Below, piece by piece: positions 1 through 64,000 of a DNA stretch of 64,000 nucleotides (position 1 is the first letter of the stretch; every line of letters starts with the position of its first letter). This DNA comes from Pleurocapsa sp. FMAR1 (GTDB taxonomy: Bacteria > Cyanobacteriota > Cyanobacteriia > Cyanobacteriales > Xenococcaceae), in assembly GCF_963665995.1 (NCBI RefSeq), contig NZ_OY762512.1, positions 2,232,001-2,296,000 of the forward strand. Reading direction: 5' to 3'. The notes under the pieces are model-generated. The model was not told the origin of the DNA. It saw only the letters and a list, made by a program, of their open reading frames with translations, and did no database searches. Made by a program: the position numbers and the translations under genes.

Positions 1-534
1 GAAATTGTTAAATTGCGGCAAAGTCTGAACGAAAATCAACAGGAATTACCAAAAATCAGGCGAAACCTTGCTAACAATAGTAAATCAGTCTGGATGATTG
101 CGATATTGGGACTACTTTCAATAGCAGCAATTAGTTTATTTTTGCTTAAGCTTTACAATAAGACAAACACTATTCAAGCCAAAGCTGAAAGTATTCAAAT
201 TAATATTATTCCTATGGAAAGAGTTGGTTTATATGGAGAATTTAGTCTTAGTGGTCTTGCTGAAAGAGTAGCAAAATCCTATAAGAATGATTCATCACTG
301 GCTGATATTTCTACTGTTTATGTAGCACAAGAGGATGACGCTATCGTTTTAAAAGGGAAAATTCCTAATGCTGCGCTGCTTAGCAAAATGGAAAATCTTG
401 CCAAGCAAGTTCCTGGAGTAAATAAAGTTTATACTAGTCAAGTTTCAATCCAACAAGTCTCAGGCGAAAATGTTCTGGGTTCCCAGGCAATGGATTTTTT
501 GCTTGAATCAACAATCTCAATTAAAAATGAATAA
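1..534 (+). CDS. BON-domain-like membrane protein (5' end outside window)
   Basis: The frame is open from the first base, so the real start probably lies upstream and only the last ~178 codons are seen. One transmembrane segment (WMIAILGLLSIAAISLFLL) follows a basic stretch. After it comes a soluble region ending in a segment of beta/alpha pattern (VYVAQEDDAIVLKGKIPN, then KMENLAKQVPGVNKVYTSQV). That pattern is typical of BON domains, which are thought to bind membranes or other envelope components. The substrate is unknown. BON is assigned by pattern only; another small periplasmic fold is possible. Confidence 0.6.
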   Translation, partial: EIVKLRQSLNENQQELPKIRRNLANNSKSVWMIAILGLLSIAAISLFLLKLYNKTNTIQAKAESIQINIIPMERVGLYGEFSLSGLAERVAKSYKNDSSLADISTVYVAQEDDAIVLKGKIPNAALLSKMENLAKQVPGVNKVYTSQVSIQQVSGENVLGSQAMDFLLESTISIKNE

Positions 535-540
535 TGATTG

Positions 541-746
541 AGGAATTAAAATCTCAAAATCGCGATCGCGTGAGGGCGCGCAAGCCGTTGCAGACTCAGG
601 CATCCCTTAAGAACTTATCGATTAATTAAGAAATAGCATCTATAAATTATTATTATTGTGGGCAATAAGTCTTAGGTAAAACGACAAAAAAACGTATTTA
701 TTTTGCCCACCCTAAGAGAAAGCGATCGCACTGAACAAGACAAACT
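541..746. other. Intergenic region with HIP1 sites and a long-range inverted repeat
   Basis: No gene is seen between the BON-like protein and the 3' end of the NurA-like gene. The stretch holds two HIP1 octamers and an inverted repeat, GTGGGCAA near 658 and TTGCCCAC near 703, which could form a hairpin with a long loop between the two converging genes. No T-run follows the stem, so a terminator role is uncertain. Confidence 0.4.
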
Positions 747-781
747 TTAATTGTTAATTGTTAATTGATAACTGATAATTG
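747..781. repeat. Short tandem heptamer repeat (STRR-type)
   Basis: Five consecutive heptamers are visible: TTAATTG three times, then ATAACTG and ATAATTG. They end immediately before the stop codon of the minus-strand NurA-like gene. Heptanucleotide tandem repeats of this kind (STRR sequences) are well known from filamentous and pleurocapsalean cyanobacteria. Confidence 0.8.
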
Positions 782-782
782 T

Positions 783-1979
783 TTAAGCGATACTACCTCG
801 CTTACGAGCTTCTTTATAAGATGTTCCCACGTTGCGTAAACCTGCTTTAATTAACTGTTGCTCTAAGAGTCCAAAAAAGCGAGCGCGATCGCCTCCCCGA
901 ACTACCGCTTGATTATGTGCCTCTGCAAGGGCAACGGGATAACCATAGCCTTTATGTACCTGAGCCAGTACAATACTCAAAGAGCGATCGAATAAATCCT
1001 TGTCTTCTACTACCCAAGCAGGGACTTCAATCCGAGCTATTTCTGTTCCTACGTTGACATAGCAAAAATAAACCCGTTGAGCATCTTCATAAAGATCGAG
1101 AATACGTAAGTTACTGCGGTATAAAGGACTTCTTTGCCCTGGTAGTAGCTGACTACTCCAAAAAGTTGAATCACGCAAAGAGTCAATTTTCTGACAGGGA
1201 TAGTTATTGACTAAATCACCACAGTTAACTACACAGTTGGGGTGTTCATGCTCACAGGTTTGTAAACGCAAAAAGTTTAGTCCTTCTGTACTGCGGGAGG
1301 CACTTACATAACCCACCATCGGAATTTTGGTGGCTCTTAGTCGTTCACAAGCAGCCAAAATTGGCGGTAATATTTTATCCCGCGCTTCAACAGGCAAACC
1401 ATCTAAAAACCAGTAAATTAACGATCCATCTACCAAAGCCAGATTAGGAGTATCATAATGTTCTCCTGGGGGAAGCACCCAGTTACAGGCTATATCCGCC
1501 AAAATTTCTGCCTCGGAAACTGTACGCCGATAACCCATCCATTCTTCTAGACGAATACCCCATTGTCTAGAAACATATAAATCTTCAGTCTTATAAAATA
1601 CTTCTGGTACGCTATCTAATACAGGATGTAGACTCTGCCCATAGTGGATCATAATCTGACCAATATTAATTAAGTAGCAATAGGCAATTTCGTGGTGGGA
1701 AGGGGAAATTTGAGAACCATCTGTCGCAAAAACGCTATGGCTATAGGGAGCTATAGGAATATCAAAACACCGATCTAAAGGTTCGATGGGTGTGGCAGCA
1801 GCAAATAAAAGGCGATCGCGAAAATCAGCTTGAGTTGCAATTAATTTTGCTTGGGTACTAGCTGCTTGCTGCTGTAGCTTTTTAGCCAGTTCTAAACGTT
1901 CGCCAGAGGCGATCGCCTCTTTGTGCATATGTTGACTAATACCTGGAATTTGTCCCGCTATTTTCGATAGATCTAGCAT
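783..1979 (-). CDS. NurA-domain nuclease-like protein
   Basis: This 398-residue protein carries the two acidic DGS motifs of the NurA fold: FATDGSQ with Asp87, and LALVDGS with Asp184. In archaeal NurA these residues bind metal in a 5'-3' nuclease that works with HerA in DNA end resection. Cyanobacterial relatives are usually annotated as DNA double-strand-break repair nuclease NurA, but a HerA-type ATPase is not next to it here. The N-terminal ~60 residues are helical and charged. The next minus-strand gene lies 21 bp upstream, so the two may be co-transcribed. Family assignment is good; the actual role in cyanobacteria is not settled. Confidence 0.75.
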   Translation of the reverse strand: MLDLSKIAGQIPGISQHMHKEAIASGERLELAKKLQQQAASTQAKLIATQADFRDRLLFAAATPIEPLDRCFDIPIAPYSHSVFATDGSQISPSHHEIAYCYLINIGQIMIHYGQSLHPVLDSVPEVFYKTEDLYVSRQWGIRLEEWMGYRRTVSEAEILADIACNWVLPPGEHYDTPNLALVDGSLIYWFLDGLPVEARDKILPPILAACERLRATKIPMVGYVSASRSTEGLNFLRLQTCEHEHPNCVVNCGDLVNNYPCQKIDSLRDSTFWSSQLLPGQRSPLYRSNLRILDLYEDAQRVYFCYVNVGTEIARIEVPAWVVEDKDLFDRSLSIVLAQVHKGYGYPVALAEAHNQAVVRGGDRARFFGLLEQQLIKAGLRNVGTSYKEARKRGSIA

Positions 1980-2000
1980 TTTATGATGATGAGTTGTTAG

Positions 2001-2654
2001 TTAATGTACTACATTCAACCAGTTTTCTACCTCTTGCCAACCTAAACCCTGACGTATTACTTCTGGTTCATCGGTGGCAAAATTAAGGATAGTTGAGACA
2101 TTAAAACCTGGGTCAATACCATTATCAATAATTATATCTACCTGATTTTCTAGAGCATCAAAAAGATAAGCTTTTTCCACATTCACAGTAGGGTATTCGC
2201 CATCTTCATTTCTAATATGTGCCGATGTCGAAATCAGGGGATTACCTAAGCTTTCCAGTAATGCTTGACATAGGACATTATCTGGGACTCTGATCCCAGT
2301 TGTCTTGCGTTTAGGACTCATTACTAGCTTTGGCACTTGTTTACTAGCAGGAAGTAAAAACGTATATGGTCCAGGAATTAGATGTTTCATAATCCGATAG
2401 GCGCGATCGCTTACCGTAGCGTATTGAGATATATTAGATAAAGAAGAACATAAAAAAGTCAGAGGTTTATCGTTAGACATCTGCTTAATTCTTCTCACTT
2501 TTTCGACTGCCGATTTGACGCTGAGATCGCAGCCAATAGCATAAACTGTATCGGTAGGATATAACATTACCGCCCCTTTTTTTAGTTCAGCGACAATCTG
2601 CTCGATAGTTCTTGGTTGGGGATTATGGGGATGTAACTCGTGTAAAATAGCCAT
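2001..2654 (-). CDS. L-threonylcarbamoyladenylate synthase family (YrdC/Sua5)
   Basis: The protein has the YrdC fold hallmarks: an N-terminal VMLYPTDTVYAIGCD segment, KPLTFLC, the PGPYTFLLPA loop and ISTSAH near the centre. The family joins threonine, bicarbonate and ATP into threonylcarbamoyl-AMP, the precursor of the t6A37 modification in tRNAs that read ANN codons. I chose the ATG at 2654 (MAILHELH) over an in-frame start four codons upstream, because the family usually begins this way. The length of 217 residues fits the short TsaC/YciO type without the Sua5 extension. YciO-type paralogues have uncertain activity, so the exact reaction is likely but not certain. Confidence 0.85.
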   Translation of the reverse strand: MAILHELHPHNPQPRTIEQIVAELKKGAVMLYPTDTVYAIGCDLSVKSAVEKVRRIKQMSNDKPLTFLCSSLSNISQYATVSDRAYRIMKHLIPGPYTFLLPASKQVPKLVMSPKRKTTGIRVPDNVLCQALLESLGNPLISTSAHIRNEDGEYPTVNVEKAYLFDALENQVDIIIDNGIDPGFNVSTILNFATDEPEVIRQGLGWQEVENWLNVVH

Positions 2655-2749
2655 GGAAATTAGCAAATAGTAGTGAATATTTTTGTCTGACCAATCTATA
2701 CAAAGGCTAAAATCATTTCAAGATTGAGCAAGTATATTGATGGTGTTTT

Positions 2750-3994
2750 ATGGGCAAGATTGGTTATTTAGAATGTCCTACAGGAATTGCTGGGGATATG
2801 TGTTTGGGAGCATTAGTAGATTGTGGTCTACCCTGGCAATATTTGGTTAGTGGTCTCAAAAGTTTGGGTATAGAACAAGAGTATCAACTAAGAACTGAAA
2901 AAGTTATTCGCAATGGACAATCAGCAACTAAAGTTTATGTTGATTTGCAACCAGAACATAGGTCTACTGACAAAGAGCATCACCATCATCATTATGCTGC
3001 CAGACATTTACCAGAGATAAAAAAATTAATTAGCTCTGCCACTTTACCAGATAGAGTCAAGCAATGGAGTCTAGATGTTTTTCAGCATTTAGCGATCGCC
3101 GAAGGTGCAGTTCACGGTATTTCCCCCGAAAAAGTCCATTTTCATGAGGTAGGTGCAACGGATGCCATCGTCGATATTGTCGGCACCTGCATTGGTTTAG
3201 ACTGGCTAGATATCGAGCGGCTATATTGTTCGCCCATGCCCACTGGAGGCGGTACAATTAGGGCTGCTCACGGGATATTGTCTGTTCCCGTACCTGCGGT
3301 AGTCAAGCTGTGGTCAACAAGGGAAGTGCCAATCTATAGTAATGGTATCAAAAAAGAGCTAGTTACACCAACTGGTGCAGCGATCGCCATTACTCTGGCT
3401 GCCGATTTTGGTGAACCCCCTGCCATGAAACTAGCTAAAATTGGTCTGGGTGCAGGTTCGCGAGATCTAGAGATTCCTAATATTCTCCGTTTGTGGATCG
3501 GCGAAAGCCTCGAATCAGCAGCACAGCCACAGATAAGCTTAAAGCAAGAAACTATTACGGTACTCGAAACCCAAATCGACGATCTCAATCCTCAAGTGGT
3601 GGCATATACCCTTGAACGGTTGATAGCTGCTGGTGCATTAGATGTATTTACCCAAAGCATCATCATGAAAAAATCGCGATCGGGTATTTTGTTGACGGTT
3701 ATCTGTCGTCCTGAATTAGTGAATACTTGCAAAGCGATAATCTTCGCTGAAACAACTACTTTAGGTATTAGGGAACGCTCTCAACAAAGGAGTATTCTTA
3801 ATCGAGAAATAAAGTCCGTAGAAACTGAATACGGTGCGGTAAGAGTCAAAATTGCTAGCTGGACTCAAGGGGATCGAGAGCAAATTATTAATGTGCAGCC
3901 AGAGTATGAAGACTGTGCAATTTTAGCCCGCAAACATAATGTTCCTTGGCGGAAAGTATCACAAAAAGTTATTGAAGTTTGGGACAAGAGTTGA
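2750..3994 (+). CDS. larC: Nickel-pincer cofactor biosynthesis protein LarC
   Basis: The start matches LarC (YLECPTGIAGDMCLGALVD at residues 7-25). A histidine-rich stretch (HHHHHY near residue 77) and the HFHEVGATDAIVDIVG motif complete the signature. LarC is a CTP-dependent nickel insertase that places Ni into the pyridinium bis-thiocarboxylate pincer cofactor of lactate racemase and related enzymes. At 414 residues the protein is full length in one frame, whereas some bacteria split it by programmed frameshift into larC1 and larC2. No larA, larB or larE gene is adjacent; cyanobacteria often carry larC apart from them. It diverges from the YrdC-type gene, with a 95-bp shared upstream region. 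Confidence 0.9.
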   Translation: MGKIGYLECPTGIAGDMCLGALVDCGLPWQYLVSGLKSLGIEQEYQLRTEKVIRNGQSATKVYVDLQPEHRSTDKEHHHHHYAARHLPEIKKLISSATLPDRVKQWSLDVFQHLAIAEGAVHGISPEKVHFHEVGATDAIVDIVGTCIGLDWLDIERLYCSPMPTGGGTIRAAHGILSVPVPAVVKLWSTREVPIYSNGIKKELVTPTGAAIAITLAADFGEPPAMKLAKIGLGAGSRDLEIPNILRLWIGESLESAAQPQISLKQETITVLETQIDDLNPQVVAYTLERLIAAGALDVFTQSIIMKKSRSGILLTVICRPELVNTCKAIIFAETTTLGIRERSQQRSILNREIKSVETEYGAVRVKIASWTQGDREQIINVQPEYEDCAILARKHNVPWRKVSQKVIEVWDKS

Positions 3995-4141
3995 GTAACA
4001 GGCTTTTGCCACAAATCATTAATAAATACGTCAATGTTTAGGATTTGAAGGTCCAGGCGATCGCTTGTTTGAATTACAGTTTTAAGATTGTGAGCGAATC
4101 AGAAAGACCAAGACCTTAATTTTCATTGGCATTATTTATTG

Positions 4142-5956
4142 CTAGTTTTTTAAGAATACGTAAAATTCATTATGGGGTCTTGTTACATCACGCGATGAAT
4201 GTAATTGTAATGGTATATATTGTGCGCACCGTAGTTCATTCATAACATTAGCAAAAGATTCATAGGTGAAAACATTACAATGTACATCAACATAAACATT
4301 TTCGTTCAACCTTTTTTGAGCTTCATCCATAGCATCTTTAGCGTTACGAAAGCGATTTTTTTCTAATAAATGCTGATAATTATTATTCCAGACATCATCA
4401 GCTTTAATTGGTCTATGATAATAAAGCTGATCGCAGATTTGATGAATATTGGGAGCTTTCAAATTATGCAGATTATTAAGAATCAACTCTTCTGAAGATG
4501 TTAATGATCGCAGCTTATCAAAAGTATATTCCTTATGAGGTATTGTTAAAAACAAAAATCCATCTTTTTTCAAAATTAAAGATATATCTTGTAACCACTT
4601 AATAATGTTGGGAATATGTTCAATAACGTGATTGGCTATTACTAAATCAAACTTTTTATCAATGCAGTCGCTATAACGTTCACCTTTGATAACATAGTCT
4701 ACATCTACAGCATTTTTGGCTCGTTGAGGCTTAATATTAGAATGATTTTTAGCTAATTCCTCTTTGGAAAAATAATCACAATAATATATATTTGCATCAC
4801 TTTTAGTAAATGTAGGCTTATCAAACGCTCCTATCTCAAGTACTTCTGTTTCTAATAAATTATTGATGACTTTTTTAATGTATTGACGTCTTTGTTGAAT
4901 TTTCTCTAGTTTTGTAGATGTAAGTGAAGTCTTATTAGCGGTTATGGCCTTCATAGTCAAAACTTCTTTGGCAATTTTAATTTTTTTCTTTAATGAAGCT
5001 TTGTCGGGACGACCATGACCTTCAACACCGTCATAACTATCGAAAACAGACTGATTTCCCTGATTTTTTCCAGAAAATAATTCTTGATATAGCCGATAAA
5101 AATCGAAATTTCTATTATGCAAATTATCATTAATATTGGCTAATAAATATATATTTGGTACGCTATTTATATTTTTTTTAAATCTATGTCGACAGCAAAC
5201 GCGATCGCCAAATTTGTTAAGCAGCGTTTGGCGATCATCTGTTCCAAGCAAAGTTTTCATAACCTTGGTTAGACCATACGTATGTATCTGACTATTTATT
5301 GATAAAACTTGAACTTTCTGATTAAAATAAGTGCTAGTTAATAAAGCACCCATAGCACCAGCAGATGAACCAAACAATAGTGTATTCTGCAAACTTACGT
5401 GTACATTGCTACAAATACTTTCAATAACTATACTAATTAATTCAGTATAGTTTAATTCTTGAGTTCCTACATAGAAACTAGACATTAATCCAGGAAGGAA
5501 ATGACCTGGATCGCTAATACATATTGTGGAGATATTATCTGTAAAAGCAGACATAATACCCTCGAAAATCACCTTTTCTTTATCTAAACTATAATCTTTT
5601 TGAGACAAAGATATATCCATTTTTGCAGCGCTTTGAAAGTAAACATTCAATTCGCGACAATCATCTTGTAAGTAACAAAACAAGTAAAAAAAAGGGATAT
5701 TGTCTATTGTCAATTCTGAAGGAAAGTAGATTTTATATACTACTGGCTCACCAATAAATATTTCAGATGAATTTATCCCTTTTTCTGATTTATTAATGGT
5801 AATTTCTCTAAACAAATTGGGTATGTAGCCAAATACTTGCTTATTAACTTTACTTGAGTTTTCCTTCAGGGAAGAAGTTAACAACTGAGCTATTTTTGAA
5901 TATTCTAGTTTACTTTGATATGTTTTTAATTTTTCAACTAGGCTTTCTTGAATCAT
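4142..5956 (-). CDS. Alpha/beta-hydrolase-like domain fused to SAM methyltransferase
   Basis: Two domains are joined in 604 residues. The first ~340 residues include LLFGSSAGAMGAL, a nucleophile-elbow motif (G-x-S-x-G) of alpha/beta hydrolases or esterases, and a late GHGRPD histidine that could be the catalytic base. From about residue 375 there is a class I methyltransferase: EVLEIGAFDKPTF (SAM-binding loop), then FDLVIANHVIEHIPN and a GFLFLTIPHKEYTFD strand. The arrangement suggests acylation or deacylation plus methylation of a surface glycan, in keeping with the glycosyltransferase genes that follow divergently. The substrate cannot be told from sequence. One HIP1 site lies inside, so the gene does not look freshly acquired. 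Confidence 0.65.
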   Translation of the reverse strand: MIQESLVEKLKTYQSKLEYSKIAQLLTSSLKENSSKVNKQVFGYIPNLFREITINKSEKGINSSEIFIGEPVVYKIYFPSELTIDNIPFFYLFCYLQDDCRELNVYFQSAAKMDISLSQKDYSLDKEKVIFEGIMSAFTDNISTICISDPGHFLPGLMSSFYVGTQELNYTELISIVIESICSNVHVSLQNTLLFGSSAGAMGALLTSTYFNQKVQVLSINSQIHTYGLTKVMKTLLGTDDRQTLLNKFGDRVCCRHRFKKNINSVPNIYLLANINDNLHNRNFDFYRLYQELFSGKNQGNQSVFDSYDGVEGHGRPDKASLKKKIKIAKEVLTMKAITANKTSLTSTKLEKIQQRRQYIKKVINNLLETEVLEIGAFDKPTFTKSDANIYYCDYFSKEELAKNHSNIKPQRAKNAVDVDYVIKGERYSDCIDKKFDLVIANHVIEHIPNIIKWLQDISLILKKDGFLFLTIPHKEYTFDKLRSLTSSEELILNNLHNLKAPNIHQICDQLYYHRPIKADDVWNNNYQHLLEKNRFRNAKDAMDEAQKRLNENVYVDVHCNVFTYESFANVMNELRCAQYIPLQLHSSRDVTRPHNEFYVFLKN

Positions 5957-6504
5957 AGTTTAACCTTAGTATGCTCTATAGGGATATTCTGCTGCTTTTC
6001 TATCAATAGAATATTAAAACTACCGATTATAATAATTGACGGCTATAAAATTTTATGATTTAGCAATATTGATAATATTTTTGTCTTTTAAAACTGAGTT
6101 TAAGCTATTTGAATTTTTATTTGCTTAAGAATCATGTGCTGTTTATCAAAAAAAGCAAAAAATTATTTCCTAAAAGTTTTGAGTTAACTGCTTAAGCTTT
6201 GAAGACAATTTCAAGCTCTAAGTAAAAATAACACGGTATTTTAACAAATAGGCTCAGTGGTATTACGGAATTCTGTCTGTAACTCATTAACGTTAACTAA
6301 AAGTCTTATTTATCTAGCCATTTAAACTACATAGATAAATTTTTCCATACTAAACTTAGTGTTTTTACTTAAGTTTATTTGTTTAAGTATATTTTTTTTA
6401 TCGGTGTTTTTACTCATATCAAAATTGCTTAAGCAATGCTATCTTGATGTACAACTATCTTCTAAAAATAGAATAGAGGTATGCAAGGCTTTTAAACATT
6501 TTTA
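5957..6504. other. AT-rich divergent intergenic region, no gene seen
   Basis: This strongly AT-rich region separates the minus-strand esterase-methyltransferase gene from the plus-strand glycosyltransferase operon and presumably holds both promoters. I see no ORF with coding character, no RNA gene and no strong hairpin. Confidence 0.4.
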
Positions 6505-6954
6505 TTATCTAAATGTAAATTTATAGATAGTTAATAAAAGATTAAAGCGAAATACCCAGCTTCTAGTTTTATATGTAAGTATTGACCAAAGATAACGTTT
6601 TTTCAATGATTGTTTAAAATAAAATCTAACAAAAGCGATCGCTAAGTTTAAAATGTTGACAACAATCTTTTGTACAGCTACTAGCAATAAATGTGCTTTA
6701 TTAAAAAAAGAAAAAAACTTATAATAAAATATTTTATGTTCAGTATGAACATAAATAAAAGCATTTTCTTGAGCAAATGATCGATGTTTAAAATCGCCAT
6801 CCAATTCTTTAAAATTATCATCATCAAGATATGAATAGCCAAACCAAAACTGAATCAAATTTATCTGAGCAGATTGACTATTTACATACTCAAGCAGCAA
6901 AAAAACATAAGCAAGGTGAATTAGCTTCAGCAGTAGATTTCTATTTACAGTCAA
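6505..6954 (-). pseudogene. Possible C-terminal gene remnant, antisense to the TPR gene start
   Basis: A stop-free minus-strand frame of 149 codons runs across the intergenic region and 124 bp into the TPR-glycosyltransferase gene. The part from about residue 42 on has a protein-like composition (GYSYLDDDNFKELDGD, RSFAQENAFIYVHTEH, then a hydrophobic stretch and a basic aromatic tail) and contains a HIP1 site. It could be the 3' end of a decayed membrane-associated gene whose 5' part was lost when the TPR gene came to lie here. I recognise no family. It may equally be a chance open frame in AT-rich DNA. Confidence 0.25.
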
Positions 6955-9900
6955 TTAAAGTAGATCGAAAGCAGCCATCATGGATTTATGGGAATGCAAT
7001 TACTTTACTCAATCAGTTGGGAAAAGTAAATGAAGCATTAGAAATTGGTAAAATAGCCTTAAAAGTTGATGCTAATAGTGACGAAATATTGCGTGCTTTA
7101 GGTAGCGTCTATAAAAGTAATGGAAATTCCCTGAACAGTATAAAGTTTTATCAGCAGGCAATTGAAATAAATCATAGCCAACCAATCTGGGTGTATGAAC
7201 ATTTAATCGAGAGCCTGATTCAACAAAACGATTTGTCACAGGCACTTAAATATGGAACGCTGGGTACTAAAATCAATCCTGAATCCTGTTGGTTAAAATA
7301 TCATCTAGGGAATATTTTTTTCGAGCAAGAAAGATGGTCAAAAGCCTGTGAACTATATATCCAAATATTAGAGGTTGAGCCAGATTTTCTTAATGTAGCC
7401 GATAAACTAAATGAAGCTACAAGTTATCAAGCAAACCAAGTATCAAACGTAGATGCTCAAGTACCAAATATCACGCCAGAGAAAAATCCTCAATCTAATT
7501 TAGAAGAATTAGAAACCACTGTTGTCAACTCAGGTAGTAGTTTTGTAGCTGAAATTACTCAGGTGAGCTTAGGTGGATTTATTCAAGGTTGGGCAATAGA
7601 TAACTTTAATCCTGAAGAAACTTTAGAAATTAGAGTGGTTGTGGATAGGCAACCGATTGGCAAAGTAAAAGCCGAGCAAAAAGTTGTGGTAACTACCAAG
7701 CAAAATCTTAGAGGAATACCCAAAGAATTTAAACTATTAATTCCTGCCACTTTATTAGACGATCGAGAGCATCAATTTGAATTAATTTACCTTAAAGATA
7801 AGCAATCAACAACTACTCAGATTAAAGTGCCTCGCCGCGGTGTAGGACATATTACTAAATGGCAAAATAACTGTATATCGGGATGGGCTTTAGCTGATGG
7901 TCATACAAAGTCTTCAGCAAACTTAGATGTATATATAGACAATATTTTTTATACAGAAATCCAGGCAAATAAATCTCAAAAGGACTTACTCAAAAATGGC
8001 TTGGGTAATGGCAAAAATGGATTTGAAATTCTTTTACCGCTTCTGCAAGAAAAAAAGTCTTATCAAATAGGTGTATTTTTCCAAGGAACTAAAACCCATT
8101 TACAAAAAAGTCCTATTTATCTAGAATACAAAAACTCTAGCACTCCTGCTCAATCTCTATTTTTAGCAGGTATTGATAGTATAAGTACAGGGGGGATACT
8201 AAACGCTTGGGCAATTGATAGCGTTAATCCTGATAGCCAACTCAAAATTAAAATTTATGCTGATGGTAATCCCATCGGCGTAGTTAAAGCTACTGAAGAC
8301 TATCCATTGGTTGGGGGACTTTGCACTGCAACACCTAAAAAGCTGCAAATACAGCTACCGTATACGTTACTAGATGATCGAGAGCATCAGTTTGAATTAT
8401 TTCTTCTAGACAAAAAGCAAAATGAAGCGCAGTCAATCAAATCAAGAATTATAGTTCCCCGTCAAAACATTGGTCGCATTGATGGCTGGAATGAGAATTG
8501 CGTAACTGGTTGGGCAATTCCAGAAGGTCATGTTGGTGCTGCGATGTTAGATGTTTATATTGATGGAACTTTCTATCAAGAAATCAAGGCAAATACATCA
8601 AGAAAAGATTTACTTAAATATAATCTGGGTAATGGCAATAATGGATTTGAATTTGCTTTACCATTGCCGCCAGAAAACAAAGAAACTTATAAGATAGATA
8701 TATTTTTTAAGGGAACGCCACAAAAGCTGCAAAGAAGCCCGATAAGTATTAGCTTTGCACCTGAATCTGAATCTTTGTACAAACAGCAGAAAGGTCGATT
8801 TTCCCTTCTTTATCGAGGTAAAAACAATCTTCATCGTGACTTAACAATTGTTATTCCCGTATTCAATGCCTATGAAGAATTGTGTTTATGCCTTAAGTCG
8901 GTATTTAAATACACTTCTTTAAAAGCCAAGCTGGTAATTATAAATGACTGTAGTACAGATCAAAGGATCCCTGAACTTTTAGTTTGGGCAGGCAGCCATC
9001 CTAATGTTACCGTCATGTCTAACGAAGAAAACATGGGCTACACCAGAACTATTAATCGGGGCATAAATTTTGCCGAAAATGATGATATTGTTCTGCTGAA
9101 TAGCGATACTGTGGTTGGTCCGCACTGGCTACAAAATTTAAGTTCGGCGGTTTATCATCAACCAGATATTGCCACTGCCACCGCTATTTCTGATAACTCT
9201 GGAGCATTTTCTGTTCCTGATGTAGGTCGTGCCAACGACTTTCCTCTTTGGTTAGCCAAAGAAGAGATGGTTCGCGCTATTAGTCAAAATAGTAAGATTG
9301 TTTATCCTGAAACACCGACTGGAAGCGGATTTTGTATTTATATTCGACGGGAGGTTTTTCGTGAAATTGGCATCTTTGATGAAATTAATTTTCCCAGAGG
9401 CTATGGGGAAGAAAATGACTTCTGTATGCGTGCAGTGCGCGCTGGCTGGAGAAATATAGTCGACGATCGCACCTTAGTATATCATGTGCGATCGGCAAGC
9501 TTTCGCGATGAAAAAACTAATCTATACGATACGGGGCGTAACGTAGTGGACGAACGTTATCCTGACTATCGAGGACGAGTGGGCGTATTTGTTCATTCTC
9601 CTCAGATGAACACCATGCGTTATGGAGTGAGAAAGCTAATTGAGGGAAAATGGTCAACTCCCGTGCATCAGCCTCGTCAAAGAGTTCTATATGTTATTTC
9701 TACTCAGACTGGGGGAACACCTCAAACCAATCAAGATTTAATGGATGGCTTGAGCGATCGCTATCATCCTTTAGTTTTGCGCTGTAGTGCTACAGAAATC
9801 TTTCTTTACGATACCAGGAATGAAGAAGATGTTGCCTGTGAAACTGTGCAACTACAGTCGCCCATCACCCTAACGGCACATCAATCTATTGAATACGAAG

Positions 9901-12026
9901 ACATTGTGGGTGATTGGTTAATCAAGTACAGCATCGAAATTCTGCACGTAAGACATATAGCCTGGCATAGTCTTTCTCTGTGTCGTGTAGCTAAACGGCT
10001 AGGAATTACGGTAATCTTTTCTTTTCATGATTTTTATGCTGTATGTCCCACAGTTAACCTGCTGGATGAGAATCAGGTTTTTTGTGGTGGTAACTGCACT
10101 AAAACTGAAGCAGACTGTCAAGTACCGCTTTGGAAAAAGCACAATCATACACGCAGGTTAAAACACTCATTTATCAATGCCTGGCGAGAAATGATTGCCG
10201 ATATGTTGCCCTATGCAGATGCCTTTGTTACCACCTCAGCTTCTACTAAAAAATTACTTGAGGATATTTATCCAGAATTAAAGCAGCGAGATTTTGCAGT
10301 TATTCCCCACGGTCGAGACTTTCGCCAACTAACAAGTAAAGGCAATACCTTTTCGGTTAGTTATCCCCTAGACAGCGAACCTTTACGTATTCTCTTTCCA
10401 GGTAATATTCAGTCTGCCAAAGGAGCGGATTTAATCGCCCAAATCAAAGCCCTAGATATTGAAAATAGATTAGAGCTTCATTTTTTAGGAACTAAAGCTG
10501 ATGTTTTAAATGCTCAAGTTGGTACTTACCACGGTCGCTATCAGCGAGAAAATTTTGCTCAATTAGTTAGTCAAATCAAGCCTCATTATATTGGCATCTT
10601 TTCTATCTGGCCAGAAACCTATTGCCATACCTTAACCGAATCTTGGGCAAGTGGTGTACCCGTAATTGCGATCGCTTTAGGGGCAGTGGAAGAACGAATT
10701 AAACAACATGGCGGTGGCTGGCTAATTGAGCCTAGTTTAAAAGCTGAATTAGTATATGCCAAACTGCTTCAGATAGCTGCTGACAGCGAAGCATACATGA
10801 GTAAGATAGGAGAAGTCAATCGTTGGCAGCTATTTTATGGACGGCAAAACACCATTGCCACCATGGCGCAAAAATATCATCATCTCTATCAGCGCGTTTT
10901 AAGCTCTTCCTTACCCTTTGTTGATCATTTAGTAAGTACGCAGTATATTAAAGTCGGCGTTTTTGTCCATCGAAATGCCAACAATCAGTCAAATCCTTCT
11001 ACTCATATTCGAGTTTTAGAGTGGTTAAAATGTCATGCTGTAGCTCAAAAAATACACTTTCAGTTTATTGATATTGATTCTTTCCTATATGACAGATTGA
11101 ACACCTTGGAAATAGATCTGATGTTGGTACAGCGCAACACAATTAAGTCTTACCTTGCAGAGCGATTTATTCAGCAATGCCGAGAGCGCAATCTACCTAT
11201 TGTCTTAGAAATTGATGATGATTTGTTTAACGTTCCCTTAGCCAAAGATCCTACGGGGGTTTACGCTCAAACTGCGGTAGGCATAAAAGCGATCGCTCAA
11301 GCAGCAAGCACCGTAATAGTTAGTACTCAACCTTTAAAGGCGAAAATAAGCCAGTACAATAGCAATATTGTGGTGATTCCTAACGTTATTCCTGAGTATG
11401 CTTGGTTTAGACCTATAGAAGCAAAGGCTTTAAACCAGGCTGAAGGTGAAGAAAATGTTGCCGCCCAAATCAAAATTCTTTATATGGGCAACCCTACCCA
11501 CGGAGAAGATTTGGCTCTTATCAAACCAGTGTTTGAAAAGCTCGCCAAAGAAGGGTATCCTCTTAGGCTATACGTCATCGGCGGTGAAACCCCAACAAAA
11601 AACCATGAATCAACCTGGTATAAGAGAATCGATATTCCTTCCCAATGTCGTCACTATCCTCAATTTGTAGACTGGTTTCGCAGTATTGCTAATAACTTTA
11701 GTTTGGCGATCGCACCTCTGGTAGAAACAGAGTTTAATCAGTGCAAAAGCCCGCTGAAGTTCCTCCAGTATTCTGCTATTGCTTTACCTAGTATTTGTAG
11801 TAACTGTACTCCTTACAAAGAAGTAGTTGAATCTGGTGTCAATGGATTTTTGGTAGACAATAGTGAGGCTGCATGGCATCAGGCGCTCATTAAATCTATT
11901 AATAATCCTCAGGAGTTAGATCGAGTTGCAGCTAATGCTCAAAAACTAATTCTGGATAAATATCTAATGTCTCATTACGCTGAGACTTATATTAGTATTT
12001 TCCAAAAATCTTTAGCTGGCAGCTAA
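6831..12026 (+). CDS. Giant multidomain glycosyltransferase: TPR, repeat modules, GT2, two GT4 domains
   Basis: The 1731-residue protein reads in blocks. Residues ~10-205 are TPR repeats. Residues ~233-643 are two copies of a ~210-residue beta-rich module; each has a GWAID or AWAID motif, a LLDDREHQFEL motif and a SGWALADGH or TGWAIPEGH motif. Residues ~665-925 are a GT2 domain (LTIVIPVFNAYEEL, NDCSTD, LLNSDTVVG). Residues ~950-1360 are a GT4-type domain (FPGNIQSAKGADLI, IWPETYCHTLTESWASG). Residues ~1373-1730 are a second GT4-like domain (ILYMGNPTHGEDL, FLQYSAIALPSI). Such chains build surface polysaccharide, probably by adding several sugars in sequence on one scaffold. It is cytoplasmic by its lack of a signal peptide. 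A perfect-stem terminator follows the stop. Confidence 0.8.
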   Translation: MNSQTKTESNLSEQIDYLHTQAAKKHKQGELASAVDFYLQSIKVDRKQPSWIYGNAITLLNQLGKVNEALEIGKIALKVDANSDEILRALGSVYKSNGNSLNSIKFYQQAIEINHSQPIWVYEHLIESLIQQNDLSQALKYGTLGTKINPESCWLKYHLGNIFFEQERWSKACELYIQILEVEPDFLNVADKLNEATSYQANQVSNVDAQVPNITPEKNPQSNLEELETTVVNSGSSFVAEITQVSLGGFIQGWAIDNFNPEETLEIRVVVDRQPIGKVKAEQKVVVTTKQNLRGIPKEFKLLIPATLLDDREHQFELIYLKDKQSTTTQIKVPRRGVGHITKWQNNCISGWALADGHTKSSANLDVYIDNIFYTEIQANKSQKDLLKNGLGNGKNGFEILLPLLQEKKSYQIGVFFQGTKTHLQKSPIYLEYKNSSTPAQSLFLAGIDSISTGGILNAWAIDSVNPDSQLKIKIYADGNPIGVVKATEDYPLVGGLCTATPKKLQIQLPYTLLDDREHQFELFLLDKKQNEAQSIKSRIIVPRQNIGRIDGWNENCVTGWAIPEGHVGAAMLDVYIDGTFYQEIKANTSRKDLLKYNLGNGNNGFEFALPLPPENKETYKIDIFFKGTPQKLQRSPISISFAPESESLYKQQKGRFSLLYRGKNNLHRDLTIVIPVFNAYEELCLCLKSVFKYTSLKAKLVIINDCSTDQRIPELLVWAGSHPNVTVMSNEENMGYTRTINRGINFAENDDIVLLNSDTVVGPHWLQNLSSAVYHQPDIATATAISDNSGAFSVPDVGRANDFPLWLAKEEMVRAISQNSKIVYPETPTGSGFCIYIRREVFREIGIFDEINFPRGYGEENDFCMRAVRAGWRNIVDDRTLVYHVRSASFRDEKTNLYDTGRNVVDERYPDYRGRVGVFVHSPQMNTMRYGVRKLIEGKWSTPVHQPRQRVLYVISTQTGGTPQTNQDLMDGLSDRYHPLVLRCSATEIFLYDTRNEEDVACETVQLQSPITLTAHQSIEYEDIVGDWLIKYSIEILHVRHIAWHSLSLCRVAKRLGITVIFSFHDFYAVCPTVNLLDENQVFCGGNCTKTEADCQVPLWKKHNHTRRLKHSFINAWREMIADMLPYADAFVTTSASTKKLLEDIYPELKQRDFAVIPHGRDFRQLTSKGNTFSVSYPLDSEPLRILFPGNIQSAKGADLIAQIKALDIENRLELHFLGTKADVLNAQVGTYHGRYQRENFAQLVSQIKPHYIGIFSIWPETYCHTLTESWASGVPVIAIALGAVEERIKQHGGGWLIEPSLKAELVYAKLLQIAADSEAYMSKIGEVNRWQLFYGRQNTIATMAQKYHHLYQRVLSSSLPFVDHLVSTQYIKVGVFVHRNANNQSNPSTHIRVLEWLKCHAVAQKIHFQFIDIDSFLYDRLNTLEIDLMLVQRNTIKSYLAERFIQQCRERNLPIVLEIDDDLFNVPLAKDPTGVYAQTAVGIKAIAQAASTVIVSTQPLKAKISQYNSNIVVIPNVIPEYAWFRPIEAKALNQAEGEENVAAQIKILYMGNPTHGEDLALIKPVFEKLAKEGYPLRLYVIGGETPTKNHESTWYKRIDIPSQCRHYPQFVDWFRSIANNFSLAIAPLVETEFNQCKSPLKFLQYSAIALPSICSNCTPYKEVVESGVNGFLVDNSEAAWHQALIKSINNPQELDRVAANAQKLILDKYLMSHYAETYISIFQKSLAGS

Positions 12027-12033
12027 TTATTAG

Positions 12034-12063
12034 AAATCAGGTAATTCATATTACCTGATTTTT
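12034..12063 (+). terminator. Strong hairpin terminator after the giant glycosyltransferase
   Basis: A 12-bp perfect stem (AAATCAGGTAAT with ATTACCTGATTT) and a 4-nt loop lie 8 bp after the stop codon and run into a short T tract. The form is that of an intrinsic terminator. Confidence 0.8.
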
Positions 12064-12253
12064 GATCGGAATTATCAATAATTATTTGATAATTATATTT
12101 AGATTAAATTATTTATAGAAAGCCAAATTAGGGTTTTAAACTAATGACGTATACATTAAAATTGAGTAGTCTTTAAAGTGAAATTCTGTAGGTTAATATT
12201 CTCTATATAGGTTAAGCTAAGATGTTTATATTTTGCTGGGTAACTAAAAACTT

Positions 12254-13012
12254 ATGACTGAAAAACAAAATTATTTATTTATTTCTGGATGCCCTCGCTC
12301 TGGAACAACTGCCCTAGTTAATTTGCTTAATCATCATCCCTTAATTGCGATCGGCATGGAAAGATACAAGCATTACGCTACTAAAGAAAATATTCATAAA
12401 ATTAATCCTGATGCTTTTAGTTCAGAATATTTCTTCGATCTAAAAAAAGAACAAACCAATATAATGTGGGAGACATTTTATAAAAATTTGGTTTCCAAAT
12501 ATCAGCTACGTACTAATGTACTTTTAGGAGATAAATATCCCCATTATTATCAGTTTTACGATCAAATAAATGAACAGTTTAATAATGTTAAATGGATTTT
12601 TATTATTAGAGATGTTGTAGATGTAGCCTTATCTTATAATGTTAGAGCTGCTAATCCTCAAGATCACTGGCCAGAAAATGCCGATTATAGAAAAGCAGTA
12701 ATTCATTGGAATGACTCTTTATCTAAAACCTGGAAATACATTAAGAATAGTCAGCAAGACAATCTGTTTGTCTGTGAATATGAAAGGCTTTTTGCTTATG
12801 ATCGCGATCACTTTGACGCATTGATCGATTTTCTAGAAATAGATAGTAATTTTGAGTTTGAGTCGCTCTATAGCCAATCGACTAAAAACTGGGAGCAAAG
12901 GCAAAGTCGTAAAGCCCAAATTGATAATCAGCAGCTAGAGTATATCAATGCTCACGCCAATATAAAGCTAAAAGATAACTTATTGCATAAGTTTGATTTA
13001 AGCAAAAGATAA
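12254..13012 (+). CDS. Sulfotransferase family protein
   Basis: The N-terminus ISGCPRSGTTALVNLLNHHP is the 5'-phosphosulfate-binding loop of PAPS-dependent sulfotransferases. WIFIIRDVVDVALSY near residue 115 is the 3'-phosphate-binding strand and helix with its Arg and Ser. The enzyme should move sulfate from PAPS to a sugar hydroxyl or another acceptor. At 252 residues it is a usual length for the bacterial Sulfotransfer_1/3 type. It lies between two TPR-bearing glycosyltransferases on the same strand, which makes a glycan acceptor the natural inference; the acceptor itself is not visible in the sequence. Confidence 0.8.
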   Translation: MTEKQNYLFISGCPRSGTTALVNLLNHHPLIAIGMERYKHYATKENIHKINPDAFSSEYFFDLKKEQTNIMWETFYKNLVSKYQLRTNVLLGDKYPHYYQFYDQINEQFNNVKWIFIIRDVVDVALSYNVRAANPQDHWPENADYRKAVIHWNDSLSKTWKYIKNSQQDNLFVCEYERLFAYDRDHFDALIDFLEIDSNFEFESLYSQSTKNWEQRQSRKAQIDNQQLEYINAHANIKLKDNLLHKFDLSKR

Positions 13013-13072
13013 TTTAAATTGTTCAAGAAAATAGTTGATTAACAAACACTTGTATTTGTTTTGTGTATAGCA

Positions 13073-15160
13073 ATGAATAATTTACTAACAGAAAAAGCTC
13101 AAGCTTGTTTTGAAGCAGGAAATAGATTACAAGAGCAAGGCAATTTTGCCGAATCTATTCAAAGCTACCAGCAGGCAATTCATATTCAACCTGACTATAC
13201 TCAACCACTATTTAAGTTAGCCGAGATTTATGAGTCTCAAAAAAACTGGTCAGAAGCGATAAAACACTATCAGCGTTTGATAATTTCTGAGCCAGACAAT
13301 TATGCTCCATACTTGAAATTTGCTAGAACTTTACAAAGGCAAAATCATCTTTTACGTAAAAGCGGGAAGTCAAAGTCAAGGGATGACAAAATAAAGATCA
13401 ATAATCATAAGTCAATTGTGGCATATCAAAAAGCGTTCGCCATTAACCCAGAACAGCCAGTTTGGGTTTACATTGCTTTGGGAGATGCTTTAAATCAAAG
13501 CGATCAATTAGATGCAGCTATCTGTGCTTATCAAAAAGGGGTTGAAATTAACCCAGACAACAGTCAAGTATGTATCAAGCTGGCAAAGGCATTGATGGAT
13601 CAAAAGCAAGTTCCCAAAGCGATCGCACTGTACCGAAAAGCGATCGCTAGCCAGCCAAAACAGCCTGCACAGGTATATATCGATCTGAGCCTAGCCTTTA
13701 GTAAAGATAGGCAATTTAATCAGGCATTGGCTGCCTGCTACACGGCAATTGAATTAGACCCAGAATCTAATTCTGTTTTCAATCCTTGGGCAAACATCTA
13801 TAAAAAGCTATATTTTCAACAAAATCAGACGGCGATATCACTTAATAAAAAATTAGCACAAAAGTTCAAACCGATTGTCAAAGTCTATCATCAAGCAATA
13901 AAACTCCATCCCGATCAGGCTCAAGGCTACTTTGGCATCGCACATATTTTACTAGCATGGCAAAACTGGGATAAAGCCATAGAATTTTTAATAGAGGCTT
14001 TAAAAAGAAACCCAAATTGGAATCAAATCTACACGAGTCTTGCCTACGCCTTAAAAATGCAAGGAGATGAAGACTCAGACAATATTAAACTTTGCTATGA
14101 AAAATCTCTTGTTCCTCAAACGATTCTCAACAAAATTTATCAGTTGCAAAATCAAGATATAGCAACAGCCAACGAACTAAAGTGTCTAGAAGTAGAAACA
14201 GTAGAACCTTCTTTAGAAGCTAAAATAGAAAAGACTTTCGTTGTAACTCTGACCAACGGCAGAGCCTGGAGAAACTTAGTCAATAATAGCCTGCCCAATA
14301 ATGCGGTGATTACCTCTAGTAAAAAGCTCGTACAAGAAGTCTCAACTGCACATAACGCCCCCCTAATATTTTGTGCAAATAACTATACTCAGCCTCTTAA
14401 GCTAGACGAGACTGTAGCTTATTTACAGGGCATTGGTAGCAGCAATTATTATCATTGGATGCTTCAGGTAATTCCTCAGTTGTGTCTGCTACGTCAGGTT
14501 GGTATTGATTTAGAATCCATTGAAAAATTTGCTTTTTTGCGATTACCAATTCGTCAGGCTTTTGAAAAGGAAACCCTAAGCTTGTTGGGTATTGATAATT
14601 CAAAAATTCTTGAAACTGCTGGACATCCATTGATCCAGGCAAAAAAATTAATAGTCACCTCTCCTATCAAAGTTTCTCCGCCTAGAAAACTAGCTTGTGA
14701 CTTAGTTAGAGATGAATTTTTGCCTCACAAATTATCAGAAAGCGAAGCTAGATCGGGTTTTTTGTATCTCTCTTGTCAAAATGCAACCAAACGCAAAATT
14801 GTTAATGAAAGTAAGTTGATTGAACTTTTAGCTAGTTATGGGTTTACAAGTCTTTGCCTAGAATCTATACCATTCTTAGAACAGGTAGACCTATTTTCAA
14901 AAGCCAAAGTTATAATAGCCCCTCATGGTGTGTCACTGACTAATCTAATTTTCTGTAATCCTGGTGTAAAAGTAATAGAAATTTTTGCTCCTAGCTATTC
15001 TATTATGTGCTATAAAGCTATTTGCGATTATTATCATCTTCAACATTATTCTTTAATTGCTGAAGGTGTTGAAAACTTAGAAGGCAGGAATCGCGACAAA
15101 AATATCAATGTTCAGCTTGATTCTTTGATAGACTTGATGAAGCTTGCTGATATTATGTAG
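13073..15160 (+). CDS. TPR protein with C-terminal GT61 glycosyltransferase domain
   Basis: Residues ~1-370 form several TPR motifs (AGNRLQEQGNFAESIQSYQQAI and further copies). The rest is a GT61 (DUF563-type) domain: YYHWMLQVIPQLCLLRQ, then FLYLSCQNATKRKIVNE, LFSKAKVIIAPHGVSLTN and VKVIEIFAP. GT61 enzymes include xylosyl- and GlcNAc-transferases in eukaryotes; bacterial ones are linked to capsule and exopolysaccharide. I chose the ATG at 13073 over a TTG four codons upstream. Two HIP1 octamers lie in the TPR region. It is likely co-expressed with the sulfotransferase 60 bp upstream. A xylosyl donor could come from Ugd and UXS elsewhere in the window, which is speculation. Confidence 0.8.
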   Translation: MNNLLTEKAQACFEAGNRLQEQGNFAESIQSYQQAIHIQPDYTQPLFKLAEIYESQKNWSEAIKHYQRLIISEPDNYAPYLKFARTLQRQNHLLRKSGKSKSRDDKIKINNHKSIVAYQKAFAINPEQPVWVYIALGDALNQSDQLDAAICAYQKGVEINPDNSQVCIKLAKALMDQKQVPKAIALYRKAIASQPKQPAQVYIDLSLAFSKDRQFNQALAACYTAIELDPESNSVFNPWANIYKKLYFQQNQTAISLNKKLAQKFKPIVKVYHQAIKLHPDQAQGYFGIAHILLAWQNWDKAIEFLIEALKRNPNWNQIYTSLAYALKMQGDEDSDNIKLCYEKSLVPQTILNKIYQLQNQDIATANELKCLEVETVEPSLEAKIEKTFVVTLTNGRAWRNLVNNSLPNNAVITSSKKLVQEVSTAHNAPLIFCANNYTQPLKLDETVAYLQGIGSSNYYHWMLQVIPQLCLLRQVGIDLESIEKFAFLRLPIRQAFEKETLSLLGIDNSKILETAGHPLIQAKKLIVTSPIKVSPPRKLACDLVRDEFLPHKLSESEARSGFLYLSCQNATKRKIVNESKLIELLASYGFTSLCLESIPFLEQVDLFSKAKVIIAPHGVSLTNLIFCNPGVKVIEIFAPSYSIMCYKAICDYYHLQHYSLIAEGVENLEGRNRDKNINVQLDSLIDLMKLADIM

Positions 15161-15354
15161 AGATCAAATGTCACCATAATGATAGCCTCATGACAAGACT
15201 AAGTAATTTTCATAATAATTTTGCGATCGCCACAGGAAACCTATAACTTTTTATTACGGCTATAAGTTCTAAGCTTGGTATATTAAATACTGCTATAGTC
15301 GAATATATAAGGATACAAAATTAGATTAGGATATAAATTTTAATATTCACGCTG
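15161..15354. other. Short intergenic region, nothing recognised
   Basis: This region lies between the GT61 gene and a converging small ORF. One HIP1 site is present near 15223. There is no clear hairpin or ORF. Confidence 0.3.
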
Positions 15355-15567
15355 TTATATTCGCATTCTTCTATCTACCCAGCGTTTAGCGTTTCTGATG
15401 GCTAACTTAGTGGTCATGGCATAGGGTACAGCCACCGCACTACCAAGACTGTAATCAGCCCAAGCAGTAAAAAAATCTTCTCCTTGCCACCGATCGCGAG
15501 CAATCTTAATTTCAAAATCTCGATAAACAAAAGCTAGAACTATATTAGGGTAATCTGGATCGATCAT
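15355..15567 (-). CDS. Small conserved-looking hypothetical protein (70 aa)
   Basis: A 70-residue basic protein begins MIDPDYPNIVLAFVYRDFEI and ends RNAKRWVDRRMRI. Its composition is ordinary for a soluble protein and it carries its own ATG. It lies 66 bp upstream of the stop of the next minus-strand gene, which is not in an overlapping frame. I do not recognise a family. The regular residue pattern suggests a real small protein rather than chance. Confidence 0.5.
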   Translation of the reverse strand: MIDPDYPNIVLAFVYRDFEIKIARDRWQGEDFFTAWADYSLGSAVAVPYAMTTKLAIRNAKRWVDRRMRI

Positions 15568-15632
15568 AAATAATCAAGCAAGCTAATAGCAGCAGATTGA
15601 ACTATTTGGTAATTTTAACCTTAATAGCAAAA

Positions 15633-16715
15633 TTATCTATCAAGATATTGTTCTAAGACTTCTTTGGTAGCCATGCCTGTTTTTGCCCAGGTAAACTTTT
15701 GCGCTTGTTGAATGCTTTTTTTGCTCAATTGCGATCGCATCTCCTGATTTTTTCCCATCTCAATCATCGCCGAGGTTATGGAATTGGTATTGTAAGGATC
15801 GATTAAAATTGCAGCATCTCCCGTAATCTCAGGTAGAGAAGCCAAATTAGAGGTAATTACAGGAGTTCCACAAGCCATTGCTTCTAGGGCAGGAAGTCCA
15901 AACCCCTCCCAAAGCGTCGGAAAAACAAGCGCGATCGCACCACTGATAATCACGGGTAACTCCTGATAGTCTAGGTAATCTAGCCAAATAACACGCTCTT
16001 CAATCTTTAATTCCTTTACCTGTTGCTTAAGCCTGGGGGTAAAACGGAGGTCGGTTGAACCAGCGATCGCTAAATGATAGTCTGAATTGGGTATGTCTGC
16101 AAAAGCAGTAATTAAACCCTGCAAATTCTTGTAAGTATCCTGACGACCAAGATATAAAAAATAAGGCTGCTTGGGAGAGGTTGATACTCTGGGATAAAAA
16201 TTGGCGCGATCATAGCCTAATAAAATTGGCGTAATCTTATTAGCAGCAATGCCATAAAAATCAACGATATCTTTTGCTGTAGATTCAGAATTACAAATAA
16301 TATGTTCGGCTTGTCTTAATACTAGCGGGACAACATAGCGAAAGTAGTTGGTTAGAGGAGAGGTGGCGCGGGGAAAACGCAAAGGAATTAAGTCATGACA
16401 CATAACCACGGAGCGACACTGGCTATACAGAGGTGCTTCGGGTATAGTCGAATAGATTAAATTTGCTTTTAATTTTTTATAGATCTCAGGTAGCCCAAAC
16501 TGAGTCCAAAATAAACGCTTGAGATGCCCTTTGCTTCCTTGGGCGGGTGTCATATTCTCAGGAATAGGATAACACTCAAAACCAGCAAAATCTTGAGAAG
16601 ACAAAAGAGTAGGATTTAGGCTGTCAAGACTATGAATAACATTTTTGGCATAGGTAGCAATCCCCGTAGGTTGATCGAATAGAACAGATAAGTTGATTAA
16701 TAATGAATTGGACAA
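15633..16715 (-). CDS. GT4-family glycosyltransferase
   Basis: The protein has a GT-B fold in 360 residues. The N-terminal half begins [20 protein letters not shown]. The C-terminal half has [19 protein letters not shown] and the nucleotide-sugar signature [19 protein letters not shown] followed by [19 protein letters not shown]. This is the common bacterial GT4 (mannosyl/glucosyl-transferase-like) pattern. It closes the surface-glycan cluster on the opposite strand. Donor and acceptor cannot be read from sequence. Confidence 0.85.
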
Positions 16716-16872
16716 ATTCTAATTGTGGATTCTAGAAGTAGTGTTTTTAATCTAGGAAACTCATTTAGCCTATTATAAATCAGTATCAAAGGACACCAAA
16801 AATAAATTTGCTCAGAAATTGGCAAAAAAACTTCGTTATTGGGAACTATATTAATTAAGTTGTTTGGACATG

Positions 16873-16887
16873 AGGAGGTATAGAGTG
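16873..16887 (+). promoter_or_regulatory. Shine-Dalgarno site that fixes a GTG start
   Basis: AGGAGG at 16873-16878 lies six bases before GTG at 16885. This supports GTG as the start of the FAD oxidoreductase rather than the in-frame TTG at 16864 or ATG at 16870. Confidence 0.7.
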
Positions 16888-18915
16888 TCATTAGGTTGGA
16901 TCAAATCCCTAGCTTCAATATCGCTAGGTTTATTAATTTGGGAAGCTTCAGGATTATCAGCTAAAGCAGCTTCACCTCCCACTATAGATCGCACGGTCGA
17001 ATGTGAATTATTAGTAGTTGGCGGAGGATTATCAGGAGTAGCAGCTAGTTATGAAGCTCTATTGGCAGGCAGAACAGTTTGTATGACAGAGATTACCGAC
17101 TGGGTAGGAGGACAAATTTCCGCTCAGGGTACTTCGGCACTAGATGAAAGGACAACTCAACGTTCACGTCTTTTCTATCCTCGTGGTTATTTAGAATTGA
17201 GGCAACGGATTGAAAAGTTTTACGGCAAATTAAATCCTGGTGAGTGTTGGGTAAGTGAATCCTGCTTTTTACCTAAAGATGCTAACAAAATAATGTGGGA
17301 ACAGTTAAAAGATGCCGAAGCAAAAGGAAAAGGCACTTTAAAATGGTTTCCTGCCACTGTCGTCAAAGATTTGGAAATTGAAGCTGTTAAAGGAAAGGGA
17401 ACAGGTAAGCAAATCACCAGCGCAGTAGCAATTCAGCATAGCCCTAAGAATAAGTATCTTGGTCTTAATACTTTGCCTTTATCCCGCACGATTGAAGATG
17501 CCTATACTTATGAAGATTCCAGTTTATTTAATAAAGAAACTATTCGTTTTGTCCCCGCCTCATCTTCGGCTAAAGCTGCTGATTGGTATGTTATAGAAGC
17601 TACCGAAACAGGAGAAATTGTGGCTTTGGCAGATGTTCCCTATCGTTTGGGCATCGATCCTAGTTCTTCTTTTGAGCCTTCATCTTCTAGTTCAAAAGGA
17701 GATCCGTACTGTACTCAAGGTTTTACCTACACCTTTGCTATGGAAGCGACAAAAGATCCTGAAGAACACAAAAAGCCCCCTTTTTATGGCGAACATCAAA
17801 ATTACTACAGCTATGAACTAGAGAGATTAGCAGACTTCGATTTGGTCTTTACTTATCGTCGCATTTGGAGTCCTGAAACTGGAAAACCAGAAAAATTTGG
17901 CGGTATTGAGTTTAGCGCTCCTACTCCTGGAGATATTTCCATGCAGAATTGGACTTGGGGTAATGATTATCGTCCTGGTACGGCAAAAGATAATTTGGTT
18001 TACACTCGTCAGCAGTTAAAGACTCTAGGTCAACTTACACCTGGAGGCTGGTTAGGAGGATTGCGTGCTGCAACCTTAAATAAAGGAGAAGATCATGCTC
18101 TTGGTTATTTCTATTGGTTGGTAGAAGGAACAACGGATTCTCAGTTAGGGGATGGTGTCAAAAAGCCTTATCCCAATAATCAATTACTAACTGGAATGGA
18201 CTCACCTATGGGTACAGAACATGGTTTATCTAAATACCCTTATATTCGTGAGGGCAGAAGAATTGTCGGTCGAGTATATCCTGGCTACTCCCAAGGCTTT
18301 ACCGTCACAGAAATTGATATTTCACGGGCTGACTACAAAGATGAATATTATAAGCAGAAGCTTGATTCACAAACCTACCGTCAACTGTGGACAAAAATAG
18401 ACGGAGTAGAAGCGGTAAGTAACAAAAATCTGAACATTGAGAAAATGAAACAGCGCGCTCGTGCCAGTATCTATCCTGATTCTGTAGGAATTGGTCATTA
18501 TGCGATCGATTTTCATCCCTGCATGAATCAAAGTCCTCCAGAAAAAGCAGGCAACACCGAAAGAGAGGGAGAGAGAAAAGGCGGAGGTCAGGCTTATCCC
18601 TTCCAAATTCCTCTAAGAGCCATGATTCCTCAAAGAATTGACAACTTAATTGTCACAGGTAAAAGTATTGCAACTAGTCATATTGCTGCTGCTGCTTATC
18701 GCGTCCACTCTTTTGAATGGTCTTCTGGTGCTGCTGCGGGGATAACAGCCGATTTTGGCTTAGATGAAGAAATTATGCCTTACCAACTGGTAGACAAAGA
18801 CTTTGTTAAAGATAAAAAGTTACAAGTTTTGAAGAAAAAGCTAGATCAAAGTGGCAACCCGACGGCATTTCCCGATACTTCTATCTTTAATCAGGATTGG
18901 TCAGATTGGCAGTAA
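16885..18915 (+). CDS. Secreted FAD-dependent oxidoreductase
   Basis: With the GTG start the protein has 676 residues. The N-terminus reads as a signal peptide (SLGWIKSLASISLGLLIWEASGLSAKA). The Rossmann motif ELLVVGGGLSGVAASYEALL follows at about residue 42, with a nearby Glu (CMTE) for the FAD ribose. The C-terminal portion has RIDNLIVTGKSIATSHIAAA and SSGAAAGITADFGL, typical of the FAD_oxidored family. Export of an FAD enzyme would need Tat or folding outside the membrane; no twin-arginine is visible after the chosen start, though Arg-Arg-Tyr-Arg lies just before it. The substrate is unknown. Confidence 0.75.
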   Translation: MSLGWIKSLASISLGLLIWEASGLSAKAASPPTIDRTVECELLVVGGGLSGVAASYEALLAGRTVCMTEITDWVGGQISAQGTSALDERTTQRSRLFYPRGYLELRQRIEKFYGKLNPGECWVSESCFLPKDANKIMWEQLKDAEAKGKGTLKWFPATVVKDLEIEAVKGKGTGKQITSAVAIQHSPKNKYLGLNTLPLSRTIEDAYTYEDSSLFNKETIRFVPASSSAKAADWYVIEATETGEIVALADVPYRLGIDPSSSFEPSSSSSKGDPYCTQGFTYTFAMEATKDPEEHKKPPFYGEHQNYYSYELERLADFDLVFTYRRIWSPETGKPEKFGGIEFSAPTPGDISMQNWTWGNDYRPGTAKDNLVYTRQQLKTLGQLTPGGWLGGLRAATLNKGEDHALGYFYWLVEGTTDSQLGDGVKKPYPNNQLLTGMDSPMGTEHGLSKYPYIREGRRIVGRVYPGYSQGFTVTEIDISRADYKDEYYKQKLDSQTYRQLWTKIDGVEAVSNKNLNIEKMKQRARASIYPDSVGIGHYAIDFHPCMNQSPPEKAGNTEREGERKGGGQAYPFQIPLRAMIPQRIDNLIVTGKSIATSHIAAAAYRVHSFEWSSGAAAGITADFGLDEEIMPYQLVDKDFVKDKKLQVLKKKLDQSGNPTAFPDTSIFNQDWSDWQ

Positions 18916-18989
18916 TTTTTGAGGGATGAAGGATGAGGAAGCTTGTCGCTATTTATTCCTTCTCCCACCTTGATAGCGGAATATTTCTA

Positions 18990-20375
18990 TTAGTCAATCT
19001 TACTTTCAACTCTCATTTCAAAAGAGGAGGGAGGAGCAATAGTTAAACCACGACGCACTGGTAACATAGGGCGATGCCTACGGCTAGCTTCGCGATCGCT
19101 TGTTAGTTTTAATTTAAACCTTGATAAAATTGTCGCCGTTACTAATTTCATTTCTAGTAATGCTAAAGCAGAACCAATGCAACGGCGATTTCCTCCACCA
19201 AAAGGAATATATTCATAATTGGAGTAGGCTCTATTTAAAAATCTTTGCGGGTCAAATTGCTTAGAATTAGGATATAAATCTTCTCGGTGATGTAGAGAAT
19301 AAATAGAAACTATCAACCAAGTATTAGGTTCAAAATCATATTCCATGATAGACATTGGTTTGGTAAGCAGGCGAGCAAAAGTTCCTATAGCAATCGGATA
19401 AATTCGCAGAGTTTCTGAAACTACTGCGTTTAAATAAGCCAAATTGTTTATTTCTTGATAATTTAAGTTGTTCCCCAAAGAATTTAATTCAAAACGCAAC
19501 TTTTCTTGTACTTCTGGAAAATAATGAACCCAATAGAAAAGCCAAGCCAAAGCCGAAGCAGTTGTTTCATGTCCAGCAAACAATAAAGTTATTAATTCAT
19601 CGTGTAATTCTTCATCTGTCATTCCTTCTCCATTTTCATCTTTTGCCAATAGCAACAGACTAAAAATATCTTTAGTTTCTATATTTTGTGAAGCTAATAA
19701 TTCTCGTCTTTCTTTTATTTCTGCATAGATTAAAGTTCTAATTTCTTGTTGTAAAAGCAAAAAACGACCCCAAGGACTAAATTTACCCCAATCTTTTTGT
19801 AACCAAGGAAAAAATATCAAACTTGAATTTAAAGGAGTATTAAACGTCTCTAAAAGTGTGGTTAACAACTCTCGTAGTCGGTCATATCTCTCTCCAGAAT
19901 CAATTCCAAATACCACGCTTAAAATTACTCGCATCGTAATTTCTTGCGTCAGCGATCGCACTTTAAAAGGCTTGTCTGTTTCTAAGCGATCGCAAGCTTT
20001 ATTAGTTATATTAACTATCTGCTCACTACATTTCTGTAGAGATTCTCCATGAAAAGGAGGCATCAACAAACGTCGGCGATTTCTATGTTCTTTACCATCT
20101 AATAACAGTAACGAATTATCCCCAACTAGAAAGCTCAACATTTTATTACCCCTACCAACTTCAAACGTACCAGTCGAAGCGGTAAAAATCTCTTCAATAG
20201 CTTTAGGGTTACTAGTCATGATTGTTGGCGGAGAATTTTTAAACGTTACCTGATAAAAATCCCCGTACTTCTGGGTGCGTTTCTCGATAAACTCTAGAGG
20301 TCGTAAAATAGCATTTATCTGGCGGATGCTTCTCAGCCAACCAGAAGTACTTTTAATTGTTGGTATTTGCTTCAT
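18990..20375 (-). CDS. Cytochrome P450, CYP110-like
   Basis: All core P450 motifs are present in 461 residues. The I-helix oxygen-binding motif is LLFAGHETTASALAW near residue 265, the K-helix ExxR is SETLRIYP, and the heme-thiolate loop is PFGGGNRRCIGSALALLE with its Cys near residue 397. CYP110 enzymes of cyanobacteria are soluble fatty-acid or terpene hydroxylases. No ferredoxin or reductase gene is adjacent. It converges on the secreted FAD oxidoreductase, so the two are not one transcript. The subfamily is a judgement from the general look of the N-terminal half. Confidence 0.88.
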   Translation of the reverse strand: MKQIPTIKSTSGWLRSIRQINAILRPLEFIEKRTQKYGDFYQVTFKNSPPTIMTSNPKAIEEIFTASTGTFEVGRGNKMLSFLVGDNSLLLLDGKEHRNRRRLLMPPFHGESLQKCSEQIVNITNKACDRLETDKPFKVRSLTQEITMRVILSVVFGIDSGERYDRLRELLTTLLETFNTPLNSSLIFFPWLQKDWGKFSPWGRFLLLQQEIRTLIYAEIKERRELLASQNIETKDIFSLLLLAKDENGEGMTDEELHDELITLLFAGHETTASALAWLFYWVHYFPEVQEKLRFELNSLGNNLNYQEINNLAYLNAVVSETLRIYPIAIGTFARLLTKPMSIMEYDFEPNTWLIVSIYSLHHREDLYPNSKQFDPQRFLNRAYSNYEYIPFGGGNRRCIGSALALLEMKLVTATILSRFKLKLTSDREASRRHRPMLPVRRGLTIAPPSSFEMRVESKID

Positions 20376-20439
20376 TAGTGCGATCGCTTTTTTAAACTGC
20401 TTTTAGATCGATTCTAACGAAAATGGAAAAAGTGATTAG

Positions 20440-21915
20440 TTACAAGTTTGGATGTTGAAAATTACTAGCTATTTTGTCGAGCTTTTTGGCGATCGCCAGT
20501 AACTCCAAATCCTGCCATCTTTTTCCGACTATCTGGACTCCTATAGGTAATCCTGACTTACTTTTGCCAATAGGAATAACAACTACAGGGCTACCTGTAA
20601 AATTTAACGGCATAGTGTAACCGCCACAGGCTAGCAGGTAGGGAAACTTTGTTCCATCAACTTCAATCGATTGACCAAAATCGCAGTGGGGAAAGGCTGG
20701 AGTAATAGATACAGGACAAATCCAAGCATCCCATCGATTCATAAATCGATCCATTTGGGTCATGGTGCGATCGCGTTGTGCCAATATAGCTTTATATTTT
20801 GCCAAACTAGGAGGAAAAGCAAGTTTAGTTTTTTTAGTAAAAGGTGTACCCGATTTAAAAGCAGTTTGGGTTCGGGCTAAAAATTCAGACTTAAGACTAA
20901 ACTGAAATCCGCCAATCAGATCTTTGCTCGAAGAGGTTGAAGCGAACAATTCAAAAAAAGACAAGATACCGTAATTAGTTAATGTATCTGACCAATCTAG
21001 ATCGGTAGGATTCGATTCTGTCAAATGACAACCAGCATTAGTTAAACGGTTAATTAAATTTTGGATACAGACTTGTGTATCTTTAGTTATGGGCAGAAAA
21101 TCATAGCCATATGTCCAAGCAATTTTTAATTCAGATAATGGCTTACCTGTCGGCTTATCTAAGGGAACTGGAGGAATTTCTGGCTGATTAATATCTGCAC
21201 CTGCAATTATCGCCAAAGATAGCTGCAAATCTTCTACAGAACGCACTAAAGTTCCAACTCTTAGCATTTGGCGAATATATTTAGATTGTCCTGGTAAGGG
21301 TGGCATATGTCCCGTAGTAGAAACTCGACCATCCGTAGGCATAAATCCATACACGCCACAATAATGGGCTGGAAGACGAATCGAACCTGCAATATCACTA
21401 CCTAAATCCAAAGGCGAAAAACCAGCAGCCACAGCCCCTGCTGAACCGCCACTACTTCCACCAACTGTATGATTTAAGTCCCAAGGATTATTAGTACGTC
21501 CAAATACAGGATTTTTTGTTTGATAGTCTCCGCCAAATTGCGGAATATTAGTTTTACCAAGGATAATTGCCCCTGCTGCTTTCAATCTTGCTACCGTAGT
21601 AGCATCTTCATCAGGAACATAATCTTTTAAAGGTAAATATCCAGCCGTAGTAGTCAATCCAGCCGTTTTAAATAAATCTTTAATTGTTACGGGAACACCA
21701 TGCAATACGCCCCAGTTTTCGCCTTTGGCTAGTGCTTCATCTGCTTCCTTTGCTTTTTTAAGGGCTTGTTCTCGATTTAAAGTTGCGATCGCATTTATCT
21801 TTTGATTATGCTTGTCAATCTGTTCTAAATAAGCATTCACAACTTCCGTAGCCGAAACTTCTCGATCTCGAATCATCTGCGCTAGTTGACTGGCTGTAGC
21901 AAATACAATATTCAT
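20440..21915 (-). CDS. Amidase signature enzyme, copy 1
   Basis: This 491-residue amidase-signature protein has the Ser-cisSer-Lys triad intact: Lys79 (GVPVTIKD), cis-Ser154 in GGSSGGSAG and nucleophile Ser178 in DIAGSIRLPAH. Such enzymes hydrolyse amides of varied kinds, including amino-acid amides, indoleacetamide and nylon oligomers. It is a close paralogue of the next gene, with near-identical first 75 residues, and lies 28 bp downstream of it on the same strand. A TetR gene diverges from the pair. It lacks GatA features of an operon with gatB or gatC, so tRNA amidotransferase is unlikely. Confidence 0.88.
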   Translation of the reverse strand: MNIVFATASQLAQMIRDREVSATEVVNAYLEQIDKHNQKINAIATLNREQALKKAKEADEALAKGENWGVLHGVPVTIKDLFKTAGLTTTAGYLPLKDYVPDEDATTVARLKAAGAIILGKTNIPQFGGDYQTKNPVFGRTNNPWDLNHTVGGSSGGSAGAVAAGFSPLDLGSDIAGSIRLPAHYCGVYGFMPTDGRVSTTGHMPPLPGQSKYIRQMLRVGTLVRSVEDLQLSLAIIAGADINQPEIPPVPLDKPTGKPLSELKIAWTYGYDFLPITKDTQVCIQNLINRLTNAGCHLTESNPTDLDWSDTLTNYGILSFFELFASTSSSKDLIGGFQFSLKSEFLARTQTAFKSGTPFTKKTKLAFPPSLAKYKAILAQRDRTMTQMDRFMNRWDAWICPVSITPAFPHCDFGQSIEVDGTKFPYLLACGGYTMPLNFTGSPVVVIPIGKSKSGLPIGVQIVGKRWQDLELLAIAKKLDKIASNFQHPNL

Positions 21916-21943
21916 ATTTCTAATAATTAATCAAAGATTTTGT

Positions 21944-23416
21944 TTACAAAGATGGAGTTTGAAAATTTCCCACTACTTCATCAAGCTTTTTGGCGATCGC
22001 CAGTAACGACCTTTCTCGCCATCTTTTGCCGATAATTTGCATCCCTATCGGTAATCCAGTCTCACTTTGTCCGATAGGAATTACAACTACAGGATGTCCT
22101 GTAAGATTAAATAGCATCGTATAGCCACCATTTGCTAGAAAATAAGGAACTTTACGTTTTTCTATTTCGATGACCGCACCTTGAGGACGATGAGTAAAGG
22201 CAGTTGTCATGGCAACGGGACATAGCCAAACATTCCAAGGTTCTAATGCTTTGTCTAACTGAGCAATAAGGCGATCGCGTTGAGTCAAAAGTTCAAAATA
22301 TTGTTTGAGAGAAGGATTTAGTAATGAGGGTAAAAACTGACTCAGGTTGCTTAAATCTCGTAGTTCTTTGTCTCCCTGAGTGGCTTCTCGAAACATAACG
22401 GGTAAAGTTTTTTTAGCATCATCAAAACTTATTGGCTGTGAATAAACAAAGTTTAGTGCTGTTAAGCGATCGCAAACTTTAAATGCTTCTTGTAAATCAA
22501 ATGGTGGAGATTTCCAGCGTGAAGTATCTGCACATACTGGCTTAAGTTTATTTATTGCCGAATTTATTGCCGTTTTAATCTCCGCAGCGACGGGCATTTT
22601 CTGCCAACTATCTGACCACACTATGCGTATATCTTGTAAAGATTTTTCGTCAACTGTATCTAAAGGAACAGGAGGAACATCTGGCTGTCGTGGATCTGCA
22701 CCTACAGTTAAAGATAAACATAGTCGTAAATCTTCAATGGAACGAGCAAAAGAACCAACGGTCATCAACTGACGAATACATTTAGGCATTCCTGGAGCTT
22801 CGGGAATATGTCCTGCTGTTGATATACGGCGATCTGTTGGTTTTAGGGCATATACACCACAAAAATGTGCTGGCTGACGAGTTGAACCAGAAGCATCATT
22901 ACCCAAATCTAAAGCTGAAAAACCCGCAGCGATCGCTGCTGCGCTACCGCCAGAACTACCTCCAGGAGTGTAATCTAAATTCCAAGGATTATTAACCCGT
23001 CCAAAAATATCGTTGGTACTTTGATAATCACTTGCCATTTCCGCAAGGTTAGTTTTACCGATTATAGTTGCTCCCGCTTGACGAAGACGCGAGACAACCG
23101 TTGCATCTTGTTTAGGAAGATGATTTTTAAGAGGTTTATAGCCTGCGGTAGTAAGTAATCCCTTGGTTTCAAAGGTATCTTTAAGGGTAATTGGTACACC
23201 GTGTAACGCTCCCCAGTTTTCGCCTTTGGCTATAGCTTCATCTGCTTCAATTGCTTTTTGTTTAGCTTTTTCTGTGTTTAAAGTTGCGATCGCATTTATT
23301 TTGCCATTATGTTTTTTAATTTGTTCTAAATAGGCATTTAAAACTTCTACTGCTGAAACTTCTTTATCCCGAATCATCTGCGCCAGTTGACTGGCAGTAG
23401 CAAATACTATATTCAT
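21944..23416 (-). CDS. Amidase signature enzyme, copy 2
   Basis: This is the paralogue of the downstream amidase, 490 residues. The triad is conserved: Lys79 (GVPITLKD), Ser154 (GGSSGGSAA) and Ser178 (DASGSTRQPAH). The N-terminal ~75 residues and the 3' end (PVVVIPIGQSETGLPIG) are almost the same in both copies, while the middle third (residues ~255-370) differs strongly. That suggests different substrates after tandem duplication. It is the first gene of the pair, so the shared promoter probably lies in the 145-bp gap to the TetR gene. Confidence 0.88.
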   Translation of the reverse strand: MNIVFATASQLAQMIRDKEVSAVEVLNAYLEQIKKHNGKINAIATLNTEKAKQKAIEADEAIAKGENWGALHGVPITLKDTFETKGLLTTAGYKPLKNHLPKQDATVVSRLRQAGATIIGKTNLAEMASDYQSTNDIFGRVNNPWNLDYTPGGSSGGSAAAIAAGFSALDLGNDASGSTRQPAHFCGVYALKPTDRRISTAGHIPEAPGMPKCIRQLMTVGSFARSIEDLRLCLSLTVGADPRQPDVPPVPLDTVDEKSLQDIRIVWSDSWQKMPVAAEIKTAINSAINKLKPVCADTSRWKSPPFDLQEAFKVCDRLTALNFVYSQPISFDDAKKTLPVMFREATQGDKELRDLSNLSQFLPSLLNPSLKQYFELLTQRDRLIAQLDKALEPWNVWLCPVAMTTAFTHRPQGAVIEIEKRKVPYFLANGGYTMLFNLTGHPVVVIPIGQSETGLPIGMQIIGKRWRERSLLAIAKKLDEVVGNFQTPSL

Positions 23417-23560
23417 TGCTAATAACCTAATAAAATAGATTTAATTAAGTTAATTATATTCACATTTAGTTAACTCTATTAACTAAAATATCGAAAAGCA
23501 TAGAATATATTGCCAAAATCTCGCAATGACAAATGATAAATGTTTAACGTTCAATGAAAA

Positions 23561-24148
23561 ATGGGTCGTCCAACCAAAGAAAATTCCTTAACTAAACAAG
23601 ATGTAATTAATGCTGCGATCGCCTGTATCGAACAAGAAGGAGCATCGGCTTTAGGTGTCAATCGCGTAGCTAGGGAATTGGGTATTAAACCCCCTGCTAT
23701 TTATAAACATCTTCAAGGAAATGCAGAATTAAAAAAAGCAGTAGCATTAGCGATTTATGAACTTTATTTCGCCCAATTGAGTCAGAAAACTGCAAATATA
23801 AAAGAACCTCGTGCTTGTTTGAAGGCTGGAGGATTAGCTAGCCGAGATTTTGCGCGATCGCATCCTGGACTATTTCAAGTAATGATGCAGTTTCAGTTGC
23901 AGTCAGACGATCCTGAGTCAGCTTTAGTAATTCAACAGTCGCAGGGTTTGTTCAAAACTCTTTTAGATTCTCAAGGCTTAAGTAAAACCAAATTGATCGA
24001 CATCATGCGAATGGTAAATTCGACAATTTTTGGCTTTATTACCTTAGAACAGTCTGGATTATTAACTTTACCTCGATCTACTGACGATAGTTTTGAAGTA
24101 ATACTTGATGCCTTGCTCGAAGCAATAGAATATATCAAAGCAAATTAG
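23561..24148 (+). CDS. TetR-family transcriptional regulator
   Basis: The N-terminal helix-turn-helix is clear: DVINAAIACIEQEGASALGV, NRVARELGIKPPAIYKHL, then a ligand-binding helical domain with FARSHPGLFQVMMQF. At 195 residues it is a usual TetR length; the C-terminal part resembles the WHG type. It is transcribed away from the two amidases with 145 bp between, the typical layout for a local repressor of the neighbouring operon. The inducer may be an amidase substrate or product, by inference. Confidence 0.85.
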   Translation: MGRPTKENSLTKQDVINAAIACIEQEGASALGVNRVARELGIKPPAIYKHLQGNAELKKAVALAIYELYFAQLSQKTANIKEPRACLKAGGLASRDFARSHPGLFQVMMQFQLQSDDPESALVIQQSQGLFKTLLDSQGLSKTKLIDIMRMVNSTIFGFITLEQSGLLTLPRSTDDSFEVILDALLEAIEYIKAN

Positions 24149-24240
24149 TTAAAAAATGACTATTGTATTTAATAATCCTACCGCTGATAAATTCGTAGTT
24201 TTAAGCTGTAGGCTACAAGCTATAAGCCTTTTAAGATTAA

Positions 24241-24357
24241 ATAGAAAGGATAATAAATCTAATTCATACCTCGATTCAGCAACGCCCAAAATCAGAGCGA
24301 GAAGATATATCTACCAAAGAAATTAAACAAATATTAACAGGGTTTGAACAGCAATAA
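24241..24357 (+). pseudogene. Short orphan coding remnant
   Basis: Within the 353-bp gap between the TetR and aldo/keto reductase genes, one frame without a usable start codon reads LIHTSIQQRPKSERED then STKEIKQILTGFEQQ before a stop. The composition is protein-like, as in the C-terminal end of a lost gene. No family is recognised. The rest of the gap holds two HIP1 sites and nothing else clear. Confidence 0.25.
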
Positions 24358-24501
24358 ACGAGCAGAAGATGCGATCGCTCTTTTCGTTTTTAGACAAGGC
24401 GATCGCTCGATAATTATTTTTCAACTTGAGATTTAGCTTAATTCGATCACAAGTCTTGAAATCCCGTCATAATCATAAATAGACGATTTTTCGACAAATT
24501 T

Positions 24502-25335
24502 ATGAAAACACTACGGCTAAAATCGGCAAAAGAAATACCCATACTTGGTCAGGGTACTTGGCGCATGGGGGAAAAAGCCAGCCAAAAACAAGCAGAAATA
24601 GATGCGCTGCGTCTAGGAATTGATTTGGGAATGACTTTGATTGATACTGCCGAGATGTATGGAGAAGGTGGTGCAGAAAAGATAGTTGCAGAGGCGATCG
24701 CGCCTTATCGAGATGAGGTATATTTGGTTAGTAAGTTTTATCCTTATAATGCTAGTTATCAGGGATTGATAGCTGCTTGCGATCGCTCTTTGTCCCGACT
24801 CAAAACTGATTTTTTAGATCTATATTTACTTCACTGGCGCGGATCTGTACCCTTATCGGAAACCCTATCAGGATTGCAGCATCTCAAGCAAGCTGGAAAG
24901 ATTTTGGACTACGGCGTTAGTAACTTCGACACGGATGATATGGAAGAAGGATTATCTTTGCCTGGAGGGGAAGAAATAGTTGCTAATCAAGTACTTTATA
25001 ACTTAATGCGTCGCGGTATTGAATGGGATTTGCTTCCCTGGTGCAAAGATCGCAATCTAGCGATCATGGCTTATTCTCCTGTAGAGCAACGAGCTTTTGT
25101 TGATGATTCTAAGCTGAAAGATATTGCAGCCAAACACAACGCCACATCTACCCAAATTGCCTTGAGTTGGTTACTACATCAGGATAATGTCATTTCTATC
25201 CCGAAAGCTACCAATCTCGAACACGTCAAAGAAAATCGTGCTGCTTTGGATATCAAGTTAACCAAAGAAGATTTGCAAAAATTAGATTTTGCTTTTAAAC
25301 CTCCTGGTCACAAGATGTCTTTAGCAATGCGATAA
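24502..25335 (+). CDS. Aldo/keto reductase
   Basis: The protein has a complete AKR barrel in 277 residues with the catalytic tetrad Asp48, Tyr53, Lys78 and His111 (LIDTAEMYGEG, LVSKFYP, LYLLHWRG). The C-terminal NADPH-binding strand includes VISIPKATNLEHVKENRAA. The enzyme should reduce aldehydes or ketones with NADPH in the cytosol. Its substrate is open; relatives detoxify methylglyoxal and other aldehydes. Confidence 0.9.
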   Translation: MKTLRLKSAKEIPILGQGTWRMGEKASQKQAEIDALRLGIDLGMTLIDTAEMYGEGGAEKIVAEAIAPYRDEVYLVSKFYPYNASYQGLIAACDRSLSRLKTDFLDLYLLHWRGSVPLSETLSGLQHLKQAGKILDYGVSNFDTDDMEEGLSLPGGEEIVANQVLYNLMRRGIEWDLLPWCKDRNLAIMAYSPVEQRAFVDDSKLKDIAAKHNATSTQIALSWLLHQDNVISIPKATNLEHVKENRAALDIKLTKEDLQKLDFAFKPPGHKMSLAMR

Positions 25336-25445
25336 TTTATTGGGCGTTGGTGATTTAAGTAAAAAAAATGCGGCATCTTTTTACAACTTTATGCAGAGAT
25401 GCCACCCTAAAATCTTATTGCTTTATATTTATCGAGCAAACAAGC

Positions 25446-25730
25446 TTAGAAAGTATTAACTCGATAACCTGCAAAGCTCTTTTTGCTGTCACGCGGTTTG
25501 GCTTTGTCAACTTTGATATCGCGTCCCATCCATTCTGCACCGTTGAGAATTTTGATGGCTTTATTTTCGTTGGCTTCGGACTTCATTTCTACAAAAGCAA
25601 ATCCTCTAGCTCGACCTGTTTCGCGGTCTGTGGGAATATCAACTCGTTGAACAGAGCCATATTCGTTAAAGACTTCACTTAAGTCTTCTTGATTAATTTC
25701 ATAGGCTAAGTTACCTACATAAATAGACAT
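25446..25730 (-). CDS. Cyanobacterial RRM RNA-binding protein
   Basis: A single RNA recognition motif fills the protein: RNP2 is IYVGNLAY near the N-terminus and RNP1 is RGFAFVEM near residue 42. Cyanobacterial Rbp proteins of this type bind RNA and are often induced by cold; some help to anchor mRNAs at thylakoids. This one has no glycine-rich tail and ends SKKSFAGYRVNTF, like the short RbpD-type proteins. A long AT-rich region of ~245 bp lies upstream and could hold a regulatory 5' leader. A weak hairpin with GGCATCT and AGATGCC arms lies past the stop, near 25372. Confidence 0.9.
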   Translation of the reverse strand: MSIYVGNLAYEINQEDLSEVFNEYGSVQRVDIPTDRETGRARGFAFVEMKSEANENKAIKILNGAEWMGRDIKVDKAKPRDSKKSFAGYRVNTF

Positions 25731-25976
25731 ATTGTTATTGTCTCCTCAATTGATGTTGTGTTTAGAGTGACAAGATTATTAGAAAGAAATAGCTCAATAC
25801 TTGATGGGAAAAACCTTCGTTACTGAATGCACACTTAATCGTTAATCTTTTGTTCTTATTTTGTATTATAACATTAATTTGAATAACCTGCACATTAACT
25901 ATGTTTGGGCTACTCACTTCAGGGATTAATTCTAAAATATGAGGGTGCTTAAATTATTCTCTAACGGTTAATTAAT

Positions 25977-26798
25977 ATGCCTGAAGGCCCTGAGATCAAG
26001 ATTGCTGCTGATAAAATAGCTAAAGCGATCGCTCTTAAACCGATCAAAGAAATATTTTTTGCCTTCGAGCATCTCAAACCATACCAAGATATATTGGCAA
26101 AGCAGCTAATTATTAAGGTAGATACTAAGGGTAAAGGTATGTTGATTCATTTTGATAATGGCTTGAGTATATTTAGTCATAATCAGCTTTACGGCAAGTG
26201 GATGATTCGCAATTCTTATAGTTATCCCGATACAAAGCGTCAATTGAGATTAGCTATTCATAACCAGAAGAAATCGGCGTTACTTTACAGTGCATCGAAT
26301 ATAGAAGTTTTAGACGAAAAGGCGATCGCCATTCATCCTTTTCTTAGTCGTTTGGGTTTAGATGTTTTAGACAGCAAGACAACTTCTAGAAAAGTTAAAG
26401 CCAGATTGCAAAACAAGTCTTTTCAGCGTCGCCGTTTTACTAGCTTACTGCTCGATCAGGGTTTTTTAGCAGGGTTAGGCAATTATCTGCGTAGCGAAAT
26501 ACTATTTGTAGCGCGAGTACATCCTACATTACGTCCTGTTGACTGTAGCGAACAACAAATATCTGCATTGGCTAAAGCTGCCATCAAAGTCCCCCAACAG
26601 TCTTATCAAACCCAAGGAATTACCAACGATTTAAAATTAGTCCAACGGTTAAAGAAACAGGGATACCAGCGTCAAGATTACCGTCACTGGGTATTTGGCA
26701 GAGAAGAAAGACCTTGTTATGTCTGCAATACGTCTATTATCAAAGAAATTTCTGGAGGTCGCAGATATTATTTTTGTCCTAACTGCCAAAAAGTATGA
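25977..26798 (+). CDS. nei: Fpg/Nei-family DNA glycosylase, endonuclease VIII type
   Basis: The N-terminus PEGPEI gives the catalytic Pro1-Glu2 pair of the Fpg/Nei family. The C-terminus has a zinc finger (CYVCNTS and CPNCQK), and the H2TH region includes LLDQGFLAGLGNYLRSEILF. Family members excise oxidised bases and cut by beta/delta elimination. The PEGPEI start and the gaps between motifs favour Nei (endonuclease VIII, oxidised pyrimidines) over MutM, which normally begins PELPEVE. Confidence 0.85.
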   Translation: MPEGPEIKIAADKIAKAIALKPIKEIFFAFEHLKPYQDILAKQLIIKVDTKGKGMLIHFDNGLSIFSHNQLYGKWMIRNSYSYPDTKRQLRLAIHNQKKSALLYSASNIEVLDEKAIAIHPFLSRLGLDVLDSKTTSRKVKARLQNKSFQRRRFTSLLLDQGFLAGLGNYLRSEILFVARVHPTLRPVDCSEQQISALAKAAIKVPQQSYQTQGITNDLKLVQRLKKQGYQRQDYRHWVFGREERPCYVCNTSIIKEISGGRRYYFCPNCQKV

Positions 26799-26991
26799 TG
26801 AAAAACAATAATTTGTTAATCACCTCTAACTAAAGTTTGGTTTTAAATACTTAATTGATTTTTTTTTCTACAACTAATTATAGGTGTTGAGATCGAGATT
26901 ATTGTTCATGATAAACATAGAGGCAGGCAAAAAAATTATCAACTAACTAATAATTTGCGCCTAAATCATGTACAAATTTTAGAAATATTTT

Positions 26992-27450
26992 ATGAGCGTA
27001 GCAGAAAACAAAATTTCCCAACTTCATTCTTTAAAAGATGACGACCAATTAGCTGTTTTGTGGTATCTATATAAAGATATTGCTAAAGACAAAATTACAG
27101 CAGAGCCAGAAAGAGAAGGCGAGAATTTAGAACAAGCAAATAGTCTAATTGATAGTATCAAGAAAATGTCAAAAGACGATCAGCTACAGGTACAAAAAGA
27201 TATTTTATCTGGTAGCGATCGCGAAGAATTTAATACCTATAAATCATATTCTTCAAACCAAAAACTATTTTTCTGGTATCAGTTAGCAGCCGAAATGGAA
27301 CAGGGTTCTGTTGTGGAGTTTCCTAGCGACTATCAGTTAGCTTCTGAAGGCAAAGAATTACTTGACTCTTTAAAAGCAATAGGTTTTGACCAGCAACTAA
27401 CTTTTATGCGTGATGCTGTAGGCTATAGTTCTGATAGTAGTTTAAATTAA
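26992..27450 (+). CDS. Helical carotenoid protein (OCP N-terminal domain homologue)
   Basis: The 152 residues match the all-helical N-terminal domain of the orange carotenoid protein along their full length, with no C-terminal sensory domain. Residues that contact carotenoid in OCP appear conserved: Trp24 and Tyr27 (LAVLWYLY, for OCP Trp41/Tyr44), Trp95 (FFWYQLAAEMEQG, for Trp110), and Arg140 (FMRDAV, for Arg155) at nearly the same spacing. HCPs bind carotenoid and quench singlet oxygen; some quench phycobilisomes. No CTDH partner gene is nearby. A hairpin terminator follows directly. Confidence 0.88.
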   Translation: MSVAENKISQLHSLKDDDQLAVLWYLYKDIAKDKITAEPEREGENLEQANSLIDSIKKMSKDDQLQVQKDILSGSDREEFNTYKSYSSNQKLFFWYQLAAEMEQGSVVEFPSDYQLASEGKELLDSLKAIGFDQQLTFMRDAVGYSSDSSLN

Positions 27451-27454
27451 ATTA

Positions 27455-27483
27455 AATTACAAAGCTAATTTCGCTTTGTAATT
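27455..27483 (+). terminator. Hairpin terminator after the carotenoid protein
   Basis: An 11-bp stem (AATTACAAAGC with GCTTTGTAATT) with a 7-nt loop starts 4 bp after the stop codon. A T-rich stretch follows a few bases later. It probably ends the HCP transcript. Between it and 27699 I see no gene; a start-less frame near 27540-27648 reads KVLTLAAFIGLFLMP and may be a decayed secreted peptide or chance. Confidence 0.65.
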
Positions 27484-27699
27484 AATTAGTTTTTCCTTTA
27501 GGGGTTTAGCATTTAACATTTGTTAAACCTCTATTGCTATACTATCTTTTTTGGCTCGAAAGCAAAAGTACTTACTCTTGCAGCTTTTATTGGCTTATTT
27601 TTAATGCCAAAGAGTGTTCCTTTGCCAACTATTGCTAGTAAAAAATAAAGCGTCACTAAATAAAATTAATATTTAAAAGCTGAAAGCTATAAATGATGA

Positions 27700-28394
27700 T
27701 TAAGATTGGAGTTCTTGTTGTCTTTTTTTAACTAAACGATCTAGCTCGATTAACTTGTGTTCTTTAATACCTGCTTTTAACAAACTTTGTACTGTAGAAC
27801 TTAAATATTCTGCCGATGAACCCAGCGCACCTGTAGCGGTAGCTAAAGATTCGACAACTTTTTGGGTAGATAAATTTTTTACATAAGCTGAATGCTCGGT
27901 ATTAACCGTAAAAGCTAATACTTCTATTTGGCGATCGCGTAAATACTTAAAGAGCGATCGCCATTTGTGGCGGTGATCCAAGTCGGTACATAAGAACCAA
28001 TAACCATTTCCCTACGCCACAGCAAAAGTAATTCCGATTCTAAATTATCGTCAACAGCTAGACGGTAGGCAATTCCCTGACAGCGATCGCCAGGTTCTAA
28101 ACCCAATACCAAACCAGGATTGGCGATTGTACCTCTCCCAACAGGTGCTACAAGACAAAATTGTCTTTGCCAGCCTTCAATTGTGACTACACGCCTTTCT
28201 AAATAATCAAATAAAGGATTCCAAATCAACGAACCATAGGCAAAAATCCACAATTCGTCAGTAGACTTTTGTTGTAAGGTTGCTTTAATAGATGCTAATA
28301 ATTCCTCATCGCTCCAAATTACCAGATTCAGTTCGGGATGTGCCAACAGTTGTTGTAAGAGTTTTGATTCTAGAGCTTGGCGATTTAAAACCAT
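27700..28394 (-). pseudogene. Gamma-glutamylcyclotransferase (ChaC type), frameshifted by a 23-bp insertion
   Basis: The 5' part (28394 to ~27924) reads as ChaC: IFAYGSLIWNP, VGRGTIANPGLVLGLEPG, LLLLWRREMVIGSYVPTW. The 3' part (ending at 27700) is in another frame and reads EVLAFTVNTEHSAY and ATGALGSSAEYLSSTVQSLL, again ChaC. ChaC degrades glutathione to 5-oxoproline and Cys-Gly. The break is at 27931-27953: removing these 23 bases, which carry one copy of a duplicated HIP1 octamer, restores TNGDRQIEVLAF in one frame with the family's usual spacing. As it stands the product would be truncated and inactive, unless the read is wrong. Confidence 0.8.
27931..27961 (-). repeat. HIP1 direct repeat flanking a 15-bp spacer inside chaC
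   Basis: GCGATCGC occurs at 27931-27938 and again at 27954-27961 with 15 bp between. Precise loss of one octamer plus the spacer (23 bp) restores the reading frame of the surrounding gene. Confidence 0.85.
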
Positions 28395-28705
28395 TTTGTC
28401 GGTAATAAACTATAGCTATTCAGTTTAACAGTGCTTGTTTAGATAGATTAAGTATGAGTCATTTTTAGCTATTGTCGCAGTAATCTTAGCTACACAATCG
28501 AATTTTTATATTTTTATCGTTACACTTTCTATTGACTCGATATTAAAGCGGTTTTTTAGGAGGTTTTTCTACGGGATGATATCCAGAAAAATTCTTGATA
28601 TTACACTTATTTGGCATGATATCAAGAATAAGCCAGGATATCACCGTCGAACACACGGAAAGTTTCCCCATAATAAATAGTTAGGCTGAATAAGGACTAA
28701 CTAAG
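28395..28705. other. Intergenic region with nested inverted repeats
   Basis: No gene is seen. An 11-bp inverted repeat (ATTCTTGATAT at 28591-28601, ATATCAAGAAT at 28619-28629) is nested inside a second one (TGATATCC near 28577, GGATATCA near 28636). It could be a bidirectional terminator, an operator or a recombination site at the border of the restriction-modification island. Confidence 0.55.
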
Positions 28706-29680
28706 CTAAGTTTCTTCGGCTCCAGCTATTTTATCCGCTCCTGAAATAAAGAAGTGGTGTGCGCTGCTTGTATTTAAATAATTACGAAGCTTCTCTCTTT
28801 CTTTTGCCAATGTTATAAAGTAGCTGTGGAAAGGTTCAGAAACTTCATCGGCTCTTTCTCTGCTTGGAGGGAAGGGAACTTCAATCTCTAAATATCGTTT
28901 TCCAACATCTTCTCGATTGGTTTGCATAAACACTACTCTGTTCCATTGGTCACGAACTATCTTTAGTGTCATTGCCCACAATAAATAGAACTGATCGAAG
29001 ATTGCTTTATTGCCAGGTCGTAGAATAATAACTTCTTTAGTCAAAAGAATTTGCTCTTGTCCTGGCATTAAAACGCAGAAGTCCCCAATATTTTTGCTTG
29101 CACGTTCAGGGCATAGCAAGTCATAGGCTAATAAACCAGAGGTAGAACCTCGCCAATATCTTTCAGCAGTTTGAAACGGAACCTGATTAGTAGGATTGAT
29201 ATTTACCAAGCCAGCACGTAAATCGGATACTTTGATGTATGGAACTTCTCCAACTCGAAGATCTTTAGGGGCTGAACCATGACCATTTTTAATGGTGAGG
29301 TATTCATCCTGAAGCATTTCTCCAAGCGTCATGGTTTCAAAGTCAGCAAATTGTTCTTGGCACATTGCCTCAGTAAAAACTTGATGATATCGGCGGTCAT
29401 AATAAACAGGCACAGCTAATCTTAAATCTAGCTTTGAACGTTTAATAAAATGCAATGTATCACTATCAAGACCATCCCTTAATGCTTCCATATCTTGCAG
29501 CAGACAGTCATTCACTGCTTCCATCAATTCACCAGTTTCTGGATCAATTTCTTGAACTTTATGCCCTGTGACTGAATTAAATTTAGGCAGCAACCCACCA
29601 GACTTAGAGATTCCACAGGTCTGAGCAGTTGAAACCATAATATGATTGTGGCTGAACCAATGCGGTTTAGGTAAGCTCAT
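28706..29680 (-). CDS. DNA specificity subunit (HsdS/BcgI-B-like) with one target-recognition domain
   Basis: The 324-residue protein has one recognisable Type I S-type target-recognition domain: LGEMLQDEYLTIKNGHGSAP, then VPYIKVSDLRAGLVNINPTN. It ends in a helical spacer (RADEVSEPFHSYFITLAKER EKLRNYL, split here by a space). The first ~115 residues are not S-like and may belong with the methylase. A half-size S protein would act as a dimer or pair with a bipartite target, as in BcgI. The ribosome site AGGAGG lies 4 bp before the ATG. It follows the nuclease-methylase gene, from which it is now separated by a hairpin array. Confidence 0.7.
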   Translation of the reverse strand: MSLPKPHWFSHNHIMVSTAQTCGISKSGGLLPKFNSVTGHKVQEIDPETGELMEAVNDCLLQDMEALRDGLDSDTLHFIKRSKLDLRLAVPVYYDRRYHQVFTEAMCQEQFADFETMTLGEMLQDEYLTIKNGHGSAPKDLRVGEVPYIKVSDLRAGLVNINPTNQVPFQTAERYWRGSTSGLLAYDLLCPERASKNIGDFCVLMPGQEQILLTKEVIILRPGNKAIFDQFYLLWAMTLKIVRDQWNRVVFMQTNREDVGKRYLEIEVPFPPSRERADEVSEPFHSYFITLAKEREKLRNYLNTSSAHHFFISGADKIAGAEET

Positions 29681-29715
29681 TTGACCTCCTGGGAGTCTTT
29701 AATTTTCTCATGTTC
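29677..29715 (-). pseudogene. Leftover 3' end of the nuclease-methylase gene
   Basis: Directly upstream of the specificity gene a frame reads EHEKIKDSQEVK and stops at TGA in the overlap ATGA with the specificity start codon. A four-base overlap of this kind is the usual join of methylase and specificity genes in one operon. I infer that these codons were the original 3' end of the methylase gene, now cut off by the inserted array. Confidence 0.5.
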
Positions 29716-29719
29716 TTAG

Positions 29720-29945
29720 CTCAAGTCAAGCGTTCTCCGCCTTGCAAACAAGGAGCGACCCCGCGTCGCGCGAACTGGAGTTCGCCGCCGTTCTGAAAGA
29801 ACGTCGCAGCCCTCCAGGGCTGGGCGCAAGGGAATGCGCAAGAAATGCAGGGCTTGCGCTTGACCGCCTTCCGTGGTCAGAGATTACTCCGCCGTAAGAC
29901 GACCGACGCATGCGGCACTTCGTTGCCTTTGCGCTCTGACCGTTA
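29720..29945. repeat. GC-rich array of short hairpins inserted in the restriction-modification operon
   Basis: About 225 bp of GC-rich DNA in an AT-rich context consists mostly of adjacent small inverted repeats: CTTG/CAAG, GAACT/AGTTC, GTTCT/AGAAC, CAGCCCT/AGGGCTG and GCGC/GCGC. It separates the methylase gene from the specificity gene. Its style matches the array inside the IS element at 32.5-33.0 kb. CTAGAAC and CTAAGAAC lie at its two ends and could be a worn target duplication. Confidence 0.7.
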
Positions 29946-31643
29946 GTCAGTTCTAGAATCATTCTTGCCTAGTCCGATTTTTTCAAAAATGTAAAAGTTA
30001 GTTTTTGCTCGGCAGAATTCTTGAAAAGCCTCCATAGGAATATTAAGCATTCCTCGAAGTTCTAGACGGTCTTCCAACCATCCAGACAACCATCTGTAGC
30101 TATGGCTAAAGAAATATGTTTCTGGCAAAACAATTCCGACACGACCACCAATACGCAGCAATCTCCATGCACGCTCAAGAAATATTAATCCAATCTCTAA
30201 ATCAGCATGGCTATCTGTTTGACTCATAGATGCGGCTTTAGAAATCGTAAAACCTGCTGCTCTTGAATCAGATGCTTTAATTTTTAATTGTGCGCCAAAT
30301 GGAGGATTGGTAATAACAACGGTGTATTGTTCATCAATTAAGGGAGCAAGTAAATGTGGATAATGCTGTTGCCATCGGTGAGAGGAAATAGAATCACCAA
30401 TAAGAGTGTGCGTAGAGCCATCTCCTACAGCTAGCATCAGCATCCGAGTAAGCTTGACACCAATATCATCTATATCAACTCCATAGACACGCTCGTTTGC
30501 CCATTTCGTTAAAAGTTGTCCAACGCGGTCAGGTCGACTAGGATGAATTTTATGGAAACGCTCACCCATTTGACGAACAGCTTCCATTAGAAATCCACCT
30601 GTTCCACATGCTGGATCGATAATTTTGTCACCTGATTGGATATCCATTGCCATGATACATGGTCGGATTACTCTTTGCGGTGTAAGAAACTGACCTTCGC
30701 CAGATTTTAACGCTTTAGTACGAAAGATTTGAAAGGCTTTGGCGACAACCTCTGAGTTAATAAATAGCAGCCTAAATCGAGAAAGATCGACAACTGCCTG
30801 ATAAATTGTTGCATCATCTAGTTGAATTTCGTCTCGATCATCACGCGAGAAAATTGTGTCTCGTCGGCGTGCATACAGATCCTTGAAACTTCGACGAATC
30901 TGCTCCGCAGTTCGAAATATACGAGTATGCTCATCCCCCTGTACGGTAAAGCTAACTGGATTGCTAGGATCCATAGAAGCATCAGCATCACTATCAAGTT
31001 TTATCAACAAAACGTGAACCATTTCTCGAAGCTGCACTTCTCTCCTTTGCGCTCTAGTGTCACTTGCCACAACCACATTTAATAATCTTTTGAATGCACC
31101 TGTGAGTTCCGCTTCAGATGGCTCATCCATCGTCTCCCAAGTCAAGGGTTCTGAAGGCGGTTGTGTTAGGTCATCCCCTGGGCGTGGTAACTGAGCATTT
31201 TCAATTTCTATCCATTTACCATTTACAGTTTTATAAACAGCTAAACCACGTGAACCATTAGACCAATAGCCCATCTTTGCCATTGGCTCGTTGCTCAAAT
31301 AACGAAATAGCTGTGATCTTCCAGCGTCGATATCTGGAGCTTTTAACTCAATAACTACTTTAAGCGCGTGCCATTCACGAGAATCATCATCAAACAGCAC
31401 TATGTCACAAGAGCCGCAGGTTGCAAACTTCTGCCCTCGCTCCCTTTTAGTTAAATCATGAGGGGTATCTGGAACACTCCATTCAGGCTTCCACTTAATT
31501 TGTTCTTCACGCCAACCACGCTGGCGGAGGTTGCGTAGAACTTCCTGACGTACATCCTCTTCATTTTTATGTACAGATGTCTTACCAGAAAGACTACCAG
31601 AATTAACCTGTTTTTTTTCTGTCTTCTTCGACTCTCTTGCCAT
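29943..31643 (-). CDS. Nuclease-methyltransferase subunit of a two-gene restriction system (3' end truncated)
   Basis: Residues ~30-165 form an HsdR_N-like PD-(D/E)xK nuclease domain: CDIVLFDDDS and VVIELKAPD give Asp and Glu-x-Lys. Residues ~310-560 form an N6-adenine methylase: DPACGTGGFLMEAVRQMGER (SAM motif I) and VVITNPPFGAQ (catalytic NPPF). One chain carrying both activities plus a separate half-size S subunit recalls Type IIB BcgI, whose A subunit is of similar build. The stop codon lies at the edge of an inserted hairpin array, so about a dozen C-terminal residues seem to be lost. No HIP1 site occurs in the gene or its surroundings, which suggests transfer. Confidence 0.75.
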   Translation of the reverse strand: MARESKKTEKKQVNSGSLSGKTSVHKNEEDVRQEVLRNLRQRGWREEQIKWKPEWSVPDTPHDLTKRERGQKFATCGSCDIVLFDDDSREWHALKVVIELKAPDIDAGRSQLFRYLSNEPMAKMGYWSNGSRGLAVYKTVNGKWIEIENAQLPRPGDDLTQPPSEPLTWETMDEPSEAELTGAFKRLLNVVVASDTRAQRREVQLREMVHVLLIKLDSDADASMDPSNPVSFTVQGDEHTRIFRTAEQIRRSFKDLYARRRDTIFSRDDRDEIQLDDATIYQAVVDLSRFRLLFINSEVVAKAFQIFRTKALKSGEGQFLTPQRVIRPCIMAMDIQSGDKIIDPACGTGGFLMEAVRQMGERFHKIHPSRPDRVGQLLTKWANERVYGVDIDDIGVKLTRMLMLAVGDGSTHTLIGDSISSHRWQQHYPHLLAPLIDEQYTVVITNPPFGAQLKIKASDSRAAGFTISKAASMSQTDSHADLEIGLIFLERAWRLLRIGGRVGIVLPETYFFSHSYRWLSGWLEDRLELRGMLNIPMEAFQEFCRAKTNFYIFEKIGLGKNDSRTD

Positions 31644-31937
31644 AAAACGAACGGCTCGTTTTTAAAATAAAATAGATGCTGACGAGCATAGCATAAATTC
31701 CAGCGTAAGTCATTTAAGATCCGGCTAGCGAGCTTGATAGGCTTATCAATTCATCTGGCTTTAATCAGAAATTGCCGAAATGCTAGCCAGATAAACTTTC
31801 TAGGCAAGAGTCTTATTAGGAATCCCTATAAAAAAATATTTTCTGCCTTACATATATGATCTCAGGAGAAGCCAAAAATACTTAAAAGAACAAAGAATAA
31901 TGCACCCAAGTTAGGTGCAACTGCATAAGCATCTGAC
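31644..31937. other. Region upstream of the restriction system, no gene seen
   Basis: It presumably holds the promoter of the restriction-modification genes. Small inverted repeats are visible: ATCTGGC near 31753 with GCCAGAT near 31785, and TGCACC with GGTGCA near 31901-31919. No ORF is convincing. Confidence 0.35.
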
Positions 31938-31957
31938 CTGATTGACTGACAAAACTT

Positions 31958-32526
31958 TCAAGAAATATTGTAGGAATAAGTTAAAACTTTGAACTCCAAC
32001 TGATCTGCTCGTTTTTGATATTGCGATCGTGATGCCATTGCAGGTGAGGGATCTTGATTACTAGAGAAAGTCACGCAATGAAGTAAATTCCAACCATTAA
32101 TGAGTGCAGCTTTGACCCAATCCCAACCAATCCTAAAATAGCTATTACCACGAAACCAATGAGTATCAACCCATCTTCGTTTGCCAATACGAACTACCTC
32201 AACACCTTGGGCACTAACGTAGAGAGTAGCCACAGATAAGATAAACCACAAACGGGACAAAGCGCATACATCTCGAATCATCGAGCGTTGAACATTCCAA
32301 CCACCAGATTGGTCATCTAAAAAATTCGCTTCGATATCAAAACGTAATCCATATTCAGCAAAGGTTTGTAGAGTAGTTTTTTCATTACTGACAATTGCCC
32401 ATAGTTCGCCGTTAACGTTGTTGCGACCAAGAATCACATGAACTTTGCCAGAAAATTCACCTTTGTGAATCTGTACGTTGTGTAAGCAAATTGCCTCTGC
32501 TAAATGAAAGTGAAAGTTTTTAGGTT
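31958..32526 (-). pseudogene. IS4-family transposase, C-terminal fragment
   Basis: The fragment reads PKNFHFHLAEAICLHN onward, then YGLRFDIEANFLDDQSGGWN, RDVCALSRLWFILSVATLYV, GKRRWVDTHWFRGNSYFRIG and PSPAMASRSQYQK. This is the C-terminal DDE region (with the final Glu) of IS4-type transposases common in cyanobacteria. The 5' side is cut off by the hairpin array at about 32526. No in-frame ATG supports a product. Confidence 0.8.
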
Positions 32527-32601
32527 GACCAGGGCTTCGCCCTACACGATGCGAAGCATCGAAGTCGTCCGAAGGACGGACGATCTGGGCGATAGCCCTG
32601 T
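32527..32601. repeat. 75-bp multi-hairpin unit, copy 1
   Basis: Four short hairpins follow each other: AGGGC/GCCCT with loop TTC, GATGC/GCATC with loop GAA, GTCC/GGAC with loop GAA, and GGGC/GCCC with loop GATA. The whole 75 bp recurs without change at 32903-32977. Confidence 0.85.
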
Positions 32602-32902
32602 GGCGCGAAGTGTGAGGTGAACGCTCTCTGCGTTCCGACGTCTCCTCGGGAACGGCGACGGACAGAGAGTCCGTGTATGAAGTAAAACAGCTGCATGAAG
32701 TATGAAGTATGAGGTATGAAGTATGAAGTAAAACAGCTACTTCTTCCTTCGTATGAGGTACAAAAAATCTTTCTTCCTTCTTCCTTCAAACTTCTTCCTT
32801 CAAACTTCGTAAACAGCTACTTCCTCCTACATGCGGACAAGTCCTTTGTTCCACTATAGTTGCAAGCCCCGTCGTTCACGACGGAAGAGGTTTGGTAGAG
32901 GT
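32602..32902. repeat. Hairpins and heptamer repeats between the two 75-bp units
   Basis: The stretch has more hairpins (GAACGC/GCGTTC, CGGAC/GTCCG, and CCGTCGT/ACGACGG near 32875). Heptamers of the TATGAAG or TATGAGG type lie near 32694-32729, and CTTCAAA/CTTCCTT types near 32770-32812. No coding character is seen. Confidence 0.75.
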
Positions 32903-32977
32903 ACCAGGGCTTCGCCCTACACGATGCGAAGCATCGAAGTCGTCCGAAGGACGGACGATCTGGGCGATAGCCCTGTG
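32903..32977. repeat. 75-bp multi-hairpin unit, copy 2
   Basis: Base-for-base identical to 32527-32601. The perfect identity points to a recent duplication or to gene conversion. Confidence 0.85.
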
Positions 32978-33147
32978 TATGAGGTATGAAGGCGCGAAGT
33001 ATGAGGTGTGAGGTATGAGCTACAAAAAATCCTTCCCGAATTCCGAATTCCTTCTTCCTTCAAACTTCAAACTTCAAACTTCGTATGAGGTACAAGCCCT
33101 CGAACAAACTTGAAACTTCGCGCCTTCATACTTCTGTCTTCAAACTT
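32978..33147. repeat. Heptamer tandem repeats (STRR) inside the IS relic
   Basis: TATGAGG/TATGAAG units and complementary CTTCAAA units run in both orientations, so opposed runs could fold on each other. It ends at the 17-codon transposase N-terminal fragment. Confidence 0.75.
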
Positions 33148-33201
33148 CTATTGACTCATCCATTGATTCAAGGCATTGTAGAGACGGGAGTTTTGATTCA
33201 C
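33148..33201 (-). pseudogene. IS4-family transposase, N-terminal fragment
   Basis: A GTG-initiated frame reads NQNSRLYNALNQWMSQ and then stops at the edge of the heptamer repeats. It resembles the first residues of the transposase whose end lies at 31958-32526. It stands 111 bp inside the right inverted repeat, a normal place for the start of an IS gene. Confidence 0.55.
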
Positions 33202-33356
33202 AGTATTCTGAAATTATGAGTGGTATCTAATCTCAGAGTGCTGACTCCCCTTGCTTTGTGTCAATCCCTCAACTCTTTACTGAATCTCTATTCTCAGGTT
33301 TTTCTCTTCATCTTTTGTCAGTCAACCAGATCGGGAACAGCAAAAAACTCTTAATG

Positions 33357-33656
33357 TTATTTCTGCAAATTCTTAAGAAATAGTTTTTGGCTATCAGGGA
33401 GATCTTCGTCAGAATTTGCTTTATCTGCCAAATCATTCAGATTTTTATTTGCTTTAGCTTGAGCATCATCTAAAAGCTGATCGCCATTTTCTGATTCGCC
33501 AAACTGTTTTTTAGCACCTGTATCTTTAGTAACTTCCTGCGCAGCTTTTTTAACAGAGGCATCGTTATTATCTGCTAAAGCTAAGTTCAGGGGAGTAAAG
33601 GCGATCGCCATAAACATACAGACGAGCATTATGAGGGAAATAAGTTTTGATTTCAT
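33357..33656 (-). CDS. Small secreted protein, function unknown
   Basis: I chose the ATG at 33656 (MKSKLISLIMLVCMFMAIAF), which starts a signal peptide with likely cleavage after ALA near residue 29. The mature part is ~70 residues, charged and helical (AAQEVTKDTGAKKQF, AQAKANKNLNDLADKA), and probably lies in the periplasm or thylakoid lumen. It begins 4 bp after the htpX stop and may be co-transcribed with that membrane protease gene. No family is recognised. Confidence 0.65.
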   Translation of the reverse strand: MKSKLISLIMLVCMFMAIAFTPLNLALADNNDASVKKAAQEVTKDTGAKKQFGESENGDQLLDDAQAKANKNLNDLADKANSDEDLPDSQKLFLKNLQK

Positions 33657-33660
33657 ATAA

Positions 33661-34548
33661 TTAATTAGCAGCAAAAGAAGTATTGTTTTGTTGATTTCTA
33701 GCTATTTTTTGTAGTTGACGTACACGCTCTTCTGTAGGCGGATGAGTGCGAAACAGAGACTGTAAACCACCACCAGAAAAAGGATTCATAATGAGAACTG
33801 GTTCAAAAGCAGGATTACCATTCATCGGCACTCGCTTACCAACGGACTCTAATTTTTCTAAGGCACTTGCTAATGCTAAGGGATTACCTGTAATTTCGGC
33901 TGAACCGCGATCGGCGGAAAACTCACGGGTACGAGAGATTGCCATCTGAATTAAAGATGCAGAAATAGGTGCGAGGATAACCAAAATCAATATGCCAAAA
34001 GGATTCCCACCCTGACGATTATCTCGATTAACAGAGCCATACATTGTCCCAAAAGTAAGCATTCTGCCCAAAAACGTCACCGCACCACCTAATGTCCCGG
34101 CTACAGCCTGAGTCAAAGTATCACGGTTTTTGATATGAGTTAATTCATGAGCAATTACTCCTGCAAGCTCATCTTTGTCTAGTATTTGCATAATCCCTTC
34201 GGTTACTGCCACCGCAGCGTGTTCGGGATTTCTACCAGTAGCAAAAGCATTAGGAGTTTGGGTAGGCACAACGCAGAGTTTGGGCATAGGTAAACCTGCT
34301 TTTTGAGTCAAGTTTTTCACCAGATCATAAAGCTCTGGTGCTTGTTCGCGAGAAATAGGCTGGGCTTTATATGCAGCCAAGGCAGCTTTATCTGAATAAA
34401 ACCAAGAGCCAAAACTACTAATAGCAGCAAAAATCAAACCAATTAATGCTCCCTGTTCAGTACCCGTTGCCCAATAACCACCCAAGACTAAGATTCCGCT
34501 TAACAGCCCTAATAAAGCTGCGGTTTTGATTTGATTACCTCTAAACAT
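33661..34548 (-). CDS. htpX: Membrane zinc metalloprotease HtpX
   Basis: The M48 motif HELTH lies at residues 134-138, with the third ligand Glu in SRTREFSADRGSAE downstream. Two N-terminal membrane segments and two central ones (TLGGAVTFLGRMLTFG and GILILVILAPISASLIQ) match HtpX topology. The length of 295 residues is normal. HtpX cleaves misfolded membrane proteins under envelope or heat stress. The small secreted protein downstream may share its transcript. Confidence 0.93.
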   Translation of the reverse strand: MFRGNQIKTAALLGLLSGILVLGGYWATGTEQGALIGLIFAAISSFGSWFYSDKAALAAYKAQPISREQAPELYDLVKNLTQKAGLPMPKLCVVPTQTPNAFATGRNPEHAAVAVTEGIMQILDKDELAGVIAHELTHIKNRDTLTQAVAGTLGGAVTFLGRMLTFGTMYGSVNRDNRQGGNPFGILILVILAPISASLIQMAISRTREFSADRGSAEITGNPLALASALEKLESVGKRVPMNGNPAFEPVLIMNPFSGGGLQSLFRTHPPTEERVRQLQKIARNQQNNTSFAAN

Positions 34549-34673
34549 AGGATTTATTAGAATTCAATCATCTAAAATTTTATAATTTATCAAATATATT
34601 TATATTAAATATAAGTTGGCAAAGCGGCACATCTAGCTAAAGCCAGATTTTTTAGCTCATAAATAATATTGCC

Positions 34674-35195
34674 TTATTTCTCTGTCGGCTGTTCTGGAGT
34701 AGATAGAATTAGCTGGTAAAACTCCAAGTCTAACCATCGATTAAATTTGAACCCTACCTGTTGAATAGTGCCACAGTGAACAAAGCCCAGAGACTTATGC
34801 AGCCTAATACTCACGCTATTTTGTCCGTCGATTCCCCCAATCAGCGTATGATAATTTTGCTGGTGGGCAATTTGAATTAACTCTACCAACAGCTTTTTGC
34901 CCACACCTTTTCCTCTATGGGCAGAATCCACATAAACTGAATGCTCAACTGAATATTGATAAGCATCCCAAGCGCGAAATGCATTATAGGTGGCAAATCC
35001 CATTAAAGAGTCATGACTATCTTCAATGCCGATAACGGGATAAGATTTCTCTGCTTTTGCTTCTAGCCACTTTTGAATTGTGTTTAAACTTCTGGGCTGA
35101 TAGTCATAAAGAGCGGTAGAATTGGCGATCGCATCATTAAATATCTGCTGAATAGTTTTTCCGTGGCGGGGAAATTGACAATCAATTATCTTCAT
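34674..35195 (-). CDS. GNAT N-acetyltransferase
   Basis: This 173-residue GNAT protein is close in type to the phosphinothricin/methionine-sulfoximine acetyltransferases: IFNDAIANSTALYDYQPRS near the N-terminus, then SVYVDSAHRGKGVGKKLLVE, the acetyl-CoA pyrophosphate loop, and SVRLHKSLGF-like SIRLHKSLGF. It probably acetylates an amine of a small metabolite. The substrate cannot be set from sequence. Confidence 0.85.
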   Translation of the reverse strand: MKIIDCQFPRHGKTIQQIFNDAIANSTALYDYQPRSLNTIQKWLEAKAEKSYPVIGIEDSHDSLMGFATYNAFRAWDAYQYSVEHSVYVDSAHRGKGVGKKLLVELIQIAHQQNYHTLIGGIDGQNSVSIRLHKSLGFVHCGTIQQVGFKFNRWLDLEFYQLILSTPEQPTEK

Positions 35196-35331
35196 ATATT
35201 TCTACTAAAATAAGATTAATACAGCCAAGCAAATTAAGGAAGGATGATAATGATCTGACAATTGTGCTAATTTATGAGATAACTTGTTAGGCACAATAAT
35301 TTTATAGTTTTATTTGTAGCAGTTAAAGATA

Positions 35332-35619
35332 GTGAATCCTTTATTCGCAAAATTTTTGAGAACGGTGTATCGTCGAGAACCCGTCTCTGGCTTTATTATG
35401 ATTCTAGGAACGACTGATGCTCTAGTAGGAGGATTGGGCGGACGGGGGAGTTTGTTGTCTGTTGGTTTATTGATTGCTTTATTAGGTATTATTATGCGCT
35501 GGCGACAAATAGAAAAAAAACCCAGGGCGATCGCCAATGAGCCAGCTAGATATCTTTTACCTCCTAGTTCATCTCCTCAACCTTTGCCTCCTTTGATGAA
35601 GAATAAACGTAAAAAGTAA
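35332..35619 (+). CDS. Small conserved membrane protein, unknown function
   Basis: The protein has 95 residues with a GTG start (NPLFAKFLRTVYRREPVSGF) and two hydrophobic segments (FIMILGTTDALVGGLGG and SLLSVGLLIALLGIIMRW), then a proline-rich basic tail. This look is that of the many small cyanobacterial inner-membrane proteins without a known role. It is followed 19 bp later by the DUF3288-like gene on the same strand. Confidence 0.6.
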   Translation: MNPLFAKFLRTVYRREPVSGFIMILGTTDALVGGLGGRGSLLSVGLLIALLGIIMRWRQIEKKPRAIANEPARYLLPPSSSPQPLPPLMKNKRKK

Positions 35620-35638
35620 GTGATTTTTAACCTTGACA

Positions 35639-35935
35639 ATGGCTAACGGTAATTTAGATCAAAACCATCCTCAGAATAAAAAAGATCGCCTCACCGTAGA
35701 CCATTTACTAAAAACGCAGTCAGATCCTAATGAGCGTGAATTGGTAGAATTAGCACGATTAATTATTCGCTATCGCAACTTTCCTGGGGCGCGAGATATC
35801 CAAAGAGATTTAAAAGTAGCTTTAGACAGCTGGAAGCTAACTGAAGAAGAACTGTATACCAAAACCCGTGTTATTCACGGGGCAGGAATGGTATATAGAC
35901 GCACAGCAACAGGGGAAGAACAGGATTGGACTTAA
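35639..35935 (+). CDS. DUF3288-like cyanobacterial protein
   Basis: A soluble protein of 98 residues from the ATG at 35639. The pattern DQNHPQNKKDRLTVDHLL, then ELARLIIRYRNFPGARDIQR and LTEEELYTKTRVIH, fits my memory of the cyanobacterial DUF3288 family. The function is unknown. A TTG two codons upstream is the other possible start. Confidence 0.65.
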   Translation: MANGNLDQNHPQNKKDRLTVDHLLKTQSDPNERELVELARLIIRYRNFPGARDIQRDLKVALDSWKLTEEELYTKTRVIHGAGMVYRRTATGEEQDWT

Positions 35936-35969
35936 TTAGAACTTTTTGAGTAAATTAAAAGTATAAGTC

Positions 35970-37301
35970 TTATTTAAGACAGCGATCGATCAATTCCTTA
36001 ACACCACTTACGGGAAAAATTGCTACTTTCAACTGGCGAGCAACATCTGCAACTGTCATATCGTCCAAGAACTTTGTATCGTCGTGCTTCAGCATCAAAG
36101 AAGGTAACAAAATTCCCTCCCCCATATCTTTTCCCTTTAAACCTGCTAGTAAATCCTGTCCTGTCAACAAGCCTGTAACGGTAATCTCTTGTCCCCAATA
36201 CTGACTATTTAGAGCAACTAAATTAACTTCCAACCCCTTAACTGCATTAAGCCGATCCACTATAGGTTTAAATGCTTGTTCGACTGCATTACCAACTACC
36301 CAGGTAAAACGACGAGGCTGATTAATTGCTTTGGGTAACATTTTTCTAGCCGTGGCTTGAAATTGCTTAAGAAATAAACGAATTGAACCAACGCCATTGT
36401 CAATTTGGGGATAATCTTCATAGTGAGATTCTGAGGGAACATCCTGGCGGGCAATTAAAAACCATTCATCGGCTAACCAAACAAAGTTGCTGCCAAACTG
36501 CTGTATAAACTTTTGCTGTAGCTGCTGTACCTGTTCGATCACTTCCATGGCTTTAGCTTGACCTATAGGTATTAACTCATCTTCTGAAGGACGAAACTTA
36601 GTTAAGCCGACGGGAACTACTGCCACCGAAGCTACTGCGGGAATATCTCCCTGATGGAACGAGGCTAAATCTGAAAGAGTTCTTGCCAAATGTATTCCGT
36701 CATTGATGCCAGGACATACTACCACCTGGGCATGAATCTGTAAGCGTCTTGCTTGAAACCACTCGAACTGGGACATGATTAAGCCAGCACGATTGTTTTT
36801 GAGCAAACGAGTTCTAACTTCTGGTTCGGTGGCGTGTACAGAAACATACAAAGGCGAAAGGCGCATCTGTTCGATCCGTCGCCATTCTTTATCTGTCAGA
36901 TTTGTCAGCGTCAAATAGCTGCCATAAAGAAAGCTGAGACGATAATCGTCATCTTTTAAGTAAAGGCTTTGGCGTTTACCAGTCGGCTGCTGATCGATAA
37001 AGCAAAATGGACAATGATTATTACACTGAATTAGACCATCAAATAAAGCCGTTTCAAATTCTAGCCCCAGATCATCATCATAATCTTTCTCAATTTCAAT
37101 CTGATGAGTGTTTCCCGCAGTATCAACTACTTCTAACTCTAAATACTCATCGCTACACAAAAAACGATAGTCAATTAGATCTCGTGGTTGGGTTTGATTA
37201 ATCGAAACGATCGCATCACCAATTTCAAACCCAATCTCTTCGGCAATCGAATCTGGCAATACACCGCTAATTTTGGCTGGTTGAATAGTAGCTTGACTCA
37301 T
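35970..37301 (-). CDS. Radical SAM protein of the TIGR03279/DUF512 type
   Basis: Three regions are seen in 443 residues: an N-terminal PDZ-like domain (ISGVLPDSIAEEIGFEIGDA), an unusual radical SAM cluster motif CNNHCPFCF with Cys93, Cys97 and Cys100, and a C-terminal DUF512 region. The set matches the putative Fe-S oxidoreductase family conserved in cyanobacteria (TIGR03279). Its reaction is not known to me. A 14-mer shared with the repeat near 28.6 kb lies just upstream of its start. Confidence 0.88.
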   Translation of the reverse strand: MSQATIQPAKISGVLPDSIAEEIGFEIGDAIVSINQTQPRDLIDYRFLCSDEYLELEVVDTAGNTHQIEIEKDYDDDLGLEFETALFDGLIQCNNHCPFCFIDQQPTGKRQSLYLKDDDYRLSFLYGSYLTLTNLTDKEWRRIEQMRLSPLYVSVHATEPEVRTRLLKNNRAGLIMSQFEWFQARRLQIHAQVVVCPGINDGIHLARTLSDLASFHQGDIPAVASVAVVPVGLTKFRPSEDELIPIGQAKAMEVIEQVQQLQQKFIQQFGSNFVWLADEWFLIARQDVPSESHYEDYPQIDNGVGSIRLFLKQFQATARKMLPKAINQPRRFTWVVGNAVEQAFKPIVDRLNAVKGLEVNLVALNSQYWGQEITVTGLLTGQDLLAGLKGKDMGEGILLPSLMLKHDDTKFLDDMTVADVARQLKVAIFPVSGVKELIDRCLK

Positions 37302-37394
37302 AATAGCTTGATGATATCAAGAATTAACTGTTGAAGGAAGTTGTAATTTGGTCAAAGCGATCGCAACTTCCTAATTCATCGGCAGTACAGTTAC

Positions 37395-39689
37395 TTATAA
37401 CAAAAAGCTAAGTGCATCTGAACTATTAGCTTGTTCAGCGTCTTTTACTATCTGCATCCACTCTTGTTTCAGTTTAATATCTTCAGTATTGGAATCAAAC
37501 TCGTCTGGCAAAATTTCAGCTATATAATAACTCAAAAACTTACGCCAATCATCTCTAACTTGAGGATTTTGAAAAGCTTTGTCTCTAAATTGTCTTATCA
37601 TACTGGCAAATTCTTGAGGTGGATTGAGTGATAGTTTTCTAATTTCTTCTCTAGAACCATCGATCACTTTTTGACATTTCTTTGTAAGAACGCTAATAAT
37701 GTAATTTTCTGGGTTGTTTCTTCTCTTATTAGTTATTCCAGGCTCTAGATCCCAAAAGTCAGGAGTGTATTTTAAATACTTTTCAGATTGTACAGTAATT
37801 ATTTTAGTTATGATAGCTTCATAGGTAACGTTATATTCTTTTACGAATATGATTGCTGCTTTGAGGTGTTGAATATCTAATTCTTGAGGTATTTTTTGTT
37901 CAAAATCTTCAAAAAATCGTGAATTTCCAGGGTTAATTATTTTTAAATTACCAGACTTTACTAATACATCCGCTATTCTAATTTGTGATACTTCAAGTGA
38001 TTCGGCTAATAATGAATTTATGTTATTAAATGGGTTAGTAATATCACTTTTAATAATATTTAAAAGTGAAGTAATCGCTGCTGAAGGATGTTGATCTTTT
38101 CCAAATTCCATAATTTTTTCATTTATTTTTTTAGAATTAGGTAGAAAACTTTTATTATTCCATTCCTCTATTTTATGATTGATAATATTTCTGAAATTAT
38201 CATCATTATTATTGTTTACAGCTTGCTTAGCTTTTGCAGTCATCTCATTAACTAAATCATTTAACTGATTTCCAAGACTATCAAAAAAGATATTAAACCA
38301 ATCAGTATATTTTGTAGTTAGATTGCCAAAATTACTTGTTGTAGATTCTTGGTTATAAACTGAAGCTTTATTTAGCTCTATTTCAATATTACTTTGAACT
38401 GATTTTAATTCTTCTTGACAATTTTTGGCATATTGTCTATCTAAATTTTCAAGATTAGTGGCTAAATGTTGAAGAATGGGGTTTAAAATGTTGCTTGTCA
38501 CCTCTTTTTCGTCAGCACAGTTAGCCATAACAACATTTGCCACAATATTCTTACCCATATATGTTTGACAAAAGCTTTCACACGCTGATTTATTATCTTT
38601 ATCCGAAGAAGGATAATAATTAGCAACATAAAAAGACCACTCTTTAAGAGACAGATTTGGAATAGCATTTTTATCAATTAAACTATATAGTTGATCGTTA
38701 ATTTCATGGTTTATCCTGCCATTAAAATCTGGCATAACCATCAACAATACAAAATCAATTTCCTCTCCAATTTCTCGCAAAGAATTTTCTAAATTATGGC
38801 TTTTTCCATCTCCAAAACCTGGCATATCGACAAAAGAAAGTTTTTGTATTCCCATTTCTTCTGATTTAGGAAAGGAACACTCAATATTGATTTCTTTGAC
38901 TCCTAAGTACTTAAGATTATCCTCACTATCTTGAGTAACATAATTTCTAAGTTCTGATTCATTAATATATTTAGTACTTCCGTCTAATAAAACATCAGTA
39001 TTATTTTTCTTGAAATCATCTTTTAGTTTTGTATGAAAATTTTCGAGATGGCTATATTTAGTTTTCTTCACCTGTTCATTTTTATCTAGTAATTGAGGTA
39101 ATGGCTTCTCTACAAAATCACTTATATTTTTAGGTATAGGTTCTAGTTTTAGTACTTTGTAGTAAGGAATAATGACTTCTTCTAAAAAAGAATCTTCATA
39201 ATGAAACTTGACTATGATATTAGTTTTTTTATCTTTATTTGAACCTGAAAGATGAGAAATTCTACTTAATACAGCCGTACAGTCTCCACTTTTACCACTA
39301 GGGATTATGTTTTCATTTAGTCCTGTTAAAGTCTGTAATAATCTGCTTTTGCCTTGTCCAGCCATTCCAAATACTGCAATATTAAGAGTATCTCTGCTAA
39401 ATCTAGATTGAAGTTTTGCAAGCTGACTTTGTTCTTTTCTGAGTTTTTTAATTAGGTTTTGGAAATTGACGTTTTTTAATTTTAATCGAGTGGGCTTATC
39501 TTTAAGCCCGTTCATAATATTAAATTGTTCGATATTGAGATTTTCTAAACATTTTAGTAATTTATCTATGTTGCTTTTTGTGACTTTAACTTTTTCTGCA
39601 AATTTGCGACGTTTATTGAGGATATTATCTATTTGGATAGAAAAATTAGTTTGGGTTATATCAATATACTGGTTAATTGATTGAGTCAT
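37395..39689 (-). CDS. Large dynamin-like P-loop GTPase
   Basis: This 764-residue protein has G1 AVFGMAGQGKSRLLQ near residue 110, a G2-like threonine in GKSGDCTAVLSR, and G3 FVDMPGFGDG near residue 288. Long helical and coiled-coil regions precede and follow the GTPase, as in bacterial dynamin-like proteins. These act on membranes, and some take part in phage or stress defence. There is no clear G4 N/TKxD; VANYYPSSD or VMANCADEKE may stand in. The gene is AT-rich and has no HIP1 site, unlike its neighbours, which suggests acquisition. No transmembrane segment is obvious. Confidence 0.7.
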   Translation of the reverse strand: MTQSINQYIDITQTNFSIQIDNILNKRRKFAEKVKVTKSNIDKLLKCLENLNIEQFNIMNGLKDKPTRLKLKNVNFQNLIKKLRKEQSQLAKLQSRFSRDTLNIAVFGMAGQGKSRLLQTLTGLNENIIPSGKSGDCTAVLSRISHLSGSNKDKKTNIIVKFHYEDSFLEEVIIPYYKVLKLEPIPKNISDFVEKPLPQLLDKNEQVKKTKYSHLENFHTKLKDDFKKNNTDVLLDGSTKYINESELRNYVTQDSEDNLKYLGVKEINIECSFPKSEEMGIQKLSFVDMPGFGDGKSHNLENSLREIGEEIDFVLLMVMPDFNGRINHEINDQLYSLIDKNAIPNLSLKEWSFYVANYYPSSDKDNKSACESFCQTYMGKNIVANVVMANCADEKEVTSNILNPILQHLATNLENLDRQYAKNCQEELKSVQSNIEIELNKASVYNQESTTSNFGNLTTKYTDWFNIFFDSLGNQLNDLVNEMTAKAKQAVNNNNDDNFRNIINHKIEEWNNKSFLPNSKKINEKIMEFGKDQHPSAAITSLLNIIKSDITNPFNNINSLLAESLEVSQIRIADVLVKSGNLKIINPGNSRFFEDFEQKIPQELDIQHLKAAIIFVKEYNVTYEAIITKIITVQSEKYLKYTPDFWDLEPGITNKRRNNPENYIISVLTKKCQKVIDGSREEIRKLSLNPPQEFASMIRQFRDKAFQNPQVRDDWRKFLSYYIAEILPDEFDSNTEDIKLKQEWMQIVKDAEQANSSDALSFLL

Positions 39690-39847
39690 ATAAAGTAATT
39701 AATTGTTTAGATTAACTTGAGTTCTAATCTAAATATTCCCAAATTACTTAATTGACCTAACATTACCGAGAGCGTAACTGCTTGAATGCAAAAAACTCAG
39801 TGTGTATACAATTTATTCATTACCTGTGCGCTCTCATCCTTTATCCC

Positions 39848-40843
39848 TTATACATTCTCAATCCATCCCAAAGCCAAGGCAGCCAAAATAAAGACTCCAA
39901 ATCCTAATCTATACCAAACAAATACCCAGGTACTTCTTCTTTGTAAGAATTTAAGCAACCAGGCGATCGCCAAATAAGAAAATACCGCCGAAGATATTAA
40001 TCCAGCTACTAGAGGAACTAGCCCAGAACTGGCTGCACCACTACTAACCATATCCTTTAATTCTACAAACCCAGACAGAGCGATCGCAGGTATACCTAGT
40101 AAAAAAGAAAATTTAGCTGCCGTTGCTCGTTCTAAATTATTAAACAAACCAGCCGTCAGGGTTGAACCTGAGCGAGATACCCCAGGTATAATTGCTAGTG
40201 CTTGAGCGCAACCCAATAAAATGCCGTCTTTGAGCTTTAAATCTTGGAAATTACGTTTTTGATTACCTACACTTTCTGCTAAAGCCAGGAATAAAGCCAT
40301 GACAATCGAGACAATGGCAATTGACGGCATACTTCTGAGAATATTTTCATAAAATGGCGGTTCAAAAACTTTTAAGATTAAACCTAAAAGTACAATTGGC
40401 ACAGTTCCGACTGCAATTCCTACCGCCAACCAAAAAGCTTGAGAATCATAATTTCTAGTACGAACTGCCCTAATCATTCCCGTGGTAATTTGACTAATAT
40501 CCGACCAAAAATAAGATAAAACCGCAGCTAAACTACCAAGCTGAATTACAGCAGAAAATGCAACCCCAGGATCGTCCCAGCCCAAAAAAACGGGAACTGC
40601 TTTTAAGTGTGCCGTACTACTTATAGGAATAAATTCTGTAGCCCCTTGAACGAAACCTAAAACGATCGCCTGAAACAAATTTACTTGAGTGACTCCCCCT
40701 ACCGCTTTACTTCCTTGAGCCACTACATCTGGAGATAAAGCTGCCGCCAAATTACGATCAAACCCCAAGGCAATAAGGCTTAATATAAGTCCAGCCCCTA
40801 GAAAAGAAACATATTTTAAATATTTTTTAGTTGACGCGGGCAT
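39848..40843 (-). CDS. uppP: Undecaprenyl-diphosphate phosphatase UppP (BacA)
   Basis: Family motifs are clear: IVLGFVQGATEFIPISSTAHL and IPGVSRSGSTLTAGLF, within a many-helix membrane protein. The enzyme removes a phosphate from undecaprenyl pyrophosphate to recycle the lipid carrier for peptidoglycan and polysaccharide. At 331 residues it is longer than E. coli BacA because of an N-terminal membrane segment (~45 residues), which is common in cyanobacteria. Confidence 0.93.
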   Translation of the reverse strand: MPASTKKYLKYVSFLGAGLILSLIALGFDRNLAAALSPDVVAQGSKAVGGVTQVNLFQAIVLGFVQGATEFIPISSTAHLKAVPVFLGWDDPGVAFSAVIQLGSLAAVLSYFWSDISQITTGMIRAVRTRNYDSQAFWLAVGIAVGTVPIVLLGLILKVFEPPFYENILRSMPSIAIVSIVMALFLALAESVGNQKRNFQDLKLKDGILLGCAQALAIIPGVSRSGSTLTAGLFNNLERATAAKFSFLLGIPAIALSGFVELKDMVSSGAASSGLVPLVAGLISSAVFSYLAIAWLLKFLQRRSTWVFVWYRLGFGVFILAALALGWIENV

Positions 40844-41002
40844 AGTATATTAATTCCCAATCCCAAATATTTATTAAGTCTCAAGCATATCGTAAATCTC
40901 TTTTAAGCCAAGCATTTTAAATGAATAATTAAATTTAGATATGATAAAAAGTGGGTACACTTAAAAAATTGCTAAAAATTAAAATATTAATTTGGTAAAA
41001 GT

Positions 41003-41662
41003 ATGAGTTATGCAACTACTTCCGCTAGGGCAGAAATCAACGAATTGCGTCGTCTTAAAACCTTGCTTCCTCCTGAATTACAAAGCTGGGTAATTGTCGA
41101 AGGCTCAACAGAAGTCAATCCTCCTCTCATCCGTAGTGAAGAAATTGGTAAAGATGAAATTGAAATTCAGATCGATCTAGCTAAATGGGACAATCTAGCC
41201 ATCGATCAGCGTAATTTGCTATTTTGGCATGAAGTAGCTAGAGTACAAAATGATAGCATCCCTAAAGAAGGATGGGAAATGGCTGCTTTGGCTATTGGCT
41301 TGGGTGGTGCTGTCGGGGAATTATGGGTACAGGATGGCTTATTATTGCTTTTGGCTATGTCTTTGTGTGGTATTTCAGGATATCGCCTGTGGCAGAAAAA
41401 CAGTAGCGAAAAGACCCTTACCGAGGCCATCGAAGCTGATGAAAAAGCGATCGCTTTAGCTACTCGGTTTGGTTATTCTTTACCCAATGCCTATAAAAGT
41501 TTGGGCAGTGCTTTGAAAACACTCGTTGAAATGACCCCTAGTCGTCGCAAAAGAAAAAAATACGAAGAGCGTTTACAGGCTCTTCGTCGCAGTGCAACTA
41601 GAGAAAAAGCTAGAACACAAGAGGGAAGAGAGCCGATCAGCAGAAGGGAAAATAGACTCTAA
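41003..41662 (+). CDS. DUF3318-like cyanobacterial membrane protein
   Basis: The 219-residue protein has a soluble N-terminal part (RAEINELRRLKTLLPPELQS), a WHEVARVQ segment, two closely spaced membrane helices (MAALAIGLGGAVGELWVQDG and LLLLLAMSLCGISGYRLW) and a basic C-terminus. It matches my memory of DUF3318, a family restricted to cyanobacteria. The function is unknown. Confidence 0.7.
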   Translation: MSYATTSARAEINELRRLKTLLPPELQSWVIVEGSTEVNPPLIRSEEIGKDEIEIQIDLAKWDNLAIDQRNLLFWHEVARVQNDSIPKEGWEMAALAIGLGGAVGELWVQDGLLLLLAMSLCGISGYRLWQKNSSEKTLTEAIEADEKAIALATRFGYSLPNAYKSLGSALKTLVEMTPSRRKRKKYEERLQALRRSATREKARTQEGREPISRRENRL

Positions 41663-41953
41663 ATTTTGATTAAAGCAAAATTAAGCTCAAACTCATATAT
41701 TTGCCAATGGGTTTTACTTTTGAGCAAGATAAGTAAATCAAGTGTAAAATTAAGCCAAGAATGTATGAATGATTACTGGCATTATTCATACTATTTAAGT
41801 TGAGCCTACAAATGGATTAGAAAGTATAGTCGTTAATAACGGTTAAATTAGATAGGATAACCGTATGGTCAGAAGTTTATTTAACTTGCTTTAATGCTTT
41901 TATCTCCATCTAATAAATAAATTACTTTTGCTAATAACCAAAATTGAGAATTA

Positions 41954-42931
41954 ATGATTGATGAGACACCGGATATTCGGTTCCCCCAGTCCCTTCTTCA
42001 GGACAGTGCGATCGTACAACTACCTGAACGTCTGACAGTTTTAGAGGCCGTAGCCTTCAAGCAAACTGTCAGCAATTTATTGCAGCAAAAAACTGCTCAT
42101 CAGCAAATAACTCTCGACTTTAGCAAAACCAGATTTATTGATAGCAGTGGCATTGGCGCACTTATTGCTAGTTTGAAGTCTGCTCAAGGAAAAGACATTG
42201 AATTAGCTTTAGAATCAGTTCAGCCTCCAGTGATGGCTACTCTGGCGATGACGGGTTTGGTTGACGTACTGAACATAAAATCTTCAGCAGCATGGTCAAA
42301 CAAAGAACACCGAGAAACTACTCATCCTTCAGTTAGATCTATAGTCAAAAGAATTATAGATATTGGGGGAGCATTAGTGGGATTAATGATTATGGTCATC
42401 ATTTTTTTGCCCATTGCGATCGTCATTAAACTTGGCAGCCCTGGTCCTATACTATTTAAACAGACTCGCTGCGGCTGGATGGGCAAAAAATTTCAAATTT
42501 GGAAATTTCGCTCTATGTATGCCAATGCCGAAGCAATGAAAAAGCAGGTTGAAAATCAAGCTAGTGGAGCTTTTTTTAAGAACGATAATGACCCGCGCAT
42601 TACTAAAATCGGTCACTTCTTGCGCCGTACTAGCCTCGATGAGTTTCCGCAGTTTTGGAATGTTCTTAAAGGAGATATGAGTTTAGTCGGTACTCGCCCT
42701 CCAACTCCAGAAGAAGTAGAAACATATCAAATACCAGAGTGGCAGAGATTAGACGTAAAGCCTGGAATGACGGGAGAGTGGCAGGTAAATGGTCGTTCTC
42801 AGGTACGCAATTTTGAAGATGTGATTAAGCTAGATCTAAAATATCAGCACAACTGGAATTTGCGATATGATCTCAAGCTAATCTTTAAAACAATTTTGGT
42901 AGTTTTTAATAGAAATAATGGCGCAGTCTAG
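41954..42931 (+). CDS. STAS domain fused to undecaprenyl-phosphate glycosylphosphotransferase
   Basis: Residues ~18-112 form a STAS (anti-sigma-antagonist-type) domain with the phosphorylatable motif IDSSGIGAL (Asp63-Ser64-Ser65-Gly66). Residues ~128-325 form a bacterial sugar transferase (WcaJ/PssY type): one membrane segment ([19 protein letters not shown]), [40 protein letters not shown] and [14 protein letters not shown]. The enzyme loads the first sugar phosphate on the lipid carrier at the membrane. The STAS part suggests control by a Ser kinase/phosphatase switch, which is inference. Confidence 0.88.
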
Positions 42932-42944
42932 TAGGGCTTTGCTT

Positions 42945-42979
42945 AAGTAAAAAGTAATAAGTAAAAAGTAATAAGTAAT
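42945..42979. repeat. Heptamer tandem repeat (STRR-type)
   Basis: Five perfect heptamers lie in the short gap between two genes: AAGTAAA, AAGTAAT, AAGTAAA, AAGTAAT, AAGTAAT. They begin 13 bp after the stop codon of the sugar transferase. Confidence 0.85.
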
Positions 42980-43006
42980 AATTAAACAGTTTTATATCTT
43001 GTTTGA

Positions 43007-43906
43007 ATGGCGCAGGTAAAAGAAAGAATAACCATAGCCGTAGTGGGAGATGTCCACGATTTATGGGATGAGCAAGATGAGCTAGCACTAGAACATCTTG
43101 GTGTTGATTTGGTTTTGTTTGTCGGCGATTTTGGTAACGAAGCAGTAGAAGTAGTCCGCAAAATTGCAGCAGTTAAGCTGCCTAAAGCCGTAATTATGGG
43201 CAACCATGATGCTTGGTATAGTGCCTCAGCTTGGGGTAGACAAAAAGCTCCTTACGATCGCTCTCTAGAAGATCGGGTACAGCAGCAGCTAGACTTGTTA
43301 GGCAAAGCTCATGTTGGTTTTTCTGGGCTAGATTTTCCTCAGTTTGATTTATCGGTGGTGGGTAGTCGTCCCTTTAGCTGGGGAGGCTCTACCTGGAGAA
43401 ATAGTCAGTTTTATAGCGATCGCTATCAGATCGAAAACTTTGAAGAGTCAACCCGACAAATTGTCGCTTCTGCTCAAAATTCTCAACACAACACTTTGAT
43501 TTTTATGGGTCACAATGGTCCCTATGGTCTGGGAGACAAGCCAGAGTCTATTTGTGGTCGAGACTGGAAGTCAGAGGGAGGGGACTATGGCGATCCCGAT
43601 CTTACTAAAGCGATCGCCGAAGTTCAAAGCCTAGGCAAATCTATTCCCCTAGTGACTTTTGGACATATGCACCACCATCTTAAATATCCCCCCGCTCAAC
43701 AACGAATTATAACCGAGGTTAGAGATAATACTGTATACTTGAATTCTGCCTGTGTTCCCCGTATAGTAAAAAGCCCTGAAGGTGTCAAGCGCAATTTTTC
43801 TCTAGTTTCACTTGACCACCGAAGAGTTCAAAAAATATCTTTGGTTTGGTTAGATCGCGATTTTGTCATCCAATCAGATGAAATTCTTTATGAAGCTAAA
43901 GCTTAG
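43007..43906 (+). CDS. Metallophosphoesterase of the TIGR04168 type
   Basis: Calcineurin-like metal motifs occur in order: VVGDVHDLWD, FVGDFGN, IMGNHDAWY, FMGHNGPYGLG and FGHMHHHLK. The combination matches my memory of the TIGR04168 family of cyanobacteria and plants. Its substrate is not known. A hairpin with 7-bp arms CTTCCTC and GAGGAAG follows directly after the stop codon. Confidence 0.85.
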   Translation: MAQVKERITIAVVGDVHDLWDEQDELALEHLGVDLVLFVGDFGNEAVEVVRKIAAVKLPKAVIMGNHDAWYSASAWGRQKAPYDRSLEDRVQQQLDLLGKAHVGFSGLDFPQFDLSVVGSRPFSWGGSTWRNSQFYSDRYQIENFEESTRQIVASAQNSQHNTLIFMGHNGPYGLGDKPESICGRDWKSEGGDYGDPDLTKAIAEVQSLGKSIPLVTFGHMHHHLKYPPAQQRIITEVRDNTVYLNSACVPRIVKSPEGVKRNFSLVSLDHRRVQKISLVWLDRDFVIQSDEILYEAKA

Positions 43907-44225
43907 ATCTTCCTCAACCTTCTCGTTGAGCGAGGAAGCACGCTGAATTCATTTCAGCAAGTGCAAGTCTGGCTTGTCTTAATTCTAAAAGGTAATTGTA
44001 GACAGAAAAAAAATTGCTACAGCTACCCAGTCTTCTTAATAGTTATTGGTAGAAACTATGAAGATATATTAAGATACACGCATACAGTACAATTAGAAAT
44101 TTGCTTGACAATTTTCTAAATTATTCACAATGAATATCTCTGTGATAATATCTGGGTGATTATGTAGCAATTGAAATATCAGTTTTACTAATCAACTCAT
44201 TGGTGGAGGAGTTTATCTAAATACA
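43907..44225. other. Intergenic region with two hairpins
   Basis: Hairpin 43909-43938 (CTTCCTC/GAGGAAG) and hairpin 43942-43958 (GCTGAA/TTCAGC) probably end the phosphoesterase transcript. The remainder is AT-rich; TTGACA at 44105-44110 could be a -35 box for the next gene, but no matching -10 stands at the right distance. GGAGGAG lies 15 bp before the GTG start of the next gene. Confidence 0.45.
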
Positions 44226-45296
44226 GTGCAATATAATTTATCTGGGCGATCGCTAAATAGCGGTTTTAAAAATCAGCCACAGCCTTTTAAAATAGGTGTT
44301 ATTGGCGTAGGCAATATGGGACAACACCATGTCCGAATCCTGAGCTTGTTAAAGGATACTGAACTGGTAGGAGTATCTGACTGTAATTTAGCAAGAGGCA
44401 TTGAAATTGCTAGTCGGTATCAAACTCATTTTTATGAAAATTACGCAGAAATGCTGCCTGACGTGGATGCAGTTTGTATAGCTGTTCCCACCAAAGCTCA
44501 TCACGAAGTAGGAAGTAACTGTCTCAAGGCTGGAGTTCATGTTTTGATCGAAAAGCCCATTGCTGCCTCAATTAGTGAAGCTGAATCCTTGGTGAATTTA
44601 GCTGCTGAGACTGGCTGTATTTTGCAAGTTGGTCACATCGAAAGGTTTAACCCTGCCTTTTGTGAGTTAAGTAAAGTAATCCAAACTGAGAGTATTTTAG
44701 CTCTTGAGGCTCGTCGTATGAGTCCCTATTCTAATCGGGCAAACGATGTGTCAGTAGTGTTGGATTTAATGATTCACGATATAGACTTGCTTTTGGAACT
44801 ATCCGCTTCTCCAGTAATTAGGCTAAGTGCTAGTGGAAATACTTCTAATAGTTCGGGAAACTTAGACTACGTAACGGCTAATCTTGGTTTTGCCAATGGT
44901 GTAATAGCAACTTTGACGGCTTCTAAGGTTACTCACCGTAAAATTCGCTGTTTATCAGCACACTGTCAGCATTCTTTAATTGAAACTGATTTTCTCAAAA
45001 ACGAAATCCTGATTCATCGCCATCAACAGCCTAATCTGCAACCCGAACAACAAAAACTCTATAAGCAAGACGGTATTACTGAAAAAGTTTATACCAGCAA
45101 TACTGAACCTATTTATGCTGAAATCGAACATTTTGTCAACTGTATTCGCGGAGGCGATCGCCCTTCCGTTGGTGGGGAGCAAGCTTTAAAAGCTTTACGC
45201 CTAGCAAGCTTGATTGAACAAATGGCGTTAGATGGTAAGATTTGGCATCCTAGCGATGAGCAAAAAATTGTATCTCCCACTATGTCTATTGTTTAA
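44226..45296 (+). CDS. Gfo/Idh/MocA-family NAD(P)-dependent sugar dehydrogenase
   Basis: The N-terminal Rossmann motif is IGVIGVGNMGQHHVRIL, and the catalytic EKP motif is VLIEKPIA. The rest (GHIERFNPAF, DLMIHDIDLLLEL) matches enzymes such as UDP-GlcNAc 3-dehydrogenase and related nucleotide-sugar oxidases. At 356 residues it is typical. The GTG start at 44226 gives a ~19-residue leader before the Rossmann strand. It probably makes an unusual nucleotide sugar for the surface glycan, by context. Confidence 0.85.
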   Translation: MQYNLSGRSLNSGFKNQPQPFKIGVIGVGNMGQHHVRILSLLKDTELVGVSDCNLARGIEIASRYQTHFYENYAEMLPDVDAVCIAVPTKAHHEVGSNCLKAGVHVLIEKPIAASISEAESLVNLAAETGCILQVGHIERFNPAFCELSKVIQTESILALEARRMSPYSNRANDVSVVLDLMIHDIDLLLELSASPVIRLSASGNTSNSSGNLDYVTANLGFANGVIATLTASKVTHRKIRCLSAHCQHSLIETDFLKNEILIHRHQQPNLQPEQQKLYKQDGITEKVYTSNTEPIYAEIEHFVNCIRGGDRPSVGGEQALKALRLASLIEQMALDGKIWHPSDEQKIVSPTMSIV

Positions 45297-45357
45297 ACTG
45301 ATTTTTAAATTGTAATTTTCCTAAAAGCTAATGAATCTTCGGGTTTAGCACTTTCGT

Positions 45358-45376
45358 TGCGGGGATTCCCCCCGCA
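45358..45376. terminator. GC-rich hairpin between convergent genes
   Basis: TGCGGGG and CCCCGCA pair around a 5-nt loop between the 3' ends of the dehydrogenase (plus) and the DUF4864-like gene (minus). It could serve both strands. Confidence 0.55.
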
Positions 45377-45381
45377 TTAAT

Positions 45382-45741
45382 CTAAATTATTTTCTCATTA
45401 ATAGAAATTAATTCATAACCATGAATACGCCAACTGTAGTCTTTTTGATGTTGGACAATAAAAACTCCTTGAGTCACCTCCCCATTCTGAGCCATAATTA
45501 TCGATACCAACGCTGGGTAGTTGTTGACTAAAGTAAACCCACGAAACATAATCGATCTTGGTTTAACAATGGCATGATATTTGTTTTTTACCATGGTCAT
45601 AAAATCATCTTGCTCAAATTTCTTTTGAATAGTTGGACTAGTTAAAGAAAAAGCTATTTCATCATGACCTTGTTGAAATGCCTGTAGCTGTTTTTCTACT
45701 AGCTGACGAATTATTGCCTTATCGCTTTCTGAGATATACAT
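45382..45741 (-). CDS. DUF4864-like protein
   Basis: The 119-residue protein starts SESDKAIIRQLVEKQLQAFQ and continues RSIMFRGFTLVNNYPALVSI and then YSWRIHGYELI. This matches my memory of DUF4864, a small NTF2-like fold of unknown role. There is no signal peptide. It is transcribed in the same direction as the ABC permease upstream, but 72 bp apart. Confidence 0.7.
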   Translation of the reverse strand: MYISESDKAIIRQLVEKQLQAFQQGHDEIAFSLTSPTIQKKFEQDDFMTMVKNKYHAIVKPRSIMFRGFTLVNNYPALVSIIMAQNGEVTQGVFIVQHQKDYSWRIHGYELISINEKII

Positions 45742-45813
45742 TGGGGGCTAATTCATAAATAAAAGTTATTTTTTGGCAGGCATAAACAATGCTCAAATTG
45801 CTATTTCTACTGC

Positions 45814-46677
45814 TTAACCTTTTACTGCACCTGCTGTTAGTCCTTGTACAATTTGACGCTGAAAAATTAAGACAAGAATAACTAATGGTAGAGTACCCAA
45901 AACTGTGGCTGCGGCGATCGGTCCATAAGGAATATCAAATAAAGTTGCGCCTCCAAGCTGCGCTGTAGCTACAGGAATCGTTTTCTTCGCTTCTTCGGTA
46001 ATAAAGGTTAGAGCAAAAATATATTCATTCCAAGCGAAGATAAAAGTCAAAATACCAGTGGTTGCCAATGCTGGTAAAGTCATAGGTAATACTATATTCG
46101 TCAACATCCCCAAGGTTTTAAAGCCGTCCATCTTAGCAGCGTCTTCTAGCTCTTTAGGTAGCTGTTGAAAAAAGCTTCTCATTACCAGAATAGTCAGAGG
46201 TAGATTGATAGCAGTGTAAGGAATAATTAAAGCTAAGTAATTATTTCCCAAACCAACAATTTTGACTATTTCTAATAGTCCTAAAAATAATAATACATAA
46301 GGAAATAAAGTAATAATTAAAACTCCAGTCAAAATTAGCTTTTCTCCTCTTAAATTCATTCTTGCCAAAACGTAAGCTGCTGGAGAACCAAAGACAAGAC
46401 ACAAAATAGTTGAAACGCTTGCTACTAAGGCACTATTAAAAATATAGGTCAAAAAGGGACGACGCTTAAACAGTTCGGTGTAGTGTTCCCAGGTAATCTT
46501 ACTAGGTAAATAGACATTGGGAATTGCCGAAATATCCTCATTTAGTTTTACTGAAGTCAACATCTGCCAGATGATAGGTGCAGAAAAAAAGATCAAAATC
46601 AAGACAACACTAAATCCTAACCAGACTTGGGAAAAAGAGAAGCTTGATTTTTGCTTGTTAGTTTTAACTGATGACAT
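45814..46677 (-). CDS. Carbohydrate ABC transporter permease (MalG type)
   Basis: The protein has six predicted membrane helices and the permease EAA loop LEDAAKMDGFKTLGMLTNIV. The C-terminus (QRQIVQGLTAGAVKG) is the classic MalG/LacG ending. It should form the inner-membrane channel of a sugar or glucosylglycerol importer together with a MalF-type permease, an ATPase and a binding protein. None of those is adjacent in this window, so partners must be encoded elsewhere. Confidence 0.9.
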   Translation of the reverse strand: MSSVKTNKQKSSFSFSQVWLGFSVVLILIFFSAPIIWQMLTSVKLNEDISAIPNVYLPSKITWEHYTELFKRRPFLTYIFNSALVASVSTILCLVFGSPAAYVLARMNLRGEKLILTGVLIITLFPYVLLFLGLLEIVKIVGLGNNYLALIIPYTAINLPLTILVMRSFFQQLPKELEDAAKMDGFKTLGMLTNIVLPMTLPALATTGILTFIFAWNEYIFALTFITEEAKKTIPVATAQLGGATLFDIPYGPIAAATVLGTLPLVILVLIFQRQIVQGLTAGAVKG

Positions 46678-46874
46678 GACCGTCTATATACTCTCTATGC
46701 CCTACTAAAACCATGTTACATTCTTTAGGCACTGAAATTATCTTTCGTTAGTTAGTCAATTAATTTAGCTCTATTAGATAGAATGAAAGAATATTTAGAT
46801 CTTTAAATAAAAGAGATATGTCTGTAAATAATCTCCATATCTCTATTTGAAAGTTGAGGCACAACAGTATAATT

Positions 46875-47747
46875 ATGGCTACTTTACAAGAAAAAAGAAT
46901 TGAAAATGTTGACGGTAATTTTTATGTAGATTCTAGCTGTATTGATTGTGATACTTGTCGCTGGATGGCAGCAGATGTATTTAATCGTCAATCATCGTCT
47001 TCTGCCGTATATCATCAACCAGAAACTAGAGCAGATAAACTACTGGCAATGCAGGCTTTACTATCTTGTCCTACCGCTTCTATTGGTACAGTAAATAAAC
47101 CAACAGATATAAAACAAGTTCAACAGACATTTCCTTTGCTCGTAGAAGATAATGTTTATCACTGTGGATATCATTCTGAAGCTTCTTATGGTGCTGCTAG
47201 CTATTTCATTCAAAGACCAGAAGGCAATATCTTAATTGATTCACCTCGATTTGCACCGCCTTTAGTGAAACGCTTAGAAAATTTAGGCGGTATTAAATAT
47301 TTATATCTTACCCATCAAGATGATGTGGCAGATCATCAAAAATTCCAACAGCATTTTAATTGCCAGAGAATTTTACATTCAGACGATATAAAACCATCTA
47401 CTCAAGAAGTTGAAATTCAGCTATCTGGCACTGATACAGTTGAGCTTACTCCAGACATATTGATTATTCCTGTTCCAGGTCATAGTAAAGGACACACTGT
47501 TTTACTCTATAAAAACAAGTTTCTATTTACAGGAGATCATTTAGCCTGGTCACCATACCTTGAAAATCTTTATGCTTTTCGTCGCTTCTGTTGGTATTCT
47601 TGGTCAGAACAAATTAAATCCATGGAAAAATTAGCGAATTACTCTTTTGAATGGGTTTTACCTGGTCATGGTCGTCGTTATCATGGTGATGTTGATACCA
47701 CCAAAAAACAATTACAGCAGTGTATCAATTGGATGAAACAACAATAA
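46875..47747 (+). CDS. Ferredoxin-like domain fused to metallo-beta-lactamase-fold hydrolase
   Basis: From the ATG at 46875 the first ~80 residues are a ferredoxin-like segment with CIDCDTC and a distal LSCPTA cysteine, fit for a [4Fe-4S] cluster. Then comes an MBL domain whose metal motif reads THQDDVADH in place of the usual HxHxDH, with VPGHSKGHTVLL, FTGDH and LPGHGRRYHG as later ligands. Such fusions occur in cyanobacteria and plants. The altered first motif may change the metal or the reaction. A TTG 7 codons upstream is the other possible start. Confidence 0.85.
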   Translation: MATLQEKRIENVDGNFYVDSSCIDCDTCRWMAADVFNRQSSSSAVYHQPETRADKLLAMQALLSCPTASIGTVNKPTDIKQVQQTFPLLVEDNVYHCGYHSEASYGAASYFIQRPEGNILIDSPRFAPPLVKRLENLGGIKYLYLTHQDDVADHQKFQQHFNCQRILHSDDIKPSTQEVEIQLSGTDTVELTPDILIIPVPGHSKGHTVLLYKNKFLFTGDHLAWSPYLENLYAFRRFCWYSWSEQIKSMEKLANYSFEWVLPGHGRRYHGDVDTTKKQLQQCINWMKQQ

Positions 47748-47771
47748 TTGGGATGGGCTGTAGAGTAATTG

Positions 47772-47812
47772 AAGTCGGGGGATGCCTTGTAAGATGAAGC
47801 ATCCCCCGACTT
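47772..47812 (+). terminator. Strong terminator-like hairpin
   Basis: A 14-bp perfect stem (AAGTCGGGGGATGC with GCATCCCCCGACTT) and a 13-nt loop lie 24 bp after the stop of the MBL gene. No long T-run follows, so it may act on both strands between convergent genes. Confidence 0.7.
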
Positions 47813-47916
47813 GTTGAAACTTTGTTTACATCTTGCATTCAATTAAGTTGACTTAATTAAAAAGGACTAGACAAAAGTTGAGTTTTTAGCTCTCATTTAT
47901 TGTTGATTGTTAACGC

Positions 47917-48576
47917 TTAATTATTTTCTTCTCGGTTGATTAAATCTAATTTAGCAATTTCTTGTGCCGCATTTTGTAACTGAAAAATATTGGTAGCTTG
48001 CTTTAGTAGATAGATTGGAGTCCAAATTATTAGAGCTATTTGGACTCCAGTAAAGTTCCAATCATTGATCGTCAAACGACCACCAATAAGATAGAAATTA
48101 AGATAAAGCAAAATATAAAATAATTCATTTCCTAAGATCAACACATCCATGAAAGGCTTGTTGCCATAGTAAAGCTTCATTAGTCCATTGGTTGCCCATT
48201 CGGTCGAGTCTTTATGACTAGCTTTGCCTAGCATTCCTGTAGCGTAGATCAAATAATAATGGCTGCTAACGTCAAGAGCGATCGCACCAATAAAAACTAA
48301 TAAATAATTAGGATATAATTGCGCCAAAATCAAACACAAACCCGCCGTAGCCGTGCGATCTGCCACCATATCAAGGGCTGCACCAAAATTACTGCTTTGA
48401 TTATATGCCCTGGCAGCACGACCATCAAATTCATCTAAAATAAAGGCGATCGCATAAAAGCTAATACACAGTTGCCAGTTATCGAGTGTATGACAAATAA
48501 AGCTAATCAAGTAAAATATAAATCTACTATAGCCAATAATGTTCGGTACAAATAAAAATACTTTGTTAACTGACAT
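47917..48576 (-). CDS. Eukaryotic-type phosphatidylinositol synthase homologue (CDP-alcohol phosphatidyltransferase)
   Basis: The complete CDP-alcohol phosphatidyltransferase motif is present: Asp48, Asp51-Gly52, Ala55-Arg56, Gly65, Asp69 and Asp73 in 219 residues. Beyond this motif the protein resembles human/plant PI synthase along its length: VFLFVPNIIGYSRFIFYLIS at the start, ALDVSSHYYLIYATGMLG, LMKLYYGNKP, LGNELFYILLYLNFY, and a C-terminal NAAQEIAKLD. The expected reaction joins CDP-diacylglycerol and myo-inositol in the membrane. I chose the ATG at 48576 because the PI synthase match starts there. PI is not a usual cyanobacterial lipid. Homology to the eukaryotic enzyme is judged from memory. 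Confidence 0.85.
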   Translation of the reverse strand: MSVNKVFLFVPNIIGYSRFIFYLISFICHTLDNWQLCISFYAIAFILDEFDGRAARAYNQSSNFGAALDMVADRTATAGLCLILAQLYPNYLLVFIGAIALDVSSHYYLIYATGMLGKASHKDSTEWATNGLMKLYYGNKPFMDVLILGNELFYILLYLNFYLIGGRLTINDWNFTGVQIALIIWTPIYLLKQATNIFQLQNAAQEIAKLDLINREENN

Positions 48577-49128
48577 AAATTTATAAGTAAGGAGTTTCTT
48601 TAGCCATCGAAGCACTGGCTTTAATCAATCAAGAGATAACTGCTACTCTAACTATTATAGGTCTTGGGCGCGATCGCCAGCCCAACTACACAAACTTGCA
48701 CGCAAGTTAAAAATGGAGGTAAGTTTGTATTACTACTCAAACTTTTGGCAACAGAACTAAATTACGTTTATTACCTTGAGGTATAGTGTAACTGCTCTGG
48801 TATTGTGGGCGATCGCCATGTAGCCAAAAGAGAGCGATCGTCATATAAATTCATTCTATATATTATTTTTAATAAGCCAGATTAATTATGCCAAAAACAA
48901 TCAGCAGGATATCTTATGTATCTTCTAAACTAATTCTGGTTGGTAGGCTTTGAATTACAAATGATGCTTTTCTATAATCAGCATCTTCATTTATGATGAT
49001 GAAAAGAAAAAACCCAGCTTACTTAATAACCAAAACAAAGCTATTGACATTTAGTTTATCTTAACTGTAGCTTAAATGTAGTGCTATTAACTAAAATCGT
49101 TGGCGGTCAGAAAAAACAGTAAAAATAA
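48577..49128. other. Intergenic region with a small hairpin and HIP1 sites
   Basis: This 550-bp divergent region holds HIP1 octamers near 48670 and 48819, a compact hairpin (AACTTGC/GCAAGTT, 48693-48708), and a looser one with GATGC/GCATC arms near 48962-48984. No ORF or RNA gene is recognised. Promoters for both flanking genes presumably lie here. Confidence 0.4.
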
Positions 49129-50460
49129 ATGGCAAGGGCGGAAAATTACGGGGAAGATTATTATTTAACTTTGGGAGTATCCCAGAGTGCAACATTAAAA
49201 GAAATCAAAATAGCTTTTCGTCATTTGGCGCGCCAATATCACCCCGATCTTAATCCAGGCGATCCTGCTGCTGTTGAGAAATTTAAACAGATTTCTCAGG
49301 CATATGATGTATTGTCGGATAATGCTCAACGTCGTCGCTATGATCGTCGTGTTCCTTTTAAAAATGAGCCACAGACAACTACAAGCCAGGGTAATAATAA
49401 GTATAGCCAAACAAGTAATCCTAAAACAGCTAAAGATTTTTATAATCGAGGCTTTCATTACACTCAAATTAAAGAATATAGCAAAGCCATTGATGATTAT
49501 TCTCAGGCAATCAAACTCAATCCCAAATTTATTGATGCCTATCTCAAAAGATGCGAAATGCGATACAAAATGGGTGATAATAAGGGGGTTTTAGATGATT
49601 GTCAACAAATACTTGCTATCAATCGCCAAGTTGCTAAAGCTCACTACTATCAAGGAAGAGCGCGCTATGGTCTAGGTTATGCCGAACCTGCCATTGAATC
49701 TTACACTGTAGCGATCGCTCAAGACAACAATTATCCTCAAGCATACTACTATCGAGGCATTGCTTATAAAGAGCTATTCAAATTTTCTTTTGCCATACAG
49801 GACTTAAATAAAGCCGCCGCTCTTTTTCGCTTGCAAAAAAATTACGAAGCTCATCGTCGTACTAAAAATATAGTCAGTGACTTAAAAAAAAGCAATTATG
49901 GCACTGGTCGGTCAAATAGCCCAATTCAAAATTTTTTGATGACACTCAGCCTGTCTTTTTTAAATCCTGGAGGCGGTCTGTTACCTGCATTTTCTCGTTT
50001 AGAAAGGAGACATTTAAGACAAGTTGGCATTATCTATGGTGTATTTTCTAGCTTATGTTTTGTCTGTAGTTATTTTATGATTGGATTGCCGTTAGAAATA
50101 CCAATATGGGAACTATTTTTAATTGGTATGATTCCCTTTATAAGCTTTATAGTTACGGGAGTTCTAGTACGTTTTTTTCTGAGCCATAAAGGTAGTTTGA
50201 CAACGGATATATTCATAGCTGGAACGGCGATCGCTCCTCTAGCTTTCTTTTTTGTCTTAATGGCATTTATTCCCATCTCTGTTTTAGCTTTAACAATACC
50301 GTTAGCCCTTGTCGGAGTTTCTTACACTACGCTAACTTTGCAAGCTAGCTATTCTCAATTACTAAACGTTAGCGAATCTGAGACTGCTTTTACCGTGGCT
50401 TTGATGCTAATGCTAAATAGTTCTATTTGTTATGTATTGATATCATACTTTATCGCCTAA
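49129..50460 (+). CDS. DnaJ domain-TPR-membrane protein
   Basis: A J-domain fills residues ~9-72 with the HPD motif at 38-40 ([16 protein letters not shown]) and [12 protein letters not shown] at its end. TPR repeats follow at ~105-240 ([20 protein letters not shown] and two more). The last ~170 residues hold about five hydrophobic segments. The J-domain should stimulate an Hsp70 (DnaK), and the membrane part ties it to the plasma or thylakoid membrane. Its client is unknown. Cyanobacteria have several DnaJ-like membrane proteins, but I do not recognise this one as a characterised type. Confidence 0.82.
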
Positions 50461-50753
50461 GTAGTCATTTCATTTATCATTTATCAACACGGGAGTGAAA
50501 CAAGATCGCCTTGCCGAGAGTATTTCTTCCCACAAAAAGATACTGAATATGTAATATCGTTTTACTTTTTAGTTGATACAAATGAGTTGATAAGGAGACG
50601 GGGAGGGCGTGTGCAATAGCGGTGATATTATTTGTCTTAGATATTTTCTAAATTTATATAAATTACAAATTGCTGAGAAATATAGTTTTGCTCGAATGTA
50701 TGGGCAACATAGATAGGAAACATCACTAACCGTATCAAAACAAAATAGCTATT
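50461..50753. other. Intergenic region, nothing recognised
   Basis: It separates the DnaJ-TPR gene from moxR on the same strand. No hairpin, ORF or RNA gene is clear. Confidence 0.3.
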
Positions 50754-51716
50754 GTGACTCAAATAAACTCAGTAATCAGCGATGTTGCTGGTAAAGACAT
50801 ATATGAAAAAATTTATCACAACATTCAACGGGTAATGCAAGGGCAGTCAACTGCTATTAGAAACCTCTTGGCTGGTTTTGCCAGTGGGGGTCATGTTCTT
50901 TTAGAAGACTATCCTGGTACAGGAAAAACTACCTTGGCAAAAGCTTTAGCTTATTCTATTGATGCTAAGTTTAAGCGTATTCAATTTACCCCCGATCTCT
51001 TGCCGTCAGATATTACAGGCATTTCTATTTTTGACCAGCAAGAAAGTTCTTTTAATTTTCACCCAGGACCAATCTTTGCCAATATTGTTTTGGTAGACGA
51101 AATCAACCGTGCCTCCCCTCGCACTCAGTCTGCCTTATTAGAGGCAATGGCGGAGTCTCAGGTAAGCGTAGATGGTCAAATTAAAAAACTAGAGGACTTA
51201 TTTTTTGTCATTGCTACCCAAAACCCAGTGGGTTCACATGGCACATATCCTTTACCCGAAGCTCAAATGGATCGTTTTGCCCTTCAGTTCAGTTTAGGAT
51301 ATGTTTCTCCTGCCGATGAAGTGCAAATTTTAGCTTCTCAGATGCAAAGTCATCCTCTCGATCATATTAAGCCCTGTATTTCTCTATCTGAAGCGATCGC
51401 CCTCAAACAACAGGTAGAACAAGTTAGAGTCAGCGACACCATGAAACAATATTTAGTTGATTTGGTTAACGCTACTCGTACTTTTGAAGGAGTGCAGCTA
51501 GGAGGAAGTCCGAGAGGCTCTTTAGCACTGATGAAGGTAGCACAGGCTTTGGCGTTATTTGATGGTTATGAATTTGTCACCCCCGAACATATTCAGGAAT
51601 TAGCGGTATCCGTAATTGCTCATCGCTTGGTTATGCAGCCTCAAGCTCGTTTTTCAGGTCAAACTGCCGCGGGAGTAGTGCAAGAAATTTTGAGGAACAT
51701 TCGTGTACCTGCTTAG
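50754..51716 (+). CDS. MoxR-family AAA+ ATPase
   Basis: Walker A is EDYPGTGKTTLAKAL and Walker B is NIVLVDEINRASPRTQSALL, with sensor 1 in FVIATQNPVGSHGTYPLPEA. These are typical of MoxR ATPases, which mature or fold partner proteins, often with von Willebrand A proteins. The length of 320 residues is normal. The GTG start at 50754 is the only reasonable one. A DUF58 or VWA partner gene is not next to it, which is unusual for moxR. Confidence 0.92.
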   Translation: MTQINSVISDVAGKDIYEKIYHNIQRVMQGQSTAIRNLLAGFASGGHVLLEDYPGTGKTTLAKALAYSIDAKFKRIQFTPDLLPSDITGISIFDQQESSFNFHPGPIFANIVLVDEINRASPRTQSALLEAMAESQVSVDGQIKKLEDLFFVIATQNPVGSHGTYPLPEAQMDRFALQFSLGYVSPADEVQILASQMQSHPLDHIKPCISLSEAIALKQQVEQVRVSDTMKQYLVDLVNATRTFEGVQLGGSPRGSLALMKVAQALALFDGYEFVTPEHIQELAVSVIAHRLVMQPQARFSGQTAAGVVQEILRNIRVPA

Positions 51717-51825
51717 ATTTTGGGCTTTTCTGGCAAAATTTTCGGAAAATGTGCAAAAAAAACGCTTTGGGAGTCAGCTTTTGGGTACAATACCCCATTA
51801 GTTATCAAAAGGGGCAAAATTAATT

Positions 51826-53031
51826 ATGGGACGCGCAAACAAAGTTGTCTTAGCTTATTCGGGTGGAGTAGACACCACCGTATGCATTCCTTATCTCAAG
51901 GAAGAATGGGGAGTCAAAGAAGTAATTACCCTAGCTGCTGACTTAGGACAGGGAGACGAACTAGGGCCAATTCAGCAAAAGGCATTAAAGTGTGGTGCAT
52001 CTGAATCTTTAGTAGAAGATGCCACCGAAAGCTTTGTACGCGATTACGCTTTTCCTGCAATTCAAGCCAATACTCTCTATGAAAATCGCTATCCCTTGTC
52101 TACGGCTTTGGCACGTCCTTTAATTGCTAAATTGCTAGTAGAAGCAGCAGAAAAATATGGGGCAGATGCGGTAGCTCACGGCTGTACAGGCAAAGGTAAC
52201 GACCAGGTGCGATTTGACGTGGGCATTATGGCACTAAACCCCAGTCTCAAGGTGTTAGCTCCTGCTAGAGAGTGGGGCATGAGTCGGGAAGAAGCTATTT
52301 CTTATGGTGAGAAGTTCGGTTTTGAATTTCCCGTGAAAAAGTCTTCTCCTTTTAGTATCGATCGCAATTTACTTGGTCGCAGTATTGAGGCAGGCCCTCT
52401 AGAAGATCCGATGGTAGAGCCTCCTGAAGAGATTTTTGTGATGACCAAGGCGATCGCCGATACTCCCGATCAGCCAGAATACGTTACTATCGGTTTTGAA
52501 CAGGGTCTACCTATTAGCATCAACGGTGAAAAGCTTGCTCCCGTTGCCCTCATAACTAAGCTAAACGAGCTTGCAGGTAAACACGGTGTCGGACGCATCG
52601 ATATGTTAGAAAATCGTGTCGTGGGTATTAAATCGCGCGAAATCTACGAAGCACCAGCTTTATTAGTTTTGATTCATGCTCACCGTGACTTAGAAAGTCT
52701 TACCCTAACAGGAGATGTTACTCAATACAAACGTGGTATTGAACAATCCTACGGCGAATTAGTTTATCGTGGCTTATGGTATAGTCCTCTCAAAGCTGCT
52801 TTAGATGGCTTTATTCAAAATACTCAAGAAAGAGTTTCAGGAGAAGTCAGAGTTAAGTTGCATAAAGGCAACGCCATCATTGTTGGTCGTCAGTCGGACA
52901 ATTCTATCTACACTCCCGATCTTGCTACCTATGGCGCAGAGGATGAGTTTGACCACAAAGCAGCAGAAGGCTTTATCTATATTTGGGGTCTACCTACTAG
53001 AGTTTGGTCACAAAAAACGAGAGGTCTTTAA
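51826..53031 (+). CDS. argG: Argininosuccinate synthase
   Basis: The ATP-binding loop [38 protein letters not shown] and [19 protein letters not shown] identify ArgG. It joins citrulline and aspartate with ATP in arginine synthesis, in the cytosol as a tetramer. At 401 residues the gene is full length. A -10-like TACAAT stands at about 51786. A strong terminator follows at 53044-53078. Confidence 0.97.
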
Positions 53032-53043
53032 TTAGGTCATTAT

Positions 53044-53078
53044 ATTTAACGTAAGGGCGATTCGCCCTTACGTTAAAT
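53044..53078 (+). terminator. Intrinsic terminator after argG
   Basis: A 16-bp perfect stem (ATTTAACGTAAGGGCG with CGCCCTTACGTTAAAT) with a 3-nt loop, 12 bp after the stop codon and followed by a T-rich stretch. Confidence 0.85.
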
Positions 53079-53198
53079 CATGTGGTTTTTGTTGGGATAT
53101 AACTATACACCCATTCACACTAACTGCAATAAGCGAGAGATTGCCAGCTATAGCAATTTGTGCGCTCAGTGCAGCCCCTTAAAGTATGTGATTAAATA

Positions 53199-53573
53199 AT
53201 GAATAACAAGTTTCGCACACCCAGTTATCGCCCCATCCGAAAGCTAAAGGTTATCTTATCGGGTCTTCAGATTGCAGTAGTAACTGATTTTAGTGTTGCT
53301 TATAAAGTTGTTTTATCGATTCCAGTCTTAATTGCTTCCTTTTTTTTTCGACAATGGGTAGATGTCAGTTTGATATTACTGGCAATGGGGATAATGCTGA
53401 TTTCTGAATTGTTTAATAGTGCGATCGAAGTTTTGTGCGATTTTGTAGAGCCTCAGCAAAATGAGCAGATCCGAATCACTAAAGATATTGCCGCAGCAGC
53501 TACTGGTCTTAGTATCTTGATGTGGGCAGCAATTTTACTTATCGAAAGCATCCGTCTTTTTCAGCTACGGTAA
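53199..53573 (+). CDS. dgkA: Diacylglycerol kinase, DgkA type
   Basis: The 124-residue integral membrane protein has the DgkA signature (ISELFNSAIEVLCDFVEP, then RITKDIAAAATGLSILMW) and three membrane helices. The family phosphorylates diacylglycerol or undecaprenol; many Gram-positive-type members use undecaprenol, and the substrate here is not clear. It lies alone on the plus strand after argG. Confidence 0.92.
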   Translation: MNNKFRTPSYRPIRKLKVILSGLQIAVVTDFSVAYKVVLSIPVLIASFFFRQWVDVSLILLAMGIMLISELFNSAIEVLCDFVEPQQNEQIRITKDIAAAATGLSILMWAAILLIESIRLFQLR

Positions 53574-53750
53574 GAGAATAGTGTTCAGTTGTCAGCCAGC
53601 TAACACATCACGACAGCGATCTTAAAATTAATTTTCCCAATTATTTTTTGGTTTTCTAAGCTAATTTATCTAAGTGCGATAGTCAATTATTGCTGATCTC
53701 TGACCTCTGACTTTGAGCATCAACGTTGAATTTAATTTTGTTCAACTATC

Positions 53751-54164
53751 TTATTGATTAGCTTTACCATGAACTGCAATATACTCAAGTGCTGCATCAG
53801 CTAGTAATTTAGAGCGTGTTTTGTTGGAATTTTTGGCGAAAGCATCAACTTTTCCTAGTATTCTTTCTGGCATTGATATATTTATACGCTGCGTTTTTCC
53901 ACCTAGCTTGGATAAATCCACATCAACTAATGCCCATGTTCCTCCTTGATAATCTGGTTGATTGACATATTTTTCTATTGTTTTCCCTAAAGGTAAATTT
54001 TCCTCGTCTAACAATATTCCTTCTAGATGACACTCTATTGCCTCTACTGCATTACTTAAGGCTTTTGCCATCGTATCTCCCGCCGAAAAGCATCCAGGTA
54101 AATCTGGTACTGTTACACCGTAATCAGATTCTGGATCTTTGTGGATCACAATTGGATAAATCAT
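53751..54164 (-). CDS. hicB: HicB-family antitoxin
   Basis: The N-terminal partial RNase-H-like fold is clear (YPIVIHKDPESDYGVTVPDL, then PGCFSAGDTMAKALSNAVEA). The C-terminal ribbon-helix-helix part follows (RINISMPERILGKVDAFAK, KTRSKLLADAALEYI). I chose the ATG at 54164 (MIYPIV) because the HicB fold starts there. HicB binds and blocks the HicA RNase and represses its own promoter. It lies just downstream of the hicA-like frame, an order found in many hicAB operons. Confidence 0.88.
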   Translation of the reverse strand: MIYPIVIHKDPESDYGVTVPDLPGCFSAGDTMAKALSNAVEAIECHLEGILLDEENLPLGKTIEKYVNQPDYQGGTWALVDVDLSKLGGKTQRINISMPERILGKVDAFAKNSNKTRSKLLADAALEYIAVHGKANQ

Positions 54165-54178
54165 GCTTGAGTTACTTT

Positions 54179-54373
54179 CTATCTTGTTTTCCAGTCCCAC
54201 TCTGCTTGCTTAAATATAATTTTTAGTGTACCTATAGGTAAGTCTTTCTTCGGATGTGGAACTGTTATTTTGTTTTGCTTGTTTGGATGTTTGTATTGGT
54301 GATGGCTACCACGAATATTTACTAGCTCCCAGCCTTCCTGCTTAAGTCTAGATATTACTTCACGGCTATTCTT
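54179..54373 (-). pseudogene. hicA: HicA toxin reading frame without a start codon
   Basis: The frame reads NSREVISRLKQEGWELVNIR, then GSHHQYKHP and ITVPHPKKDLPIGTLKIIFK QAEW (split by a space), a complete HicA mRNA interferase with its catalytic-type His in GSHHQ. However, the codon where the family has ATG is AAG (54371-54373), with TAA directly before it, and no ATG, GTG or TTG replaces it near the N-terminus. The toxin is therefore probably not made at normal level. A one-base change restores ATG; a sequencing error must be excluded. Confidence 0.75.
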
Positions 54374-54671
54374 TTAACTATTATACACACCATACACAAA
54401 ATTAAAATTTGAAATGCCAGAAATCACTTTAGTATTAAACGCAGTTTGGCTGGTCTACAAACCAGTTTTCCTTCAGATGCCAAACATATTGCTGGCTAAC
54501 TATACAAAAAATGCAAAGCAGAAAAACCGCAGATGGATTTTCTAATCTAACTTGACCTTGATTTAAAAATGAGGATTAATCTTTAAGGCGATCGCTCTTA
54601 TAGTTTGATTCAAGTCACTGCAAGAACAGATAAAAGACAACAATATTAAACAAATATTTAATATTGCTGCG
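54374..54671. other. Intergenic region with a partial repeat of a downstream hairpin
   Basis: A 24-base segment near 54507 (AAAAAATGCAAAGCAGAAAA...) recurs near 54935 in front of a real hairpin. One HIP1 site lies near 54590. No gene is seen. Confidence 0.4.
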
Positions 54672-54878
54672 ATGAAAGATTTTAAGATTGAACTACAGAA
54701 GCTTGCTCAAATAAAGAAGTACTATAGATTAGAAGCTCATCCTTTAAAAGATAAAAATAAAACAGCACTGATAGGCATAATTAAGGGAAAAGCTGTGAGT
54801 ATTTCAGTCGATTATGTTGCAAAAACTATATCGTATAAGTCAATAGGACACAGCGAGATTACACACTATTGTCGCTAA
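54672..54878 (+). CDS. Small hypothetical protein (68 aa)
   Basis: A 68-residue basic ORF begins MKDFKIELQKLAQIKKYYRL and ends YKSIGHSEITHYCR. Its amino-acid mix is plausible and it starts with ATG, but no ribosome site or known family supports it. It lies alone between a HicAB pair and UDP-glucose dehydrogenase. Confidence 0.35.
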   Translation: MKDFKIELQKLAQIKKYYRLEAHPLKDKNKTALIGIIKGKAVSISVDYVAKTISYKSIGHSEITHYCR

Positions 54879-54937
54879 ATCATAAATTTAAAACTTATGG
54901 TTTAACTGAAAATACGTTTAAAGTTTCATAATAAAAA

Positions 54938-54966
54938 ATGCAAAGCAGAAAAAACCGCTTTGCACT
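54938..54966 (-). terminator. Hairpin terminator downstream of ugd
   Basis: An 8-bp stem (TGCAAAGC with GCTTTGCA) around a ~10-nt loop stands about 50 bp past the stop of the UDP-glucose dehydrogenase gene. The loop strand carries a T-run when read on the minus strand. Confidence 0.55.
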
Positions 54967-55013
54967 GTTAATAAAATATATGAGTTAAACGACCAACCTT
55001 ATTTGTTCAATGT

Positions 55014-56360
55014 TTATCTACCCATGCCAATGTAGCGCATACCAGCAGCTTGAATAGCTTCGCGATCTAAGAAATTTCGTCCATCAATTATTAGAGGATT
55101 GTTCATTAACTTGACTATTTTAGTAAAGTCTAGCTTGAGAAATTCTTTCCAGTCGGTAACTAAGACCAAAGCATCACAACAGTCTGCCAGCATTTCGGCA
55201 TTGCCTTCAATTCTTACATTTGAAAGACCATGACTCAAGCCTGATTGAGAGACAATAGGATCGTAGGCTTTGACTCTTGCACCAAGACGATTGAGTTGCT
55301 CAATTAAGTCTAGTGCAGGGGCATCTCTCATGTCGTCGGTGTCTGGCTTGAAGGTCAAACCTAATAAACCAATGGTTTTACCCTTGAGAATTTTTAGCTC
55401 ATTTTGTAGCTTCTCTAAAGCTAGCAAGCGTTGACGCTGGTTAACGTTGATAGCTGCTTTCAGCAGTTCGGATTCATAACCATAGTCATCAGCAGTGTGA
55501 ACCAAAGCGGACACATCTTTGGGGAAACAAGAGCCACCCCAACCAATACCCGCACTCAAAAATTTACCGCCGATGCGTGAGTCTAAACCAATTCCCGCAG
55601 CAACTTGAGTTACGTCGGCACCAACGCGATCGCATATATTGGCTACTTCGTTGATAAAGCTAATTTTAGTTGCCAAAAAAGAGTTGGCAGCATACTTAAT
55701 CATTTCGGCTGAACTCAAGTCCGTGACTACGACTGGTACAGGAGAGGCGGACTTATCTATAGCATACTCTCTAGTAACTAAGGGACTATAAAGTTCCTGC
55801 ATCATCGAAATTGCCTTATCACTATTACCACCTAAGACAATGCGATCGGGGTTGAAAGTATCATATACTGCTGAACCTTCACGTAAAAATTCAGGATTGC
55901 TAACCACATCAAAAACTGGTTCTACATTGCTACCAGCTTCTTTATTGCCATCTAATACCAGCATTCTTACCCAGTCACCAGAGCCAATTGGCACGGTTGA
56001 CTTGTTGACAATTACTTTATATTCACCTTGCAAATGAGTCCCAATACCCCGCGCTACGGCCTCTACATAGCGAGTGTCACTTTCTCCTGTAGGTAGGGGT
56101 GGTGTACCGACAGCTATGTAAAGGATCTCTCCGTGGCTTACACCTTTTGCCAAATCAGAAGTAAAAATTAACTTTCCAGATTCAGACGAAGACTTCATTA
56201 GTTCAGACAAACCTGGCTCATAAATAGGTGATTGTCCAGCCTGCATCAACTTAACTTTTTCTTCGTTGTTATCGACACAGATTACATCGTGTCCGATATG
56301 AGACAAACATACACCCGTAACCAAACCGACATATCCCGTACCAATAACGCAAACACGCAT
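55014..56360 (-). CDS. ugd: UDP-glucose 6-dehydrogenase
   Basis: The N-terminal NAD motif is VIGTGYVGLVTGVCLSHIGH, and the catalytic cysteine is in GWGGSCFPKDVSALV. The length of 448 residues is standard. It oxidises UDP-glucose twice to UDP-glucuronate. The next upstream gene on the same strand, 116 bp away, is the UDP-glucuronate decarboxylase, so the pair makes UDP-xylose and UDP-glucuronate for glycans. Confidence 0.95.
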   Translation of the reverse strand: MRVCVIGTGYVGLVTGVCLSHIGHDVICVDNNEEKVKLMQAGQSPIYEPGLSELMKSSSESGKLIFTSDLAKGVSHGEILYIAVGTPPLPTGESDTRYVEAVARGIGTHLQGEYKVIVNKSTVPIGSGDWVRMLVLDGNKEAGSNVEPVFDVVSNPEFLREGSAVYDTFNPDRIVLGGNSDKAISMMQELYSPLVTREYAIDKSASPVPVVVTDLSSAEMIKYAANSFLATKISFINEVANICDRVGADVTQVAAGIGLDSRIGGKFLSAGIGWGGSCFPKDVSALVHTADDYGYESELLKAAINVNQRQRLLALEKLQNELKILKGKTIGLLGLTFKPDTDDMRDAPALDLIEQLNRLGARVKAYDPIVSQSGLSHGLSNVRIEGNAEMLADCCDALVLVTDWKEFLKLDFTKIVKLMNNPLIIDGRNFLDREAIQAAGMRYIGMGR

Positions 56361-56476
56361 AGAACTTATTAACCTCTTGTATTATTTACTGAAATTTTTT
56401 TGATGTGCATTAATAGAAATTAAAATCAAAAACTCGAAAGTAAGGATATATATTACTTCTCTTTTACCAATTTTGT

Positions 56477-57415
56477 CTAAGCTTCTCCACTGGCGATTCG
56501 AGAACGAAAGTCTTCAATAGTCATTTTCAGTCCCTCTTCTAGGTCAATAGTAGGTTTCCAACCTAAAAGATTTTTAGCCTTGGTGATATCAGGTTGTCTT
56601 TGCAAAGGATCATCTTGAGGAAGTGGCTCAAAAGTTAATTCCGCATCAGGATTAACCATTTTTTGAATAGTTTCAGCTAGTTGCAGGATCGTATATTCTC
56701 CAGGGTTACCAATGTTAATTGGTCCAATGTGTTCACCGTTCATCAACCGCATCATACCTTCAATGAGATCGGCAACATAGCAAAAGCTGCGGGTTTGTGA
56801 ACCATCGCCATAAACAGTTAAAGGTATGCCTTTGAGAGCTTGAACAATAAAGTTACTGACTACACGACCATCGTTTTCAAACATCCTCGGCCCATAAGTA
56901 TTAAAAATACGCATTACCCGCACGTCTACGTTATTTTGACGATGATAATCAAATGCTAAAGTCTCAGCTACCCGCTTGCCTTCATCATAACAACTGCGAA
57001 TACCAATAGGATTTACGTTACCGCGATATTCTTCGGGTTGAGGATGCACATCAGGATCGCCATACACTTCTGAAGTAGAAGCTAGTAAAAACCTAGCATT
57101 AACCCGCTTGGCTAAACCGAGCATATTTAATGTTCCCAACACATTGGTTTTGATGGTTTTGACGGGATTGTATTGATAGTGAACTGGGGAAGCAGGACAG
57201 GCAAGATGATAGATTTGATCTACCTCTAAAGAAATTGGCTCGGTAATATCATGACGAATCAACTCAAAATAAGGATTGTCTAGCCAATGCCTAATGTTAC
57301 GTTTATGACCAGTAAAAAAATTATCTAGACAGATTACATCATGACCTTGCTTCATCAAGCGATCGATTAGATGGGAACCAAGGAAACCAGCACCACCAGT
57401 TACTAATACTCTCAT
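56477..57415 (-). CDS. UDP-glucuronate decarboxylase (UDP-xylose synthase)
   Basis: An extended SDR enzyme with [16 protein letters not shown] for NAD and the catalytic Tyr-x3-Lys in [30 protein letters not shown] and [16 protein letters not shown] are typical for UXS. It turns UDP-glucuronate into UDP-xylose. It is encoded just upstream of ugd. The 312-residue length matches the bacterial soluble form without the plant membrane anchor. Confidence 0.93.
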
Positions 57416-57519
57416 GTAACTATTTTTTACTTTTTACTATTGTCAGATAACAATACTAAACTAACCTTGGCATATTTGGGATACTTGAGTTTGTTTGTAA
57501 AATTGAAACAAGATATACT

Positions 57520-58665
57520 TCATAAATATTTATAGACAGTATTTCTTTCTTGGTAGCGACGATTTAGAGTTGCGATCGCCTGTTGTAAATTCTCTACTGA
57601 CATATAGGTGCCTCCTTGCGCCCCTGCCATGGTGGTAATATGTTCTTCCATTAAGGTTCCACCAATATCGTTACAGCCACACTCCAGGGCTTTTTGCGCT
57701 CCTTTTAGACCAATTTTTACCCAGCTTGGTTGGTGATTGGGTATCCAGTTACCTAAGAAGATGCGGGCAACGGCAGTTAAATGCAATACTTCTGCTACAT
57801 CTGGCTGATCTCTACCGACGCGACTACGAATAGGGGCAGGGGCTTCTTGCCCGACAAAAGGTAGAATAATAAACTCGGTGATTTTGGCTGGATAATTATT
57901 AGCAACGGCAGTTTGCTGGAGCGATCGCAATTTTGCCAGATGTTCTATTTGCTGTTGTTTGGTTTCAATATGACCCGATAGCATCGTACTAGTAGTAGGT
58001 ATGCCCAAACGATGAGCTAAACCAATTATCTCCAGCCAAGTCGCACTATTAATCTTTTCAGGACAAATAACATTTCTTACTTTATCGTCGAGTATTTCGG
58101 CTGCTGTGCCAGGCATTGAACCTAAACCAGCTTCTTTTAAAGCTAACAGCACTTTTTCATAGCTAATGCCGTCTTCTCTAGCAATAAACTGGATTTCTTG
58201 GGGAGAAAAGGCATGAAGATGTAACTGGGGAAATTTATTTTTAATTTCCTTAACAAGATTGAGATAGTAAGCTAAAGACTCGCCGTTTATTTTTGCCTGA
58301 AGATTTAAACCCCCCTGCATACAGATTTCTGTTGCGCCAATTTCGACTGCTTCTGTTGCTTTAGAAATGATTTGAGAACTATCAAGCCAAAATGATCCCG
58401 CTTCATCAGCATCCCGACGAAAAGCGCAAAAACTACAGTGCTGTTCACAGATATTGGTAAAGTTAATATTGCGATTAACTACATAGGTTATGGTATCTCC
58501 TACCTGCTTTTGTCTGAGATTGTTGGCAGTTGTGGCGATCGCACTTTTAACTTCCGAATCTTGTTGAAGCAGATAAATTCCCTCTTCTACCGAAATATCT
58601 TCCCCTTTTTCTGCCCGTTCTAAAATACCTGTAACTGTGCTTATATCCTGAACTTGATAAACCAC
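57520..58665 (-). CDS. cofH: FO synthase subunit 2, CofH
   Basis: The radical SAM motif [10 protein letters not shown] has Cys73, Cys77 and Cys80. [29 protein letters not shown] and [12 protein letters not shown] match CofH. With CofG it makes 8-hydroxy-5-deazaflavin (FO) from tyrosine and a flavin precursor. Cyanobacteria use FO as the antenna of their DNA photolyase. cofG is not nearby. Confidence 0.93.
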
Positions 58666-58733
58666 TTATATTAATTAAGATCTCAAAATATTACTTTCTC
58701 CTATGGTCATTATATTGGAAAGACTATTATTGT

Positions 58734-59279
58734 ATGTATAAATTTGCTCCTGCTGCTGACGAAGAATCGATAGTATTTGGTGCTGCAAGACCTAAATACA
58801 CGCAAGAGTCTATTGAGCAGTGGATTGAGTTTATGCGAAAAAAGGAGATTAAAAAAGTTTGTTGTTTGCTGGAGCAAAATCGCCTCAATCGTTACCCAAT
58901 AGACTTATTAAAAACCTATAGTCAGAATTTTACTCAAGAATGTGTATTATGGCAGCCAGTTAAAGATTTTCAGATTCCTTCATCAAAAATATTAATCGAG
59001 CGCATTATTCCCTTTCTGATTTCAGCAGACAAACAAAATCAAAAAATAGTAGTTCATTGTTCTGGAGGGGTTGGCAGGACTGGAATAGTCTTGGCTTGTT
59101 GGTTAATCAGTCAGCGCGAGTTTTCTAATCAAGAAGCCATATCTAGCGTCAAGCAAAATAAAAGAAATCCTCATGAAGCACTAATTGCTGCCTTATTCAG
59201 ATGTCAAAATCCCGCTCAAGTTAAACAACAGCTAGATTATCTTTTTAATGATTGTCGCCACGCCTTTGAACAATATTAA
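58734..59279 (+). CDS. Dual-specificity protein phosphatase-like protein
   Basis: The cysteine-phosphatase loop VVHCSGGVGRTGIVLACWL (Cys near residue 108) is intact. The 181-residue protein matches the DSP fold with an Asp-bearing region before it (PVKDFQIPSS). It should dephosphorylate Tyr, Ser or Thr residues or a phosphorylated small molecule. It overlaps the end of petJ on the other strand by 4 bp. Confidence 0.87.
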   Translation: MYKFAPAADEESIVFGAARPKYTQESIEQWIEFMRKKEIKKVCCLLEQNRLNRYPIDLLKTYSQNFTQECVLWQPVKDFQIPSSKILIERIIPFLISADKQNQKIVVHCSGGVGRTGIVLACWLISQREFSNQEAISSVKQNKRNPHEALIAALFRCQNPAQVKQQLDYLFNDCRHAFEQY

Positions 59280-59629
59280 TTTATTTGCTGCCAATTTTGT
59301 TCTGCCCTTTGAAGTACAAAAGCACTGACATCTGCTATTTGTTCGGGAGTTAACTTATCTCCATAAGCTGACATAATACCCTTACCATTAGTTACTATCG
59401 ATGCGATCGCCTCTTGACTATCCATTTTGTATTTATGGAGAGCTTTTGACTTTAGATTTTTGCCCCGTCGTACAATATTTCCTCCCTTGGCATGACACCC
59501 AGCACAGTTGGCTTTGAATACCTTTGCGCCACTATCAAGATTAGTAGTAACATCAGCCAAAACAGGAGAGCTAACGGAAGTAAATAAAGTAATTATAGCA
59601 ACGGCAATAATAGCGATTAATTTTTGCAA
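59276..59629 (-). CDS. petJ: Cytochrome c6
   Basis: A signal peptide (LIAIIAVAIITLFTSVSSPV LA, split by a space) precedes a class I cytochrome c with the heme motif CAGCH (Cys42, Cys45, His46) and the distal Met86 in GIMSAYGDKL. Cytochrome c6 carries electrons from cytochrome b6f to photosystem I in the lumen, replacing plastocyanin when copper is low. The region KGGNIVRRGKNLK is basic; low-potential relatives (c6B/c6C) also exist, so the exact subtype is open. Confidence 0.88.
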   Translation of the reverse strand: MQKLIAIIAVAIITLFTSVSSPVLADVTTNLDSGAKVFKANCAGCHAKGGNIVRRGKNLKSKALHKYKMDSQEAIASIVTNGKGIMSAYGDKLTPEQIADVSAFVLQRAEQNWQQIN

Positions 59630-59699
59630 AATAGATAGTCTCTTTTTAAATTAGTTAAAGAAGAATAGAGTAAAGGGCTTCGCCCTAGCTATTAGTTTT

Positions 59700-59730
59700 A
59701 ATCAGACAAGATATTAAACCTTGCCTGATT
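59700..59730 (-). terminator. Hairpin terminator downstream of the E2 gene
   Basis: AATCAG-A-CAAG pairs with CTTG-C-CTGATT around a 9-nt loop, with one mismatch. It lies ~85 bp past the stop of the E2 gene. Confidence 0.55.
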
Positions 59731-59815
59731 GCAGACATCTTATAGACAATGATGTTATAAACCCGTTTAGCTTAGAGCTTAGAGCTTATAGCTTTTCGAT
59801 AAAATTCCCAGCATC

Positions 59816-61153
59816 TTAAAGCGTCAAAGACTGAGCATCAGTCTCAATCAAAGTTGCTAAATCTTTTAAGAAAGCTGCTGCTTGTGCGCCATAAATAATA
59901 CGGTGGTCAGAAGTGATATTAACCTTCATCTGACGTTTGACACCCATCATGCCTGAATCATCAGCAACTAGCTGAGGTTTTGAACCACCAACGGCTAAAA
60001 TTGAACCTTGTCCTGGAGGTAAAATGGCATCAAAATTATCTACTCCAAACATTCCTAAGTTAGAGAGAGTAAATGTACCAGTACTATATTCTTCGGGCTT
60101 AAGCTGCTTAGATCTAGAGCGGTTTACTAAGTCTTTCCAGGTGCGAGATAGAGAATAAATATCCATTTGATCCGCATTACGCAATACAGGAGTAATTAAA
60201 CCACCATCGGGCATTGCTACCGCTACTGCCACGTTAATTTGGGAATTATAGCTAATCGCATCTTGAGTGTAGCTAGCATTAACTTCTGGATGCTTTTGCA
60301 GGGTAACGGCGATCGCTTTTGCCAACAATGCCGTCATAGTCACACCTTTGGGCTTAATTTGCTTATAAAGCCGATCTAAAGCATCAGTGGTGATGGTATA
60401 TGCCACATGAAAAATAGGCACCTGTAAACTTGCCATCATGTTTTGTACCACTGCTTTTTGCAAAGTATTAAGAGGTACAGTTTCGCCAGAGCCAGCATTT
60501 ACAGCAGGAGCAGGAGCAGGAGCAGGAGCAGTAACTGGTTGGACAGCAGCAGCCACTACCGCAGGAGCAGCGTTAGCAGTAGCCATAGGAGCAACACCAA
60601 TGGGAGTTGCAGCAGGAGCAGTAACAGGTTTTCCTGATGCTTGTTCTACATCACCTGCGGTAATTCTGCCATAGGGACCACTTCCCTGAAGGGTTTCTAA
60701 GTCCACTCCTAGTTGTTTTGCTAATTTTTTAGCTCTGGGTGAAGCAACAGTCCTACCAGAGCCATTGCTACTACCGTTGCTTGGTGCGGTAGTGGTAGCA
60801 GTAGCCGTTTCTACGCTTGGAGGTGCGGTGACTGCTGTAGGTGCCGCTTGGGAGGGTGCGCTTGCGCCTCCTTGATGAGATGCAGCTTGCTTTTTAGCTT
60901 CTTCAATTTCTGCCTCAGTTTCGGCTATCAAAGCGATCGCACTACCTACAGGTGCTTCTTGTCCTGCTTCGACCATAATAACTGCCAGATAACCTTCATT
61001 AAAAGACTCTACGTCCATATCGGCTTTGTCCGACTCTACAACTAATACCGTTTCCCCTTTTTCTACCTTATCTCCAGCAGTTTTTGTCCACTCGACGATT
61101 TTACCTTCGGTCATGGTGGAACTAAGGGCGGGCATAAATATATCGTGAATCAT
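59816..61153 (-). CDS. odhB: Dihydrolipoamide acyltransferase (E2) of a 2-oxoacid dehydrogenase
   Basis: There are three E2 regions in 445 residues. The lipoyl domain (residues 1-78) has the lipoylated Lys43 in VVESDKADMDVE. A peripheral-subunit-binding domain lies near residues 136-172 (ASPRAKKLAKQLGVDLETLQ). The catalytic domain ends with the active His in SDHRIIYGAQAAAFL. The linkers are rich in Ala, Pro and Thr, and one is coded by GCAGGA-type hexamer repeats at about 60503-60530. In cyanobacteria this protein normally serves pyruvate dehydrogenase; the symbol follows the common genome naming. Confidence 0.92.
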   Translation of the reverse strand: MIHDIFMPALSSTMTEGKIVEWTKTAGDKVEKGETVLVVESDKADMDVESFNEGYLAVIMVEAGQEAPVGSAIALIAETEAEIEEAKKQAASHQGGASAPSQAAPTAVTAPPSVETATATTTAPSNGSSNGSGRTVASPRAKKLAKQLGVDLETLQGSGPYGRITAGDVEQASGKPVTAPAATPIGVAPMATANAAPAVVAAAVQPVTAPAPAPAPAVNAGSGETVPLNTLQKAVVQNMMASLQVPIFHVAYTITTDALDRLYKQIKPKGVTMTALLAKAIAVTLQKHPEVNASYTQDAISYNSQINVAVAVAMPDGGLITPVLRNADQMDIYSLSRTWKDLVNRSRSKQLKPEEYSTGTFTLSNLGMFGVDNFDAILPPGQGSILAVGGSKPQLVADDSGMMGVKRQMKVNITSDHRIIYGAQAAAFLKDLATLIETDAQSLTL

Positions 61154-61544
61154 GGTGTGGGATCTTTACTCTTATAGTTAATATATTGATAATTGAATTT
61201 AAAGACAACAGAATAGTTCTTCTTTACTTTGTAGCTATATTCTGCATTGATTACAACTTAAAGATGATAACATTTATCGCAATTTCATTCCTTGTAAGGT
61301 CTAGATTACTAGAGCCAAGACATACTCAAGCTGCTCTTCTTTGCCCACTCTCATTTACTATAAGTTAAAAAAAACAAAAGTCGTGTTTAGTTGACAATCA
61401 TTTTGGAAACTGGTTTTGATTGTCAGTTTTTCAAAAGCGATCGCTAATTAAAGGATGATGAATCAAATCTTTTCATAATCATTTTCTTTTCTCGCCTTTA
61501 TGGTACATTTAAAAAAAATGAGAAGATTATGAGATGGCTTAGGG
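61154..61544. promoter_or_regulatory. Divergent regulatory region with a 9-bp inverted repeat before mntH
   Basis: Between the E2 and Nramp genes, TGACAATCA (61392-61400) and TGATTGTCA (61417-61425) form an inverted repeat with a 16-nt gap, followed by a T-run. It could be an operator for a metal-responsive regulator or an attenuator ahead of the transporter. One HIP1 site is near 61437. No ORF is supported. Confidence 0.45.
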
Positions 61545-62861
61545 ATGATCCAAAAAGAACGAACTGTTTCTTTACCAGAAGTACACCGCACGATTAAGGT
61601 GCCAGAACGAGGTGGTTTCTGGCGTAAGATGCTTGCTTATGGAGGGCCTGGATACCTCGTTGCCGTAGGTTACATGGATCCTGGTAACTGGGCAACTGAC
61701 TTAGCTGGTGGCGCCCAATTTGGCTATATGCTGCTGAGTGTTATCTTACTCTCTAACTTGATGGCGATCGTGTTGCAGGCGCTTTGTGTCAAGCTGGGGG
61801 TGGCAACGGGACGAGATTTGGCACAAGCCTGTCGGGACAATTACAGTGCGCCTGTCAGCTTTTTCCTGTGGATTTTATGTGAGATTGCGATCGCCGCTTG
61901 TGACTTAGCAGAGTTAGTCGGAAGTGCGATCGCCTTGGAACTCTTGTTTGGCATTCCCTTAGCTATAGGTGTTTGCATCACAGCTTTGGATGTCATAATG
62001 GTGCTGTTTTTGCAAGGTAAAGGCTTTCGCTACGTCGAAGCTTTAGTGATTACTATTATGACTGTGATTGGTGTTTGCTTCATCGTTGAATTAATCGTTT
62101 CTCGTCCTGATGTAGCCGATGTTCTCCAAGGCTTTATCCCTCAGTCAGAAGTGGTGCGAAACCCAACGGCACTTTACATCGCGATAGGAATTTTGGGGGC
62201 GACTGTCATGCCCCACAACCTTTATCTACATTCTTCGATTGTGCAAACGCGCGCTTGGCAAGAAACTCCTGAAAAAAAGCGTGAAGCCATCAAATTTGCC
62301 ACTATTGATTCAACCGTTGCCTTAACACTTGCTTTGTTTATTAACGCTGCTATTTTAATTTTATCGGCGGCAACTTTCCACTTTTCCAATCATCAAGATG
62401 TAGCAGAAATTCAAGATGCGTACAAGTTGCTGTCACCTGTGCTGGGATTTGCGCCTGCAAGTATCCTCTTTGCGATCGCCTTGCTGGCATCAGGACAAAA
62501 CTCGACCTTGACTGGAACTTTAGCTGGACAGATTGTAATGGAAGGGTTTTTGCAAATTCGACTTAGACCTTGGCTACGACGCTTGCTGACTCGTATGGTA
62601 GCGATTGTTCCAGCCCTTTTAACCATTTTATTTTTGGGAGAAGGTAGCACTACTAATTTGTTGGTTCTAAGTCAGGTAATTCTCAGTTTACAGCTTTCTT
62701 TTGCCGTGATTCCACTGGTAATGTTCACTAGCGATCGCCGTTTGATGGGAGAGTTTGTCAATCCTCGTTGGCTCAAAATTTTGGCTGGAGCAGTTGCTAC
62801 AATTATCGTCGGTTTGAATCTTTGGCTGCTATGGCAAACATTTCTGGAGTGGCTCAATTAA
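61545..62861 (+). CDS. mntH: Nramp divalent metal transporter (MntH type)
   Basis: The family motifs are present: [20 protein letters not shown] (metal-binding DPGN in helix 1) and [18 protein letters not shown] (MPH in helix 6), in an 11-helix protein of 438 residues. It should import Mn2+ or Fe2+ with protons. This is notable because many cyanobacteria use the Mnt ABC transporter for manganese. The gene has four or more HIP1 sites, so it is well adapted to the genome. Confidence 0.93.
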
Positions 62862-63056
62862 CAATGAACAACAGCATTTTATAATCAGAGATTGGCTGGA
62901 AAGCATTCCAAATTCTAGGAAGATTAATCGAACTTTGTAAATTGTCTTGATTACTATAACTTCTAAAGCAGGACACATAAAAGCGCAGCGTTCAGCGACA
63001 ACTAGAATTTCTAACAGTGAACCAAGATTCCAATTCCGTCCGTTGCAACGCAATTG
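62862..63056. other. Intergenic region, nothing recognised
   Basis: Convergent gap between mntH and the NERD gene. No hairpin or RNA gene is convincing. Confidence 0.3.
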
Positions 63057-63758
63057 TTAGCCGAGAAATTTCAAGAGTGATGTTAACTTAGATTTTTCAA
63101 CCACGTACACTTTGCGTAGCTTTTCAGAAGGTAGCGATACCTTAGCATCAGAAAATGCCAAAATCGGAGTCACAAAATTGAAGCCTTTTTGTTTTTTTAC
63201 CTGTAAAGCTTGTCTCATGGTTTGAGCAATAAAGTCCTTTTCAAACGGATATTTTGTTCTTCCCATACAGCGATATAATTGCTTCCCATCCGTTGTCACC
63301 TTACCTTTATGGGATTTGACATCGATTACATACGCTTTGTTTTGAGGAGAGATACATACAATATCAGCATCTCCCAGTTTGTTACCTAAGTACATACCAT
63401 ACTCAACTTGCCAACCTTCATGCTCTAGCTGAGATATTTCTTTGCCAATAGATTCTTCTCCTTCAGCACCTTGATCGGCATTATTAGCTTGCTTCCATAA
63501 AAAAACAGCATTTGTTGCTAATCCTAAAGCAATGACAATAAACGGCACATATAATATAGGCGACCAATTTAACGAAGACTGTGGTTGAGAAGAATTATTA
63601 GGGGAGAGTTGCCTCAGAAGTTTATCAAAAGTTTTGACCAGAAAAATTGGCAGAAAAAAGACGAATCCTGCCGAGGCGAACGAAGTGACTGCCTTCATTC
63701 GCCTTTTTAAAGCTAGTTTACGTATATTCTGCCCTGCTTGACGACCTAGTTTAGGCAT
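63057..63758 (-). CDS. NERD (nuclease-related) domain protein
   Basis: Two membrane segments (FASAGFVFFLPIFLVKTF and ILYVPFIVIALGLATNAVFL) precede a NERD domain with the nuclease-like pattern YGMYLGNKLGDADIVCIS and AYVIDVKSHKGKVTTDG (Asp and Asp-x-Lys). NERD is a distant member of the PD-(D/E)xK nuclease group; its activity in such membrane proteins is unproved. I chose the ATG at 63758 (MPKLGRQAGQNIRKLALKRR) over the upstream start at 63803 because the basic AGQN start is usual for the family. Confidence 0.78.
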   Translation of the reverse strand: MPKLGRQAGQNIRKLALKRRMKAVTSFASAGFVFFLPIFLVKTFDKLLRQLSPNNSSQPQSSLNWSPILYVPFIVIALGLATNAVFLWKQANNADQGAEGEESIGKEISQLEHEGWQVEYGMYLGNKLGDADIVCISPQNKAYVIDVKSHKGKVTTDGKQLYRCMGRTKYPFEKDFIAQTMRQALQVKKQKGFNFVTPILAFSDAKVSLPSEKLRKVYVVEKSKLTSLLKFLG

Positions 63759-63803
63759 AAGAACTGATGTTGTTGAAAGCAAAATTCTCTCAGGAAAACC
63801 CAA

Positions 63804-64000
63804 GGCGGTTTTGTAAGCTAGCTATTTATTAGACACAAACTCTTCTTAGATATTAACTCTACAATTTTCATTTTATATACTCTCTAGTATCACAAAGCGA
63901 TCGCCTGAAAGCCCATAGCCAATTCAAGTAAAGCAATTGATCGGATTACTCTTCTTTGAGAATTAAATTAATTTGTTTTTTTAGGATCGGTATTTCTTGC
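63804..64000. other. Window end, nothing recognised
   Basis: AT-rich upstream region of the NERD gene with one HIP1 site near 63897. No complete ORF is supported. Confidence 0.3.

Follow-up and report, generated by a model that had tools for sequence, protein, structure and literature searches.

A probable eukaryotic-type phosphatidylinositol synthase accompanied by bacterial-type INO1 in Pleurocapsa-like cyanobacteria

Introduction

Inositol lipids in bacteria are described from Actinobacteria, Spirochaetes and Bacteroidetes (PMC9246714), and the characterised bacterial synthesis of phosphatidylinositol (PI) is reported to proceed in two steps through phosphatidylinositol phosphate (PIP) (PMC4634129, PMC9246714). 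One-step synthesis is attributed to eukaryotes (PMC4634129). In Bacteroidetes, the BT_1522/1523/1525/1526 cluster pairs a CDP-alcohol phosphotransferase with MIPS for inositol lipids by a route that passes via PIP and a phosphatase, and the same source gives a second, putative route without PIP-DAG (PMC9246714). The catalytic motif of this superfamily is reported to provide the CDP and metal site and the catalytic base, and PIP synthases (PIPS) to carry two absolutely conserved acceptor-pocket arginines, R191 and the RxxR-motif residue R153; these are the proposed ligands of the phosphate group of inositol phosphate and are described as not conserved in eukaryotic PI synthases (PMC4634129).

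Here we analyse a gene in a 64-kb stretch of DNA (64,000 nucleotides, hereafter the window) from the cyanobacterium Pleurocapsa sp. FMAR1. We conclude with considerable confidence that it encodes a membrane PI synthase (PIS) of the eukaryotic kind, acting in a chimeric pathway with a bacterial-type inositol-3-phosphate synthase (INO1). The pairing of a CDP-alcohol phosphotransferase with an inositol phosphate-forming enzyme recalls the BT cluster, whereas the window enzyme is predicted to be one-step and eukaryotic in type. A 2015 PIS tree contains just two prokaryotic sequences (PMC4424895), which may be the same proteins as the cyanobacterial PIS. In titles and abstract openings of the open-licence literature we found neither PI synthase nor PI reported for these cyanobacteria.

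The gene and its protein

The initial annotation, which gave no strand, had described a 219-residue CDP-alcohol phosphatidyltransferase with all motif residues. The open reading frame lies on the minus strand of the window, with the following features:

47917..48576, minus strand: predicted eukaryotic-type PIS gene (CDP-diacylglycerol:inositol 3-phosphatidyltransferase), 219 aa, ATG start, no internal stop
48523..48546, minus strand: PNIIGYSR, residues 11-18, from alignment with the eukaryotic reference PIS
48358..48435, minus strand: catalytic motif D48xxD51G52xxA55R56 ... G65xxxD69xxxD73, from Pfam and the orthologue alignment
48211..48276, minus strand: LDVSSHYYLIYATGMLGKASHK, residues 101-122, from alignment with the eukaryotic reference PIS
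48115..48129, minus strand: NELFY, residues 150-154, within a predicted long helix (140-162), from alignment and the AlphaFold model
47774..47810, minus strand: perfect 12-bp stem with a 13-base loop 3' of the stop codon, a possible transcription terminator, from reading of the sequence

The description proved accurate: the CDP-alcohol phosphotransferase motif is complete, PF01066 is the sole Pfam family in the protein (58.4 bits against a cut-off of 22, best stretch residues 9-102), and the four segments that had been quoted all occur in the 219-aa translation. A longer, GTG-started frame reaches 48615 and is not needed, since the alignment of relatives begins at the ATG. A consensus terminator scan with a loop limit of 8 reported no terminator 3' of PIS, where the hairpin loop is 13. 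The gene has a G+C content of 35.5% (38.1% for the 64-kb window) and contains two GCGATCGC sites, which we take to be the cyanobacterial HIP1 repeat. PIS genes are under purifying selection, with dN/dS of 0.06-0.16 in six pairs and saturation in a seventh. On the strength of the G+C content and the two GCGATCGC sites, the gene seems long resident.

Comparison with eukaryotic PI synthases

Our eukaryotic references were the human, yeast and Arabidopsis PIS only, used as sequences without a database source; we take their lengths to be 213, 220 and 227 residues, a range within which the 219 of the window protein falls. The window PIS is 39.4-42.4% identical end to end to these sequences, much as they are among themselves (35.1-41.0%), and 27.4% identical to the PgsA of its own genome, which is encoded by a separate gene. 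Global alignment scores lie 24-29 s.d. above 200 shuffles for the three eukaryotic PIS and 7 s.d. above for PgsA, so the likeness to eukaryotic PIS is not due to chance. It also extends beyond the catalytic motif, as the initial annotation had maintained: among columns identical in the three reference sequences the window PIS agrees in 44 of 51, and outside residues 48-74 in 30 of 35.

Shared elements include PNxxGYxR, of which P11, N12, G15, Y16 and R18 are identical in all three eukaryotic reference and all 13 cyanobacterial PIS; the catalytic motif; LDxxSH...SHK, with L101, D102, S105, H106, G117, S120, H121 and K122 common to the window PIS and the three references; YY; E..Y (E151 and Y154, in all three); K192; D211; and a second half without a conserved arginine pair. 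The window enzyme differs from its eukaryotic counterparts (CDIPT/PIS1, EC 2.7.8.11) at seven eukaryote-invariant positions (S44A, A49E, T72A, S76A, R140K, C147I and V197I), in its cyanobacterial host, which has no endoplasmic reticulum, and in its supply by a bacterial-type INO1.

Phylogenetic analysis placed the window PIS with the eukaryotic PIS (support 100/97), apart from the ten other CDP-alcohol phosphotransferases included, and in a second tree containing a divergent cyanobacterial PIS (from genome G473) the cyanobacterial and eukaryotic PIS grouped at 96/94; in these trees long branches were flagged and the eukaryotes were represented by the three reference sequences only. Both the whole-length identity and the position apart from the other CDP-alcohol phosphotransferases agree with the eukaryotic type first proposed for the enzyme.

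AlphaFold predictions reached a pLDDT of 61.8 with 13 close sequences, and 82.2 (pTM 0.77) when the G473 protein was added. A Foldseek search with the latter model returned CDP-alcohol phosphotransferases in all of rows 1-24, including PgsA 7drj, DIPPS 4mnd, PSS 7pow, PIPS 6wmv and 5d92, AF2299 and human CEPT1, with E values of 0.02 or worse, probabilities of 0.57-1.00 and TM-scores to the query of 0.30-0.55. The best rows among viral structures were giant-virus CDP-alcohol phosphotransferases (E 0.035 or worse). No eukaryotic PI synthase was present among the listed PDB sequence matches or Foldseek matches of PIS.

Bacterial families and the acceptor

Ten NCBIfam models match the window PIS, all far under their cut-offs, the best at 36.5 bits against 180. 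The pgsA model TIGR00560 scores 30.8 bits (cut-off 109.1), the pssA model TIGR00473 29.9 bits (cut-off 107) and the PIPSynth model 24.3 bits (cut-off 170). A divergent enzyme of PgsA or PssA type (phosphatidylglycerophosphate or phosphatidylserine synthase) would have the same superfamily and fold, and PgsA 7drj is the nearest solved fold; given the weak pgsA and pssA scores, the 27.4% identity to a PgsA that the genome has separately, the placement of the enzyme elsewhere in the tree and its companionship with INO1, we consider this extremely improbable.

Another reading is that the enzyme is a bacterial PIPS of the two-step route that merely resembles eukaryotic PIS. INO1, itself bacterial in type, yields inositol phosphate, which is the acceptor of that route; the PIPSynth model does match weakly, and K140 is invariant in the 13 cyanobacterial PIS. 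Nevertheless 24.3 bits is far under the cut-off of 170, and the two arginines reported as absolutely conserved in PIP synthases (PMC4634129) lack an equivalent. No arginine after R74 is conserved among the 13 cyanobacterial orthologues (the window PIS itself has R167, present in 1 of 13, and the tail residue R215, present in 6 of 13), and I155 and Y158 stand opposite the RxxR arginines of PIPS, in a part where the alignment is weak. The eukaryotic reference PIS have an arginine at the position of K140; because this residue is basic and invariant, the missing arginines argue better against PIPS membership than for the identity of the acceptor. We regard a PIPS as very unlikely. Actinobacterial PgsA1/PIPS (RsPIPS 5D92) resembles the window enzyme in superfamily, catalytic motif and predicted fold and differs from it in the acceptor arginines, which the window PIS lacks, and in family, the PIPS score of the window PIS being far below cut-off. 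Returning to a PI synthase of the eukaryotic kind, we infer from the lack of a conserved arginine in the second half of the protein that its sequence favours free inositol as acceptor, with PI as the direct product.

The RARAE segment of PIPS was also considered as the acceptor arginine site and was dropped because R153 is placed in the RxxR motif (PMC4634129); the second arginine of RARAE aligns with K140 (arginine in the eukaryotic reference enzymes).

A PIPS-type protein that does keep RxxR is encoded by a cyanobacterium of another family in the same order (G034, L024:1333-1917). It scores 153 bits with the archaetidylinositol-phosphate synthase (AIPS) model and 136 bits with the PIPS model, under both cut-offs (180 and 170), and 88 bits to the solved RsPIPS, with the two RxxR motifs aligned. 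G034 is thus like the window case in its order, in its candidate inositol-lipid enzyme and in having INO1 (L070:7478-8683, just 26% identical to that of the window genome), and differs in that its enzyme belongs to the PIPS/AIPS family, with RxxR where the window PIS has I155 and Y158. Judging from these sequences, the order appears to have two routes to inositol lipids. The initial annotation had expected an inositol lipid to be new for cyanobacteria; with a bacterial-route candidate in G034 as well, the novelty is the eukaryotic-type enzyme.

Distribution and conservation

PIS is found in 12 of the 13 genomes of the window genus, the exception (G001) being 81% complete, and in 13 of the 27 genomes of the family, the 13th (G025) belonging to a sister genus; orthologues in the 12 further genomes show 67-83% identity. 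Across the order, 14 of 388 sampled genomes have matches, the divergent protein of G473, from another family, having been found by profile search. In the phylum sample, 58 of 386 genomes gave matches at E ≤ 1e-6, of which two were full-length, both from the window genus; the other 56, all from family f47, gave partial matches of 29-43%. The CDP-alcohol phosphotransferase of f47 genomes (1.6-2.3 Mb; L031-L053) is a distinct one and shows the motif VLDIxGDR. A single-protein search of genome contigs recovered eight loci, all cyanobacterial by title (Pleurocapsa, Waterburya, Hyellaceae, Myxosarcina, Xenococcaceae and Pleurocapsales). A plasmid search gave no match for PIS, and among viral contigs 0 of 53 stretches were confirmed.

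The eukaryote-like sequence, and the fact that most relatives are draft genomes, could suggest eukaryotic contamination of the assemblies. We give this practically no credence, and for the window it is excluded: the genome consists of a single 5.43 Mb contig with 99.88% completeness, the neighbours of PIS are bacterial and vary across the 13 genomes, the orthologues are in frame and under purifying selection, and the two GCGATCGC sites lie inside the gene. Contamination of G025 from the window genus was likewise unsupported, with PIS at 64-68% and INO1 at 79-81% identity to the 11 genus genomes compared. A neighbouring gene on the G025 contig has its best matches at 70-72% in four window-genus genomes and at 70-78% in eleven other genomes of the family, with none in a twelfth.

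INO1 and gene neighbourhoods

The initial annotation had proposed a search for inositol-1-phosphate synthase, and INO1 (PF01658) was found in every PIS genome among 60 relatives. It occurs in 16 of these, the 13 with PIS plus G034, G057 and G059, or 13/13 genomes with PIS versus 3/47 without (Fisher p 1e-10, a value that ignores relatedness, 12 of the 13 PIS genomes being from one genus). The INO1 of the window genome (G000:C1:2555660-2556751) is located about 275 kb from PIS, and the two genes are far apart or on separate contigs in 12 of the 13 PIS genomes. The two genes form a same-strand tandem in G025, where INO1 (L009:3546-4694) comes first and 69 bases separate it from PIS (4764-5429). 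In G473, INO1 (L103:7785-8975), 70% identical to that of the window genome, adjoins PIS on the opposite strand in convergent orientation.

By its sequence matches, INO1 is bacterial in type. The window genome's protein scores 458 bits with the bacterial model TIGR03450, below the 638-bit cut-off, and its best solved relative is 1GR0, presumably actinobacterial, at 408 bits over the whole length; the only chain of eukaryotic length among the listed matches, 9f2k (513 aa), scores 31.7 bits. With INO1 bacterial in type, the predicted pathway is a chimera. The window genome also has four genes of the inositol monophosphatase family (PF00459), which is weak evidence since the family is present in all 14 control genomes too; INO1 and these genes are the predicted source of myo-inositol. 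In G059, a genome in which no full-length PIS was found, INO1 is open over residues 158-362 only (L071:8215-8748, 77% identical to that of the window genome), and this fragment is possibly a remnant of the pathway.

Immediate neighbours of the window PIS encode an MBL-fold/ferredoxin protein, an ABC permease, a Gfo/Idh/MocA oxidoreductase and a DnaJ-TPR protein. None turned up near PIS in any of the remaining 12 genomes (ORFs of at least 100 aa in the stretches examined), and we rejected the neighbourhood as a functional clue because these neighbours are not kept. Elsewhere PIS lies near an S9 peptidase (6 of 13 genomes), prolyl-tRNA synthetase (3 of 13) and, in one genome, Raf1, which look like housekeeping genes; one member of each neighbour cluster was scanned. 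INO1 is divergent to a fatty acyl-AMP ligase (FAAL) gene in 12 of the 13 PIS genomes (L068:10658-14465 and equivalents), and in the 13th (G009) the contig starts inside INO1; FAAL homologues are common, occurring in 52 of 60 relatives at E ≤ 1e-100. Near INO1 and FAAL, 10 of the 13 genomes have a CarS-like gene (CDP-archaeol synthase family). A GT4 glycosyltransferase is near INO1 in 5 of 13; it was considered as a PI glycosyltransferase and dropped, with homologues (E ≤ 1e-80) in 24 of 28 genomes with and without PIS. Near the INO1-PIS pair of G025 lies a diacylglycerol-kinase-family lipid kinase gene (L009:7552-8898), whose 448-residue product has an N-terminal extension of ~125 residues. 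In G002, a gene of the Pfam eukaryotic-type glutathione synthase family (L087:9691-11073) lies 63 bases 3' of PIS, and it adjoins PIS also in G003 and G006, the closest relatives of G002; it occurs in 4 of 60 relatives, including G001 (G001:C415:19754-21058), and in 0 of 14 control genomes.

Evolutionary history

The reading frame of the G473 PIS (locus L103:7785-10095 with INO1) is interrupted within a poly-T stretch close to the 5' end. The protein shows 39.5% identity with human PIS, 41.3% with the yeast enzyme and 32.4% with that of Arabidopsis (reference sequences as above), and 33.5-38.0% with the 13 other cyanobacterial PIS. With outgroups included it falls with the three eukaryotes at 99/99, and its nearest sequence is human PIS, with weak support (83/39, or 92/85 without outgroups); a single clade of all cyanobacterial PIS was not rejected (AU p 0.116). 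G002, G003 and G006 group in both the INO1 tree (99/99) and the PIS tree (100/97), trees that are poorly resolved and bear on co-descent in part only.

The likeliest explanation, inferred from the three reference sequences, is that PIS reached cyanobacteria by transfer from a eukaryote, and the narrow, patchy distribution favours transfer into cyanobacteria. Two separate acquisitions are possible. As a tentative extension, there may have been at least two, in the Pleurocapsa group and the G473 lineage, each paired with the same kind of bacterial INO1 and giving a membrane with PI made in one step.

The opposite direction, in which the eukaryotic gene descends from a prokaryotic PI synthase lineage and the cyanobacterial PIS are relicts or were transferred from other bacteria, we consider less likely. 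It would accommodate the main cyanobacterial group lying beside, not inside, the three eukaryotic sequences, and the two divergent cyanobacterial lineages with one cyanobacterial clade at AU p 0.116. It sits poorly with full-length PIS in 2 of 386 phylum genomes and matches in 14 of 388 order genomes, a survey that covered distant forms within Cyanobacteria (order and phylum samples), and with a G473 PIS whose identity to the yeast and human enzymes exceeds that to the main cyanobacterial group and which groups with eukaryotes at 99/99. It also has to be set against the report that PI is made by all eukaryotes (PMC4424895).

Remnants of additional copies were observed in two genomes. The window genome holds a second PIS copy (G000:C1:5226021-5226275; L069:8022-8282) that spans residues 131-217 and is interrupted by a stop codon. 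Its identity is 63% with the window copy and 72% with the PIS of G008, and its 5' part was not found in the surrounding 17 kb. The start of the copy falls within the right-hand member of a pair of 27-bp inverted repeats (L069:6594-6620 and 8007-8033) enclosing about 1.4 kb (L069:6594-8033), from which we conclude that a mobile element probably cut it. In G005, a fragment matching PIS residues 3-43 at 51% (L014:520-648) is found about 850 bases upstream of PIS, a tandem-copy remnant.

Discussion

In the pathway that we propose, a bacterial-type INO1 and an enzyme of the inositol monophosphatase family would make inositol from glucose 6-phosphate, and PIS would join CDP-diacylglycerol to free myo-inositol, releasing CMP and giving PI in one step. 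Bacterial inositol synthesis would thereby be coupled to a PI synthase whose donor was most likely a eukaryote, in a single genus of a Pleurocapsa-like cyanobacterial family plus two outlying genomes. As far as the genomes allow us to say, the cells probably make a lipid unexpected in cyanobacteria.

In eukaryotes, PI is the lipid on which membrane identity and signalling are built. If our interpretation is correct, these organisms would represent a natural case of membrane remodelling through gene transfer in a photosynthetic bacterium. Structural studies would also gain access to a eukaryotic-type PI synthase from a bacterium, and the organisms could serve to test where eukaryotic PI synthesis originated.
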